A stretch of DNA of 48,499 bases from Gammaproteobacteria bacterium bin55. GTDB lineage: Bacteria > Pseudomonadota > Gammaproteobacteria > Pseudomonadales > Azotimanducaceae. Below are positions 1 to 48,499 of the stretch, in pieces. The DNA is taken from the NCBI GenBank assembly GCA_002238665.1, contig MPMU01000007.1, positions 1 to 48,499 of the forward strand, given 5' to 3'. Each line of letters begins with the position of its first letter. Within the stretch, counting starts at the first letter, position 1. The translations under genes were made by a program, and so were the position numbers. The notes beneath the pieces are model-generated. The model saw only the letters and a program-made list of their open reading frames with translations, did no database searches and was not told where the DNA came from.

Positions 1-730
1 TCGCATGTAATTCGTTTCTATTTCTAATGGTTATGCGATAACATTCCTTACCAAGTTCGACAACCTTCTTCCTGCGACTAGTAGAACCCTTCTTAGCTCT
101 CGCCACCTTCCGTTGGAGTTGTTTCTTTCTCTTATCGTCGACTACACGTTTAGGAATCATGCTGCCGTCGGAAAGGATCGCCCTTTCCTTGACTCCCACA
201 TCGATACCAATAGCGTTGTCTAATCCTTTAAGTTCAGGTTCCACTTCACAGATCAAATTGACGTAAACGCCATTAGGGTACTTGACGACCCTGATTAACT
301 TAATCTGATCCTTCGAGCACCTCTCATCCAGTCTCCACCTAAAGAGGCCAATGCCCTTAATCTTAACTGAACCATACTTATCTTTGAATGTGGGCTTGAT
401 ACCCGACGCTTCAAATGACCTAAGACGTCCATAACTCTTGAATCTAGGGAAGCCTCCACGACTAAAGAAGTGCTTGTAAGACTTATCAAGTCTTAGTAAA
501 GCGGAACGCTGGCAACTAACATGAAAGTCAGAGAACTCTGGATCGTCCCTTCGTATCTCAGTAAGAGACTTGTATTGATCGTAAGCCGAAATCCCGACTC
601 CCGTCTTCTTGTAGCAGTCGATCCTTTCCTGCAACCCTGCATTGTACAGCTGTCTCTGTTGCTCTAGAAACTTATCTAGGTTAGCATGAGTCGGCGTAGA
701 CAGGAGGGCCTTGTAAGAGTAGGTTCTCAT
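1..730 (-). CDS. tnpB: TnpB-type RNA-guided nuclease of an IS200/IS605 (IS1341-like) element, partial
   Basis: I translated this open frame from the ATG at 728-730 to the left edge: 243 codons, 3' part missing. The N-terminus (MRTYSYKALL) and the following helix-rich region, with a Gln-rich stretch and the basic segment KSYKHFFSRGGFPRFKSYGR, are typical of TnpB/OrfB. The frame reaches the first RuvC-like motif (GIDVGVKERAILSDG, catalytic Asp) and the basic region after it. The remaining RuvC motifs, the zinc finger and any overlapping guide RNA lie outside the window. TnpB proteins are RNA-guided DNA nucleases that help retain their transposon. No tnpA is visible within the window. It lies 78 bp downstream of thrS on the same strand. 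Whether it is intact cannot be judged. Confidence 0.88.
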   Translation of the reverse strand, partial: MRTYSYKALLSTPTHANLDKFLEQQRQLYNAGLQERIDCYKKTGVGISAYDQYKSLTEIRRDDPEFSDFHVSCQRSALLRLDKSYKHFFSRGGFPRFKSYGRLRSFEASGIKPTFKDKYGSVKIKGIGLFRWRLDERCSKDQIKLIRVVKYPNGVYVNLICEVEPELKGLDNAIGIDVGVKERAILSDGSMIPKRVVDDKRKKQLQRKVARAKKGSTSRRKKVVELGKECYRITIRNRNELHA

Positions 731-754
731 GGTTCAAGTTTAGTCTTCATTCCG

Positions 755-780
755 TACTGAAGTGCTTTGGCACTTAAGTA
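755..780. repeat. Imperfect palindrome upstream of tnpB, probable left-end hairpin of the element
   Basis: The 26-bp sequence pairs as TACT, one mismatch, then AAGTGC around a TTTG loop with GCACTT, one mismatch and AGTA. It lies 25 bp upstream of the tnpB start. No T-run follows on the minus strand, so it does not look like a terminator for thrS. IS200/IS605 elements carry subterminal hairpins at their ends that the transposase recognises, and this palindrome has the right position and size. The exact left boundary between here and the thrS stop at 809 cannot be fixed by eye. Confidence 0.5.
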
Positions 781-808
781 TATAATTCCCTAATATTACC
801 TTGACGAT

Positions 809-2647
809 TTAGCAGAAATCCAACGAGCGTGTTTGAATCGTCTTGAGTAGCCTGGCCTCAAATTCATCCAGACTCATCGACTCCTGCTTCTTTACACCGT
901 ATCGTCGCAAGGTCACCGTTTGCTCCGTAGCTTCCCGCTGACCAACAACCAGTAGATTCGGGATTTTCTTCACAGTTCCGTCCCGTACCTTTTTGCTTAC
1001 TGTGTCACCTGTTGATCCAAGTTCGGCGCGCACATAATGACCGCGTAATCGATCAACGATCATAGATGCGTATGACTCAAACTCCGCAGACACAGTCAGT
1101 ACCTGCACTTGTACCGGCGACAACCATGTAGGAAAAGCACCACCGAAATGTTCAATCAGATACCCAACCATGCGTTCGTGTGTGGATAAGGGTGCGCGAT
1201 GAATCACATAGGGTGTGTGGTCCATGCCGTCCGAACCGGTATAGGCCAAGTCCATTCGACTTGGGATGGCAAAATCCAGCTGAACCGTACTCACCGATTC
1301 ATACCTCCCGGTTACAGTCGGAAACTGAACATCAATCTTCGGACCGTAGAACGCTCCTTCTCCCTTGGCAAACTCATAGTCTCGACCGAGTTCGTCCAAT
1401 ACCTCTGCAAGAACTTTCGTGCTCTTTTCCCACGCGGAAGGGTTGTCAACGTACTTTTCCTTGCCTTTCGGATCTTCCTCGTCCCAAGTCGAAAGTCGGA
1501 AGTAATAGTTCTTCAGACCCAGAATATCGTATGAGGTGTCGTATAAAGCAATAACGTTTCTGATTTCTTCTTTGAGCTGATCCTCTGTGCAATAAATGTG
1601 GGCGTCATTCATGCACATACCTCGCACGCGAACTAGACCTCCTACTGCACCAGATGCTTCAAAGCGATAGCAGTGCCCGTACTCTGCCAACCGTAATGGC
1701 AGATCTCGATAGGATCGAGGAACGGCATCAAAAATCTTGTGGTGGTGAGGACAGTTCATCGGCTTCAAAATGTAAACCTCTTTGATTTCCTCGCCATTCT
1801 CCTCTGAAACGTGCTCGTGAAGTTCCATGGGTGGATACATGTCATCAGCGTAGTATGGAAGATGACCTGTCGTCTCGTACAGTTCCTTCTTTGCGATGTG
1901 TGGAGTAGCGACCCGTTGGTATCCCGCTTTGAATTCCAGCTCTTTCGCCAGCTTCTCGAGTTCGTCTCGTATCACGGTTCCATTCGGCATCCATAGGATC
2001 AGTCCTCTCCCGACTTCATCATCAATCGAGAAGAGTTCCAACTCTTTGCCTAATTTCTTGTGATCGCGTTGCAGTGCAAGCTCATAGGCTTGGATGTGAC
2101 TGTCAAGCGCTTCCTTGTCAGGAAATGCCCAGGCGTAGATGCGAGTCATCATAGTGTTGTTTGAATCACCACGCCAATATGCTCCGGCGACGCTTCGCAG
2201 TTTGAAAGCATCCCTTGGGATATCCTTGGTCGTATCTACATGAGGTCCCTCGCACATATCAACGAAGGGTCCGTTGCGATAGAAAGTCAGAGTGTCTAGT
2301 TCGTTCTTTTGTACAAGTTCCTCGGCATATTCTTTTTTATAAGGCTCACCCATCTCGCTAATGCGTCCGTAGGCTTCTGAAACACTCAATTCTTCTCGAT
2401 AGAAACGCTGTCCTTTCTTAAGGATCTTTTTCATGCGCCTCTCAATTTCCGGAAAGTCCTCGTCGGTGATCGGACTACTCAGTACAAAGTCATAGTAGAA
2501 GCCATCGGCGATTGGAGGTCCAAATCCCAATGTAGATCCTTCACGAATTTCAAGTACAGCCTGTGCAAGCACATGCGCAAGGCTATGTCGCATACGATAT
2601 AGAAGATCACTGTCTTCTTGGCTATTCAAGCTTGATTCTGCGTTCAC
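809..2647 (-). CDS. thrS: Threonyl-tRNA synthetase lacking the N-terminal TGS domain
   Basis: Charges tRNA-Thr with threonine in the cytoplasm. The protein has 612 residues and begins directly at the editing domain: the HSLAH motif is at residues 21-25, whereas in the E. coli enzyme it is near residue 73. The usual TGS domain of about 60 residues is therefore absent. The rest of the editing site (CEGPH), the class II catalytic core with zinc ligands (MNCPHHH, DAHIYC, VIHRAPL) and the C-terminal anticodon-binding domain are present. The start is GTG at 2647 with no clear ribosome-binding site. The upstream frame stays open a short way but has no ATG, GTG or TTG. It follows acnA by 59 bp. The usual downstream partner infC is not here; a tnpB element follows instead. 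Confidence 0.95.
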   Translation of the reverse strand: MNAESSLNSQEDSDLLYRMRHSLAHVLAQAVLEIREGSTLGFGPPIADGFYYDFVLSSPITDEDFPEIERRMKKILKKGQRFYREELSVSEAYGRISEMGEPYKKEYAEELVQKNELDTLTFYRNGPFVDMCEGPHVDTTKDIPRDAFKLRSVAGAYWRGDSNNTMMTRIYAWAFPDKEALDSHIQAYELALQRDHKKLGKELELFSIDDEVGRGLILWMPNGTVIRDELEKLAKELEFKAGYQRVATPHIAKKELYETTGHLPYYADDMYPPMELHEHVSEENGEEIKEVYILKPMNCPHHHKIFDAVPRSYRDLPLRLAEYGHCYRFEASGAVGGLVRVRGMCMNDAHIYCTEDQLKEEIRNVIALYDTSYDILGLKNYYFRLSTWDEEDPKGKEKYVDNPSAWEKSTKVLAEVLDELGRDYEFAKGEGAFYGPKIDVQFPTVTGRYESVSTVQLDFAIPSRMDLAYTGSDGMDHTPYVIHRAPLSTHERMVGYLIEHFGGAFPTWLSPVQVQVLTVSAEFESYASMIVDRLRGHYVRAELGSTGDTVSKKVRDGTVKKIPNLLVVGQREATEQTVTLRRYGVKKQESMSLDEFEARLLKTIQTRSLDFC

Positions 2648-2706
2648 TTTTCGATTGGTGAGTTTTGGGTTTTTCTTAGATAAACAATCAGTAATATAGT
2701 TGCCGC

Positions 2707-5379
2707 TTACGCAGCTTTTTCAATCAAGTCGTTCAACACGTACTGCAGAATACCGCCACATTTAAAGTACTCGATCTCGTTCTCGGTATCAATCCGACTC
2801 CGAACGGAGATAGTTTCGCGAGAGCCATCTTCCCGTTCTATGGTCATTTGCATCAGTTCTCTGGGCCTGATCGGCGCATCTTCTTCGATCCGTGAAATCG
2901 AGACTTTCTCAAGACCTGTCAATTTCAAACTTTGACGGCTTTCATCTTCCAAAAACTCGAGTGGCAGTACTCCCATACCCACAAGATTGGACCGATGAAT
3001 TCGTTCAAAGGATTCGGCGATGACTGCTTTGATCCCTAGGAGACGCGTACCTTTTGCTGCCCAGTCACGGCTCGACCCGGTCCCATATTCTCGACCTGCG
3101 ATGACGACAAGTGGAGTGCGTTCACCCATATAACGTACCGCCGCGTCATAAATCGAAAGTTCATCTTCTGACGGGATGTGGATGGTAAAACCACCTTCTC
3201 GATGCTTGACCATTTCATTCCGAATGCGAATATTCCCAAAGGTCCCTCGCATCATGACCTCGTGATTTCCACGACGAGACCCAAATGAATTGAAGTCAAC
3301 TACCTGAACGCCTCGTTGCTGAAGGTACTCGCCAGCAGGACTAGTAGGTTGAATTGCACCAGCCGGCGAAATGTGATCAGTGGTAACTGAATCACCAAGC
3401 ATTGCCAAGATCCTTGCATCTTGAACCTCTACGCTTTGATCTAAGTCCCCACCGGCTTGGAAAAACGGTGGTTGTTTGATATAGGTGGATTCATCCCAAG
3501 AGTAGGTACCACTCGTATCCACCCTAACTTCCTGCCAGGCTTTCGTGCCACTAAACACATCAGCGTATTGACTGGAAAACATTCCCGCTGAGATCTGATT
3601 GACTACCTGTGACACTTCCTCTGAACTCGGCCAAATGTCGCGTAAATAGACATCCTCATTTTGGTTACCTTGTCCCAGTGGTTCGTTGTCTAGGTCAATC
3701 TTGACAGAGCCAGCCAGAGCATATGCAACCACGAGGGGCGGAGATGCTAACCAGTTGGTTTTGACTTCTTGATGCACTCTGCCTTCGAAGTTGCGATTAC
3801 CTGACAGTACCGAGGCGACGACTAGCTCACCCTCTGCTATGGCCTTCGATATATCTTCAGGTAAGGGACCAGAGTTTCCAATACACGTTGTACAACCGTA
3901 TCCGACCAAATTAAATCCAATCGCATCTAACGACTCTTGTAGGCCAGTCCGATTCATGTACTCAGTTACAACCTTAGATCCAGGTGCAAACGAAGTCTTC
4001 ACCCAAGGTTTGACTTGCAGACCTCGCTCCAGTGCTTTTTGTGCGACCAGTCCAGCACCTAGCATGACGGCGGGATTAGATGTGTTTGTACAAGACGTAA
4101 TCGCCGCGATGACCACATCGCCGTGATTGAGTTCGTAGTCTTCCCCGACTTTAACTGAATTCTCTAGCGTATCTTGTTTGGCTTGAATCAACGCGCTTTC
4201 AAATGCTGTAGGAACATTGGCCAATCTGACACGGTCTTGCGGTCTCTTTGGCCCTGCTAACGATGGCTCAATCGTGTTTAGATCAACTTCGAGTGTAACT
4301 GAAAACTGCGGTTCATTGTCTTCATCTCGCCACAGCCCTTGAGTACGAGCATAGCTCTCTGCTAATTCGATCGATTCTGCTGGGCGGGAAGTCAGTTTGA
4401 GATAACGGATAGTTTCCTCATCCACCGGGAAGAAGCCACAGGTAGCACCATACTCAGGTGCCATGTTTGCAATCGTTGCACGATCAGCCAGCGACAGATA
4501 GTCGAGCGCAGGACCGAAGAATTCAACGAACTTTCCTACGACTCCCTGTTCTCTCAAAATCTCAACTACTCGAAGAACCAGGTCGGTCCCGGTAATGCCA
4601 TCTCTGAGTTTTCCGCTCAGTCGCACACCTACAACCTCGGGAATCAACATTGAAATAGGTTGACCGAGCATAGCCGCTTCCGCTTCGATACCTCCAACAC
4701 CCCAACCGAGAACACCCAAGCCATTGACCATGGTAGTGTGACTGTCGGTACCGACTAATGTATCCGGATAGGCTGTAATCTCACCATTTTCTTCTTTAGT
4801 CCATACGACTTTCGATAGATATTCCAGATTTACCTGATGACAAATGCCTGTCCCAGGAGGGACAACTCGGAAATTATTAAACGTCTGTTGGCCCCATCTT
4901 AGAAACCGATAACGTTCTCTATTTCGTGCCATTTCTTTCTCTACATTGGCATCGAAAGCTAAATCGTCGCCAAAATGATCCACCATCACAGAGTGGTCAA
5001 TGACCAAGTCCACCGGGGCGATTGGATTGATTATGTCAGGATTCAAACCAGCCTGTACAGTAGATTCACGCATCGCCGCTAGATCAGCTACAGCTGGAAC
5101 ACCAGTGAAATCCTGCATTAGAACCCGTGCAGGTCGATACGCGATATCTTTCTCACCAGGAGGCTTGTCCACACAACTACCCAGCGTCTTAATATCGTCC
5201 TTGCTGACAGAAACTCCGTCCTCAAAACGCAAGAGATTTTCAAACAGAACTTTCAGGGACCTAGGCATCCGCTCAATCGAACCTGCGCCATTTGCGGCAG
5301 CGACGTTCAGGTCGTAGTACGTGTATTGGCTACTGCCTACTACTAATTTCTGCCGACAATTAAATGAATCTCTCGACAT
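2707..5379 (-). CDS. acnA: Aconitate hydratase A
   Basis: Isomerises citrate to isocitrate via cis-aconitate in the TCA cycle, in the cytoplasm. The protein has 890 residues, the normal length for the AcnA/IRP1 type. The three Fe-S ligand cysteines are visible in the motifs CTNTSNP and GYGCTTCIGNSGP, and the C-terminal swivel domain carries SSRDWAAKG. AcnA-type enzymes share fold and cluster with iron-regulatory proteins. The ATG at 5379 has a strong ribosome-binding site, AAGGAG, 7 nt upstream. A 139-bp gap separates it from ggt, so it may have its own promoter. thrS follows on the same strand. Confidence 0.97.
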   Translation of the reverse strand: MSRDSFNCRQKLVVGSSQYTYYDLNVAAANGAGSIERMPRSLKVLFENLLRFEDGVSVSKDDIKTLGSCVDKPPGEKDIAYRPARVLMQDFTGVPAVADLAAMRESTVQAGLNPDIINPIAPVDLVIDHSVMVDHFGDDLAFDANVEKEMARNRERYRFLRWGQQTFNNFRVVPPGTGICHQVNLEYLSKVVWTKEENGEITAYPDTLVGTDSHTTMVNGLGVLGWGVGGIEAEAAMLGQPISMLIPEVVGVRLSGKLRDGITGTDLVLRVVEILREQGVVGKFVEFFGPALDYLSLADRATIANMAPEYGATCGFFPVDEETIRYLKLTSRPAESIELAESYARTQGLWRDEDNEPQFSVTLEVDLNTIEPSLAGPKRPQDRVRLANVPTAFESALIQAKQDTLENSVKVGEDYELNHGDVVIAAITSCTNTSNPAVMLGAGLVAQKALERGLQVKPWVKTSFAPGSKVVTEYMNRTGLQESLDAIGFNLVGYGCTTCIGNSGPLPEDISKAIAEGELVVASVLSGNRNFEGRVHQEVKTNWLASPPLVVAYALAGSVKIDLDNEPLGQGNQNEDVYLRDIWPSSEEVSQVVNQISAGMFSSQYADVFSGTKAWQEVRVDTSGTYSWDESTYIKQPPFFQAGGDLDQSVEVQDARILAMLGDSVTTDHISPAGAIQPTSPAGEYLQQRGVQVVDFNSFGSRRGNHEVMMRGTFGNIRIRNEMVKHREGGFTIHIPSEDELSIYDAAVRYMGERTPLVVIAGREYGTGSSRDWAAKGTRLLGIKAVIAESFERIHRSNLVGMGVLPLEFLEDESRQSLKLTGLEKVSISRIEEDAPIRPRELMQMTIEREDGSRETISVRSRIDTENEIEYFKCGGILQYVLNDLIEKAA

Positions 5380-5518
5380 AGCAGTCTCCTTTCAAAGGTT
5401 CGTGTTTCTATTGAGGTGGTTGGTGCACCGACCTTGCTAGTGGTGCCTGTGGAATTTTAGTGAGCGAGGGAAATTTGAGTGGCTTGATTTGCCTCTTTGA
5501 TGCGTGAAATTGCCTCAA

Positions 5519-7189
5519 TTAGTATGCGGCAGCACTGCCAGCGTTCCTCGGGTCACTGACAGCGATGATCTTCGTATCAGCAACGCCGATCTGATTGACA
5601 TCCCCAATTACTGGTCTTGAATGCCAATTAATGTGACCTCGCTCTTTGAGGCGATCGATTACCGATTCATCGAATCCATTTTCCATGCTGATAAAATCTG
5701 GTAACCACTGGTGATGGAACCTAGGGCTTGCAACGGATTGTTCAATCGTTTGTCCATGTTCAATGACATTCAACACAACCTGAAGAATCGACGTGATGAT
5801 GGTCGACCCGCCCGGTGTGCCGGTTACCAGCACTACATCTCCATCTTTCTTGACAATCGTCGGTGTCATTGAACTCAACATTCGTTTACCTGGTTCGATT
5901 GCATTGGCCTCCGCACCAACCAATCCAAAGACGTTGGGTGTTCCAGGTTTCGCGGAAAAGTCGTCCATTTCATTGTTTAGAAGGAATCCAGCACCTTCTA
6001 CCACGATTCCACTCCCATAACCGGTGTTAATTGTGGTTGTCAGACTCACTGCAAAACCATCTTTCTGGTAAACCGAAAGATGTGTGGTTTCCTCAGATTC
6101 AAGGGGAATTTGACCGAAAGACGTATCTGCTGACGTTGAAGCTTTGGTTGGATCGAAATCTGCTATCCGTTCCTTCGCATACGCCTTTGATATGAGTGTC
6201 TCTATCGGAACTGGATAAAAATCAGAATCCCCTAAATGCTGAGATCGGTCCGCATAAGCTCGGCGTTCGACCTCAATCATAGCGTGCATGGTTTCCACAC
6301 TACCGAATCCATACTGGCTCAAGTTCATTGATTCGAGCATGTTCAACATCTGTACCAGTAACACACCTCCAGAAGAGGGAGGAGGCATGGAGTAGATCTC
6401 ATAATCTTTGTACGAGCCTTTTATCGGCGAACGCCATTCAGAGGAATAGTTAGCCAAATCTTGTTCGCTGATCAGACCATCGTTGGTTGCCATCTGCTGA
6501 ACGATCATTTTTGCGGTTTCGCCTTTATAGAAGCCAGCTACACCTTCTGCCGAAATTCGTCTTAAAGTCAGGGCTAGATCAGGCTGTGCAAAATTCTCGT
6601 TCGGGTCATAGGTGCTACCATCCATCTTCAGGAACACTTTGGCACTTGACGGATGGCGTGACCATGTGTCCTTGCGTAACGCGATCCGTCGTGCAATATC
6701 CTCGGGAAGGGCAAATCCATTTTCAGCCAGGTTTATTGCAGGTGCTAGTACTCTAGCTCGGTCCATCTTTCCATACCGCTCTAAGGCAGAGAGTAATCCA
6801 TGTACAGAACCGGGAACACCAGATGACAGGTGACTCGCAAGCGCAAGTTCTGCGGCGTATTCACCTTCTACCAGGAACATGTCTCGAGATGCTTTCATGG
6901 GAGCTCGTTCTCGATGGTCGTTTGTTACAACAGTCCCATCCGGCAGATGAATCACCATGAATCCACCGCCTCCGATATTTCCTGCGGCTGGATAGGTGAC
7001 AGCAAGCGCGAACGCAGTCGCTACTGCTGCGTCTACCGCATTTCCACCGTCCTGAAGTACTTCCAAGCCGACGTTTGTCGCCAACATAGAGCGCGAGGAA
7101 ACCGCGCCCTCTGTACCCACACTTGTATTGCCACTCGTAGGGATAGTGAGTACCAGCATCCCAAAGGCAAACGCCAAAGCTGCTTTCAT
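5519..7189 (-). CDS. ggt: Gamma-glutamyltransferase, exported
   Basis: Ntn-hydrolase that cleaves or transfers the gamma-glutamyl group of glutathione and related compounds in the periplasm. The open frame extends upstream to 7471 inside rbsK, but the ATG at 7189 is the likely start: it follows the rbsK stop by 25 bp, has AGGA about 6 nt upstream, and gives a signal peptide (MKAALAFAFGMLVLTIPTSG). That makes 556 residues, normal for the family. Family landmarks are GGNAVDAAVA near residue 48, NIGGGGFMV, the autocatalytic processing site ETTHLSV with the nucleophile Thr at residue 368, and PGGSTIITS near the small-subunit oxyanion region. It should mature into large and small subunits. Confidence 0.93.
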   Translation of the reverse strand: MKAALAFAFGMLVLTIPTSGNTSVGTEGAVSSRSMLATNVGLEVLQDGGNAVDAAVATAFALAVTYPAAGNIGGGGFMVIHLPDGTVVTNDHRERAPMKASRDMFLVEGEYAAELALASHLSSGVPGSVHGLLSALERYGKMDRARVLAPAINLAENGFALPEDIARRIALRKDTWSRHPSSAKVFLKMDGSTYDPNENFAQPDLALTLRRISAEGVAGFYKGETAKMIVQQMATNDGLISEQDLANYSSEWRSPIKGSYKDYEIYSMPPPSSGGVLLVQMLNMLESMNLSQYGFGSVETMHAMIEVERRAYADRSQHLGDSDFYPVPIETLISKAYAKERIADFDPTKASTSADTSFGQIPLESEETTHLSVYQKDGFAVSLTTTINTGYGSGIVVEGAGFLLNNEMDDFSAKPGTPNVFGLVGAEANAIEPGKRMLSSMTPTIVKKDGDVVLVTGTPGGSTIITSILQVVLNVIEHGQTIEQSVASPRFHHQWLPDFISMENGFDESVIDRLKERGHINWHSRPVIGDVNQIGVADTKIIAVSDPRNAGSAAAY

Positions 7190-7214
7190 AGGTCCTAGGT
7201 GCCTTATCAGTTGG

Positions 7215-8114
7215 TCAGCTAAGCGTTTTTTTAAATTCTTTGAACTGTGATGTGGTCGGGATTGAGACGCCGGCCCCTGGTTTCGTAACTGCATAAGCTC
7301 CTGCAATAGATCCGTGTTGTATGGCCTCAAGCATATCGTCACCGCGAAGAACGCTAGCCATGAAATAGCCGATGAATGCATCTCCAGCGGCCGTCTCGTC
7401 GACGGCTTGAACTTTGAATGCTGGTAGTTGATGTCGTAGGCTTCCAAGTCCATAACGCAACCCGTCTGCACCTTCCGTCAAAACGACATGTGTGTCAGGA
7501 TATCTTGCGCAAAGAACCTCAAGAGACTCAATTGGATTACTGGTGGCGCTTAATGCGCCTGCCTCAATTTCATTGACGATTAATATCTCAACATTCGCTA
7601 GATCGTAGTTTTGTTCTCGCCCGTCCACCGGTGCGACGTTGAACGCTACATGCCCCCTATGTTTAGCAGATAGCTCAAGTACCGTCTCGAGATCATTGAT
7701 TTCGTTTTGCAGTAAAAGCCAATCATCGTCCTGCATACTTCGGACTACTTTTTCCATCATATCAAGGGAAATTCGCCGATTGGTACCGCCTGCGATAACG
7801 ATTGAATTCTGACCGGCCTCATCCACCTGAATCACTGCATGACCTGTTTCACCGTCAAGAAGAACAAACACACCATCTGCGTTTACACCGCCGTCACAGA
7901 GGACATCTATAAGCCACGCACCATCCTCACCAAGACACCCATGGTGATAAACATCCGCACCTGCTTTTGCAGCCGCGAGAGATTGATTTGCACCTTTACC
8001 GCCTGGGTAAATAGCGAAAGACTTACTGGAAACAGTTTCGCCAGCGGTAGCTATTTTGTCTACTTGATAGACCCTATCGATACACAGGGATCCTAAATTG
8101 AGAAGGCGAGGCAA
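7215..8114 (-). CDS. rbsK: PfkB-family sugar kinase, ribokinase-like
   Basis: ATP-dependent kinase, most likely acting on ribose or another free sugar or nucleoside. The 299-residue protein has the N-terminal Gly-Gly motif (YPGGKGANQSLAAAKAG), which is characteristic of ribokinases, and the C-terminal PfkB signature DETAAGDAFIGYF with the catalytic Asp in AAGD. The only reasonable start is TTG at 8114, since a stop lies two codons upstream; the ribosome-binding site (AGAAGA) is weak. No sugar transporter or rbs regulator is nearby, so the substrate is inferred from the family only. ggt starts 25 bp downstream. Confidence 0.88.
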   Translation of the reverse strand: MPRLLNLGSLCIDRVYQVDKIATAGETVSSKSFAIYPGGKGANQSLAAAKAGADVYHHGCLGEDGAWLIDVLCDGGVNADGVFVLLDGETGHAVIQVDEAGQNSIVIAGGTNRRISLDMMEKVVRSMQDDDWLLLQNEINDLETVLELSAKHRGHVAFNVAPVDGREQNYDLANVEILIVNEIEAGALSATSNPIESLEVLCARYPDTHVVLTEGADGLRYGLGSLRHQLPAFKVQAVDETAAGDAFIGYFMASVLRGDDMLEAIQHGSIAGAYAVTKPGAGVSIPTTSQFKEFKKTLS

Positions 8115-8150
8115 GTGTTAGGGTTCTTCTGAGTTGAGAAACATTGCAAT

Positions 8151-8417
8151 TTAACCACCTTCGATCCGGTGCATGAAGAAAACCTCACTATTGGGACCGA
8201 TTTTCTCAAGCCAAGCATCTTGGTAGATCTGTCCATCTATCGCGACAGCAGTCTTGTTGAGTACTTCCTCAATTCCAGGCCATTTGCTGTCTAGTGCACG
8301 CACCAACGAGCGAAAGGAATTGCATTCCACAGTTAATTCCCTAGTGCCATCGGTATGCTGCATCAAGTGATCTGGAAAGGTAACGCTTGCCATTGGACTC
8401 AACCTAAGTTTGGACAT
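8151..8417 (-). CDS. MoaD/ThiS-like ubiquitin-fold sulfur carrier protein
   Basis: Small protein of 88 residues ending in Arg-Ile-Glu-Gly-Gly. The C-terminal Gly-Gly, the beta-grasp-like pattern (short strands, a helix around FRSLVRALDSKWPG, then IDGQIY) and the length match the MoaD/ThiS family, whose terminal glycine is thiocarboxylated to donate sulfur. ATG at 8417 is the first start, but the internal ATG at 8393 (MASVTFPDHL) fits the family better and has AGGTTGAG upstream. No moaE, thiG, moeB-like activator or cysteine-synthase partner is next to it. The target (molybdopterin, thiamine, cysteine or a protein) is unknown. A molybdenum hydroxylase is encoded 6 kb away. Confidence 0.75.
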   Translation of the reverse strand: MSKLRLSPMASVTFPDHLMQHTDGTRELTVECNSFRSLVRALDSKWPGIEEVLNKTAVAIDGQIYQDAWLEKIGPNSEVFFMHRIEGG

Positions 8418-8625
8418 CTGAATTTTATTTCGTGGGTTTCTAGTTCAACCAAAGGCAATCCTAAAAATCCTTGTAGCGTTGAGTCCATGCAGTTACCTGC
8501 TGGTTTGCACAGACTCGTTGTCTAAATTCCAAGAGCATTGCTTAGCTCTACCGAGAAGATTTCCGGCGTGCTGGATTTTGCACCATCTAAAAGAAATTGG
8601 TGAAGATCTAGATTCACTGTTCAGC

Positions 8626-8892
8626 TCACTCCTTGTCCTTAGAAAACTCCTTTTCCCATTGAAGATCGTAAAACTCATACAAAAGTGCTTCTTTGAGGAT
8701 TTCCCGAAGTTCGTCCGAGAGTAAATCTGTCTGAATATAGATTCTTCGCAGGCGGTCCCTAGGTGGCTCACTTTGAAGAGTAAGAGACTTTTCAAGTTCC
8801 ACAACCAAGCGGTCGAGACTCTCGACCATCTGAATGGCCTTATGTGCATTTTCTTTGACTTTTTCGTTGTCGGACAATTCATAATGGCTCAT
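8626..8892 (-). CDS. Small helical protein of unknown function, last gene of the yhaO-yhaN operon
   Basis: I do not recognise this 88-residue protein. The ATG at 8892 is preceded by a perfect AAGGAG 8 nt upstream, which makes it a convincing gene and not a shadow; an overlapping 129-residue frame has no such site. It lies 48 bp downstream of the YhaN-like ATPase on the same strand and is probably co-transcribed. The sequence is highly charged and predicted by eye to be almost wholly alpha-helical (MVESLDRLVVELEKSLTL, then LSDELREILKEALLYEFYDL). There is no signal peptide, membrane segment or Cys pair. A structural or regulatory partner for the neighbouring ATPase-nuclease pair is a possible role, inferred from position only. 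Confidence 0.72.
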   Translation of the reverse strand: MSHYELSDNEKVKENAHKAIQMVESLDRLVVELEKSLTLQSEPPRDRLRRIYIQTDLLSDELREILKEALLYEFYDLQWEKEFSKDKE

Positions 8893-8940
8893 TCTTTAAT
8901 CTCCTTGTTTGTAAACCTAGCATTTCGCAATCGCCGGGAA

Positions 8941-11900
8941 CTAATCTGTCGACTCGAGGCTCGTAAATGAAACTTGGTCACCAAATACACGTTTGACGAG
9001 AGTAACCAGATTCTCACTGTGCGTGAAAAACAGAATTTGATTCCTCCTCGATAGAGCTTTCAGTAGTTCCAGTATGGCGTGTAACCTCTTGGAGTCGCTG
9101 GTGATCAATAAATCATCCACAATTAGCGGCATCTGATGACCTTGACGAAGGAAGAGTTCGATAGCAGCAAGTCTCAACGATAGATACAACTGATCCCGCG
9201 TCCCAGAACTCAGATTTTTGAGTTCAACCTCTTCGGTTCCGCCATCAGCATTTGAGCGAACAGCAAGTAGAAGAGGTTTGCCTTTAGCTAGAGTAGTAGT
9301 CAAATCACAATATCTACCGTGTGTAAATGTCTCAAAATGAGTAGTGGCCTTCTCCAAAATTGGACCTTGGTTGTCTTTGCGAAACTTCTCAATCATCCAA
9401 GCTAGGACTATTGAAGCACTCCTTAGACGGATATATTGGCTAGATCGCTTCTCAATTTCTGCTAGCACTGATTCCCTTTCAACGATATTTGTATAGACTC
9501 CCTCAGATTGTTCAAGGTGTCTTAACTCAGTTTGAACAGTCGCCAAGTCATTCGTTGCCTTTACATATTTCTCGTCTATGACATCGAAATCTCCCTGAAT
9601 TTCTTCGATCTTTGCCGAAAGCTCATCTGGGGAAGTTTCCTCACAGTTTTTTTCGATAAGTTGCAATGAGTATCCCTCAGCATTCCTGAGTAACTCTTCC
9701 TCTGCTGTTGCTACACTGTGCTTTTCTTGTTGAAATTCGTGCCAGTCCGCGATTGCACGCAATAGTTCCTTCCGACCAGACACTCCCAGCAACTCTTCTG
9801 TTTGTCTGACAAACAATTGAGCTCGATCTCGTTCCTGGGTAACTTGCTCTAACCGAGATGCCTTTTGTTTCTCTTCTGTCTGAAATTCCTCCTTCTGACC
9901 TAGGTTGAGTTTCTGTTCTGCCAGCTGGCTTGGAAGAGAGTGAAAGAGCGCGTCGTCCTCGATATCTGAAACTTCCATTCGAATTTCATGGGAAAGTAAA
10001 TTCAGATCACCTTCGAACTTATCTATGTCATTTTTCATGTCATCGACTCGTTTACGCAAGTTCTCATACTCTTTCAGTTGGAACAACATCGTCTGTAGTA
10101 TGCGGATCTGTCTCATGGTTTCGTCCCTGTCCTGTTCTTTCAAATGAACCTTGGACAGCAGAGATTCCCATTTTTCTTGCCACTCGATCATCCTTAACTG
10201 ATAGACCTCGTGATCGTGCTCCCGATTTTTCTTATTTGTCTTCAACGAAGCTAATTGGTTTTTTACGTACTGCAGTTCCCTCCTAAACTCCTCCTGTTGT
10301 TCCAATTGCGAACGAAGAAAACCAACTACCCCTACGAAATCAGGTTCACGCAGTCCTGAGACCGTTACACCAGCACTCTCAAGGTCATCAATTATTCGAT
10401 ACTTGATTGATTCTTTTTTTTGCTCAAGCAGGGATTTTCGTTCTCGGACTTCTCGATATTTCGCTTCAAGTTGCTTGTACTTGGTGACCTTGTCACACCA
10501 CTCTCTCATGACCTGCGGGTCTCCGGCAGGACACGTTAATCCAGCCCACCTATTTTGCCAGTTGGATTCAACCGTTTCGATTTGTCTCTGAACCTCATCT
10601 AGGTGAGCTTGAGCGATCTTGAGTCGTGCATTAACTTCAGCACGTCTGCCCTGAGCAAGGGTTCCTTCCGCTTGTAAATTAGCTTGCTCAATCAGTTGGT
10701 CAGATATACGGTCAACTGACTTGATGCTACCCTTCAGCGTGCCAAGCGCTTCTTGATATGCAATCGTTCCTTTTGATGACCTCATGTCGACATCGAATTC
10801 TTGCACTAGTTTGTTAAAACGTTGAAATGTTTCATCACGTTTTTTACGTGCATCAATTAGTGAATCCGGATTGATCCATTCAGCGTTCTGGATACCTTCA
10901 ATTCGTGCTATTTCGACATCAATGTTCTCCATATCCCGACGCGCTGCTCTCTTGTCCAGGTCATACGTTCTTAGTAATTCCTTTTGCTGCTTGATCTCAT
11001 CTTGAGTGGATTCAAAAACTTCGGAAGAGGGGATCCTGATTCGCTGTAACTCATCAATCGAATGAACAAACTGCTCAATTTCTACAACAAGCGCATTTAG
11101 CTCTGTCTCAAGACTTCTGGACTCAGAGTCCAGTTCGATGTGTTCTTTGGAGTTCGCAATATTGTCAACATCCTTCATGCGTTCCTGCAAGATGGATAGG
11201 TCGTAACAGCGGGACTCTAACTCTGATTCTTGAGATGAAGTCTGCTCTATCTCCGAAGATTCCTTGTCGATGTTCTGCTTGATATTCCGAATAGTTGCTT
11301 CTATTCCGCTCGCTTGCGAATAGTGCTCGTGTAGATCATCAAGAAGCTTCTGGTCAGGTAACCGAGAAAGTATCTCGGAGATTGACAGCACTCCCCACCC
11401 TAATTTGCGGCTTTGAGAAGATAACGACAACACATGGGTTTCCAGTTCTTTCTCTCGTCGACCACTGTCTGACTTCGATTTTTTGATCGCTCCTTGTTCT
11501 CTTACCAAGCGAAGGATTTCATCTTCCCTATCCAAGAGCAAGGACTCAATTTGCGTCTTTTCGATGTTCTGTCTAATCGTCTTGAGCTGCTGCTCAATTT
11601 CCTTAATTGTCGCAGTATTCGAATCGATTTGGGAGTAAGCAGTGCTGATCCTCTGGTCTATCTCTTCAGGTAACGTCACCTCGGACATGTGCTCTAGGTG
11701 CTCTAATTTAGATTGAGAATTTGCTCGCCTTTGAAAAGCACTTAAGCAATTTTTCGTAGCATTTAGCTGTCGTAATTGGTTCTGGGTCTTTGTGCGGCGT
11801 TCCTTGATTCGTTCAACTTTAATTTCGAGTTGCGCCCTCAATTCACTCTTTTCATTCCAGTCGCGGTATGAGAGATTGTTTTCATTAATCGACTTGCCTA

Positions 11901-12480
11901 GTTCCTCATATTGTTTCAGTAACTGATTTAGCTCACGCCTACCACGATCAAGATATATGCTGGTTGCCTTGGATTCAATCTCATTCATCTTGGTCTGCAA
12001 GCCAGAAGTCTGGGAAGCAGCTGCAAACAATATTTTTCCTAGGTCACTTTTCGACTGAAGCATGTCCTCCCCACCTTTGGTCAATTCCTCATACTTAATA
12101 CTGAAGGAATTCTCAAATTGGGTTTTGGTGCAGCCGTTCAGAAACTGATCTAATCGTTGCTCGCCGTCGATCATCGGTTTGCCTTGCGGATCTAGGATGT
12201 TCTTTCCGTGCCCCGTTTTACGTAAGAAAGTGAACTTAGATTCACTTTCCTCAATTTCAGCACCAACTCTAACGTTATTGGAGCCACTCTGATAAGCTGC
12301 TGTCGTTTTGTTGCCACTCACCCATCCATAAAAAAGATCGCTAATGGATTGCTTAATTGTTGACTTACCTGCTTCGTTTGGTCCAGTAATGACGTGGAAG
12401 TCATGTTCTGCCTTTTCAAAGGCCAAAACTTTTTCGTTGAATTGACCGTATCTCTTTAGTATCAGTTTTGAAATTCTCAT
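8941..12480 (-). CDS. yhaN: YhaN-like Rad50/SbcC-related SMC-type ATPase
   Basis: Large ABC-type ATPase of 1179 residues. The N-terminus (MRISKLILKRYGQF) and Walker A GPNEAGKS at residues 33-40 match the YhaN branch of Rad50-like proteins. The middle about 900 residues are long charged coiled coils. The C-terminal lobe has the signature LSSGTRDQ near residue 1090, Walker B LIVDD near 1120 and an H-loop (LFFTHSEN) near 1154. No CxxC zinc hook is present in the coiled coil, unlike canonical SbcC/Rad50. Its start overlaps the stop of the nuclease gene by one base (TAATG) with GGAGG just upstream, which implies coupled translation. The pair probably processes DNA ends or DNA-protein junctions; the exact substrate is unknown. 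Confidence 0.88.
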   Translation of the reverse strand: MRISKLILKRYGQFNEKVLAFEKAEHDFHVITGPNEAGKSTIKQSISDLFYGWVSGNKTTAAYQSGSNNVRVGAEIEESESKFTFLRKTGHGKNILDPQGKPMIDGEQRLDQFLNGCTKTQFENSFSIKYEELTKGGEDMLQSKSDLGKILFAAASQTSGLQTKMNEIESKATSIYLDRGRRELNQLLKQYEELGKSINENNLSYRDWNEKSELRAQLEIKVERIKERRTKTQNQLRQLNATKNCLSAFQRRANSQSKLEHLEHMSEVTLPEEIDQRISTAYSQIDSNTATIKEIEQQLKTIRQNIEKTQIESLLLDREDEILRLVREQGAIKKSKSDSGRREKELETHVLSLSSQSRKLGWGVLSISEILSRLPDQKLLDDLHEHYSQASGIEATIRNIKQNIDKESSEIEQTSSQESELESRCYDLSILQERMKDVDNIANSKEHIELDSESRSLETELNALVVEIEQFVHSIDELQRIRIPSSEVFESTQDEIKQQKELLRTYDLDKRAARRDMENIDVEIARIEGIQNAEWINPDSLIDARKKRDETFQRFNKLVQEFDVDMRSSKGTIAYQEALGTLKGSIKSVDRISDQLIEQANLQAEGTLAQGRRAEVNARLKIAQAHLDEVQRQIETVESNWQNRWAGLTCPAGDPQVMREWCDKVTKYKQLEAKYREVRERKSLLEQKKESIKYRIIDDLESAGVTVSGLREPDFVGVVGFLRSQLEQQEEFRRELQYVKNQLASLKTNKKNREHDHEVYQLRMIEWQEKWESLLSKVHLKEQDRDETMRQIRILQTMLFQLKEYENLRKRVDDMKNDIDKFEGDLNLLSHEIRMEVSDIEDDALFHSLPSQLAEQKLNLGQKEEFQTEEKQKASRLEQVTQERDRAQLFVRQTEELLGVSGRKELLRAIADWHEFQQEKHSVATAEEELLRNAEGYSLQLIEKNCEETSPDELSAKIEEIQGDFDVIDEKYVKATNDLATVQTELRHLEQSEGVYTNIVERESVLAEIEKRSSQYIRLRSASIVLAWMIEKFRKDNQGPILEKATTHFETFTHGRYCDLTTTLAKGKPLLLAVRSNADGGTEEVELKNLSSGTRDQLYLSLRLAAIELFLRQGHQMPLIVDDLLITSDSKRLHAILELLKALSRRNQILFFTHSENLVTLVKRVFGDQVSFTSLESTD

Positions 12481-13799
12481 TAGTTAGCCTCCTCCGCGAG
12501 CATGTTCTTCAGTAATTCGATGGACCCTGATGTAAGACTAGAAAGTTCTGCGTCTAGCAAGAATCTGAGCTCAGGGTCCTGTGAAGGTCTAAGTTCAGGA
12601 TGATCAGGAGACTTGAGTTCCGAGGGAATGTTGCCTTTGAGTTTTTGGAAGGTCTTCCGAAGTGATTCCTCTATTTCGGTCTTTGCATCGTCACTTTCTA
12701 GGACCTTGAAGAAATCGGCTAACTCTGACTCGTTGATTGCTGCCGAAAGGTTCGACGGGTCTTCAGTCGCAAGCACAACAGATTCAACAAAAACCGTTGA
12801 TTTTGAGGTCTGGATTTTTAGCTCCAAAACCTCCTCAAGATCTTCATCAGCAAGGTTCTTCTGAGAATGAAGTTCACCATGAAGGCTGGTTCGTCCACAG
12901 AGCGTAACCCTAACTACATGGCATGTATCAGGTCCAACAGTCTCAATGACCCGTTGCTTTAGCCCATCCATCAAGTCATCCATACTTTGGATATCGTCAC
13001 CTATCTCAAAATGGATATCGTGCCACTCGACACAGTTACAAGCAATCGGTACACAAGATTGGACTCTATTGTCTTGCACTTCAACCAATACAGCTCCCTT
13101 GCTCCCAGTCTCGCGTATGTGTCGACCTTGAAGGTTTCCTGGATACACAATGTAGGCAAGTTCATTGTCGCTGAGTTGCTTATAGGAGTGAACGTGACCT
13201 AATGCCCAGTATTGATATCCAAAGTTTTTGAGCTGTGAAACAGAGCTGGGGGCGTAGTTCGCATGCCCAGTTGAATCGCCGACATTGGTATGAAGCACAC
13301 CAATGTTGAACGCACCGTCAACTGGTTTTGGATAAGCGCTTGCGAGATTCTCTGAAACCTCCTTTATTTCATAACTTTGTCCGTGCAAAACAACATCCGG
13401 AAGACCATCAATTCGAAGAGATTGAGGCCCTTCAGATGCAAAGACGTGCACATACTCATCCTCCAACGAAATGTGCGTCGCAAATTGACACTCGGCATCA
13501 TGATTTCCCCACACGATAAACGTATGAATCCCATGTTCCTTTAGAGTAGCGAGCTTGTTTGCGAAAAACAGTCCAGTGCTCATGTCTTTTAGCTGGCCAT
13601 CAAAAATATCGCCAGCCATGACGATGAAGTCAACTCTGTTTGCGATTGCTTTGTCAATCAAATTGGAGAACGCCTGGCGAGTTGCATACTTGACAGTCTC
13701 GACGTTCTGGTTAACTGCCGAACTTGCCCGTAGCTTCAGTCTTTTCAACGAACTACCGAGGTGAAGATCCGCGCAGTGCAGGAAGGTAAATGAGGTCAT
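12480..13799 (-). CDS. yhaO: YhaO-like Mre11/SbcD-related metallophosphoesterase nuclease
   Basis: Calcineurin-like DNA repair nuclease of 439 residues, partner of the ATPase that follows. Metal-binding motifs appear in order: CADLHLG near residue 10, MAGDIFD near 62, WGNHDAE near 97, LHTNVGD near 170 and LGHVHSY near 200. A variable C-terminal region would contact the ATPase. The ATG at 13799 has AGGAG 7 nt upstream. An AT-rich stretch of about 90 bp lies directly upstream and includes TTGACT on the minus strand, so the operon promoter is probably there. The gene names follow the Bacillus YhaO/YhaN pair; sbcD/sbcC would be the looser description. Confidence 0.88.
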   Translation of the reverse strand: MTSFTFLHCADLHLGSSLKRLKLRASSAVNQNVETVKYATRQAFSNLIDKAIANRVDFIVMAGDIFDGQLKDMSTGLFFANKLATLKEHGIHTFIVWGNHDAECQFATHISLEDEYVHVFASEGPQSLRIDGLPDVVLHGQSYEIKEVSENLASAYPKPVDGAFNIGVLHTNVGDSTGHANYAPSSVSQLKNFGYQYWALGHVHSYKQLSDNELAYIVYPGNLQGRHIRETGSKGAVLVEVQDNRVQSCVPIACNCVEWHDIHFEIGDDIQSMDDLMDGLKQRVIETVGPDTCHVVRVTLCGRTSLHGELHSQKNLADEDLEEVLELKIQTSKSTVFVESVVLATEDPSNLSAAINESELADFFKVLESDDAKTEIEESLRKTFQKLKGNIPSELKSPDHPELRPSQDPELRFLLDAELSSLTSGSIELLKNMLAEEAN

Positions 13800-14323
13800 C
13801 GTTAAACTCCTAGGTTATTTAAAAATTTTTCTTAATTTTTTCTAATTTTAGTCAACTTATTTTTTCCTTTTAAATCATTGTTTTATTTAACGTCTAATAG
13901 TTGATCCCCCTATGCACATGAGCAAGAGTAAATTTCTCACGGCAACAAAGTATCTTATAAGAATGAATTCTACTAAAACAAACGTAGACTTTCTGAATCT
14001 AACTTGCTGTTTAGGTACTTCCGGAAATTACTCAAAGGCAAGCTAAGTCCTTTTGTACTGGTCCTACATAACAAAAAATGAAGCACTTCGGTGAGGACCC
14101 ATGCCGGTCCGACTGTGTAGAACGATGGTTATGGACTAAGCGGGCGGCAACATTACATTCCAATTACCACAGATGGAAAGTACCAAGGCTTGGAGCTCGA
14201 AACGCAGGTCGACATCTGCCGCTTCGTGTCACCATTAGCAACCAGTACCTGCAATTGAGATTAGTCTCGATTTGAGCTACTCACATTCAGGTTTATAAGT
14301 AATTCGGCTACTGGATGTGAATC

Positions 14324-14347
14324 AAAAAAAACCTCCCAAAAGGGAGG
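14324..14347 (-). terminator. Rho-independent terminator of the molybdenum hydroxylase operon
   Basis: Read on the minus strand, ACCTCCC pairs with GGGAGGT around a TTTT loop and is followed by a run of eight T. It lies about 57 bp downstream of the last gene of the operon. This is a textbook intrinsic terminator. On the plus strand the same stem is followed by only a short CTTTT, so it would act weakly in that direction. Confidence 0.88.
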
Positions 14348-14360
14348 TCTTTTAGAGTAT

Positions 14361-14387
14361 TCACAGACCAGCTAAGCTGGTCTGTGA
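14361..14387. repeat. Perfect 13-bp inverted repeat just before the terminator
   Basis: TCACAGACCAGCT is followed, after one base, by its exact reverse complement, giving a 27-bp palindrome between the operon's last stop codon (14404) and the intrinsic terminator. In RNA it would form a long stem with a small AGCTT-type loop. It could be a second terminator stem, a 3' mRNA-stabilising hairpin, or a protein-binding site. Confidence 0.75.
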
Positions 14388-14403
14388 CATTTGTTTTTGA
14401 GAA

Positions 14404-16632
14404 CTACGCGTTCTCTTGTTCGTCAATCGCTTCTAATACCCGAGGAGGCGATAGTGGCAAATCGTAAATCCTGAAGCCTAGTGCGTCTCGTACGGCATTT
14501 GAAGTTGCCGCCAAAGGTGCGACAATAGGCGTTTCACCCACCCCTCTAACACCATAGGGATGCGAAGGATTCGGTACTTCAACGATTTGGGTATCAATCA
14601 TCGGCATGTCGGAAGCAACAGGAATTCGATAATCAAGGAATCCAGCGTTTTCCATGATGCCATCATCGTTGTAGATGTATTCCTCATTGAGTGCCCAGCC
14701 AAGACCTTGAACAGCCCCACCTTGCATCTGACCTTCCACATAGGCAGGATGGATCGCTTTACCAGCGTCTTGAATAGCCGTGAATGCTTTCACATCTATT
14801 CGACCAGTCTCTTTGTCCACTTTTACGTCGGTCCAGTTCACCGAGAAAGATGCTCCCGCACCCTGCGCATTTAAGCTCGCTCGACCCAACAACGGACCAC
14901 CTGTTCGACCTGCAGAACGCGCGATGTCCGCCAAAGAAAGTGGTGAAACATCTGCGTTTACACCGGGTTTCGGTACTGCTTGACCGTCTTCCCAGTCGAC
15001 TTGATCAACGTCAAGATCCCAAGTCAAAGCTGCTCTTTGCTTGCACTGTGCAATGATGTCTTCACAAGCTTGAATCACTGCCATACCAGTAGCAAATGTG
15101 GTACGACTTCCGCCAGTTGTGTTACAGTAGCCAGTCCCTTCAGTGTCGCCGACATGTGCGTTGATTTGTTCGTAAGGAATTCCTAACGTTTCACTTGCCA
15201 TTAAGCACATAGATGCCCGCGAACCACCAATATCGGGACTACCTTCCATGATGGTAACTCCGCCATTCTCAGCAATTCGGACCTCAGCGCTTGACTGCAT
15301 TCCGATATTGAACCAAAATCCGACCGCAATACCTCGACCACCATTTTCAGGCTTGGCCTTCTGGTAGTTCGGATGAGCTTTTGTAGCTTCTAAGCAAGCC
15401 TTCAAGCCGATTGGTGGGAATGTAGGTCCATAAGGCGCAACGGTTCCTTCATCAGAGCAATTCTTCATTCTGAGATCGATAGGATCCATGTCAAGCTCTC
15501 TAGCAAGCTCATCAATAGCACATTCCATAGCATGCATCGATTGCGGTGCACCGGGAGCTCTGTATGCACAAACTTTTGGCTTGTTGACTAGAACATCGTT
15601 CCCTTCAATCTTGAAATTATCGAGATCATAGGGAGCAAGAACAGACATACAACCCGGTCCAATAGGCGCACCAGGAAACGCGCCGGCTTCATAAGCTAAC
15701 CAAGCAGTTGCTGCCGTGATAGTCCCGTCTTTTTTAGCACCTACCTTTGCACGACATAGTGTCGCTGAAGTAGGACCTGTTGCACGGAACACCTCTTCTC
15801 TAGACATGACCATCTTGACCGGTCTGCCAGTAAGCTCGGACATATGAAGAGCCACTGGTTCTAGATAAATTGTGGTCTTGCCGCCAAATCCACCGCCGAT
15901 CTCAGAAGGAATCACCCGGATAGAACTAACCGCTTTATCAAGTACTGCCGCAGTGTTACTTCGGACATCGAACTGACCTTGAGTACTGCACCAGATAGTA
16001 CCTCTACCATCTTCGTTCATGGCTGCAGTACAGGCATGAGGTTCTATATAGCCTTGATGAGCAGTCGGTACACGATACTCGCCTTCAATGATGACATCAG
16101 CTTCTGCAAAGCCTTTTTCTACATCGCCCCGTGACATGATTTGATACGCCGCCACATTGCTTGCTGGTTTCGAGGTATCACCATTGGTGTGATTATTCTC
16201 ATTGACCAGAGGAGCGTTGTCAGACAAAGCTTGATCGATAGAGAGTACAGGCTCCAGTACTTCGTACTCAACGTCAATCAGTGCTAATGCCTGTTCAGCG
16301 ACAAAGGCACTCGTCGCCGCGACTGCGGCAACTGCATGACCGTCGTACAGGACTTTGTCGCGAGCAATGATGTTAACACCCAGGTCATTGCCAGATTTCT
16401 CTGGAAAATCTTTGCCGGATACGGCACTGATTACTCCATCTAATGCAAGTGCTCTGGATACATCAATACTCTTAATCCTTGCATGTGCATGTGGACTTCG
16501 CAAAATCTTGCCATGCAACATCCCAGGCAAATTGAGGTCAGCGCCAAAATTAGCGCGTCCGGTTACTTTTTCAATACCATCTGGTCGAATTGGTCTAGTG
16601 CCAATCGCTTTCAGATCTACGGCTTCTGCCAC
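14404..16632 (-). CDS. Xanthine dehydrogenase-family molybdopterin-binding subunit
   Basis: Large catalytic subunit (742 residues) of a three-subunit molybdenum hydroxylase. The N-terminal a/b hammerhead domain (RPDGIEKVTGRANFGADL) is followed by the molybdopterin-binding domain: GGGFGGKT near residue 245, CAYRAPGAPQ near 355, and the C-terminal GVGETP with the catalytic Glu at residue 700. The Cys-Ser-Phe-Arg loop of aerobic CO dehydrogenases is absent, so CO is unlikely to be the substrate. The start is GTG at 16632 with AAGGAG 9 nt upstream. It is the last gene of the operon and ends before a strong terminator. Members oxidise purines, aldehydes or aromatic compounds, and the substrate here cannot be named. 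Confidence 0.92.
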   Translation of the reverse strand: MAEAVDLKAIGTRPIRPDGIEKVTGRANFGADLNLPGMLHGKILRSPHAHARIKSIDVSRALALDGVISAVSGKDFPEKSGNDLGVNIIARDKVLYDGHAVAAVAATSAFVAEQALALIDVEYEVLEPVLSIDQALSDNAPLVNENNHTNGDTSKPASNVAAYQIMSRGDVEKGFAEADVIIEGEYRVPTAHQGYIEPHACTAAMNEDGRGTIWCSTQGQFDVRSNTAAVLDKAVSSIRVIPSEIGGGFGGKTTIYLEPVALHMSELTGRPVKMVMSREEVFRATGPTSATLCRAKVGAKKDGTITAATAWLAYEAGAFPGAPIGPGCMSVLAPYDLDNFKIEGNDVLVNKPKVCAYRAPGAPQSMHAMECAIDELARELDMDPIDLRMKNCSDEGTVAPYGPTFPPIGLKACLEATKAHPNYQKAKPENGGRGIAVGFWFNIGMQSSAEVRIAENGGVTIMEGSPDIGGSRASMCLMASETLGIPYEQINAHVGDTEGTGYCNTTGGSRTTFATGMAVIQACEDIIAQCKQRAALTWDLDVDQVDWEDGQAVPKPGVNADVSPLSLADIARSAGRTGGPLLGRASLNAQGAGASFSVNWTDVKVDKETGRIDVKAFTAIQDAGKAIHPAYVEGQMQGGAVQGLGWALNEEYIYNDDGIMENAGFLDYRIPVASDMPMIDTQIVEVPNPSHPYGVRGVGETPIVAPLAATSNAVRDALGFRIYDLPLSPPRVLEAIDEQENA

Positions 16633-16650
16633 GTTTAAATCTCCTTTTTT

Positions 16651-17124
16651 CTATGCCGCAAGTTCTTTCGCAGCGTCTTGTACAGCTCTAATAATCTTGT
16701 CATATCCGGTACAGCGGCAGAGGTTACCCGCCAGCCAGTAACGAATGGTTTCTTCGTCTGGATCCTTATGTTTGTCCAGCAGTGCTTTCGCTGCAACAAT
16801 AAATCCAGGGGTACAAATACCACACTGAAGCGCTGCGTGCTCAAGAAACTTCTGTTGGATTACATGTAAACCATCCGGTTCTGCAATGCCTTCAATGGTT
16901 GTAACTTCCTTACCTTCAGCTTCTACGCCGAGCATTAAGCAGGAACATACCAATCGTCCGTCTACAAGTACCGAACAAGCGCCACAGTCCCCTGTCGCAC
17001 ATCCTTCCTTGGTACCTGTGAGGTTAATTTCGTCTCGCAAACAATTCAACAAACTTTCTTGAGGTTCACAAAGAAACTCCTGAGGTTGATTGTTGACGGA
17101 TGTCGTAACATGTACTTTTGCCAT
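16651..17124 (-). CDS. [2Fe-2S] subunit of the xanthine dehydrogenase-family enzyme
   Basis: Electron-transfer subunit of 157 residues with two [2Fe-2S] domains. The plant-ferredoxin-like N-terminal half has GCATGDCGACSVLVDG with further Cys in RLVCSC. The helical C-terminal half has QCGICTPGF and NLCRCTGY. Together these eight or so cysteines pass electrons from the molybdenum centre to the FAD subunit. The ATG at 17124 has GGAGA about 9 nt upstream. It sits between the FAD and molybdenum subunits, with gaps of 40 and 18 bp, in the order medium-small-large that is common for this family. Confidence 0.94.
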   Translation of the reverse strand: MAKVHVTTSVNNQPQEFLCEPQESLLNCLRDEINLTGTKEGCATGDCGACSVLVDGRLVCSCLMLGVEAEGKEVTTIEGIAEPDGLHVIQQKFLEHAALQCGICTPGFIVAAKALLDKHKDPDEETIRYWLAGNLCRCTGYDKIIRAVQDAAKELAA

Positions 17125-17164
17125 GAAATTTGTCTCCTATCTCTGATATGGCTTGATTTGAGTA

Positions 17165-18040
17165 CTACGCGCTAGCACGGTCGCGAGCGATCGCACCTGC
17201 ACGTTTGCAAAGTACACCAACGACTTTGCGTCTATATACCACTGTGCCTCTTTTATCGCTGATTGGCGAAGCTGCCGCTGAACAAGCATCTGCTGCTGCC
17301 TGAAGTGCTACGTCATCGACATTGGTGCCAATAAGGGCATCTGCTGCTTCCTGGACTAAAAGTGCCGTGGGTGCAACCGCGCCGATACTTACACGGGCCG
17401 CGGTACATACTCCGTTCTCGTCCAGAGTCAGAGCGACTCCTGCTCCAGCCACTGCGATGTCCATTTCTGTTCTTGGAATGAAACGCAGATACGCATCGCT
17501 CGTTCTTGCTCCCGGACGTGGAATTTTCAGCCCGAGTAAGAACTCAGAATCAGACATGCAATTGGTGCCTACTCCTGTAATGAAATCTTCAGTAGCTACT
17601 TCCCGAGTGCCATCTGGCCCAGCAATCACACACTGTGCTCCAACTGCGATCAACGCAGGGATCGTGTCACCAGCAGGGGAAGAGTTACATAAATTTCCTC
17701 CGATGGATGCTCGACCTTGAATCTGAGTTGAACCAATCAGGTCAGCTGATTCAATTAGTCCTGGCAATAGTGCCTTTAATTCTTCATTCTCGTTCAGTAT
17801 CGCTGATGGAATTGCTGCACCGATGTAAATTTCATTGTTGCCAATGTCTATTGCGTTCGTCTCTTCTATATGCTTTACATCGACTAAGAGCCTAGGCTCT
17901 CTGTCTACTGAACTCATTTGAACCAACACATCTGTACCACCAGCCAAACATTGGGTGCGTTGTCCACTAGCGGCATTAGTTGCCAAAACCTCAACCGCTT
18001 CATCTACTGAGGTCGGGGCTGCGTATGAATAACTACTCAT
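17165..18040 (-). CDS. FAD-binding subunit of the xanthine dehydrogenase-family enzyme
   Basis: Medium subunit, 291 residues from the ATG at 18040. That start has GGAG-CAGGA just upstream and begins with the family's typical SYSYAAPTSVDEAVEVL; the open frame extends 26 codons further but without family similarity. FAD pyrophosphate-binding motifs are AGGTDVLVQM and GRASIGGNLCNSSPAGD. The C-terminal CO-dehydrogenase flavoprotein domain follows. It transfers electrons from the iron-sulfur subunit to NAD or another acceptor. It is the first gene of the operon and is divergent from pepQ, with 102 bp between the two starts. Confidence 0.92.
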   Translation of the reverse strand: MSSYSYAAPTSVDEAVEVLATNAASGQRTQCLAGGTDVLVQMSSVDREPRLLVDVKHIEETNAIDIGNNEIYIGAAIPSAILNENEELKALLPGLIESADLIGSTQIQGRASIGGNLCNSSPAGDTIPALIAVGAQCVIAGPDGTREVATEDFITGVGTNCMSDSEFLLGLKIPRPGARTSDAYLRFIPRTEMDIAVAGAGVALTLDENGVCTAARVSIGAVAPTALLVQEAADALIGTNVDDVALQAAADACSAAASPISDKRGTVVYRRKVVGVLCKRAGAIARDRASA

Positions 18041-18075
18041 TCCTGCTCCAAGGGTTATTCGGAAATGCGAATTGT

Positions 18076-18103
18076 ATATTAAGCGAGTAGTCCCATTCTT
18101 GAA
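18076..18103 (-). promoter_or_regulatory. Possible promoter of the molybdenum hydroxylase operon
   Basis: On the minus strand, TTCAAG is followed after 16 bp by TAATAT, about 36 bp upstream of the FAD-subunit start. Both hexamers are only moderate sigma-70 matches. The site lies within the 102-bp divergent spacer shared with pepQ. Confidence 0.35.
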
Positions 18104-18142
18104 TTCAGTAGAGCACACTAGCTACTTCAATCTAAGGACTCC

Positions 18143-19480
18143 ATGACAGATTACTTGAACCACAAACTATACGGTCAACACCTTCAGGTACTAAACAAGC
18201 GCTACACACGTATAAGTGAAAAGACTGGTGTTGAGGGATTAGCTCTTCTGTCTGGCAGTACAACAATGTACTTTGCTGATGATCAACACCCTCCTTTTCA
18301 CAGCAACCCGCATTTTTTGCAGTGGCTACCTTGGGTTGATTCAGAAAATTCTGCGATTATCTGGGAGCCGGGTCGAAGACCAAGGTTGCTATTCCACTCG
18401 CCGAAAGACTATTGGTATCAGCCTTCCTACCCACAAGACTGGATGGAAGAGAATTTTGATGTTACCGTCTATGAAGACCCTAAAGAGATCTGGAAGGTTG
18501 TGGAAGGCTGGCATGCAGCAAATCCATACACCCTGTTAGTGGGACCAACTCCAGATTCTGCGGTTGTAAGCAAGCAGAAGCTTCAGAATGCTTCTTCCAG
18601 TAATGTGCTGAACCAGATGAACTACATGCGTGCCTATAAGACCGATTTCGAGTTAGATTGCATGGTAACAGCAACTCGTGTTGGGGTTCGTGGCCACATC
18701 GCGGCTCGATCAGCATTTTTTGCCAATGGGTCTGAGTATGACATCCACATGGCATATCTACAGGCAAGTCAACAGATCGACAGCCGAACTCCTTACGCGA
18801 GCATTGTCGCCTTGAACGAACATGCTGCAGTTATTCACTACCAACATTATGAGCGAGAGCGTTCTCATCAGAATCGTTCGCTCCTAATTGACGCTGGTGG
18901 TTCTCATTGTTGCTTCGGTTCCGATATCACTCGCACCTACGCGTTCGAGAATGGAGAATTTCTATCACTTATTGAAGCAGTCAATGAACGTCAACAACAA
19001 CTCATCAAAGCATTAATTCCGTCGACTAATTGGCTTGAGGTCCACGAGAAGATGCACCATCTGATCGCAGAGGTGCTTGTTGAACAAGGGATTCTTAAAT
19101 GTTCACCCGAGTCCGCATTCGAACAACAATTAACTGACGTGTTCTTTCCACATGGCATCGGACATCTGCTTGGACTTCAGACACACGATGTTGGAGGTCA
19201 ATTAAACAAAGAAGGTAGAGAGGTTGCCCCTCCAGAGCGCTATCCGTCGTTGCGACTCACTCGTAATTTAGACGCTCGCATGGTAGTAACAGTTGAACCT
19301 GGTCTCTATTTCATTCCAATACTGTTGGACAAAATTCGTGGACACAAAGATGTGAGCTGGAGTAAGGTCGGTGATATGTTGCCTTACGGCGGAATAAGAA
19401 TCGAGGACAACGTCTATTTTGACGATGATGGCTCGCTCGTAAACCTTACACGTAACGCGTTTAACGAACTTGACGATTGA
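18143..19480 (+). CDS. pepQ: Xaa-Pro dipeptidase (prolidase)
   Basis: Cleaves dipeptides with C-terminal proline in the cytoplasm. The 445-residue length and the N-terminal pattern (HPPFHSNPHFLQWLPW, then PKDYWYQP) match E. coli PepQ closely. The pita-bread metalloprotease domain shows all dinuclear metal ligands: the two Asp in LIDAGG and FGSDITRTY, His in FFPHGIGHLLGLQTHDVGG, Glu in VTVEPGLYF and Glu in GIRIEDNV. The ATG at 18143 has AGGA 5 nt upstream. Its 3' end overlaps the convergent holB by 20 bp. Confidence 0.94.
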   Translation: MTDYLNHKLYGQHLQVLNKRYTRISEKTGVEGLALLSGSTTMYFADDQHPPFHSNPHFLQWLPWVDSENSAIIWEPGRRPRLLFHSPKDYWYQPSYPQDWMEENFDVTVYEDPKEIWKVVEGWHAANPYTLLVGPTPDSAVVSKQKLQNASSSNVLNQMNYMRAYKTDFELDCMVTATRVGVRGHIAARSAFFANGSEYDIHMAYLQASQQIDSRTPYASIVALNEHAAVIHYQHYERERSHQNRSLLIDAGGSHCCFGSDITRTYAFENGEFLSLIEAVNERQQQLIKALIPSTNWLEVHEKMHHLIAEVLVEQGILKCSPESAFEQQLTDVFFPHGIGHLLGLQTHDVGGQLNKEGREVAPPERYPSLRLTRNLDARMVVTVEPGLYFIPILLDKIRGHKDVSWSKVGDMLPYGGIRIEDNVYFDDDGSLVNLTRNAFNELDD

Positions 19481-20366
19481 GTCGCTTCCACTTCAATAGC
19501 ATACTTTCAAACTGGAGCTGCCAATTCAGTGCGGGGGACTCGCTTAGCTGTCGTTTCAGATCCGTGAGTTCCTCGTAATACTCATGAATTGGTAACTGCT
19601 GCGGTAAATTGCGTGCAAATCTAACTACGCTGCGTTGCCATCGAGTCAAGATGCTAGCTGGATCTTCTGCTGCCATCTTCGCCGCAATTTCATGCACCTT
19701 GCCTCCGTCTCTCAGTACATCAAGGAGACAATCTCTTACGGTCAGCGCCGAATCTCGATACGCAGACAAAATACTTAAGGGAGCAGGACCGAAATCCAGT
19801 AGGTAGCGTTCAATGTCGTTTTCTTTACAAGATTGAGAAAGTAGCCACTCCTTCGTCTCTATCTCAGTTGGAGCTCTTATCTTGATTGTTGCGCACCTAC
19901 TCCGTATTGTCGGCAGAAGTTCTGTAGCTTGCGTAGAAATGAGGAAAACGACCGAGTTGTCTGGCGGTTCCTCGAGAATTTTCAAGAACGCGTTGGAAGC
20001 CTGTACGTTCATTAGATGAGCATCGTCAAGCACAACTACTTTGTAGTTTCGAGTACCCATGGTTCGCATTAAAAAATCAATGACATCCCTAATGGTCTCT
20101 ACATCAATAATCAGTGTTCGACGGCGACTGCCTTGGCGTTCTCTAATGACATCTACGTCGATCCACTTCAAGCTAGGTTCAATGACTTCCCGGCAGTCGG
20201 TGAATGCAGGCAATTCCAAAAGCTCTCGAACTAGATGCTGGACAAGAATCGCACCTCCAGCACCGATTGGTTCATCTATCAGGATGGCATGCGAAAGGCG
20301 TGCTTCCTGTAGCTGGTGCAGTACCTGGTCGTAAGAAGCTTTAGCCCACCCCGGTAAGTCAGACAT
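19461..20366 (-). CDS. holB: DNA polymerase III subunit delta prime
   Basis: Clamp-loader subunit of the replicative polymerase, 301 residues. The AAA+ region has VVLDDAHLMNVQASNAFLK, LEEPPDNSVVFLIST and the SRC motif in LPTIRSRCATIKI. The P-loop (DEPIGAGGAIL) is degenerate and the usual zinc cysteines are not apparent, in keeping with a non-hydrolysing delta prime. Position confirms the call: it follows tmk, with an 8-bp overlap, as in many gammaproteobacteria. The downstream pilZ and tatD genes often found next are replaced here by the convergent pepQ. Confidence 0.9.
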   Translation of the reverse strand: MSDLPGWAKASYDQVLHQLQEARLSHAILIDEPIGAGGAILVQHLVRELLELPAFTDCREVIEPSLKWIDVDVIRERQGSRRRTLIIDVETIRDVIDFLMRTMGTRNYKVVVLDDAHLMNVQASNAFLKILEEPPDNSVVFLISTQATELLPTIRSRCATIKIRAPTEIETKEWLLSQSCKENDIERYLLDFGPAPLSILSAYRDSALTVRDCLLDVLRDGGKVHEIAAKMAAEDPASILTRWQRSVVRFARNLPQQLPIHEYYEELTDLKRQLSESPALNWQLQFESMLLKWKRLNRQVR

Positions 20367-20982
20367 TTGAGAGTAGGGAAGTTTCTAGGTCCGCATAAAT
20401 ATCTTTAAGCACAACATCAAGACTGCGGGACGAGTCAATCAGAGTAATCCGTTCAAATTTGCGCGCCATTCGGAGGTATTCATCCCGAGTCCTTTGAAAA
20501 AAGTCTGCATCTTGGATCTCTATACGATCTAGCTGTAATCCACTTTTACGTTTTAAGCCTTCCTCAATGGGCACATCAAGCAAATACGTACGATCCGGCC
20601 ATAGATCACCGTGCACCTGGTTTGCTACATCAAAGAGAAATTTTGTGGACACTCCATGGCCGCCTCCTTGATACGCAATCGTCGAGTCACTGAATCGATC
20701 ACTCAGTACCCATGTGCCGCGTTCAAGTTCCGGTCGAATTCGCTCGTTGAATAGCTGCGCGCGTCCAGCGAATAGCATCAGGACTTCGGTGATGGGCAGG
20801 ACTTTTTCTTTGCGGTGTTTGAGAGTAGCTTCTCGAAGCTCTTCGGCTAACTCGGTACCACCAGGTTCGCGAGTAGTAAACACATCAATCCCACAAGAGG
20901 TTAAATAGCTGTGCAGGGCAAAGGTAACGGAGCTTTTCCCAGCGCCGTCGATACCTTCAACGGTAATGAATTTGCCTCGCAA
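20359..20982 (-). CDS. tmk: Thymidylate kinase
   Basis: Phosphorylates dTMP to dTDP. The 207-residue protein has the P-loop GIDGAGKSS at residues 10-18, the dTMP-binding TREPGGT, DRFSDSTIAYQGGG and the LID-region arginines. The start is TTG at 20982, six bases after the mltG stop, with AAGTGA as a weak ribosome-binding site inside the end of mltG, so translation is probably coupled. The mltG-tmk-holB order is conserved in gammaproteobacteria. Confidence 0.95.
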   Translation of the reverse strand: MRGKFITVEGIDGAGKSSVTFALHSYLTSCGIDVFTTREPGGTELAEELREATLKHRKEKVLPITEVLMLFAGRAQLFNERIRPELERGTWVLSDRFSDSTIAYQGGGHGVSTKFLFDVANQVHGDLWPDRTYLLDVPIEEGLKRKSGLQLDRIEIQDADFFQRTRDEYLRMARKFERITLIDSSRSLDVVLKDIYADLETSLLSNV

Positions 20983-20988
20983 GTTGGT

Positions 20989-22002
20989 TCACTTCATTTG
21001 ATATTTCTGAACCGCTTGATTATGCTCTCTTAGTGTGGCACTGAATTGGCTCGTGCCATCTCCGCGGCCGACGAAGTACATCGCATCCCCTGGCTGTGGA
21101 TTTGCGGCCGCCAAAATTGAATCCTTACTTGGCATACATATGGGACTGGGTGGCAATCCCTTGTGGACGTAGGTATTGTACTCGTGATCCATTCGCATAT
21201 GTTTGGTTTTTAGGTCACCGTCAAAGGCATCCCCGAGCCCATAAATCACCGTCGGATCAACCTGCAATAGCATGTCGATCCCTAAGCGTCGATGCAATAC
21301 GCCACTGATTTGCTTTCGATCTCGGGAAACACCCGATTCCCGTTCGATGATTGAGGCGAGTATAAGCAATTCGTAAATATTCTCTACTTGGACATCTTCC
21401 GAACGTGCGTCCCAAGCATCCTGTAACACGGCATAGAGCTTGTCGTGTGCACGTTGTAATACTGACGTCGCCGAATTTCCAGCAAGATAGCTGTAAGTAT
21501 CTGGAAAAAACAACCCTTCAAGATGAGAAGCCTCAAAATAAAGCTCTAACCGATTAAGCACACCATCGTAATCCAACCCTTCGATATCATTCTTTAGCTT
21601 GGCTGCATCGCCGAATTTGCGCCAGACAGCTTCCACCGGTTTGCCTTCTGGTAAAGTGATATATCGAATGACCCGTTGGCCACGTTCAATGCGTTCTAGG
21701 ACTTCCTTTGGAGTGACTTCTCCCTCAAAGCTATATTCACCTACTTTTATATCTTCGGTTTTCTGTTGAAGTTGGGCGATCACCTTGAATTTCAAGGCGT
21801 CACTTTCCCTAAGAATGCCTCTTTCGACGAGCTGGTCGGTGACGTCGGAAAATGAATTACCTTTCTCGATTTCTACCGTAGCACGCTCAGTTACCGTCAC
21901 CGAGCTCTGTTCAAACCAGTGGTTGACCCAAAAGGCGCTACTGCCCCCTAAAAATCCCCCAAAGATTACTGCAAGAAGTACCACCAAAGCTGCAAGTCGC
22001 AT
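20989..22002 (-). CDS. mltG: Endolytic murein transglycosylase MltG
   Basis: Inner-membrane lytic transglycosylase that terminates nascent peptidoglycan glycan strands. 337 residues. One N-terminal membrane segment (LAALVVLLAVIFGGFLGG) anchors a periplasmic YceG-like domain. The catalytic Glu lies in ILASIIERESG near residue 218, followed by the family motifs LLQVDPTVIYGLG and YNTYVHKGLPPSPI. It sits between fabF and tmk, 13 and 6 bp away. The pabC gene that usually separates fabF from mltG is absent. Confidence 0.94.
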   Translation of the reverse strand: MRLAALVVLLAVIFGGFLGGSSAFWVNHWFEQSSVTVTERATVEIEKGNSFSDVTDQLVERGILRESDALKFKVIAQLQQKTEDIKVGEYSFEGEVTPKEVLERIERGQRVIRYITLPEGKPVEAVWRKFGDAAKLKNDIEGLDYDGVLNRLELYFEASHLEGLFFPDTYSYLAGNSATSVLQRAHDKLYAVLQDAWDARSEDVQVENIYELLILASIIERESGVSRDRKQISGVLHRRLGIDMLLQVDPTVIYGLGDAFDGDLKTKHMRMDHEYNTYVHKGLPPSPICMPSKDSILAAANPQPGDAMYFVGRGDGTSQFSATLREHNQAVQKYQMK

Positions 22003-22015
22003 ACCCTATCAGGGA

Positions 22016-23248
22016 TTAGACGCGACTAAATATCAAGGTCCCGTTAGTGCCGCCGAAACCAAATGAGTTACTGAGGGCGTGTTGAATGTCTAGATCGCGA
22101 GCAACATGTGGAGTATAGTCGAGATCGCATTGCTCGTCTGGTTCGTCGAGATTAATGGTTGGAGGTGCAATTCCGTCGTTGATAGCCAGCGCACAGAATA
22201 CGGCCTCAACTGCACCTGCGGCACCTAGCAGGTGACCTATCATAGACTTTGATGAGCTAATGGATACCTTCGTGTCCGCCCCGAAAACTCGCTTAATTGC
22301 TTCTGTTTCAGCTATGTCTCCTTGTGGTGTAGAAGTGCCATGAGCATTCACATACTGAATCAAGTCTGGGGAAATATTGGCATCTGACAGTGCATTTTTC
22401 ATCGAAGTCACCGCACCATGACCATCGTCCGGTGGACTCGTGATGTGATGGGCATCAGCACTCACGCCAAAACCGGTGATTTCACAAATGATGTCTGCAT
22501 TCCTGGCTTTGGCATGCTCATACTCTTCGATAACCAGAATACCTGATCCATCACCAAGAAGAAAACCATCTCTTCCTTTATCCCAAGGACGGCTAGCTTT
22601 TTCAGGCTCATCATTGCGCGTGGACAAAGCCCGCATGGAAGCAAAACCCGCAACAGTTACTGGCGAAGTTGAACTCTCGGAACCACCAACAACCATTACA
22701 TCCGCATCGCCGTGCCGAATCATTCTGGCACCGTAACCAATGTTGTGTGTACCAGTCGTGCAAGCTGTGACGATTGCGATATTCGGTCCCTGAAATCCAA
22801 ATCGGATTGACACCAGCCCCGCAATCATGTTTATCACACTTGAAGGGACAAAGAATGGCGAGACTCTACGAGGTCCACGGTCAAGAACCGTGCTATGCGT
22901 AGCCTCAATGGTATTGATTCCGCCAATACCCGAACCGATGGCAACTCCTATGCGATGTTTATCTGTCGCGTCCTCCAGACCAGCCATCTGTACAGCTTGG
23001 ACCGCGGCAGCCACTCCGATTTGAATAAATGCGTCGTTTCTGCCGACATCCTTGGCATCCATGTAATCCAAAGGATCAAATCCTTTGATACTTGCACCAA
23101 TTTGGACGCGGAAACCTTCAGTGTCAAATTCGGTGATCCGGTTCGCACCAGACTTCCCTTTGACAGTGTTCGCCCAAGATTCGTCGACAGTATTTCCTAT
23201 GGGTGTAACTAACCCGAGACCGGTTACAACGACACGACGTTCAGACAC
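22016..23248 (-). CDS. fabF: 3-oxoacyl-ACP synthase II (KAS II)
   Basis: Elongating condensing enzyme of fatty-acid synthesis, 410 residues. The catalytic triad is visible: Cys163 in TACTTGTHNIG, His in VNAHGTSTPQGD and His in SKSMIGHLLGAAG. The start is GTG at 23248 with AAGGA about 7 nt upstream. It follows acpP by 135 bp, a longer gap than elsewhere in the cluster, and I see no gene in that gap. Confidence 0.97.
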   Translation of the reverse strand: MSERRVVVTGLGLVTPIGNTVDESWANTVKGKSGANRITEFDTEGFRVQIGASIKGFDPLDYMDAKDVGRNDAFIQIGVAAAVQAVQMAGLEDATDKHRIGVAIGSGIGGINTIEATHSTVLDRGPRRVSPFFVPSSVINMIAGLVSIRFGFQGPNIAIVTACTTGTHNIGYGARMIRHGDADVMVVGGSESSTSPVTVAGFASMRALSTRNDEPEKASRPWDKGRDGFLLGDGSGILVIEEYEHAKARNADIICEITGFGVSADAHHITSPPDDGHGAVTSMKNALSDANISPDLIQYVNAHGTSTPQGDIAETEAIKRVFGADTKVSISSSKSMIGHLLGAAGAVEAVFCALAINDGIAPPTINLDEPDEQCDLDYTPHVARDLDIQHALSNSFGFGGTNGTLIFSRV

Positions 23249-23383
23249 CTGAAATCCTTATTGATAGACTCGGAAATGGACTCTCACATGATCCAAAATA
23301 GTCGAGTGACTGCCATGACTTTCGTTCAGATAAAGACCGATTGTCATCGCAAATGCGACCTTGGAAAACGTGAGATTGCTGTA

Positions 23384-23638
23384 TCAGCGGTCCTCTATGG
23401 CACCTTCGACATAGCTGATCGCATCCTTTACAGTCGTGATTTCTTCGGCATCCTCATCTACGATGGCGATGCCAAATTCATCTTCGATAGCCATGATCAG
23501 TTCTACCCGGTCAAGGGAGTCAGCCCCTAGATCGTCTTCAAACGAAGACTCGTCCTTGATGGTATCAATGTCGATTTTCAACTGTTTGGCAACTAGGTTC
23601 TTAATCCGCTGATCGATGTTTTCGCTTGCAGCACTCAT
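23384..23638 (-). CDS. acpP: Acyl carrier protein
   Basis: 84-residue acidic carrier of fatty-acyl intermediates. The phosphopantetheine attachment site is Ser41 in the motif [13 protein letters not shown]. The N-terminus is a few residues longer than in E. coli ACP. A GGGGGAG ribosome-binding site lies about 13 nt before the ATG, separated by a T-run, which is wider than usual. A 316-bp spacer with a perfect hairpin lies between it and fabG, so acpP probably has its own promoter, which would allow the high expression known for ACP. Confidence 0.96.
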
Positions 23639-23954
23639 GAGTGAAAAAAATCTCCCCCTGAAGAAAGTGGCACGATGAATCGTGCCAAAATTTTAAAGAA
23701 TCGTTCGTTCGTGGAATGACTTCCGAAACTCTTCAATTCCGTTGTGTTGACTACTGTAGAACGATTCCCAAAAATAAGTCACTTTTTTGAAAATCGGTAG
23801 AAGTGTGCCGACATCGCAAACTATTTGAAACATCGGAGCACATCCGTTTACCTCAATACCTTTCCCAATTTCGCAAAGAGATTGAGTACCAACACTTTGG
23901 ACAAGGTTTGAGATAGCCGTGTATTTTAGATTGTGAAAGCTAGAGACTGTTCTT
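23639..23954 (-). other. Leader region between fabG and acpP with a perfect hairpin
   Basis: 316 bp without a convincing gene; one minus-strand frame here runs into fabG and lacks similarity to any protein I know. At 23668-23687 TGGCACGA and TCGTGCCA form a perfect 8-bp stem with a 4-nt loop, about 30 nt upstream of the acpP start. No T-run follows directly, so it is more likely a leader structure or operator than a terminator. A candidate promoter lies further upstream at 23753-23782. Confidence 0.6.
23753..23782 (-). promoter_or_regulatory. Candidate acpP promoter
   Basis: On the minus strand GTGACT and TACAGT are separated by 18 bp, about 115 bp upstream of the acpP ATG. Each hexamer has moderate agreement with sigma-70 consensus. 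The presence of an internal acpP promoter is common in fab clusters; the exact position here is inference. Confidence 0.4.
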
Positions 23955-24686
23955 TTAGCCGAAGTACATCCCACCATTGACATGGATTGTCTGGCCCGTG
24001 ATGTAGGAAGCGGCTTCACTAGCTAAGAAAGACACGGTCTCCGCCACTTCGGCAGGATCTCCTTGTCGTCCCAATGGAATTCGAGACAGCATGTTCTCGA
24101 CGATAGAGTCTGAAAGATCGGCTGTCATGTCGGTTTTTATGTAACCAGGCGCGACACAGTTGACGGTAATGTTTCTACTTCCAACTTCGGCAGCAAGAGC
24201 TCGTGTAAATCCTTCTATTCCCGCTTTTGCAGCTACATAGTTGGTCTGGCCAGGATTGCCGCCACGAGCTACGACGGATCCTACATTGATGATACGACCC
24301 CACCTATTTCTCATCATGCCACGAATGAAAGGCTTCGAAATCCGATAGACAGAGTTCAGATTTATCTCAATAACCCTGGACCAATCTTCTTCCTTCATTC
24401 GCATAAACAGATTGTCCTGAGTGGCACCGGCGTTATTGACGAGAATGGATATTTCTTTGCCTGTAGCTTCTATCTGCTCGATAGATTGAGCAATTGAGTC
24501 CACATTTGAAAGGTCTAGTACAACACCTGTGCCCGAATCCCTCAGCGCTTCACCGATTTTTTCGACCCCAGATTCACTCGTCGCCGAACCGATCACGTAG
24601 CAACCATCTTTGACGAGCTGCTGTGCGATTGCCGCACCAATGCCGCGGCTCGCACCGGTCACAACCGCAGTTTTAATATCAGCCAT
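23955..24686 (-). CDS. fabG: 3-oxoacyl-ACP reductase
   Basis: NADPH-dependent reductase of the elongation cycle, 243 residues. Short-chain dehydrogenase landmarks are TGASRGIG at residues 10-17, NNAGATQDN near 85, and the triad Ser137, Tyr150 and Lys154 in the segment that contains GQTNYVAAKAG. The C-terminus GQTIHVNGGMYF is typical of FabG. The ATG at 24686 lies six bases after the fabD stop. Confidence 0.97.
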   Translation of the reverse strand: MADIKTAVVTGASRGIGAAIAQQLVKDGCYVIGSATSESGVEKIGEALRDSGTGVVLDLSNVDSIAQSIEQIEATGKEISILVNNAGATQDNLFMRMKEEDWSRVIEINLNSVYRISKPFIRGMMRNRWGRIINVGSVVARGGNPGQTNYVAAKAGIEGFTRALAAEVGSRNITVNCVAPGYIKTDMTADLSDSIVENMLSRIPLGRQGDPAEVAETVSFLASEAASYITGQTIHVNGGMYFG

Positions 24687-24692
24687 CTCGGC

Positions 24693-25610
24693 CTATCCCA
24701 ACGCTGATTGAAAGTTCTCAAGAGTGCCAAGACTCGTAGTGGTTGCCGACCTATCGATTTGACGTGCAATACCAGACAGTACTCGCCCAGGACCACACTC
24801 AAAAAAAATGTCGCACCCAGCACTGACCATATTGCTGAATGTATCTCTCCAACGTACTGGTGAATAAAGCTGAGCAATCAAATTCTTACGAATCGATTCG
24901 ATGTCCTGATAAGGAGAAGCATCGACATTCTGATACACCGGTACTTTAGGAGTGTTAATCGTCACAGAATCTAGCAACTCGGCAACGCCTTCCATGGTAG
25001 GCTCCATCAGGACAGAATGGGAAGGTACACTCACAGCTAACGGAATGACTCGTTTAGCGCCGTGCTCCTTGAGTGCGTCAGTTGCTTTCTCAATGCCAGC
25101 CGTCGTTCCTGCGATGACAACTTGAGTATCGGTATTGATATTGGCTGGAGCTACAACTTCGTCGATTGCCTCACACGCGGATTCAATATCCTTGATTGCA
25201 AGCCCGACTACTGCTGCCATACCTCCGGTACCGACGGGAACGGCAGACTGCATGATCTTGCCCCGTTCATTGACCAGCTTGACTGCATCCGAAAAATTGA
25301 ACACGCCTACTGCAGTCAATGCGGAATATTCACCAAGACTATGGCCCGCAACTGCAACCGGTTCAGATCCCCCTTCAGACAACCAGTATTCAAAAAGTGC
25401 AACTGAAAGACACAACAATGCGGGTTGTGTGATTTCAGTCTGATTCAAACGTTCTGCCGGTCCTTCGTTGATCAGAACACCTAAGTCTTCGCCTAGAACA
25501 GCAGAAGCCTCCTGAATTCGCTCATTGAAGATTGGGGAAGTGGACTGAAAGTCTTGCAACATACCAACTTGCTGCGACCCTTGTCCAGGAAATAAAAAAC
25601 CTACTGCCAT
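24693..25610 (-). CDS. fabD: Malonyl-CoA:ACP transacylase
   Basis: Loads malonyl groups onto ACP, 305 residues. The FPGQGSQ motif is at residues 7-13, the nucleophile Ser91 is in GHSLGEYSAL, and the catalytic His is in VPSHSVLMEP. It follows rpmF by 102 bp. In most gammaproteobacteria plsX and fabH lie between these two genes, and here both are missing. Confidence 0.97.
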   Translation of the reverse strand: MAVGFLFPGQGSQQVGMLQDFQSTSPIFNERIQEASAVLGEDLGVLINEGPAERLNQTEITQPALLCLSVALFEYWLSEGGSEPVAVAGHSLGEYSALTAVGVFNFSDAVKLVNERGKIMQSAVPVGTGGMAAVVGLAIKDIESACEAIDEVVAPANINTDTQVVIAGTTAGIEKATDALKEHGAKRVIPLAVSVPSHSVLMEPTMEGVAELLDSVTINTPKVPVYQNVDASPYQDIESIRKNLIAQLYSPVRWRDTFSNMVSAGCDIFFECGPGRVLSGIARQIDRSATTTSLGTLENFQSALG

Positions 25611-25712
25611 AGATAAGACGATCTCAAATTAGGCAAATTTAACGGATACGAACTTACTTGTAAAAAGTTCGAGATTAATCACCGCAAGTCAGGTAGACCG
25701 AACGATTAGTCG

Positions 25713-25910
25713 TTAGTCTTCCTCGGACCCTGAGCCACTGACGATGTCAATCATGTGCTTACCGCGGTAAAAACCACCTTCGGTAATGTGATGTCGACGA
25801 TGTGTCTCCCCGGTAGTAGGATCAGCTGACAGGGTGGCTTTTTTCATCTTATCGTGGGCACGACGATGATCTCGATTTGCTCGTGAGACCTTGCTTTTTT
25901 GTACTGCCAA
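25713..25910 (-). CDS. rpmF: 50S ribosomal protein L32
   Basis: 65-residue ribosomal protein. The N-terminus AVQKSKVSRANRDHRRAHD and the motif THRRHHITEGGFYRG match L32 of the zinc-free type. The start is TTG at 25910 with GGAG 8 nt upstream; no ATG gives a full-length N-terminus. The C-terminal acidic tail (SGSGSEED) is slightly longer than in E. coli. It follows yceD by 136 bp. Confidence 0.95.
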   Translation of the reverse strand: MAVQKSKVSRANRDHRRAHDKMKKATLSADPTTGETHRRHHITEGGFYRGKHMIDIVSGSGSEED

Positions 25911-26046
25911 CGTCTATGCTCCTAATTCGCCAAGAAAATGGTGAATAGATTTTAGAAATTTGAGCTAGACGGTGCTGTAAGCATGTTCCAGCTCGGAAAT
26001 CCTCCGCATGGAACCGCCAGATGAACGAAGAGATTTCCGCGATCGA

Positions 26047-26562
26047 CTACTTCCCCTTCAGAAGTAGCTTCCCCAAATCTTTAAATGGTCGGGTTATTCC
26101 TACCTTACTTTCGGACTGGAATTCTGAAATGTTCTTGGTGTCTTCCAAACACTCAGCATCCGTCGTACAAGCTTTCCAAGGAATCCCTAGGAGAAGATCG
26201 TCTTCAATGAGATTTACGATATGGATAGGGCCTTTTTCACATTCGATCACATCTAGATCTCCGGTGTCGATTCGCTTTCGCACGGATGTATACAGAATGC
26301 AGACATCGATTTCAATTTCGAGAGTCGTTTTCAGACTGTTCAGACACCTTTGACACACAAGGTCTCCGTCTACTTTGATACCACCCTTCATTCGTATGCG
26401 ACGCTCATCATCCATGAAAAAATCAAGGCTGACGTCTACTTTGGCCTTCTCTGGTTGTTGGAACTCAGACTGGAGTCGAGTAAATTCACTCAAAGCGATA
26501 GATCCAGTCCAACTACGCTCTGCTCTAGCTTGTAAATGTGGCGTGATTAACATAGTTCGCAC
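26047..26562 (-). CDS. yceD: YceD/DUF177 family protein, 23S rRNA accumulation factor
   Basis: 171 residues from GTG at 26562; an ATG three codons later is an alternative start. The family's CQRCL motif is near residue 70, and the acidic VNLIEDDLLLGIP segment near residue 117 is also diagnostic. DUF177 proteins, always beside rpmF, are needed for normal 23S rRNA accumulation in bacteria and plastids. The start is divergent from maf with only 44 bp between, so the promoters must overlap. Confidence 0.9.
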   Translation of the reverse strand: MRTMLITPHLQARAERSWTGSIALSEFTRLQSEFQQPEKAKVDVSLDFFMDDERRIRMKGGIKVDGDLVCQRCLNSLKTTLEIEIDVCILYTSVRKRIDTGDLDVIECEKGPIHIVNLIEDDLLLGIPWKACTTDAECLEDTKNISEFQSESKVGITRPFKDLGKLLLKGK

Positions 26563-26606
26563 TAATTCATAACGGTTGAAATGGAGCTACTGCAGTAGCA
26601 ATAATC

Positions 26607-27191
26607 ATGGCAAAACCTGAGCTCATTCTTGCGAGCACATCCAAATATCGGCAAGAGCAACTAAAAACTCTCGGAATTGAGTTCAGCGTCATGAAACAAC
26701 CTGTGGACGAGACTCCGCAGCTAAACGAACTTCCACAAGCTCTGGCAATCCGTCTGGCATCGGCGAAAGCTGCTGCGGTGGCAAGCATTCGAAGAGATGC
26801 GATCGTGATTGGTGCTGACCAAGTTGCAGCCGTCGATAGAAAGCCAGTTGGTAAACCTGGAACGGTGGTGAATGCAGTGAACCAACTCGAGCAAGCCTCC
26901 GGCCGACAGATGAATTTATACACGGCATTTTCGGTCTACCGACTTGGTGTGGAGGAGGTAGTAGATTCTGAAATCGTCGAGATTCAATTTCGGAAACTGA
27001 CGATATCTGAAATCAAGCATTACGTTATCCTAGATTCACCTTTGGACTGTGCTGGCGCGGTTAAGTCCGAAAGTCGCGGCTCGATGCTCTTTGAATCTGT
27101 CAAATCATCGGATCCGTCAGCAATCATTGGACTCCCTTTAATCAAGCTGTGCCGTGCACTTAGAACGGTAGGGATAAATCCTCTCGAGTAA
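26607..27191 (+). CDS. Maf-family nucleoside triphosphate pyrophosphatase (YceF type)
   Basis: Hydrolyses modified or canonical NTPs to NMP and pyrophosphate. The 194-residue protein begins with the Maf signature LASTSKYRQEQL, followed by ETPQLNELPQALAIRLASAKA and the metal-site region IGADQVAAVD. Its place between yceD and rluC corresponds to E. coli yceF, whose product acts on 7-methyl-GTP. No strong ribosome-binding site precedes the ATG at 26607. The 3' end overlaps the convergent rluC by 32 bp. Confidence 0.9.
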   Translation: MAKPELILASTSKYRQEQLKTLGIEFSVMKQPVDETPQLNELPQALAIRLASAKAAAVASIRRDAIVIGADQVAAVDRKPVGKPGTVVNAVNQLEQASGRQMNLYTAFSVYRLGVEEVVDSEIVEIQFRKLTISEIKHYVILDSPLDCAGAVKSESRGSMLFESVKSSDPSAIIGLPLIKLCRALRTVGINPLE

Positions 27192-28089
27192 GGTTCTTCC
27201 ACACTTGACCAAACTCACTCGGCAATGGTGCCTGAAACTTCAATCCATTCGGTAGTTCCAACTCGCTGGCGTGAAGCATAAGTCGTGGAGATAAGTTGGC
27301 AACTCGATCATTGGCATATTTCTGATCGCCTAATAACGCGTGCCCGAGGTACTGGGCGTGAACCCGAATCTGGTGGGTTCTGCCGGTCACTGGCTGAAAC
27401 TCCAACAGAGAAACGTGATCACTTACTTGAAGCAGCCTGATGAGTGTTTCACTCTTTTTCCCGCTCGCGTCCACCTTCACGCGCCTTTCGCCATTTTCCA
27501 GGTGATATCTGGTAAGCGGCTCACTAACGACGAGATCCTCACTCGCTAATGTTGACCAACAGCCCCTAACAAGCCCAACGTATCTTTTTTGAACATTTGA
27601 TTCGCGAAAGTACGTCTGATAGGTTCGCATTGCTTCCTTGTTCTTTGCGATCAGTAGAACACCGGAAGTGTCTTTATCCAGTCGATGGCACAAGTAAGAA
27701 ACGTTGTCTCCATCCATTTGATTAACTGCCTCAATACACCCAAACGAGGAACCGGTTCCAGCATGAACCGGAATACCCTCGGGCTTATCAAGTACTCGAA
27801 GATCGGTCGATTCATAAATAGTCGACGCTTCTATCAGTTCACACACACCGTGCGGCACTTTCACTGCCGGATTTTCTGTTGTAAAAACCGGTGGTACCCG
27901 AATAAGATCCCCCTGTCGAAGTTGGTAACTAGCTTTCTTTCGACCACTGTTCACCCGAACTTCTCCTTTTCGGATGATCCGATAGATTCGGCTTCTTGGA
28001 ACACTTTTGAGAATTCCGATTAGGAAATTGTCTAAGCGTTGAGATTCAAGAGGCTCGTACTTGACGTAACGGACTGAGGGAGTGGGCAA
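27160..28089 (-). CDS. rluC: 23S rRNA pseudouridine synthase RluC-like
   Basis: Modifies uridines in 23S rRNA. The 309-residue protein has an N-terminal S4 RNA-binding domain (QRLDNFLIGILKSVPRSRIYRIIRKGEVRVN region) and an RluA-family catalytic domain with the nucleophile Asp in HRLDKDTSGVLLIAK. VTGRTHQIRVHAQYLGH is also typical. The start is TTG at 28089; a stop lies shortly upstream and no ATG gives a full S4 domain. It is divergent from rne, as in E. coli, which supports RluC over RluD. Confidence 0.92.
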   Translation of the reverse strand: MPTPSVRYVKYEPLESQRLDNFLIGILKSVPRSRIYRIIRKGEVRVNSGRKKASYQLRQGDLIRVPPVFTTENPAVKVPHGVCELIEASTIYESTDLRVLDKPEGIPVHAGTGSSFGCIEAVNQMDGDNVSYLCHRLDKDTSGVLLIAKNKEAMRTYQTYFRESNVQKRYVGLVRGCWSTLASEDLVVSEPLTRYHLENGERRVKVDASGKKSETLIRLLQVSDHVSLLEFQPVTGRTHQIRVHAQYLGHALLGDQKYANDRVANLSPRLMLHASELELPNGLKFQAPLPSEFGQVWKNLTREDLSLPF

Positions 28090-28669
28090 ATTGAAGATTG
28101 GTGTACTAAATCGCTGAATTTATGCTAAAATCTTAGTTGGAGAATGCTTTCAAATAAGTTTGGAATCGAAATTTCATCTCCAATTTTTGTTATTTCTGTA
28201 CCAACATCCAATCACAGCATCTGGGTTAAAGGTACTCCCATACGAGAATGTGTACTGATTTAGTACCGATGATATGAGGAGTGCAGATCCTTTAATGGAC
28301 CTATCACTGCGACAATTGCGACACAAAATTCGCAAATTTTTGACGCGATACTCTGAACGTGCAGAGCTAATTCACGTAGAAGAAGGATTGCTTTCAGCGC
28401 TCCTTCCTCCCCAGATTGACGAGGGATGATGGCCAGAATCAACCACAGTATGGTTAAGAACAGAATGGTTAATAGTTATTCACCGCAAGCTTGCCTTACG
28501 CAATGCGGTAGTCAATTGATACATCTACTTTTTTTCTTGTCGTCCATTATTTTTTGGACACCTGATAGACTCCGGTCTACCACGATCAACACTCGAGTGA
28601 AGAACTCTTTCACTCGTATGACTGTACGGAAGACAAGCTTCTTAACCGTACTTCATCAATACATGAGGT
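28090..28669 (+). other. Long structured leader of rne
   Basis: 580 bp between the divergent rluC and rne starts, without a convincing gene. Three hairpins stand out on the plus strand: GTACT/AGTAC with loop GATTT at 28252-28266, TAGAC/GTCTA with loop TCCG at 28566-28579, and a perfect 8-bp stem CGAGTGAA/TTCACTCG at 28594-28616. In E. coli the long rne leader folds into hairpins that RNase E itself recognises to feed back on its own mRNA. The same arrangement is likely here, although sequence homology is not evident. Confidence 0.6.
28123..28131 (+). promoter_or_regulatory. Candidate extended -10 promoter of rne
   Basis: TGC followed by TAAAAT forms an extended -10 element about 540 bp upstream of rne. 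No good -35 hexamer lies at the standard distance. It would give a leader of similar style to, but longer than, that of E. coli rne. Confidence 0.4.
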
Positions 28670-31318
28670 ATGGCAGTGGCAATAAAACGAATTCTCATCA
28701 ACGCAACCTATTCGAACGCGATTCGCATCGCATATACGCAAGGCTCACAACTTAGCGGATTTGAAATCGAGCAAGTTGGACAGGAGAGTGCACTAAGAAA
28801 CATCTACAAAGGTAAAGTACAGGCGATCAACACGAGCCTGGAGTGTGCTTTTGTAGACATCGGCATTGAGCGACAGGGAATGTTGTCGTTCAAGCGGTCG
28901 GCAAACAAAGACTTAAGCGAGTCTGATTCAGACTCAGATCAAGCAAATCTGGCGACGCAGTTGCGAGAAGGTCAACAGATTCTTGTCCAAGTCGATAAAG
29001 AACCTCGAGGAACCAAGGGAGCTGCACTTTCTACGCAGGTCTCGATCGCGGGGCGCAACGTCGTTCTCAAGCCCGGTAGTCCTTCTCGAACCATTTCACG
29101 AGCAGTCCAGAACTCCTCTCGTTCGAGACTGGAAAACATCACTGCCAACCTGAAGATTCCTGACAATCACGGAATCATCCTCCGTACTTCAGCCAGGGAT
29201 GCCAAACAAAACGATATACAACAGGAAGTGGATCACCTTGTACATCTGTGGGGGGCTATCAAGAAAGCACAAGACAATGTTGCGGTGGTAGCGCCGTCTC
29301 TGATCTACAGAGACAATGATCTGATCCATCGATTGTTCCGCGATAAATTTCATCGCGACGTCACAGAGATGCAAATAGATGATGAAAGGTTTTACCACCT
29401 TGCAGTTAAACATGCAAAGGAGTTCTATCCTGATCTAGTACCCAAGATAAAGCGTTACTCAGATAAAAAACCCATTTTTGATAGATTCGTTGTCGAACAA
29501 AAAATAGCCGCGTGCTACGAACGCGAAGTTAGCTTGCCCTCAGGTGGAAGTATCTCCATTGATCCCACTGAGGCACTCACTAGCGTGGACGTGAATTCGT
29601 ATAGAACCAGAGGACATGGGAGTTTTGCAGATACCGCGCTAATTACCAATTTAGAAGCTGCAGAAGAGTTGGTGAAGCAACTCATCTTCCGAGACCTCGG
29701 TGGCTTGATTGTGGTCGATTTCATCGACATGGATGACGCGCAATCGAAAAAGGTTGAGCAGAAAGTAGAAGAAATGCTGAGCCAAGATAGAGCCAACACG
29801 AACTTTTGTCCTATCTCAGAATTTGGTCTGATGGAAATTCAACGACAACGCATAGGACGATCAATCTACGATACGGATTTCAAAGAATGCCCAACATGCT
29901 CTGGTATGGGTATGGTTCGGTCGACATATTCAAGTGTTTGGCAAATCATTCGACGGCTTGAACAAATTCTCATGAGCAATGGCGGTACTTCTGGCACATC
30001 GGTCGATGTACGTTTACCTCATGATGTCGGTATGGAACTACAAAACAAGGAAAGTGAGAGCTTAGCACAGCTCGAATCGATGACAGGTGTTTCCATACGA
30101 TTGCAACCAAATCGGTCACTCGACATGACCGATACTAAGTTCACTGTTTATTACGGCGAGAGAAATCAACAAGGCACTCAAGTCGTGACTCATGGATTGC
30201 ATCGAAACGGGTCCAATGAGTACCAAAATCGCGGAGCTCCGACTCCACCTAAACCGCAAGAACCGATAGTGACCCTTACTTCGGTCTCTTCCAAGTCAGA
30301 ACAGAAGAGCACGCAGAAGCCTCGCAAGCGCTCAAGGAGACGTTCTAGCGTCAAACAAACATTGCTTGCCAGAGTGTGGGCAAAACTACTGTCTCTCTTC
30401 GGTGTTGAGACACAGAAAACTAAGAAGGGCCAGAAATCGAGAAATAAGAAGGCAGGTAGTCGATCAAAGCAGAACAGAACGGAAAATGCTGGACGTCGTT
30501 CAGAAAACGGTAAACGTTCTAGCAAGCAACGAAACTCGAAGCAAAACGGACGAAACAAGAGTCAAGCAAGTTCTCCGAAGAACGCTCAAAAGTCCAAGTC
30601 GCAAAAACGTGAGCAAACTAATGCGAATTCGCAGAAGAAGCCTTCTCAACCAAAACAGGCTAGATCACCAAGAAAAGAATCTGAAGTCGCTAAATCAAAT
30701 TCAAGACAAGCTTCCGGCAATCAACGTAGGGGTAACCAAGCGCAGAGTCAGGAGCAAAATCGAAGCTCGAAAGACTCAGACCTTAAAGAGAATGCAAACG
30801 ACTCGAAGCGCGTCTCTGAAAAAGGTCAATCGCAGACAACAAAACGATCAGCACGTCCTAAACGATCTAACGATAGACCTCGGGCAAATCGGTCCAAGAA
30901 AGCAGAGCAGCCTAAAGAAGAATCTGTGCATGAAGTCGAATCTGCCAATGTAGGGAAGAAACAGACACGAGAACAGAGGTCTCAACAACAATCTAAGCAA
31001 GCTGAATCAACTGTAGCGGATCACTCGCAAGATCGACCACGAACACATCCTGATCTTCTAAATACCCACGCTGACGAACAACCAAAAACGAAGGGTACCG
31101 ACGGCGACACTTCATCTAAGCGAGCCGTGCAACCGAGAAAGGCAAAATCTGAATCAGTCAATCAATCTGTACCAGCAGAACAACCTCAAAGTTCTCCTAA
31201 ACAGAAATCAGTTGACAGTGAGCAAGTACAACAGCCAAAACCGGTGGCGAACAAATCACCCTCAATCGTTCGGGCGGCGAATGATCCGAGAGCGCGAAGG
31301 AAGAAACAGGCGGGTTAG
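28670..31318 (+). CDS. rne: Ribonuclease E
   Basis: Essential endoribonuclease and degradosome scaffold, 882 residues. The catalytic half has the start motif IKRILINAT, an S1 domain (about residues 38-120), catalytic Asp307 (SVDVNSYR) and Asp350 (GGLIVVDFIDMD), and the zinc-link CPTCSGMG at residues 407-414. After about residue 510 the protein becomes a low-complexity tail, very rich in Lys, Arg, Ser, Gln and Asn, with the hydrophobic helix LARVWAKLLSLFGVE near residue 565 that could bind membrane. ATG at 28670 has GAGG only 1-2 nt upstream; GTG at 28676 has better spacing (7 nt) and may be the true start. It ends in a 4-bp overlap with the convergent murB. Confidence 0.95.
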   Translation: MAVAIKRILINATYSNAIRIAYTQGSQLSGFEIEQVGQESALRNIYKGKVQAINTSLECAFVDIGIERQGMLSFKRSANKDLSESDSDSDQANLATQLREGQQILVQVDKEPRGTKGAALSTQVSIAGRNVVLKPGSPSRTISRAVQNSSRSRLENITANLKIPDNHGIILRTSARDAKQNDIQQEVDHLVHLWGAIKKAQDNVAVVAPSLIYRDNDLIHRLFRDKFHRDVTEMQIDDERFYHLAVKHAKEFYPDLVPKIKRYSDKKPIFDRFVVEQKIAACYEREVSLPSGGSISIDPTEALTSVDVNSYRTRGHGSFADTALITNLEAAEELVKQLIFRDLGGLIVVDFIDMDDAQSKKVEQKVEEMLSQDRANTNFCPISEFGLMEIQRQRIGRSIYDTDFKECPTCSGMGMVRSTYSSVWQIIRRLEQILMSNGGTSGTSVDVRLPHDVGMELQNKESESLAQLESMTGVSIRLQPNRSLDMTDTKFTVYYGERNQQGTQVVTHGLHRNGSNEYQNRGAPTPPKPQEPIVTLTSVSSKSEQKSTQKPRKRSRRRSSVKQTLLARVWAKLLSLFGVETQKTKKGQKSRNKKAGSRSKQNRTENAGRRSENGKRSSKQRNSKQNGRNKSQASSPKNAQKSKSQKREQTNANSQKKPSQPKQARSPRKESEVAKSNSRQASGNQRRGNQAQSQEQNRSSKDSDLKENANDSKRVSEKGQSQTTKRSARPKRSNDRPRANRSKKAEQPKEESVHEVESANVGKKQTREQRSQQQSKQAESTVADHSQDRPRTHPDLLNTHADEQPKTKGTDGDTSSKRAVQPRKAKSESVNQSVPAEQPQSSPKQKSVDSEQVQQPKPVANKSPSIVRAANDPRARRKKQAG

Positions 31319-32325
31319 TTCACATCACCTAGTACCACGGGTTCCATTTCAAGCGGAACCTGGAACTTGCTGTAGATGTCCTCTCGGACTTGATTAGCGA
31401 CTTGCAGGAACTCTATGCCAGTTGCTTTCGAACTCTGATTGACAAATACCAATGGTTGGCGAGGCCAGATGAGTATGCCTGAGATCTGCTTACCTTTCCA
31501 ACCAGAGCAATCGATCAAATAGGCTGCGGAAACTTTAGTCCCAGTTGGTGTTGAGTACATCGGAACGCCGATTTCTCGATTTAAATCCATCGCATGTTGC
31601 CTGGAAATCACGGGATTCTTGAATACGCTCCCGACGTTGGGAAATCGCTTTAGGCTTGGGAGTTTCCTTCTCCTTAATCTGATCACGGCCTCGGACACCT
31701 GCACTGGCGTTAAGGAGCTATCCGAGACTCCTTTGAGACTTCGTTCTAAGTCTTTATAGCCGGTCCTTAACTTGTGCCTTCCAAGACGAAGGGTGATGTT
31801 CAGAATCACATATCTGTTCTCTGAATCGCGTCGAAAGATACTGTCGCGGTACCCAAATTGGCAGTCGGTGTTGTTTAACCGCTTAATGTCACCTTGATTT
31901 CGATCGTACACCTGAACCGACTCAAGAACTTCGTGCAGTTCGACCCCGTACGCACCAATATTTTGATATGGTGCTGCTCCAACCGATCCCGGAATAAGCG
32001 ATAGATTTTCGAGTCCATGGATGCCTTGTCCCAAGGTATAACGGACAACCTCGTGCCAGTTCTCCGACGCGGCGACATGAACCAGAACTCCTTGATTGGA
32101 GTCATGTATAACCCTAATGCCACGAATAGCCATTTCCACGACCCGGCCGCGTACGTGTGGCATCAAGACCGAATTCGTCCCCTCTCCCAAAATGTGAACT
32201 GGGTCGGCACAATCGAACGCAGCCGCTAGGTCTTCATAATCCTCAACAACCACCAGTTCATCTACATTACTCTGAAATCGCAGACTGTTGTGAGATAACA
32301 GGTCAGCATTTTCGAAAATCTTCAA
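31315..32325 (-). CDS. murB: UDP-N-acetylenolpyruvoylglucosamine reductase
   Basis: Reduces UDP-enolpyruvyl-GlcNAc to UDP-MurNAc for peptidoglycan. The 336-residue protein has the FAD-binding motifs LGEGTNSVL and SLIPGSVGAAPYQNIGAYG, the active-site Ser in FPNVGSVFKNP and the C-terminal Glu in MEPVVLG. Length and motifs fit the type I (E. coli-like) form. The start is TTG at 32325 inside a TTGA overlap with the alkB stop, so translation is probably coupled. Confidence 0.95.
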   Translation of the reverse strand: MKIFENADLLSHNSLRFQSNVDELVVVEDYEDLAAAFDCADPVHILGEGTNSVLMPHVRGRVVEMAIRGIRVIHDSNQGVLVHVAASENWHEVVRYTLGQGIHGLENLSLIPGSVGAAPYQNIGAYGVELHEVLESVQVYDRNQGDIKRLNNTDCQFGYRDSIFRRDSENRYVILNITLRLGRHKLRTGYKDLERSLKGVSDSSLTPVQVSEAVIRLRRRKLPSLKRFPNVGSVFKNPVISRQHAMDLNREIGVPMYSTPTGTKVSAAYLIDCSGWKGKQISGILIWPRQPLVFVNQSSKATGIEFLQVANQVREDIYSKFQVPLEMEPVVLGDVN

Positions 32326-32918
32326 TTTAGCACGCGTCGAAATGACAAGCTCACACGTTCGCCGACCGCACGACGAGTCCGTGCCAACGTATGGTCAAAT
32401 CGCTCTTGACAGTCACCATTCATCAAAAGAAGATCTCCATGACTAAGGAGCATCGATGCAGTGCGATGCGATGTTCGATCACGAAAACGAAAGGTTCTAG
32501 AAGCACCCAAACTCAACGAAACAATGGTTCCTCGATGTAGAAGATCTCGCTCATTGTCTCGATGCCACCCCACGTAGTCATTCCCGTTCCGGTAGTAATT
32601 GGCGAGTACAAAGTTAAATCCCGTCTGAAAATCCTCGGCAAGTTGCTTGCGAATATCTTCAAGCTCAATGGTAAAAGGTATAGTCTGACCTTGACTTCCT
32701 TTGTATCGATACACCAAACCATCCTGAGCGATGGAACATGACAGTCGGGGTGCAACATGCACTTTTCCGAACATCTGAACGTGCTCATTTTGCCAAGGAA
32801 TTTCCATTAAGCAATGCTCGAGTAATCGATTTGCTGAATTTGTACTCAGGTAATTTTCAACGAGCTGGAACGGTTGTGCAGTATCAGTAGACCAAGAATG
32901 ATCCTTGAAGCGTTGCAA
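32322..32918 (-). CDS. AlkB-family 2-oxoglutarate/Fe(II)-dependent DNA repair dioxygenase
   Basis: Removes alkyl groups from DNA or RNA bases by oxidation. The 198-residue protein shows the Fe(II) ligands His and Asp in WHRDNE and His in FDHTLARTRR, with the 2-oxoglutarate-binding Arg in RVSLSFRRV. The NYYRNGNDYVGWHRDN segment resembles ALKBH2/3-type proteins more than E. coli AlkB. The start is TTG at 32918, 8 bp after kdsB. It is an unexpected passenger in a cell-envelope gene run. Confidence 0.88.
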   Translation of the reverse strand: MQRFKDHSWSTDTAQPFQLVENYLSTNSANRLLEHCLMEIPWQNEHVQMFGKVHVAPRLSCSIAQDGLVYRYKGSQGQTIPFTIELEDIRKQLAEDFQTGFNFVLANYYRNGNDYVGWHRDNERDLLHRGTIVSLSLGASRTFRFRDRTSHRTASMLLSHGDLLLMNGDCQERFDHTLARTRRAVGERVSLSFRRVLN

Positions 32919-32926
32919 AGCTATAT

Positions 32927-33703
32927 CTACTTCGATTTACCCTTGGAAATGAGTAGCTCTTCGACGTAGGTAGCATCTGCCGGAGTGTCCACGCCACCAG
33001 GCACTTTCTCTTCTGCCTCAGCAATAGCTATGGAATAGCCATTTGATAGGAAACGAAGCTGTTCCAAGGATTCAGTTTTTTCTAGCACGCTTGGCGGAAG
33101 CTTTACAAATTCACGAAGTGCCGAAACTCGATAGGCATAGATACCGATATGCCTCTTACCAGAGGATGCCAAGTGGTTAGGAATCGTTTCTGCAAATCCA
33201 TCTCGATCCCAAGGAATCGGAGCTCTCGAGAAATATAGTGCGTCCCTTTCTTCTGACACTACTACTTTCACCACATTTGGGTTCGAGAAGTCTCCCCCAT
33301 CAGTAATTGATTCATATAGAGTTGCAACAGCGCAAGCCTCCTTTTCGAACAACAACGATGCGACCTGATCAATCACTCTCGGAGGAATGAGAGGTTCATC
33401 TCCTTGAACATTAACGACCACATCTTCGGGCTTAAGGCTTAACACCTGAGTCACTTCTTCAATTCTGTCCGAACCCGAGCGATGATCCGTTGAGGTCAAA
33501 ATACAGTCGTAGTTCAGTGCTTTCAAGCATTGTTCTATACGAACATCATCAGTAGCAACGATTGTTTGCATCGCGCTGGACTGGAGCGCCTGTTCAACGA
33601 CCCGCTGAACCATAGGCTTTCCGGCTAACTCAATCAATGGTTTACCTGGTAGTCGAGTAGATTGATACCGAGCGGGTATGACTACTCTGAATGGATAGCT
33701 CAT
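32927..33703 (-). CDS. kdsB: CMP-KDO synthetase
   Basis: 3-deoxy-manno-octulosonate cytidylyltransferase, which activates KDO for lipopolysaccharide core synthesis. 258 residues. The N-terminal nucleotide-binding motif IPARYQSTRLPGKPL, DHRSGSDRI, VNVQGDEPLI and the C-terminal GVDTPAD are all present. The ATG at 33703 lies 18 bp after the MsbA-LpxK gene, in the usual lpxK-kdsB order. Confidence 0.96.
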   Translation of the reverse strand: MSYPFRVVIPARYQSTRLPGKPLIELAGKPMVQRVVEQALQSSAMQTIVATDDVRIEQCLKALNYDCILTSTDHRSGSDRIEEVTQVLSLKPEDVVVNVQGDEPLIPPRVIDQVASLLFEKEACAVATLYESITDGGDFSNPNVVKVVVSEERDALYFSRAPIPWDRDGFAETIPNHLASSGKRHIGIYAYRVSALREFVKLPPSVLEKTESLEQLRFLSNGYSIAIAEAEEKVPGGVDTPADATYVEELLISKGKSK

Positions 33704-33721
33704 GCGTAAACCGGCTAATCT

Positions 33722-36586
33722 CTAGTCAAGGATTCCGTGCTCTCGACAGAGAATGTGCAAACGTTGATCGACTGACTGATCAAATGTGACACCAATTCTC
33801 AGAAACCAAACTTCGCGGCTAGATAGTGCTAAAGCTCTTATTTTCCGCCAATCCTTCTCAGTTATTACAACAACGTCGTCCGTTCTGAGTTGGAAATCAC
33901 TGTTGTGGTATGTCACATGATCTGCGAATAAATGAATGTTCGCTTCAATCCCAAGTGATTCCAGTGTTCTTTGAAATCGCCTTGGATTACCTAACCCTGC
34001 ATAAGCCTGAACCTGTCCTCGAAATCTTCGTTTCCAATCTTCAATGGATAGTTCCTCTTGTGAGTAGACATTGACGAATGCTTGTGCTGTCATATGCATG
34101 ACCGACTCGTCATCAACCAAATTAGTAGGTTGTGAATTTGCGACCACCCAATCCACTGTATTCAGTCGTTTCTTCGGTTCCCTTAATGGCCCAGAAGGCA
34201 GTAGTTGCGCGTTACCGAGTCCTCGTGTACCATCTACCACGGCTATTTCGATATCTCGTGCCATCTCGTAGTGCTGTAGACCATCGTCAGATAAGATGAG
34301 ATTTACGTCGAATTCATCCATCAGCATCTTAATAGCGCTGACTCTATTTCTATCCACAACCACAGGACACTGAGTGCGCTGCGCCAAGAATGGTGCTTCG
34401 TCCCCTACTTCAGCAACGCTTGAATCTGAAGTCACTTGCTGAGGAAATGGACCCTTTCCTGGATAGCCTCTGCTCACGATCCCAACTTTCTTGCCTTGAG
34501 AGGTAAACCATTCAGCCAACCAAATGGTAAGTGGTGTCTTACCAGTCCCACCTACAGAGATATTGCCGACTACGATAACCGGAACAGGTGCTCGCCAAAC
34601 TTCCTCTTCACCCTTAAGGTAGCGCAGGTGACGTCTCTCGACTATCAGCCTAAATATCCACGAAAGAGGACGGAGTACCCACAACCAACGCTTGTTACTG
34701 TACCAAGCACTCACGAGCTTGGAGTTCAAGTCATGCGGTTCGTACACCTTGACGGTTGCACGAGCTCTTGCCTTAGATTCAATTCGTTCGTCATCAGAGT
34801 GTTGATGATGGTAGAGACTAGAGTAACGACCATGTTGCTCAAGCAATTCTTGGTGAGTGCCATTTTCAACGATACGACCGCGCTCAAGCACAATGATCCT
34901 ATCTGCATTTACTACCGTTGACAACTGATGCGCGATCATAAGTGTCGTACGGCGGTGTACCACCTCCGATAATGCTTCTTGAAGGTATCCTTCCGATTCT
35001 GCATCCAATGCAGATGTTGCTTCGTCGAGAATCAAAATCGGAGCGTCCTTAAGAAACGCGCGAGCAATCGCTACCCGTTGGCGTTGACCTACCGATAACT
35101 TGCTGCCTCGGTCCCCAACAACCGTATCCAGACCTTCTGCTAAATTTGGAAGAAACTCATCTACCCTCGCTCGTCGTATCGCTTCGTCGAGTCGTTTGCT
35201 TTCGACATGAGCCAATTCTCCAAAGGCAATGTTTTCGCGAAGAGTCGTATTGAATAAGTAGACATCCTGACTGACCACCCCGATGTGATGTCGGAGATTC
35301 TGTTTTGTATAGTCCTCAATGGGACGACCATCCAGCAGAATTTGTCCTCGTTGGGCTTTGTAGAAACCCAGAAGCAACTCTGTTACCGTGGTTTTACCAC
35401 TGCCTGACGACCCCACGATGCCAATGGTCTCGCCAGGCTGAATCTCCAAGCTGAAGTCATGCAGTACTTCAGGTCCGTTCTCGCTGTAATGAAACGAAAC
35501 GTTCTTAAATTCCAGTCGACCTTCGACATGATCTGAGACAAATTTGCCGTTGTCCTGCTCTGCTTCTTGGTCAATCTGCTGGAATATTTTTTCCGCAGCT
35601 GCCAGACCACGTTGCAGTCTCGAGTTCAAGTCAGACAAACGCTTGATTGGATTCGCCAAGAGACCCGTCAAGAGAATGTATTGCACGAGATCACCTGAGG
35701 ACATCTCACCTGCAATTTCGGGAATGAAAAGCACCGCAACTAACAACCCGAGCGCTACAGCAATCAGCAACTGAATAAACTGTGTGCTTGATGCTTTGGT
35801 AGCAATCATCTTTAGGTGCTGTTTACGATTCTGATTGCTAGCGTCGTGAAACCTGCTCTTTTCCTGATCGACAGCACCGAAGGATCGAATAATCTTGAAC
35901 GCATTTACCGTTTCCTGCCCAAGATGCGTCACATCTCCCATTGAATCTTGAATATTGCGACTGATCTGTCGAAAACGTCGAGAGGCATAGTGAACGATCA
36001 ACCACACCAGTGGGGCAAACACTAGCCAAACTACAGTAAGAAGCAGATTAAGTGCAATCAGAGCTAGGAAGATCAACAGGAGCTTGACACCATCCTGGAT
36101 CGCGATTTTCAATACATCCGTAGTTGTATCGCGCAGGTTCGACGCGCTGTCGGTCAGCAGATTAGAAAGATTGCCTTGTTTATTCCGATCAAAGTAAGAA
36201 CTTGGGAGAACCAGTAATCGGTCAAATAAATCACATCGCACAGAGTGCACAACATGGAAGGACACTCTAGAGAGCAGGAATTCCCCAGACACGGCTCCTG
36301 CGGCCCGAACAATGGCGATGGCCAAAATCAATACTGGAAACTTAATAATCGGTTCCCAGGTGATCATTTCGATGAAATTAGGCATCCAGACTGCGCGCTG
36401 GGCCTGATTCGTCTCAGTACCCGAGGACTCAAACGTATCGACTAGATTTCCTAAAGTCTGTGCGAACAAAATCTCCGCTTCAGCAGCTAGCAGATAACCG
36501 ATGATTGCCAGTGCAAAGTACCAGCCCATTCCTCGGACATATCCGAGTAAACGTTTAAAAATCGCTAGATCTTGATGTTGTGCCAT
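33722..36586 (-). CDS. Fusion of lipid A flippase MsbA and tetraacyldisaccharide 4'-kinase LpxK
   Basis: One 954-residue frame encodes two consecutive lipid A functions. Residues 1-595 form an MsbA-type ABC exporter: six membrane helices, Walker A GSSGSGKTT at 392-400, signature LSVGQRQ at 498-504, Walker B ILILDE at 518-523 and His553. A short charged linker (about 596-620) leads into LpxK: the amphipathic N-terminal helix WVLRPLSWIFRLIVERR near 636-652, P-loop GNISVGGTGKT at 674-684 and DDGLQHY near 768. LpxK phosphorylates the lipid A precursor on the cytoplasmic face and MsbA flips the product. No stop or frameshift lies at the junction (about 34786). In-frame TTG and GTG codons near 34725 could allow separate LpxK translation but lack a ribosome-binding site. 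Confidence 0.9.
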   Translation of the reverse strand: MAQHQDLAIFKRLLGYVRGMGWYFALAIIGYLLAAEAEILFAQTLGNLVDTFESSGTETNQAQRAVWMPNFIEMITWEPIIKFPVLILAIAIVRAAGAVSGEFLLSRVSFHVVHSVRCDLFDRLLVLPSSYFDRNKQGNLSNLLTDSASNLRDTTTDVLKIAIQDGVKLLLIFLALIALNLLLTVVWLVFAPLVWLIVHYASRRFRQISRNIQDSMGDVTHLGQETVNAFKIIRSFGAVDQEKSRFHDASNQNRKQHLKMIATKASSTQFIQLLIAVALGLLVAVLFIPEIAGEMSSGDLVQYILLTGLLANPIKRLSDLNSRLQRGLAAAEKIFQQIDQEAEQDNGKFVSDHVEGRLEFKNVSFHYSENGPEVLHDFSLEIQPGETIGIVGSSGSGKTTVTELLLGFYKAQRGQILLDGRPIEDYTKQNLRHHIGVVSQDVYLFNTTLRENIAFGELAHVESKRLDEAIRRARVDEFLPNLAEGLDTVVGDRGSKLSVGQRQRVAIARAFLKDAPILILDEATSALDAESEGYLQEALSEVVHRRTTLMIAHQLSTVVNADRIIVLERGRIVENGTHQELLEQHGRYSSLYHHQHSDDERIESKARARATVKVYEPHDLNSKLVSAWYSNKRWLWVLRPLSWIFRLIVERRHLRYLKGEEEVWRAPVPVIVVGNISVGGTGKTPLTIWLAEWFTSQGKKVGIVSRGYPGKGPFPQQVTSDSSVAEVGDEAPFLAQRTQCPVVVDRNRVSAIKMLMDEFDVNLILSDDGLQHYEMARDIEIAVVDGTRGLGNAQLLPSGPLREPKKRLNTVDWVVANSQPTNLVDDESVMHMTAQAFVNVYSQEELSIEDWKRRFRGQVQAYAGLGNPRRFQRTLESLGIEANIHLFADHVTYHNSDFQLRTDDVVVITEKDWRKIRALALSSREVWFLRIGVTFDQSVDQRLHILCREHGILD

Positions 36587-36613
36587 TAGATGCCGTTGGC
36601 AAATACGGGTTGA

Positions 36614-37045
36614 CTAATCGACCGGTGAAGAACGTGTGGTTTGCGAAGAAACCAAGTGAACTTTTTCAACTTTCAATTCTGATAACGCACTCAACACATG
36701 CACAATCGCCTGATGTCTCGTTTCTCCGTCCGCGTGCACCATTATCGTTGGGTCCTCAATAGACTTGGATACATTACCTATCTGTTCCATGACTGCTAAC
36801 TGGGTAGTTAATTGTGGCACACCGCCACCCACTGAAAATCTACCCTCGCTATCGATAAAGACATCAATGGCATCCTGAATTTGAGGTTCAATCGTGTTCG
36901 TTGATTCTGGGAGTGTTATTTCCAATTGTGAATTCGTCACAAAAGTGCTTGTCACCATAAAGAAGATTAACAGGATGAAAACCACATCGATAAGTGGCGT
37001 GATTTCAACAGTCGCAGTTTCTACCCTACGTGCATGGAAATTCAT
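36614..37045 (-). CDS. exbD: ExbD/TolR-family biopolymer transport protein
   Basis: Accessory subunit of a proton-driven energy-coupling complex at the inner membrane, 143 residues. A single N-terminal membrane helix carries the conserved Asp in ITPLIDVVFILLIFFMV, followed by a periplasmic domain. The ATG at 37045 overlaps the exbB stop in an ATGA. The exbB-exbD pair upstream of lpxK is a conserved arrangement in gammaproteobacteria. No tonB is adjacent. Confidence 0.92.
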   Translation of the reverse strand: MNFHARRVETATVEITPLIDVVFILLIFFMVTSTFVTNSQLEITLPESTNTIEPQIQDAIDVFIDSEGRFSVGGGVPQLTTQLAVMEQIGNVSKSIEDPTIMVHADGETRHQAIVHVLSALSELKVEKVHLVSSQTTRSSPVD

Positions 37046-37650
37046 GCGGATGCACTTGATGTCTGTGAGTTTTCTAGGAATAGCCTCCCTTGTTTCTCAA
37101 GTTGCACACTCAATACATCGATTCTTCGTTGAAAGTACCGATGACAGAGTAGAGAAGGAATCGCTACGGATAGACCGAAAGCAGTGGTCAGAAGCGCTTC
37201 TGCGATGCCACCAGAGAATATGGATGGGTCACCTATACCCTCCTCCTGAAGCGTTGCGAATACCTCAATCATCCCAAACACGGTTCCAAGTAAACCTAGC
37301 AGTGGCGCCACTGAGGCGATAGAACCTAGGGTTGTCAAGAACCGTTCAAAATGGTGGATTTCCTCGCTAGCAGTTTCCTCCATAGCGATGCGTACGGCAT
37401 CTAGGCCATGATCACTTTGAGCAATACCTGCCTGAAGTATCCGGCCCAAAGGGGAGGTATTCAAATTCTCGTGGCTCACATTGGTCGACGACAAAATCAA
37501 ATCTCGACTAGCAAGGGATTGCACAATCTCTGGAGGCGCGATGACTTTCTGTCTTAGTACTATCAACCGATTGATAATTACTGCAGTCACGACGACACTA
37601 CAAAGCAGAATGGGGTACATCAGGATTCCACCTGACTCAAAGAGGTACAA
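37042..37650 (-). CDS. exbB: ExbB/MotA/TolQ-family proton channel protein
   Basis: Membrane proton-channel subunit paired with ExbD, 202 residues. The open frame continues upstream into galU, but the family's N-terminus (LFESGGILMYPILLCSVVVTAV) fits a start at TTG 37650, with AGGA about 8 nt upstream. The ATG at 37620 would remove the conserved Gly-Gly segment. The MotA/TolQ/ExbB core is clear: LTTLGSIASVAPLLGLLGTV, then FSGGIAEALLTTAFGLSVAIPSLL, with three membrane helices in total. Confidence 0.9.
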   Translation of the reverse strand: MYLFESGGILMYPILLCSVVVTAVIINRLIVLRQKVIAPPEIVQSLASRDLILSSTNVSHENLNTSPLGRILQAGIAQSDHGLDAVRIAMEETASEEIHHFERFLTTLGSIASVAPLLGLLGTVFGMIEVFATLQEEGIGDPSIFSGGIAEALLTTAFGLSVAIPSLLCHRYFQRRIDVLSVQLEKQGRLFLENSQTSSASA

Positions 37651-37688
37651 AGTTGTGGTCCTGATTACGCTACAAGGTAGACATCTTA

Positions 37689-38522
37689 CTAGGGAGGTGC
37701 GGTCCCAAATCGACACCTGAACGAATAGTTGGTCGCCGCTACAAATCCGGCAAGCGAGCCACAATCGAATCGACAACCGTCAAATTTCAAGGCAAGTACG
37801 CGGGAATTTTGCGCTAAGTTCGAGATTGCATCCGTGAGCTGGTACTCTCCCCCTACACCCTTATTGATGGTTGCCAACTCGCCAAAGACTTCAGGGCTAA
37901 GAATGTATCTTCCAATTACGGCAATGTTACTTGGTGCGGATTCTGGTGCGGGTTTTTCCACCAACTTCTCTACTTCATATAGACTTGAGGAGATCTGATG
38001 GCCGTGAATGATCCCATAGCTCGCCGTCCGATCCATGGGCACTTCCTCTACTGCTATGACGGTGCACTGATGTTCTTGAAAAATCGACTTGAGTTGACTC
38101 ATTACGCCCACGTCGTTGCCGATACAAAAATCGTCGGGTAGCACAACGCCAAAAGGCTCATTGCCAATCAAAGATTCGCCAACTTTAATTGCATGGCCAA
38201 GCCCTAGCTGCTCTGCTTGACGCGTATACGTGAACTGGCAACCCGTGATCAATTCATTGAGCGAAAGTAATGTGTTCGCTCGTTCAGTTCCCGCCAAGTG
38301 ATCATCCAACTCCATATTTCGGTCAAAGTGATCTTCAATGGCGCGCTTGGCTTGACCGGTCACGAAGCAGATTTGGTTTAAGCCTGCCTCCGCTGCCTCT
38401 TCAATACCATACTGGACCAATGGCTTATCCAATATGGGTAGCATCTCCTTGGGCATGACCTTGGTTGCTGGTAAAAACCTAGTCCCATAGCCAGCGACGG
38501 GAAACAGACATTTCCGTAACAC
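37689..38522 (-). CDS. galU: UTP--glucose-1-phosphate uridylyltransferase
   Basis: Makes UDP-glucose for surface polysaccharides. The 277-residue protein has the nucleotidyltransferase motif PVAGYGTRFLPATK, EMLPILDKPLVQYGIEEA, LPDDF and VEKPAPESAPSN. It is slightly shorter at the C-terminus than E. coli GalU. The start is GTG at 38522, 7 bp after the dctM stop, and it is followed 38 bp later by exbB. Its position between a TRAP transporter and exbBD suggests transcription within one long envelope operon. Confidence 0.93.
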   Translation of the reverse strand: MLRKCLFPVAGYGTRFLPATKVMPKEMLPILDKPLVQYGIEEAAEAGLNQICFVTGQAKRAIEDHFDRNMELDDHLAGTERANTLLSLNELITGCQFTYTRQAEQLGLGHAIKVGESLIGNEPFGVVLPDDFCIGNDVGVMSQLKSIFQEHQCTVIAVEEVPMDRTASYGIIHGHQISSSLYEVEKLVEKPAPESAPSNIAVIGRYILSPEVFGELATINKGVGGEYQLTDAISNLAQNSRVLALKFDGCRFDCGSLAGFVAATNYSFRCRFGTAPP

Positions 38523-38529
38523 AGGAGAA

Positions 38530-39813
38530 TCAACCTAACTCAAGAAACCAAAGCGATAAGAACGGCACATAAGTAATTAACATCAAAACTCCCATCAATA
38601 CAACCATAAATGGTAAGCATGCTCGATACAACTCGACGATCGGTCGGTCAAATCGATAACTTGCTATGAAGAGATTCATACCTATTGGAGGTGTAAAGTA
38701 ACCAATCTGCAGATTAGCCATCATGATTACACCGAGATGCAAAGGATGGATGCCAAATGCAACCGCGACCGGAAGTATCAGAGGAACCATGATCACGACT
38801 ACCGAAAATATATCTAACAATGCCCCCAGTAGCAACAGAAATAGATTCAGCAGGATTAGAAATACAAGAGGATTATCAACCGTTGCATTGATGGTGTTAA
38901 AGATCTTCTGTGGAACCTGCGCGTCTACGAAGTAATTGGTCAGAGCAAGCGCACATCCAAGTATTAACAGAATACTCCCGACCATCATCATGGTCTCTCT
39001 AATCACGCGCGGCAATTCGGTTAGTTTGAGCTCCTTCAGGACAAATACTTCCACGACTAATACGTAGAGTGCGGTTAGCGCTGCAGCTTCGGAAATCGCC
39101 AGAACACCGGTGTAGATTGACAATAAGACTATGAAAGGCAATGGTATTTCCCACTTTGCGGCGAGTAAAGACCTACCAACATTCTTCCATGAAAACGCGA
39201 TTCGTTCTACATTTCCATGTTTCCATATCGTCCACGCAGATAAAGCAATGAGCATTAGGAGACAAGGCACCAAACCGGCAATGAATAGCTGAGGAATGGT
39301 GAACGGTTCACCAACCTGAACTTGCTGTGCAATGATCCCGTAGAGGATCAATGGAATAGATGGGACGATTAAGAGGCCCAAACTACCCGATGAGGTGACC
39401 AACCCCAAGCTGTACGATTGAGAGTAGCCAGCTTTCCTTAGCATCGGCAGAAGGAGTGCTCCCAGTGCCACGATGGTTACACCTGACGCACCTGTGAGGG
39501 CAGTGAAAATCGCGCAGGCTACAAAACCAACGATTGCGAGCCCAGCTGGCATCCATCCGAACAAGGATGTGGTCACATTCATTAGTCTCTGAGAAGTTTG
39601 GGTCTCAGAGAGAAGGTAACCAGCGAAGGTGAATAGCGGTAAGGAAACTAGCAAAGGTGTATCGGCTATTCGGTAAATCTCGATGACGATGACAGTCAGA
39701 TCGATCCCTGCTAAATAGAAACCGAGCGCCGTGGCCACCACAACAACAGCGAAGATAGGTGCACCGAGCGCAGCCAGCGCGATCACGACTCCAATACCTA
39801 ACCACGCGATCAC
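38530..39813 (-). CDS. dctM: TRAP transporter large permease subunit
   Basis: Main membrane subunit of a tripartite ATP-independent periplasmic transporter, 427 residues with about twelve hydrophobic helices. Family landmarks are PLFTFAGYLLSE, FTALTGASGVTIVALGALLLPMLRKAGY and the C-terminal PPIGMNLFIASYRFDRP. Transport is driven by an ion gradient, usually sodium. The start is GTG at 39813 within a GTGA overlap with dctQ. Confidence 0.94.
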   Translation of the reverse strand: MIAWLGIGVVIALAALGAPIFAVVVVATALGFYLAGIDLTVIVIEIYRIADTPLLVSLPLFTFAGYLLSETQTSQRLMNVTTSLFGWMPAGLAIVGFVACAIFTALTGASGVTIVALGALLLPMLRKAGYSQSYSLGLVTSSGSLGLLIVPSIPLILYGIIAQQVQVGEPFTIPQLFIAGLVPCLLMLIALSAWTIWKHGNVERIAFSWKNVGRSLLAAKWEIPLPFIVLLSIYTGVLAISEAAALTALYVLVVEVFVLKELKLTELPRVIRETMMMVGSILLILGCALALTNYFVDAQVPQKIFNTINATVDNPLVFLILLNLFLLLLGALLDIFSVVVIMVPLILPVAVAFGIHPLHLGVIMMANLQIGYFTPPIGMNLFIASYRFDRPIVELYRACLPFMVVLMGVLMLITYVPFLSLWFLELG

Positions 39814-40289
39814 GACGATTCTCGCTTCTGACTAAAAATCGAATGTAAACCGTAGCGCATAGCCATCATAAAAGCGCTAATGGGGATGATTAGTTCCAAT
39901 ATCCATGCCGGTATAGCACCTACGCCGACCGAACCATCCATGATCTCCCACTGAATGAACGTGATTGAGAAATAGCCTATCCCTGCACAGACTAGCGCGG
40001 TTGCTAGGCAGACCAGGCGATCTATCACAGTTTGCAACATAACTGGTAGAAACCGTTCCAGCACATCTATGCGGATGTGCTTTTTCTCTCGTGCTGCAGC
40101 CATGGAACCTACCATAGTCAGCCACAGTACGGCCATTCTTACAAGCTCGTCACCGGCCGCAAATCCAGCATCGAAAAAGTTTCGAGCGACGATTTGGAAA
40201 ACCGCAACGCCAAGCATCGCGCCAAAAATACTGACTAATAGACCTGTCTCTACATTCTGCAGAAAACGGTCAATGGCACCAAAGGTCAG
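39810..40289 (-). CDS. dctQ: TRAP transporter small permease subunit, apparent CTG start
   Basis: Small membrane subunit, 159 residues with four helices. The first ATG (40217) lies inside the first membrane helix and would leave only 135 residues. The upstream frame encodes the missing family N-terminus (FGAIDRFLQNVETGLLVSIF) and contains no ATG, GTG or TTG. It begins at a CTG that overlaps the dctP stop as CTGA, with GAGG about 10 nt upstream. That mirrors the GTGA overlap at the next gene junction, so I take CTG at 40289 as the start. The charged motif AAREKKHIRIDVL is typical of DctQ. Confidence 0.82.
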   Translation of the reverse strand: MTFGAIDRFLQNVETGLLVSIFGAMLGVAVFQIVARNFFDAGFAAGDELVRMAVLWLTMVGSMAAAREKKHIRIDVLERFLPVMLQTVIDRLVCLATALVCAGIGYFSITFIQWEIMDGSVGVGAIPAWILELIIPISAFMMAMRYGLHSIFSQKRESS

Positions 40290-41284
40290 TTTGCTCTAAC
40301 CTCGTCGAGAATGTTCGTCATCCCCTCGTAGACATCTTCTGGAACAATGCCGTTATCTACCCAACTCTGCCTACCGGCTGAAGCAACTAATTGCCAATCC
40401 TTTCGCTCGGCTGCATTTGGGGTCAATATCTCAATACCTCTACTGACAAGAACTTCCCAAGTTTCTTGGTGATCCTTAATGTTCTGCGCTTCAGATAGTG
40501 CAACTGCTGCTTTAAAAACGTCGCGAACAACTTCCTGATCTTCCTGGCTTAGTTGGTTGAATCTTCGTGAGTCGACGATGAACAAACTGTAGATATACAT
40601 GAAAGGTATGTCTACAAGGTAACTGACTTGAGTATGCCACTGCAAAGCTACAACACTAACAGGGGGCGCAGCTATCGTGTCGATCAGGCCGGTTTGCAAG
40701 CCTGTAAGGACATCGACAGGAGAGAGAGGCACCGCATTGATGCCAAACGAGTTCAGGATTCGAGCTGAAAGACGATCACCTTTTGGAACCCAAATTTTTA
40801 AGTTCCTCGCTTTCTTTAAAGACTGTGCTTCCTTGGTGCTCAGCGCGTATGCAAATCCCAAACCAGGAATCCCTAACGTCTCAAAACCTCTGTCTCGCAA
40901 GGCTGTAATCAACGTTTCGTCGTACTTAGAACGGACAGCCTTGATCTCCTCAAATGATTGAAATTTCATGGGAAGGTTGTAAAGACTTACTACCGGTACT
41001 TGATTGCTTAAAGGTCCAGTTTGGACGATTCCTCCATGTAGTTGCCTTGCTCTGATTTTTCTGAGCACTACATTGTCGTCACCCATAACACCACCGCCGT
41101 AGAACTTAAAGGAGACACGACCGTCAGTTTTTTCGCCAATTTCATCCGCCGCAGAGCGGAGGTTGTTCATCCACGAAGACCCGTTAGGGGATAAGGTCGC
41201 CAATTTGAACTCAGTTGCGTGCCCTACACAACTGAAGGACACAAGAGCTATGAATCCAAGGGTTTTAAAAATATTCGTCTGCAC
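40286..41284 (-). CDS. dctP: TRAP transporter substrate-binding protein
   Basis: Periplasmic solute-binding protein, 332 residues with a signal peptide (residues 1-23, ending near GHA). DctP-type features include the N-terminal FKLATLSPNGSSW, KFYGGGVMGDD and the region around LSPVDVLTGLQTGLIDTI, where an Arg is usual for carboxylate binding in family members. The start is GTG at 41284 inside the end of the lipoprotein gene. The sequence resembles the DctP branch that occurs with a TatT lipoprotein. The ligand is unknown. Confidence 0.92.
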   Translation of the reverse strand: MQTNIFKTLGFIALVSFSCVGHATEFKLATLSPNGSSWMNNLRSAADEIGEKTDGRVSFKFYGGGVMGDDNVVLRKIRARQLHGGIVQTGPLSNQVPVVSLYNLPMKFQSFEEIKAVRSKYDETLITALRDRGFETLGIPGLGFAYALSTKEAQSLKKARNLKIWVPKGDRLSARILNSFGINAVPLSPVDVLTGLQTGLIDTIAAPPVSVVALQWHTQVSYLVDIPFMYIYSLFIVDSRRFNQLSQEDQEVVRDVFKAAVALSEAQNIKDHQETWEVLVSRGIEILTPNAAERKDWQLVASAGRQSWVDNGIVPEDVYEGMTNILDEVRAN

Positions 41285-42146
41285 TGTTTTTTAGTTCTTC
41301 CGCCAGTTGCTGAGCCAGAATGTTCTGAAGGGTAAAGTCTCCGGCTTTTGGACTTGAATTCAAGATCTCTTCAACCAATCGATCATGAAGTTCGCGATCG
41401 TAGACCAATCGAGCATAGCTCTCAGCCAATAAAACTTTGGCGTACAGGTTTCGTCCCTCACTTAGTGTGATTGCGCGTTCAAAATGTTCCCTTCCTTTCT
41501 CAGGTTTCCCACCCATTGACGGTGGGAACAGAGTTTCGAAAACACCCATATACATGTGCGACGCTCCTTGCTCGTGCGTCTCATCCAGGTCCAGTACATG
41601 TTGCATTAGGACCTTGACGTGGCTCAATTCAGCAACTGCCTCCCAATCGTCACTGTGCGTCTGAATGTATGTCGCCCAGGAAGTGCCAAATACGTAGAGG
41701 GTTTCAATGTCCTTCAACTTGATCGATTGAACTCTGGACTCAAAATCCTTAAAGTCCTGTTTTTTTGCCGCACACAGATTCGCGATTTTCATACAAGTGG
41801 CTTGCTGTGCATAGTCAAATGCCTTAAGAGCAAAGTGTTTCTGTCTGCTTGCATCTTCAACGAAGGCAGTGGCATAGGATCCGTTCAATACGGCTGCACC
41901 AAGAAGCAAGTCAGCACTTGGTTGGTCCCCTTGAACAAACGAATCCACCAAAATCAAGTAGGAAGGAAGTCCCTCCTCCACCACCTTAATATCCTCCGAA
42001 GACAAGACTGCGGTAGTGAGGTCGTCCGCTAATCCAGATGTGACATTATTTATCAGCGCGCCACATCCTATACTGAGCAAAGCACCAGCGCTCAGCAACA
42101 GCATTCTGAGTACAACAATCAATTCAACGTCGTTCCTGTCCGGCAT
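41265..42146 (-). CDS. TatT-like TRAP-associated lipoprotein (TPR fold)
   Basis: Predicted lipoprotein, about 293 residues. A hydrophobic stretch ends in the lipobox SIGCGAL. The rest is helical, with TPR-like units such as GAAVLNGSYATAFVEDAS, MYMGVFETLFPPSMGGKP and EKGREHFERAITLSEGRNLYA, which match the T component (TatT, Treponema TP0956 type). In that system a trimer of TatT is thought to dock the binding protein and help it capture hydrophobic ligands. The start is uncertain: the open frame begins at TTG 42152, ATG 42146 is chosen, and TTG 42122 would give a more typical lipoprotein signal. It overlaps dctP by 20 bp. Confidence 0.8.
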   Translation of the reverse strand: MPDRNDVELIVVLRMLLLSAGALLSIGCGALINNVTSGLADDLTTAVLSSEDIKVVEEGLPSYLILVDSFVQGDQPSADLLLGAAVLNGSYATAFVEDASRQKHFALKAFDYAQQATCMKIANLCAAKKQDFKDFESRVQSIKLKDIETLYVFGTSWATYIQTHSDDWEAVAELSHVKVLMQHVLDLDETHEQGASHMYMGVFETLFPPSMGGKPEKGREHFERAITLSEGRNLYAKVLLAESYARLVYDRELHDRLVEEILNSSPKAGDFTLQNILAQQLAEELKNSADEYF

Positions 42147-42222
42147 TAACAATTGATGAAGACGAGAGGACCCACATCAAATGCAATGTTTGGTCCCTAT
42201 AGTCAACATTCCATGAAGGCAG

Positions 42223-42843
42223 TTAATCTTCTGGCATCTCTGAGTCACTGTCATCGGTTCCGATCGCCGAGATTATTTCCTCTACGTCGGGTCGATCTCG
42301 ATAGCTTGGAAGTGCTCGCTTGAAAACTACAGCACCTTCAGCATCCACCATCACCATCCCTGGATGTGGTATGCCATAGGCTGGTGAATCCGCCTTTACC
42401 GTTTCATTGAGTATTCCAAATGCCTGCACGGTCTGAGTTTCAACATCAGATAACAATGGAAACTCAATGGACTTTGAGTCCACAAAATTTGCGATTGCTT
42501 CTGGTTTATCGTAAGAGACTGCAACTAAATTCACACCTAAATCTTCAAAACTACTTCTGCTTTCATTCAGCTGCACGAGCTGATTCTTGCAGAATGGTCA
42601 CCAATCCGCTGAGCGGACAAAAAACAGTGCCAGGCCATTCTCACCTTTAAGATCATCGAACGTTGTGAATTCACCGTTGGTATCTTGCACGGACAATGCT
42701 GGAATCGTTGAGCCAACTTCCGGACCCCATTGATTCTGATACTCATCCTGCTCGTCTGCAAATAAAGTTGGTGCCATACAGATAACTCCAATCGTAAAGA
42801 TCCAACGGACAAACGCATATCTATGGAATTGCTTGATATTCAT
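42223..42843 (-). CDS. Secreted peroxiredoxin/thioredoxin-like redoxin, predicted selenoprotein (Sec82, UxxC)
   Basis: Read through a single TGA at 42598-42600, this is one 206-residue AhpC/TSA-type redoxin. The first half (81 residues) has a signal peptide (cleavage near LFA-DEQ) and the domain start VGSTIPALSVQDTNGEF, up to LALFFVRSADW. The second half continues in the same frame with PFCKNQLVQL, VAVSYDKPE, EFPLLSD and GIPHPGMVMVD. The TGA sits exactly where relatives have the catalytic Cys of SADWCPFCKxQL, giving Sec82-Pro-Phe-Cys85. A stem-loop of bacterial SECIS type follows (42555-42594). The ATG at 42843 has AGGAAG 7 nt upstream. It probably reduces peroxides or disulfides in the periplasm. 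The alternative, a simple nonsense mutation, is less likely. Confidence 0.85.
42555..42594 (-). promoter_or_regulatory. Predicted bacterial SECIS element
   Basis: Starting four bases after the TGA, the mRNA can form an outer stem TTCTGC/GCAGAA (42589-42594 with 42555-42560) and an inner stem TCAGCT/AGCTGA (42578-42583 with 42567-42572) closed by the five-base loop CGTGC. The loop G is 22 nt downstream of the TGA. Bacterial SECIS elements lie inside the coding region directly after the UGA, with a G-containing apical loop about 16-37 nt away, where SelB binds. Both stems are perfect. Confidence 0.78.
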
Positions 42844-42902
42844 GCCCAGCTTCCTGTGAAAAGTTTGATTTCGCGCCTCGACAACTAAGATTCGGCTACT
42901 TA

Positions 42903-42931
42903 ATTATGGTGTTCTAGCGTTAGACCAACAA
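42903..42931 (-). promoter_or_regulatory. Candidate promoter of the redoxin-TRAP-envelope gene run
   Basis: On the minus strand TTGTTG and CATAAT are separated by exactly 17 bp, about 60 bp upstream of the redoxin ATG. Both hexamers are good partial sigma-70 matches. This would be the first promoter of an eleven-gene co-directional run. Confidence 0.45.
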
Positions 42932-43058
42932 TCTGAGTAAAGTTTCAGTGGACATCAAACACCATCACAATCTGATTCTTCAGATTTAAGATTTTTCACT
43001 CTACGAGACCTCTTGTACCAGAGGTTTTAGCTTTCCACACAATCAGAAACCAGCGACC

Positions 43059-43952
43059 GTGCCATATTTCCAATCTCCCCTCGGGCAAATGTACTTTGAA
43101 CAACATGGTTCTCGTGCTGCTACTCCCGTCTTGATGATCCATGGAATTGGCTGTCAAGTGGTGCATTGGCCAGAATCTTTTCTTAGTGGGCTTGTGGATT
43201 CGGGCTATCGCGTCATTGTATTTGATAACAGAGATGCTGGATTGTCATTCTCAATCGATGCGGAACCACCTGAAATAGCGCAACTAATCGTTGCACAGAA
43301 CGACCCAACAGCGGCAACAGCTGCCTATTCACTTTCCGACATGGCGCAAGATGCGATCCATCTTTTAAATCACATCGGCCAATCCGGTGCTCACATCGTT
43401 GGTACATCCATGGGTGGTATGATCGCTCAGCGATTCGCTCTCAATCATCAGCATCGCATATTCAGCCTTACCACACTGATGAGTAGTACCGGAAACCCAG
43501 ATTTACCACCCGCCGCGCCTGAAGCTGTTGCCGCGCTGGCGCAAGCCTTTTTCTTGTCGGATCGTCAAGCTGTCATCGACGCAACCATTGCTACGGGTAC
43601 CACTCTTTCCGGTGAACACTTTGACTCCAGAGAAGTTGGAATAGCCAGATTCGCGGAGATTGCTTACGACCGGGCAGTCAATCCTCAAGGAACGCTCAGG
43701 CAATTCGCAGCTATCCTCACGGACGGCAATCGAGCTCCATTGCTCAAGGAACTCAAGATTCCAGTCTTAGCAATTCACGGTGACAATGATCGACTGCTGG
43801 ATGTCAAAGGAAGCGAGGACATCGTAAATTCTGTACAGAACGGCAAACTAATGGTGATCGAAAAACTTGGCCATGATCTGTCGGAACCGGTCATACCTGC
43901 CATGGTCGAAGCGATCGTGGAGCACATCTCCACCACTAATCCGCCAAGATAG
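43059..43952 (+). CDS. Alpha/beta hydrolase
   Basis: 297-residue alpha/beta-hydrolase of unknown substrate. Motifs in order are the oxyanion region MIHGIGCQ, VFDNRDAGLS, the nucleophile elbow GTSMGGMIAQ (Ser near residue 119), the acid in AIHGDNDRLLD, and the catalytic His in LGHDLSEP. Overall it resembles the 3-oxoadipate enol-lactonase/esterase group. The start is GTG at 43059 without a clear ribosome-binding site. A weak hairpin (ACCTCT/AGAGGT at 43008-43025) lies in the leader. It converges on the LLM oxidoreductase gene, with 10 bp between the stops. Confidence 0.88.
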   Translation: MPYFQSPLGQMYFEQHGSRAATPVLMIHGIGCQVVHWPESFLSGLVDSGYRVIVFDNRDAGLSFSIDAEPPEIAQLIVAQNDPTAATAAYSLSDMAQDAIHLLNHIGQSGAHIVGTSMGGMIAQRFALNHQHRIFSLTTLMSSTGNPDLPPAAPEAVAALAQAFFLSDRQAVIDATIATGTTLSGEHFDSREVGIARFAEIAYDRAVNPQGTLRQFAAILTDGNRAPLLKELKIPVLAIHGDNDRLLDVKGSEDIVNSVQNGKLMVIEKLGHDLSEPVIPAMVEAIVEHISTTNPPR

Positions 43953-43962
43953 GTCCCTCCAG

Positions 43963-45006
43963 CTAAAGGCTTTTGATAAGGTCCAGAGTCCTTCCCAAAG
44001 TATCCAAGCGTTCCTCCAGCGTGCGGCCATACGGGCCTAAACGGAAAGTCGTAACACCCGCATCACGATAGACTTTCAATCGCTCCCGCACAGTCGCCTC
44101 GTCACCAATCAGGTTGGTTTGGCGAATCAGTAACTCAGGTACTTTCTGCGCAGCTTCCGCTCGCTTACCAGCAATCCACAATGCTTGAACCTCGCGCGCA
44201 GTATCTTCATATCCACCGCGCCGATAGGCTTCGTTATAGAAATTGGTTTTCGCAGACCCCATCGCCCCTAGAGTAAATGCCATACCGGCTTTTAACGACT
44301 CAATAAGTGCGCTGTCGTCCTCAATGAATGCGACCGTACCTCCGGCTTGAATGTCAATTTCACCCAATTCTCGTCCTGCAGAAATAGCACCTCGTTTTAT
44401 GTAATCTAAATGAGCGTCTGCGTGGTCTGGTGTGAATGATGTACCTAGCCAACCGTCCGCCTTTTCCCCAGTAAATTCGAGTGCTTTAGGACCTAGAGTA
44501 GCGAGATAAATCGGGATCTGGTCGTTCGGCGGTTGGGACAACCGAAGTGCCTTACCTTCTCCTCCCGGTAAAGGCAATTCATGGAGTTTGCCAGAAAATG
44601 CAAGTTTTTCACCCTTGAATGCCATTCGGATAATCTCGACCGTCTCTCGCATCCGGGTCAGTGGTGCTTTGAAACTTCGACCTTGTAAGCCTTCCACTAC
44701 CTGCGGTCCGGAAGCTCCGAGACCCAGAATGAATCGATCATTCGAGAGTGCAGCCATGGTCAGTGCAGTCATCGCGGTCATGGATGGCGTCCTGGCACTG
44801 ATCTGCATGATCCCAGTACCAAGCTTGATTCGACTCGTTTTCGCCGCTATGTATGCCAGCGGCGCGATCGCGTCGTGTCCCCATGCCTCAGCACTCCAAA
44901 CTGTGTCGACTCCCAACCTTTCGGCTTCGACTACAAACTCAATGTCTCGATCAAATGTTCGGTCTCTGCCGGAGGCAGCCCCACCAATTCCTATGCTTAC
45001 TTCCAC
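43963..45006 (-). CDS. LLM-class (luciferase-like) F420-type oxidoreductase
   Basis: 347-residue TIM-barrel flavin or F420 oxidoreductase. The N-terminus DRDIEFVVEAERLGVDTVWSAEAWGHD, the KLGTGIMQISARTP motif and FILGLGASGPQVVEGL are typical of the F420-dependent tetrahydromethanopterin reductase-like branch. The same family also includes FMN-dependent members, so the cofactor is not certain. The start is GTG at 45006. It is divergent from the methyltransferase gene, with 178 bp between. Confidence 0.88.
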   Translation of the reverse strand: MEVSIGIGGAASGRDRTFDRDIEFVVEAERLGVDTVWSAEAWGHDAIAPLAYIAAKTSRIKLGTGIMQISARTPSMTAMTALTMAALSNDRFILGLGASGPQVVEGLQGRSFKAPLTRMRETVEIIRMAFKGEKLAFSGKLHELPLPGGEGKALRLSQPPNDQIPIYLATLGPKALEFTGEKADGWLGTSFTPDHADAHLDYIKRGAISAGRELGEIDIQAGGTVAFIEDDSALIESLKAGMAFTLGAMGSAKTNFYNEAYRRGGYEDTAREVQALWIAGKRAEAAQKVPELLIRQTNLIGDEATVRERLKVYRDAGVTTFRLGPYGRTLEERLDTLGRTLDLIKSL

Positions 45007-45059
45007 GGTTCAATATTCGTTAAAAAAGAAATTCATTGTATTAGCCGTTGTAGTAGGGT

Positions 45060-45089
45060 TTGACTGAATCCTCTATTCTTCTCTATATT
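45060..45089 (+). promoter_or_regulatory. Candidate promoter of the cyclopropane synthase-like gene
   Basis: TTGACT and TATATT are separated by 18 bp, about 95 bp upstream of the ATG at 45185. Both hexamers are close to sigma-70 consensus. Confidence 0.55.
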
Positions 45090-45184
45090 CGATTAAGCTA
45101 CCACATACAAAATATGTGAGATGAGAGCAATCGTTGCTTCTCTTGTAGTCTCCGACTAAGCCGCAACTCCGACCATTTCCATTC

Positions 45185-46357
45185 ATGGCTTTTACCGAAT
45201 CTTTTCTTCGTAATCACTTAACCAAGGGCTCCCTAACACTCATTCGTCCTGATGGTTCGAGCGAAGTTTTCGGAACGGGCGAACCTTGTGCGACGTTTCG
45301 AATGAGAAATGACAAGGTGATCAAAAAAATCTTGAGGGATCCTCAGTTGAATCTGGGTGAAACCTATATGGATGGCGAATGGGATACCGATGGTCAGTCA
45401 TTGGAAAATCTCTTGACCGTTCTGCGCACCAACTTCGAGGTTAGAGAACAATTCAATCCATGGTTGGCAAAAATGGCAAGTCTGATCCAGTCATGGAATT
45501 CAATCACGGCAAGTCACAAGAACGTTCGTCACCACTACAATCTGGATGAGCCCCTCTTTCGGTCTTTCCTCGACGAAGACATGCACTATTCATGTGCTTA
45601 CTTCCGCAATTCGAACGATAGTCTTGAAGAAGCTCAACAGAACAAGTGCGCTCACATACTAAAAAAGCTCAATTTACCACCTGATGGCACGGTGTTGGAC
45701 ATCGGATGTGGTTGGGGTTCTCTGGCAATGCACATTGCCGAAAACGCAAATGCACACGTAACAGGCATCACGCTCTCGGACGCTCAAGTTGAGGTAGCAC
45801 GGAAACGGGCAAAAGAACGCCAACTTGAAAATCAAGTTAGCTTCAATCTAGAAGATTATCGCCTGCACCAAGGCAAGTACGATGCAGTGGTTTCGGTCGG
45901 AATGTTTGAGCACGTCGGCAAGCACAATTTTGAAACATATTTCAAGAAAGTTAAAGACTTTTTGAAGCCGAATGGTGTGGCACTGATTCACACGATCGGG
46001 AACTACTCCTTGCCCGAACCAACCAACTCCTGGATTGGTAAGTACATATTTCCTGGGGGTTATATCCCTGCCTTGTCTGAGGTATTACATGCGATTGAAG
46101 TGAGCGAGCTGGTTAATCAAGACACCGAGGTGTGGCGACGACATTACGCCCAGACGCTAGGGATCTGGAATGAAAGGTTCCAAAAATCTAGGGAGAGATT
46201 CGTCGAAACGAAATCGGAACACTTCTGTCGAATGTGGGAGTTTTATCTAGTCGCCTGCCAGACTGCTTTTACGATAGGAAACTTGGTGGTCTTTCAACTA
46301 CAGTTGGGACTGTCCAATGACTCAGCCCCCAATACGCGCGATTACTTGTACGTTTAA
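45185..46357 (+). CDS. cfa: Cyclopropane-fatty-acyl-phospholipid synthase family methyltransferase
   Basis: SAM-dependent enzyme that modifies unsaturated acyl chains of membrane phospholipids, 390 residues. The N-terminal domain (LGETYMDGEWDTDGQSLENLL) is followed by HYNLDEPLFRSFLDEDMHYSCAYF, the SAM motif VLDIGCGWGSLAMHIAE near residue 172, SVGMFEHVG and the C-terminal YFxGGY-like stretch IFPGGYIPAL. These agree with E. coli Cfa. Related enzymes make other SAM-derived lipid modifications, so cyclopropanation is likely but not proven. Confidence 0.92.
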   Translation: MAFTESFLRNHLTKGSLTLIRPDGSSEVFGTGEPCATFRMRNDKVIKKILRDPQLNLGETYMDGEWDTDGQSLENLLTVLRTNFEVREQFNPWLAKMASLIQSWNSITASHKNVRHHYNLDEPLFRSFLDEDMHYSCAYFRNSNDSLEEAQQNKCAHILKKLNLPPDGTVLDIGCGWGSLAMHIAENANAHVTGITLSDAQVEVARKRAKERQLENQVSFNLEDYRLHQGKYDAVVSVGMFEHVGKHNFETYFKKVKDFLKPNGVALIHTIGNYSLPEPTNSWIGKYIFPGGYIPALSEVLHAIEVSELVNQDTEVWRRHYAQTLGIWNERFQKSRERFVETKSEHFCRMWEFYLVACQTAFTIGNLVVFQLQLGLSNDSAPNTRDYLYV

Positions 46358-46398
46358 GTAGCCAGTACTTATAGATCGTCCTCTAAGTAGCTAATTCG

Positions 46399-47946
46399 AT
46401 GCGCGCAAAGTTCGTCCAAATCCTCTTGTTGCTTGCAACGGTTGGCTTACATGCAGAACAAGACCTGATCGTTGACATTGGCAATACAGGTGAACCAGGT
46501 ACGCTTGACCCACATCTTTACTTTACCAACCTAGAGGAACATATCCTCAAAGATCTCTTTGTAGGTCTGACCACAATGGACGCATCCGGCGAAATCATTC
46601 CAGGATGCGCGGAAAGTTGGACAGTATCCGATGATCAACTCACCTGGACATTCCATCTACGCGAGAGATTACGTTGGAGCGATGGAGAGCCGTTGACGGC
46701 TTCTGACTTTGTATTTGGATTTCAAAGGCTACTTAACCCCGAAACAGCGGCGAGTTTGTCGTTCTTTCTTTACAGCATCGACGGGGCTAGGGAAGTAAAT
46801 TCTGCTTCGGGTGCCACAGAATCATTGGGTGTATCTGCACTAGATGACACCACGTTGGTTATTCAATTGAAAGAACCTTCCCCTTTCTTTGCTGAAAGAC
46901 TACTCTATCCAGTCGCATACCCAGTTCCAGCTCATGTGGTTAACCAACACGGCGACAACTGGATTAAGGCCGAAAATTGGGTATCTAACGGTCCCTTTGT
47001 ACTAAATGAGTGGAGACCCCATGAGTACGTTGAAGTAGGCAAGAACCCGTTGTTCTACGCCGCCGACCAAGTGGCTATAGACACCGTTCGGTACTATCCA
47101 ACGACTGAACCCATGACTGCTTACAACCGTTATTTGACAGGTGAATTAGATTACATATCCAATTACCCACGAGGGGTTCATGCATCCTTGCTAGAGTCTC
47201 GTGAAAACGAAGTTCATCTTGCTCCGCTACAGTCGATTATGTACCTGGTTTTCAATACCCAGAAGAAACCTTTCGACGACATCAGAGTACGGAAAGCTCT
47301 AGCTCTCGCGATTGATCGTAACTTGATCGTAGATCGACTTTTAGGTCTAGGCGAAGTTGCGAGTAGCACACTCTCGCCGCCGATTGTCGACAATCATGTA
47401 CCTGTCGAGTATGAGCACGAGCAAAATGTCGCATTGGCCAAGCAGTTGCTCAAAGATGCTGGATACACGGAACGTCCTCTGCAGCTAGAACTTCGACATC
47501 TTCCAGATGAAGAAACGCGCAATATCTATGTGGTCATCGCGTCCATGTGGAAGGATGTCGGCGTGGAAACCACCTTGCACCACAGTCCACTCGCAGATCA
47601 CTTCGGTAACCTAAACCAAGGCAATTTCGACGTGGCGCAGGCAGGTTGGTTTGGTGAAAATAATCCAGAACACTACATTGAGCTCCTGTCCTCGAAAATC
47701 AGCGCGGCGAATTACGGGAAGTACGAGTCAGCCAAATTCGATGAACTTCTCGCACAGGCCAAAGCACAAGGAAACATCGCCGAACGAGTCGACCTCCTCC
47801 ATCAAGCTGAAACGTTAGCGTTAAAGGAATATCCGGTCATCCCTCTCTACGTGGTTTCTACCAGAAACCTAGTCAATCCCAAACTGAAAGGCTGGCTACC
47901 GAACGGGAGAAATCTACATCCAGCCCGTTATTTCTATTGGGAATGA
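46399..47946 (+). CDS. oppA: Oligopeptide ABC transporter substrate-binding protein (OppA/MppA type)
   Basis: Periplasmic peptide-binding protein of family SBP5, 515 residues with a signal peptide (cleavage near LHA-EQD). NTGEPGTLDPHLYFTNLE, LRERLRWSDGEPLTASDFVFGFQRL, VSNGPFVLNEWRPHEYVEV and VRKALALAIDRNLIVDRLL are characteristic. The permease gene starts 11 bp downstream. It lacks the lipobox seen in Gram-positive versions. The ligand is a peptide by family; murein peptides are also possible. Confidence 0.93.
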   Translation: MRAKFVQILLLLATVGLHAEQDLIVDIGNTGEPGTLDPHLYFTNLEEHILKDLFVGLTTMDASGEIIPGCAESWTVSDDQLTWTFHLRERLRWSDGEPLTASDFVFGFQRLLNPETAASLSFFLYSIDGAREVNSASGATESLGVSALDDTTLVIQLKEPSPFFAERLLYPVAYPVPAHVVNQHGDNWIKAENWVSNGPFVLNEWRPHEYVEVGKNPLFYAADQVAIDTVRYYPTTEPMTAYNRYLTGELDYISNYPRGVHASLLESRENEVHLAPLQSIMYLVFNTQKKPFDDIRVRKALALAIDRNLIVDRLLGLGEVASSTLSPPIVDNHVPVEYEHEQNVALAKQLLKDAGYTERPLQLELRHLPDEETRNIYVVIASMWKDVGVETTLHHSPLADHFGNLNQGNFDVAQAGWFGENNPEHYIELLSSKISAANYGKYESAKFDELLAQAKAQGNIAERVDLLHQAETLALKEYPVIPLYVVSTRNLVNPKLKGWLPNGRNLHPARYFYWE

Positions 47947-47957
47947 TGCCTCATTGA

Positions 47958-48499
47958 ATGATCCGTTATATACTCAAGCGAGTAGCCTTTATGGCCGTTA
48001 CTCTCGCGGCCGTGGTCACCGTTGTCTTCTTTCTACTTCGATTAATACCTGGTGGACCATTCGACGGTGAACGGTCTCTACCTTCTGAAGTTGAACAAAA
48101 TCTTCGAACGAAGTACAACTTAGACGCACCCCTGTTTGATCAATATAGGGATTATTTATCTGATCTACTGACAGGTGACCTTGGACCTTCTTTCAGAAAT
48201 AAAGACTTTTCTGTCAATGAGTTAATTTCCCACGGCTTACCAATCAGCCTGACCATTGGCTTGTTAGCCTTGTGTTTTGCACTAGTTTCAGGGTGCTTAT
48301 TAGGAGTCCTAGCAGCACAGCATCAAGGATCTACACTCGATAATTCCATACGGATGTTCTCCACAATGTGTCTGGCTTTGCCACCTTTAGTATCCGGACC
48401 ACTGCTCGTACTCATCGTCGCGGTGTTCCTAAATTGGCTCCCAGCCGGCGGTATCTCTACTTACAAGCACTACATACTGCCATCTATCGCTCTATCGAT
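47958..48499 (+). CDS. oppB: Oligopeptide ABC transporter permease, partial at the right edge
   Basis: I translated this from the ATG at 47958 to the window edge (180 codons). The N-terminus MIRYILKRVAFMAVTLAAVV, the motif FFLLRLIPGGPFDGER and the segment LDAPLFDQYRDYLSDLLTGD are typical of OppB/DppB permeases. Membrane helices follow. The EAA loop and C-terminus lie outside. It forms an operon with the binding protein upstream, and further opp genes probably follow. Confidence 0.92.
   Translation, partial: MIRYILKRVAFMAVTLAAVVTVVFFLLRLIPGGPFDGERSLPSEVEQNLRTKYNLDAPLFDQYRDYLSDLLTGDLGPSFRNKDFSVNELISHGLPISLTIGLLALCFALVSGCLLGVLAAQHQGSTLDNSIRMFSTMCLALPPLVSGPLLVLIVAVFLNWLPAGGISTYKHYILPSIALS

Follow-up and report, generated by a model that had tools for sequence, protein, structure and literature searches.

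A predicted selenocysteine redoxin of the UxxC type and its TatT-TRAP gene neighbourhood in Gammaproteobacteria bacterium bin55

The stretch of contig MPMU01000007.1 analysed here in full (48,499 nt, hereafter the window) contains a minus-strand redoxin gene that almost certainly encodes a selenoprotein, with selenocysteine (Sec) predicted at the UGA codon 42600-42598. A selenoprotein with a UxxC redox role is very likely the best account of this locus. The gene and its coding elements are the following:

42223..42843, minus strand: gene of a predicted Sec-containing, probably exported redoxin, 206 residues with U82 (frame, PF00578 match and relatives)
42598..42600, minus strand: UGA codon for predicted selenocysteine 82, the first position of U-x-x-C (TGA in 63/63 aligned relatives, TGC/TGT in 7/7 close Cys homologues)
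42757..42843, minus strand: probable signal peptide, residues 1-29 (MNIKQ...TLFA), recognised in the sequence by eye

The minus-strand frame from 42843 to 42223 has a sole interruption, the TGA at 42600-42598, which corresponds to residue 82 in the context FFVRSADW-U-PFCKNQLVQL. An earlier sequence-only reading of this DNA had described one frame broken solely by this TGA, and the 206-residue frame bears it out. It had also expected standard annotation to split the gene; indeed, ORF finding without read-through divides it into one piece at 42598-42843 (81 aa) and another at 42223-42576 (117 aa). The read-through protein matches PF00578 (AhpC-TSA) with 92.7 bits over residues 43-173 and PF08534 with 63.6 bits. 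When the pieces are taken alone, the C-terminal one matches PF00578 with 63.9 bits and the N-terminal one has no match to it. The PF00578 match was found in all 40 family members scanned. The signal peptide and the periplasmic location proposed in the same reading are plausible by eye for the window protein, whereas the leaders of several relatives, also judged by eye, are lipoprotein-like instead.

Relatives were searched with the read-through protein in a neighbour set of 97 whole genomes, including the window's own. There were 64 rows of at least 90 bits, and 62 of them contained exactly one stop, which was TGA. These 62 single-TGA rows and one row at 74 bits form an alignment of 63 sequences. 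TGA occupies one shared column in 63/63 of them; it is preceded by W and followed by C at +3 in 63/63 as well. The two rows of at least 90 bits without the TGA are a decayed copy in the G032 genome, with TGG at the Sec site and TAG and TAA stops at other places, and a G012 paralogue (L106 4146-4709), in which Asp replaces Sec in the sequence WDGVC. SelB was not found in G032. The decayed copy is TatT-linked (L096 7759-7995), and a second copy with TGA persists elsewhere in the same genome. Several further paralogues can be noted. Two diverged ones without the Sec site are located in an array in G010 (L078 9519-10007 and 8248-8505), and one diverged copy without the motif was found in G007. In six genomes of the same genus, the main gene is directly preceded by a second, tandem Sec redoxin with the motif W-U-G-S-C; the loci are L064, L067, L068, L069, L070, and L071 in genomes G013, G007, G004, G008, G011, and G002, respectively.

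Named-species genomes were scanned using an alignment that starts right after the UGA codon and a pattern that requires Val at +8. At least 555 related stretches were found, and the best 80 of them were kept. Among these best 80, TGA was read by script in 79, and the eightieth (L216) also has W-U-P-F-C. Since a scan with the Sec-only alignment and the Val at +8 would miss the seven close Cys homologues described below, its 80 TGA loci form a biased sample. Their hosts are Gammaproteobacteria and Pseudomonadales MAGs, Candidatus Litorirhabdus, Acidobacteria including Bryobacterales, and one Hydrogenedentota record. Pooling of the neighbour and named sets, which overlap, at more than 60 bits and with exactly one in-frame TGA resulted in 120 distinct Sec sequences. 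This rule excluded the decayed copy of G032, the paralogue with Asp of G012, and a 76-bit paralogue of G010. A plasmid search returned 113 records, all below 60% identity, and the 15 matches listed were at 25-30%. Single-protein scans of genome contigs and viral contigs revealed no relatives; the peptide patterns probably demanded too much, and TGA genes escape any pattern that has Cys at the site.

The machinery for Sec decoding is encoded in the window's assembly (2.93 Mb, 183 contigs, 87.8% complete). A search for selA, selB, selC, and selD had been suggested as a check of the selenoprotein assignment, and all four were found: tRNA-Sec at 69.1 bits, SelB at 409 bits, SelA at 537 bits, and SelD at 285 bits. 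All are above the curated cut-offs and lie together on contig C133, where selC, selB, and selA adjoin one another. The SelD of this genome is located inside a 729-residue frame (L018; L057 1371-2273) and is possibly an Ndh-SelD fusion; such a fusion is described from ocean samples in the cited part of the 2008 GOS survey (PMC2398784). Formate dehydrogenase was considered as another user of the sel genes. None of the Fdh-alpha matches in the assembly (L247, L248) contains an in-frame stop or exceeds the cut-off; in the absence of such a stop, these genes give no sign of a Sec formate dehydrogenase in the window's genome.

When 398 genomes from the whole phylum were searched with a profile, seven close homologues without stops were found, at 139-185 bits. 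All seven have Cys, encoded by TGC or TGT, at the Sec position. The suggested alignment of homologues at this site thus gives TGA in 63/63 aligned relatives and Cys in the seven close phylum-wide homologues, and the in-frame UGA with Sec/Cys pairs among homologues, by which selenoproteins are recognised, is present here. SelB was above the cut-off in none of the seven Cys genomes versus 17 of 18 named Sec genomes tested, the exception being G760; these 18 were chosen from the 80 named loci, and 14 of them are outside Gammaproteobacteria. A similar relation can be seen in the neighbour set: SelB was above the cut-off in 48/51 genomes with a TGA copy of at least 90 bits versus 10/46 genomes without such a copy; G019, which belongs to these ten, contains a TGA copy that scores 74 bits. 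The three TGA-bearing neighbour genomes without SelB are G032, G034, and G044 (91, 91, and 85% complete, respectively). On a quick tree, the seven Cys sequences are nested within the Sec sequences, and the support for one Cys group is only 5.

A SECIS-like hairpin is predicted downstream of the UGA codon:

42567..42583, minus strand: upper stem of six pairs and a 5-nt apical loop (CGUGC) with G at loop position 2
42555..42594, minus strand: whole predicted hairpin, including the lower stem UUCUGC/GCAGAA (MFE -13.8 kcal/mol)

If the U of UGA is numbered 0, positions 17-22 pair with positions 28-33 and enclose a five-base loop. Among 61 distinct sequences, six pairs are formed in 50 and five in 11, and 97% of the cells are paired. 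Because QLVQL-type codons are partly self-complementary, the comparison was made with 500 synonymous-codon sets drawn according to local codon usage. The mean number of pairs in the 61 sequences is 5.82 of 6, versus 4.25 in the draws (highest 4.57), and the mean folding energy is -7.89, versus -3.69 in 60 of the draws. The outer pair varies (GC 27, CG 14, TA 11, AT 5), and if the 3' side is slid or the hairpin is moved, pairing falls from 97% to 6-47%. Taken alone, the window hairpin does not reach significance (z -1.64; 14 of 200 shuffles do equally well); the claim rests on the upper stem across relatives, and the lower stem is seen in the hairpin predicted for the window. A search of Rfam gave three matches, all far below the gathering scores. 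The upper stem and loop agree with the wording in the cited part of the Sargasso Sea survey (PMC1088965), a stem-loop just downstream of UGA with a small apical loop containing G.

The second loop base is G in all 61 distinct Sec sequences. In the seven close Cys genes, 2-5 of the 6 pairs are formed and the loop G is present in none; their residue at +8 is Ile, Leu, or Met, versus Val in 58 and Gly in 5 of the 63 Sec sequences. This constancy among Sec genes and the loss in the seven close Cys genes would fit an RNA constraint acting on the protein. The idea that the loop G is missing from Cys genes altogether was ruled out by four more distant Cys homologues (L235, L238, L242, L246), which have Gly or Ala at +8, the loop G, and 3-5 of the 6 pairs. 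Since the Val or Gly codon begins with the loop G, part of the constancy of this base may be a protein constraint, and with these distant homologues taken into account, the effect of coding is not wholly distinguished from that of the RNA.

Two other explanations of the TGA can be considered. The gene might be a Cys redoxin that has acquired a stop, or a TGC or TGT might have been misread as TGA; standard ORF finding does split the gene, and one copy, that of G032, is truly decayed. Both the pseudogene and the error are nevertheless very improbable. All 120 distinct sequences have the TGA at one conserved site, a recurrence that a sequencing error would not produce; moreover, there is no further stop in the window frame, TGA copies co-occur with SelB, and the hairpin points to selection beyond the codons. 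Random stops in close relatives, which the sequence-only reading had named together with a sequencing error as grounds for giving up the assignment, were not observed: the relatives share the same-site TGA, and the one decayed copy belongs to a genome without detected SelB. The TGA could also be read by a suppressor tRNA or under a wholesale TGA=Trp code, with another residue at position 82, and the frame would likewise stay open. We find this hardly credible, as such a code would leave the hairpin and the co-occurrence with SelB without a function, Cys and not Trp stands at the site in the seven close homologues that lack TGA, the sole TGG copy is decayed, and 19 of the 53 TatT-linked rows end the redoxin gene with a TGA stop. 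The assignment as a probable selenoprotein is thus strengthened by the TGA in 63/63 relatives, the sel genes, the Cys homologues, and the hairpin. The hairpin and the TRAP genes described below were absent from the earlier reading.

Selenoproteins of this kind are already known, as that reading had also stated: a Prx-like class has been predicted since the Sargasso Sea survey. In the cited parts of these sources, the 2005 survey reports 22 "Prx-like" selenoproteins, of which 21 carry UXXC and one UXC (PMC1088965), a 2006 paper reports eight such Prx-like proteins and also selenoproteins in Acidobacteria (PMC1794560), the 2008 GOS survey describes Prx-like 1 as pfam00578 with UxxC, 225 selenoproteins, and 2,740 Cys homologues (PMC2398784), and a 2026 review gives a Prx-like thiol:disulfide oxidoreductase with PF00578 and UxxC/UxxU as predicted with high confidence (PMC13188914). 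The window protein has PF00578 (92.7 bits), W-U-x-x-C is found in 63/63 relatives, and the bacterial SECIS-like hairpin is likewise common to it and the published class. By its domain and by the Sec motif rule in the cited part of PMC9312934, with published members compared by description only, it is a further predicted member of the Prx-like UxxC selenoproteins. The cited parts of the published descriptions mention neither a TatT/TRAP neighbourhood nor a signal peptide, whereas the window gene has the former and probably the latter. In the open-licence PubMed Central literature, no related paper on WUPFC-type motifs and no paper on an Acidobacterial selenocysteine redoxin selenoprotein was found.

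Other known families resemble the window protein less closely. No NCBIfam model reaches its cut-off for the window protein, and the 40 members scanned (40/40) match only the same general redox families and other Sec families. With ResA/TlpA, it shares the place of CxxC and a similar fold, but it has Sec for the first Cys; its match to the ResA family is 58 bits at a cut-off of 170, and the sequence match stops at residue 144-145. With the Bcp/PrxQ and AhpE peroxiredoxins, including the Sec peroxiredoxins with TxxU, it shares the fold and the position of C85. The Sec of TxxU peroxiredoxins is at the peroxidatic position, whereas the Sec of the window protein is at the Thr position: residue 79 of the window protein is Ala, and its Sec column corresponds to the Thr/Ser of Bcp. 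The residue three before Sec in the 63 relatives is A in 24, S in 17, T in 12, and V in 10. A Prx-like domain related to the SelL-related model NF040769 was matched in 40/40 members; the window protein gives 56.4 bits at a cut-off of 120. The motif of SelL is UxxU, whereas that of the window protein is UxxC.

The U82-P-F-C85 stretch aligns with the C-x-x-C of ResA, and the best single-sequence PDB matches are ResA. In comparison with the Bcp-type structures 2cx3 and 2ywn, U82 is located at Ser/Thr and C85 at the Cys of the TxxC/SxxC motif, which we take to be the peroxidatic Cys. The placement of the TGA at the first active-site Cys, proposed from the sequence, thus holds for a ResA-type CxxC; for peroxiredoxins it does not, their peroxidatic-Cys position being C85. 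An AlphaFold2 model constructed from 42 sequences (the window protein and relatives) has a mean pLDDT of 86. In Foldseek, the model is matched best by Bcp-type proteins (3hjp, TM 0.87 by target), followed by AhpE, and ResA is somewhat lower (0.74-0.81).

We consider an exported UxxC reductase the probable identity of the protein. The ribosome would insert Sec at the UGA 42600-42598 by means of SelB, tRNA-Sec, and the hairpin 17-33 nt downstream, and the product would be exported to the periplasm and adopt a thioredoxin/peroxiredoxin-like fold with the active site W-U82-P-F-C85. With U82 at the place of the first Cys of the ResA CxxC and C85 as its partner, the enzyme would most likely cycle through a U82-C85 selenenylsulfide, and this cycle may reduce disulfides or peroxides in the periplasm. 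Sec decoding, the UxxC motif, and the gene order draw on comparison of relatives; export, fold, and selenenylsulfide chemistry are predictions. A different possibility, to which we give the lesser weight, is that the protein is mainly a peroxidase, that is, a Sec-assisted peroxiredoxin in which U82 or C85 attacks the peroxide, rather than a disulfide reductase. Among Pfam families, PF00578 gives the best match and occurs in 40/40 members, C85 is aligned with the Cys of the Bcp TxxC/SxxC motif, and the top Foldseek matches are Bcp-type and then AhpE; on the other hand, U replaces the Thr/Ser of the Bcp motif, and ResA provides the best single-sequence PDB matches. Taking thiol and peroxide substrates together, the likely role is that of a periplasmic thiol or peroxide reductase, possibly serving the neighbouring transport system.

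This system is encoded directly behind the redoxin gene, which also has a divergent neighbour:

41265..42152, minus strand: TatT, TRAP transporter T-component (PF16811, 219.6 bits)
40286..41284, minus strand: DctP-type solute-binding protein (PF03480, Pfam match)
39810..40217, minus strand: DctQ small membrane subunit (PF04290, Pfam match)
38530..39813, minus strand: DctM large membrane subunit (PF06808, Pfam match)
43059..43952, plus strand: divergent alpha/beta hydrolase gene, also upstream in several relatives

The first in-frame start of tatT is 70 nt past the redoxin stop on the same strand. In the frames as listed, dctP overlaps tatT by 20 nt and dctM overlaps dctQ by 4 nt. TatT thus stands beside DctP, DctQ, and DctM, the gene set of a TPR-associated TRAP (TPAT) transporter. 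The TPAT of Treponema pallidum has a like gene set, TatT-TatP-TatQM; its operon consists of three genes, tatT, tatP, and tatQM, according to the cited part of PMC5812351, whereas in the window DctQ and DctM are encoded separately and a Sec redoxin gene precedes the set. In the same source, TatT is portrayed as a TPR-like protein that contains a hydrophobic pore, and TPAT systems are said to be likely to import hydrophobic molecules. Two promoter-like sites were counted versus a shuffled mean of 1.7, and two terminator-like sites versus 0.8, the minus-strand one lying inside tatT; these counts favour no particular operon structure. The redoxin is probably co-transcribed with TatT-DctP-DctQ-DctM in the window's bacterium and in many relatives. 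The window also contains a luciferase-like monooxygenase gene (43963-45006) next to the divergent alpha/beta hydrolase gene, and an alpha/beta hydrolase was found upstream of several other redoxins, both TatT-linked and not. In 19 of the 53 TatT-bearing rows, the true stop of the Sec gene is TGA, so that one mRNA uses UGA for both Sec and termination.

TatT was found within 1.5 kb downstream on the same strand in 45 of the 120 distinct Sec sequences, usually followed by DctP-DctQ-DctM, and at a match distance within 300 nt in 35 of the 53 TatT-bearing rows. The other 75 Sec sequences have no TatT within 1.5 kb, although some contigs end sooner. On the tree, TatT linkage requires 11 changes versus 37.6 when shuffled, a contrast inflated by near-copies and shared ancestry. 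Conversely, the window's family contains 53 TatT matches with a full score. A Sec redoxin precedes 25 of them by no more than 1.5 kb, one has the decayed copy there, two have a Sec redoxin 3-4 kb away, and the other 25 are without. A class-wide search matched TatT in 67 of 274 genomes, and the 30 best loci were inspected with 1.5 kb flanks; outside the window's family, a Sec redoxin was found beside TatT in 0/30 of these loci. A general link between Cys redoxins and TatT was rejected, as a Cys redoxin lies near only one of the 30 TatT loci and on the opposite strand (L124). No TatT was found beside the Acidobacterial redoxin copies.

The genomic association of a Sec redoxin with TPAT genes appears to be new here: in the open-licence PubMed Central literature, no report linking a selenoprotein or selenocysteine redoxin to a TRAP transporter was found. 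What it means is a matter of conjecture. It is somewhat more probable than not that the redoxin is functionally unrelated to the TRAP genes and that the adjacency is the inherited gene order of one lineage; the 75 unlinked Sec sequences and the 30 TatT loci outside the family without a Sec redoxin agree with this, whereas the recurrence of the linkage over many genera (11 versus 37.6 shuffled changes, with the contrast inflated by shared ancestry) and the distance within 300 nt in 35/53 TatT-bearing rows speak against it. A working link between the redoxin and the TPAT system is put forward tentatively. If there is one, the redoxin may keep the periplasmic parts of the transporter, or its cargo, reduced. 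The specific proposal that the Sec redoxin of the Pseudomonadales lineage is a working TPAT accessory, reducing the periplasmic proteins of the transporter or detoxifying oxidised and probably hydrophobic cargo, is a doubtful one.

The clade of these redoxins is large, with at least 555 related stretches, the best 80 of which are of the TGA type. With no NCBIfam model at its cut-off for the window protein and only general family matches in the members scanned, genes of this clade are expected to be split or called pseudogenes. The close Cys homologues in genomes lacking SelB provide a natural contrast, in which the hairpin and the loop G weaken without Sec; given this weakening, the RNA signal may shape the protein. 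Finally, the gene order gives a testable lead to the function of a Prx-like selenoprotein.
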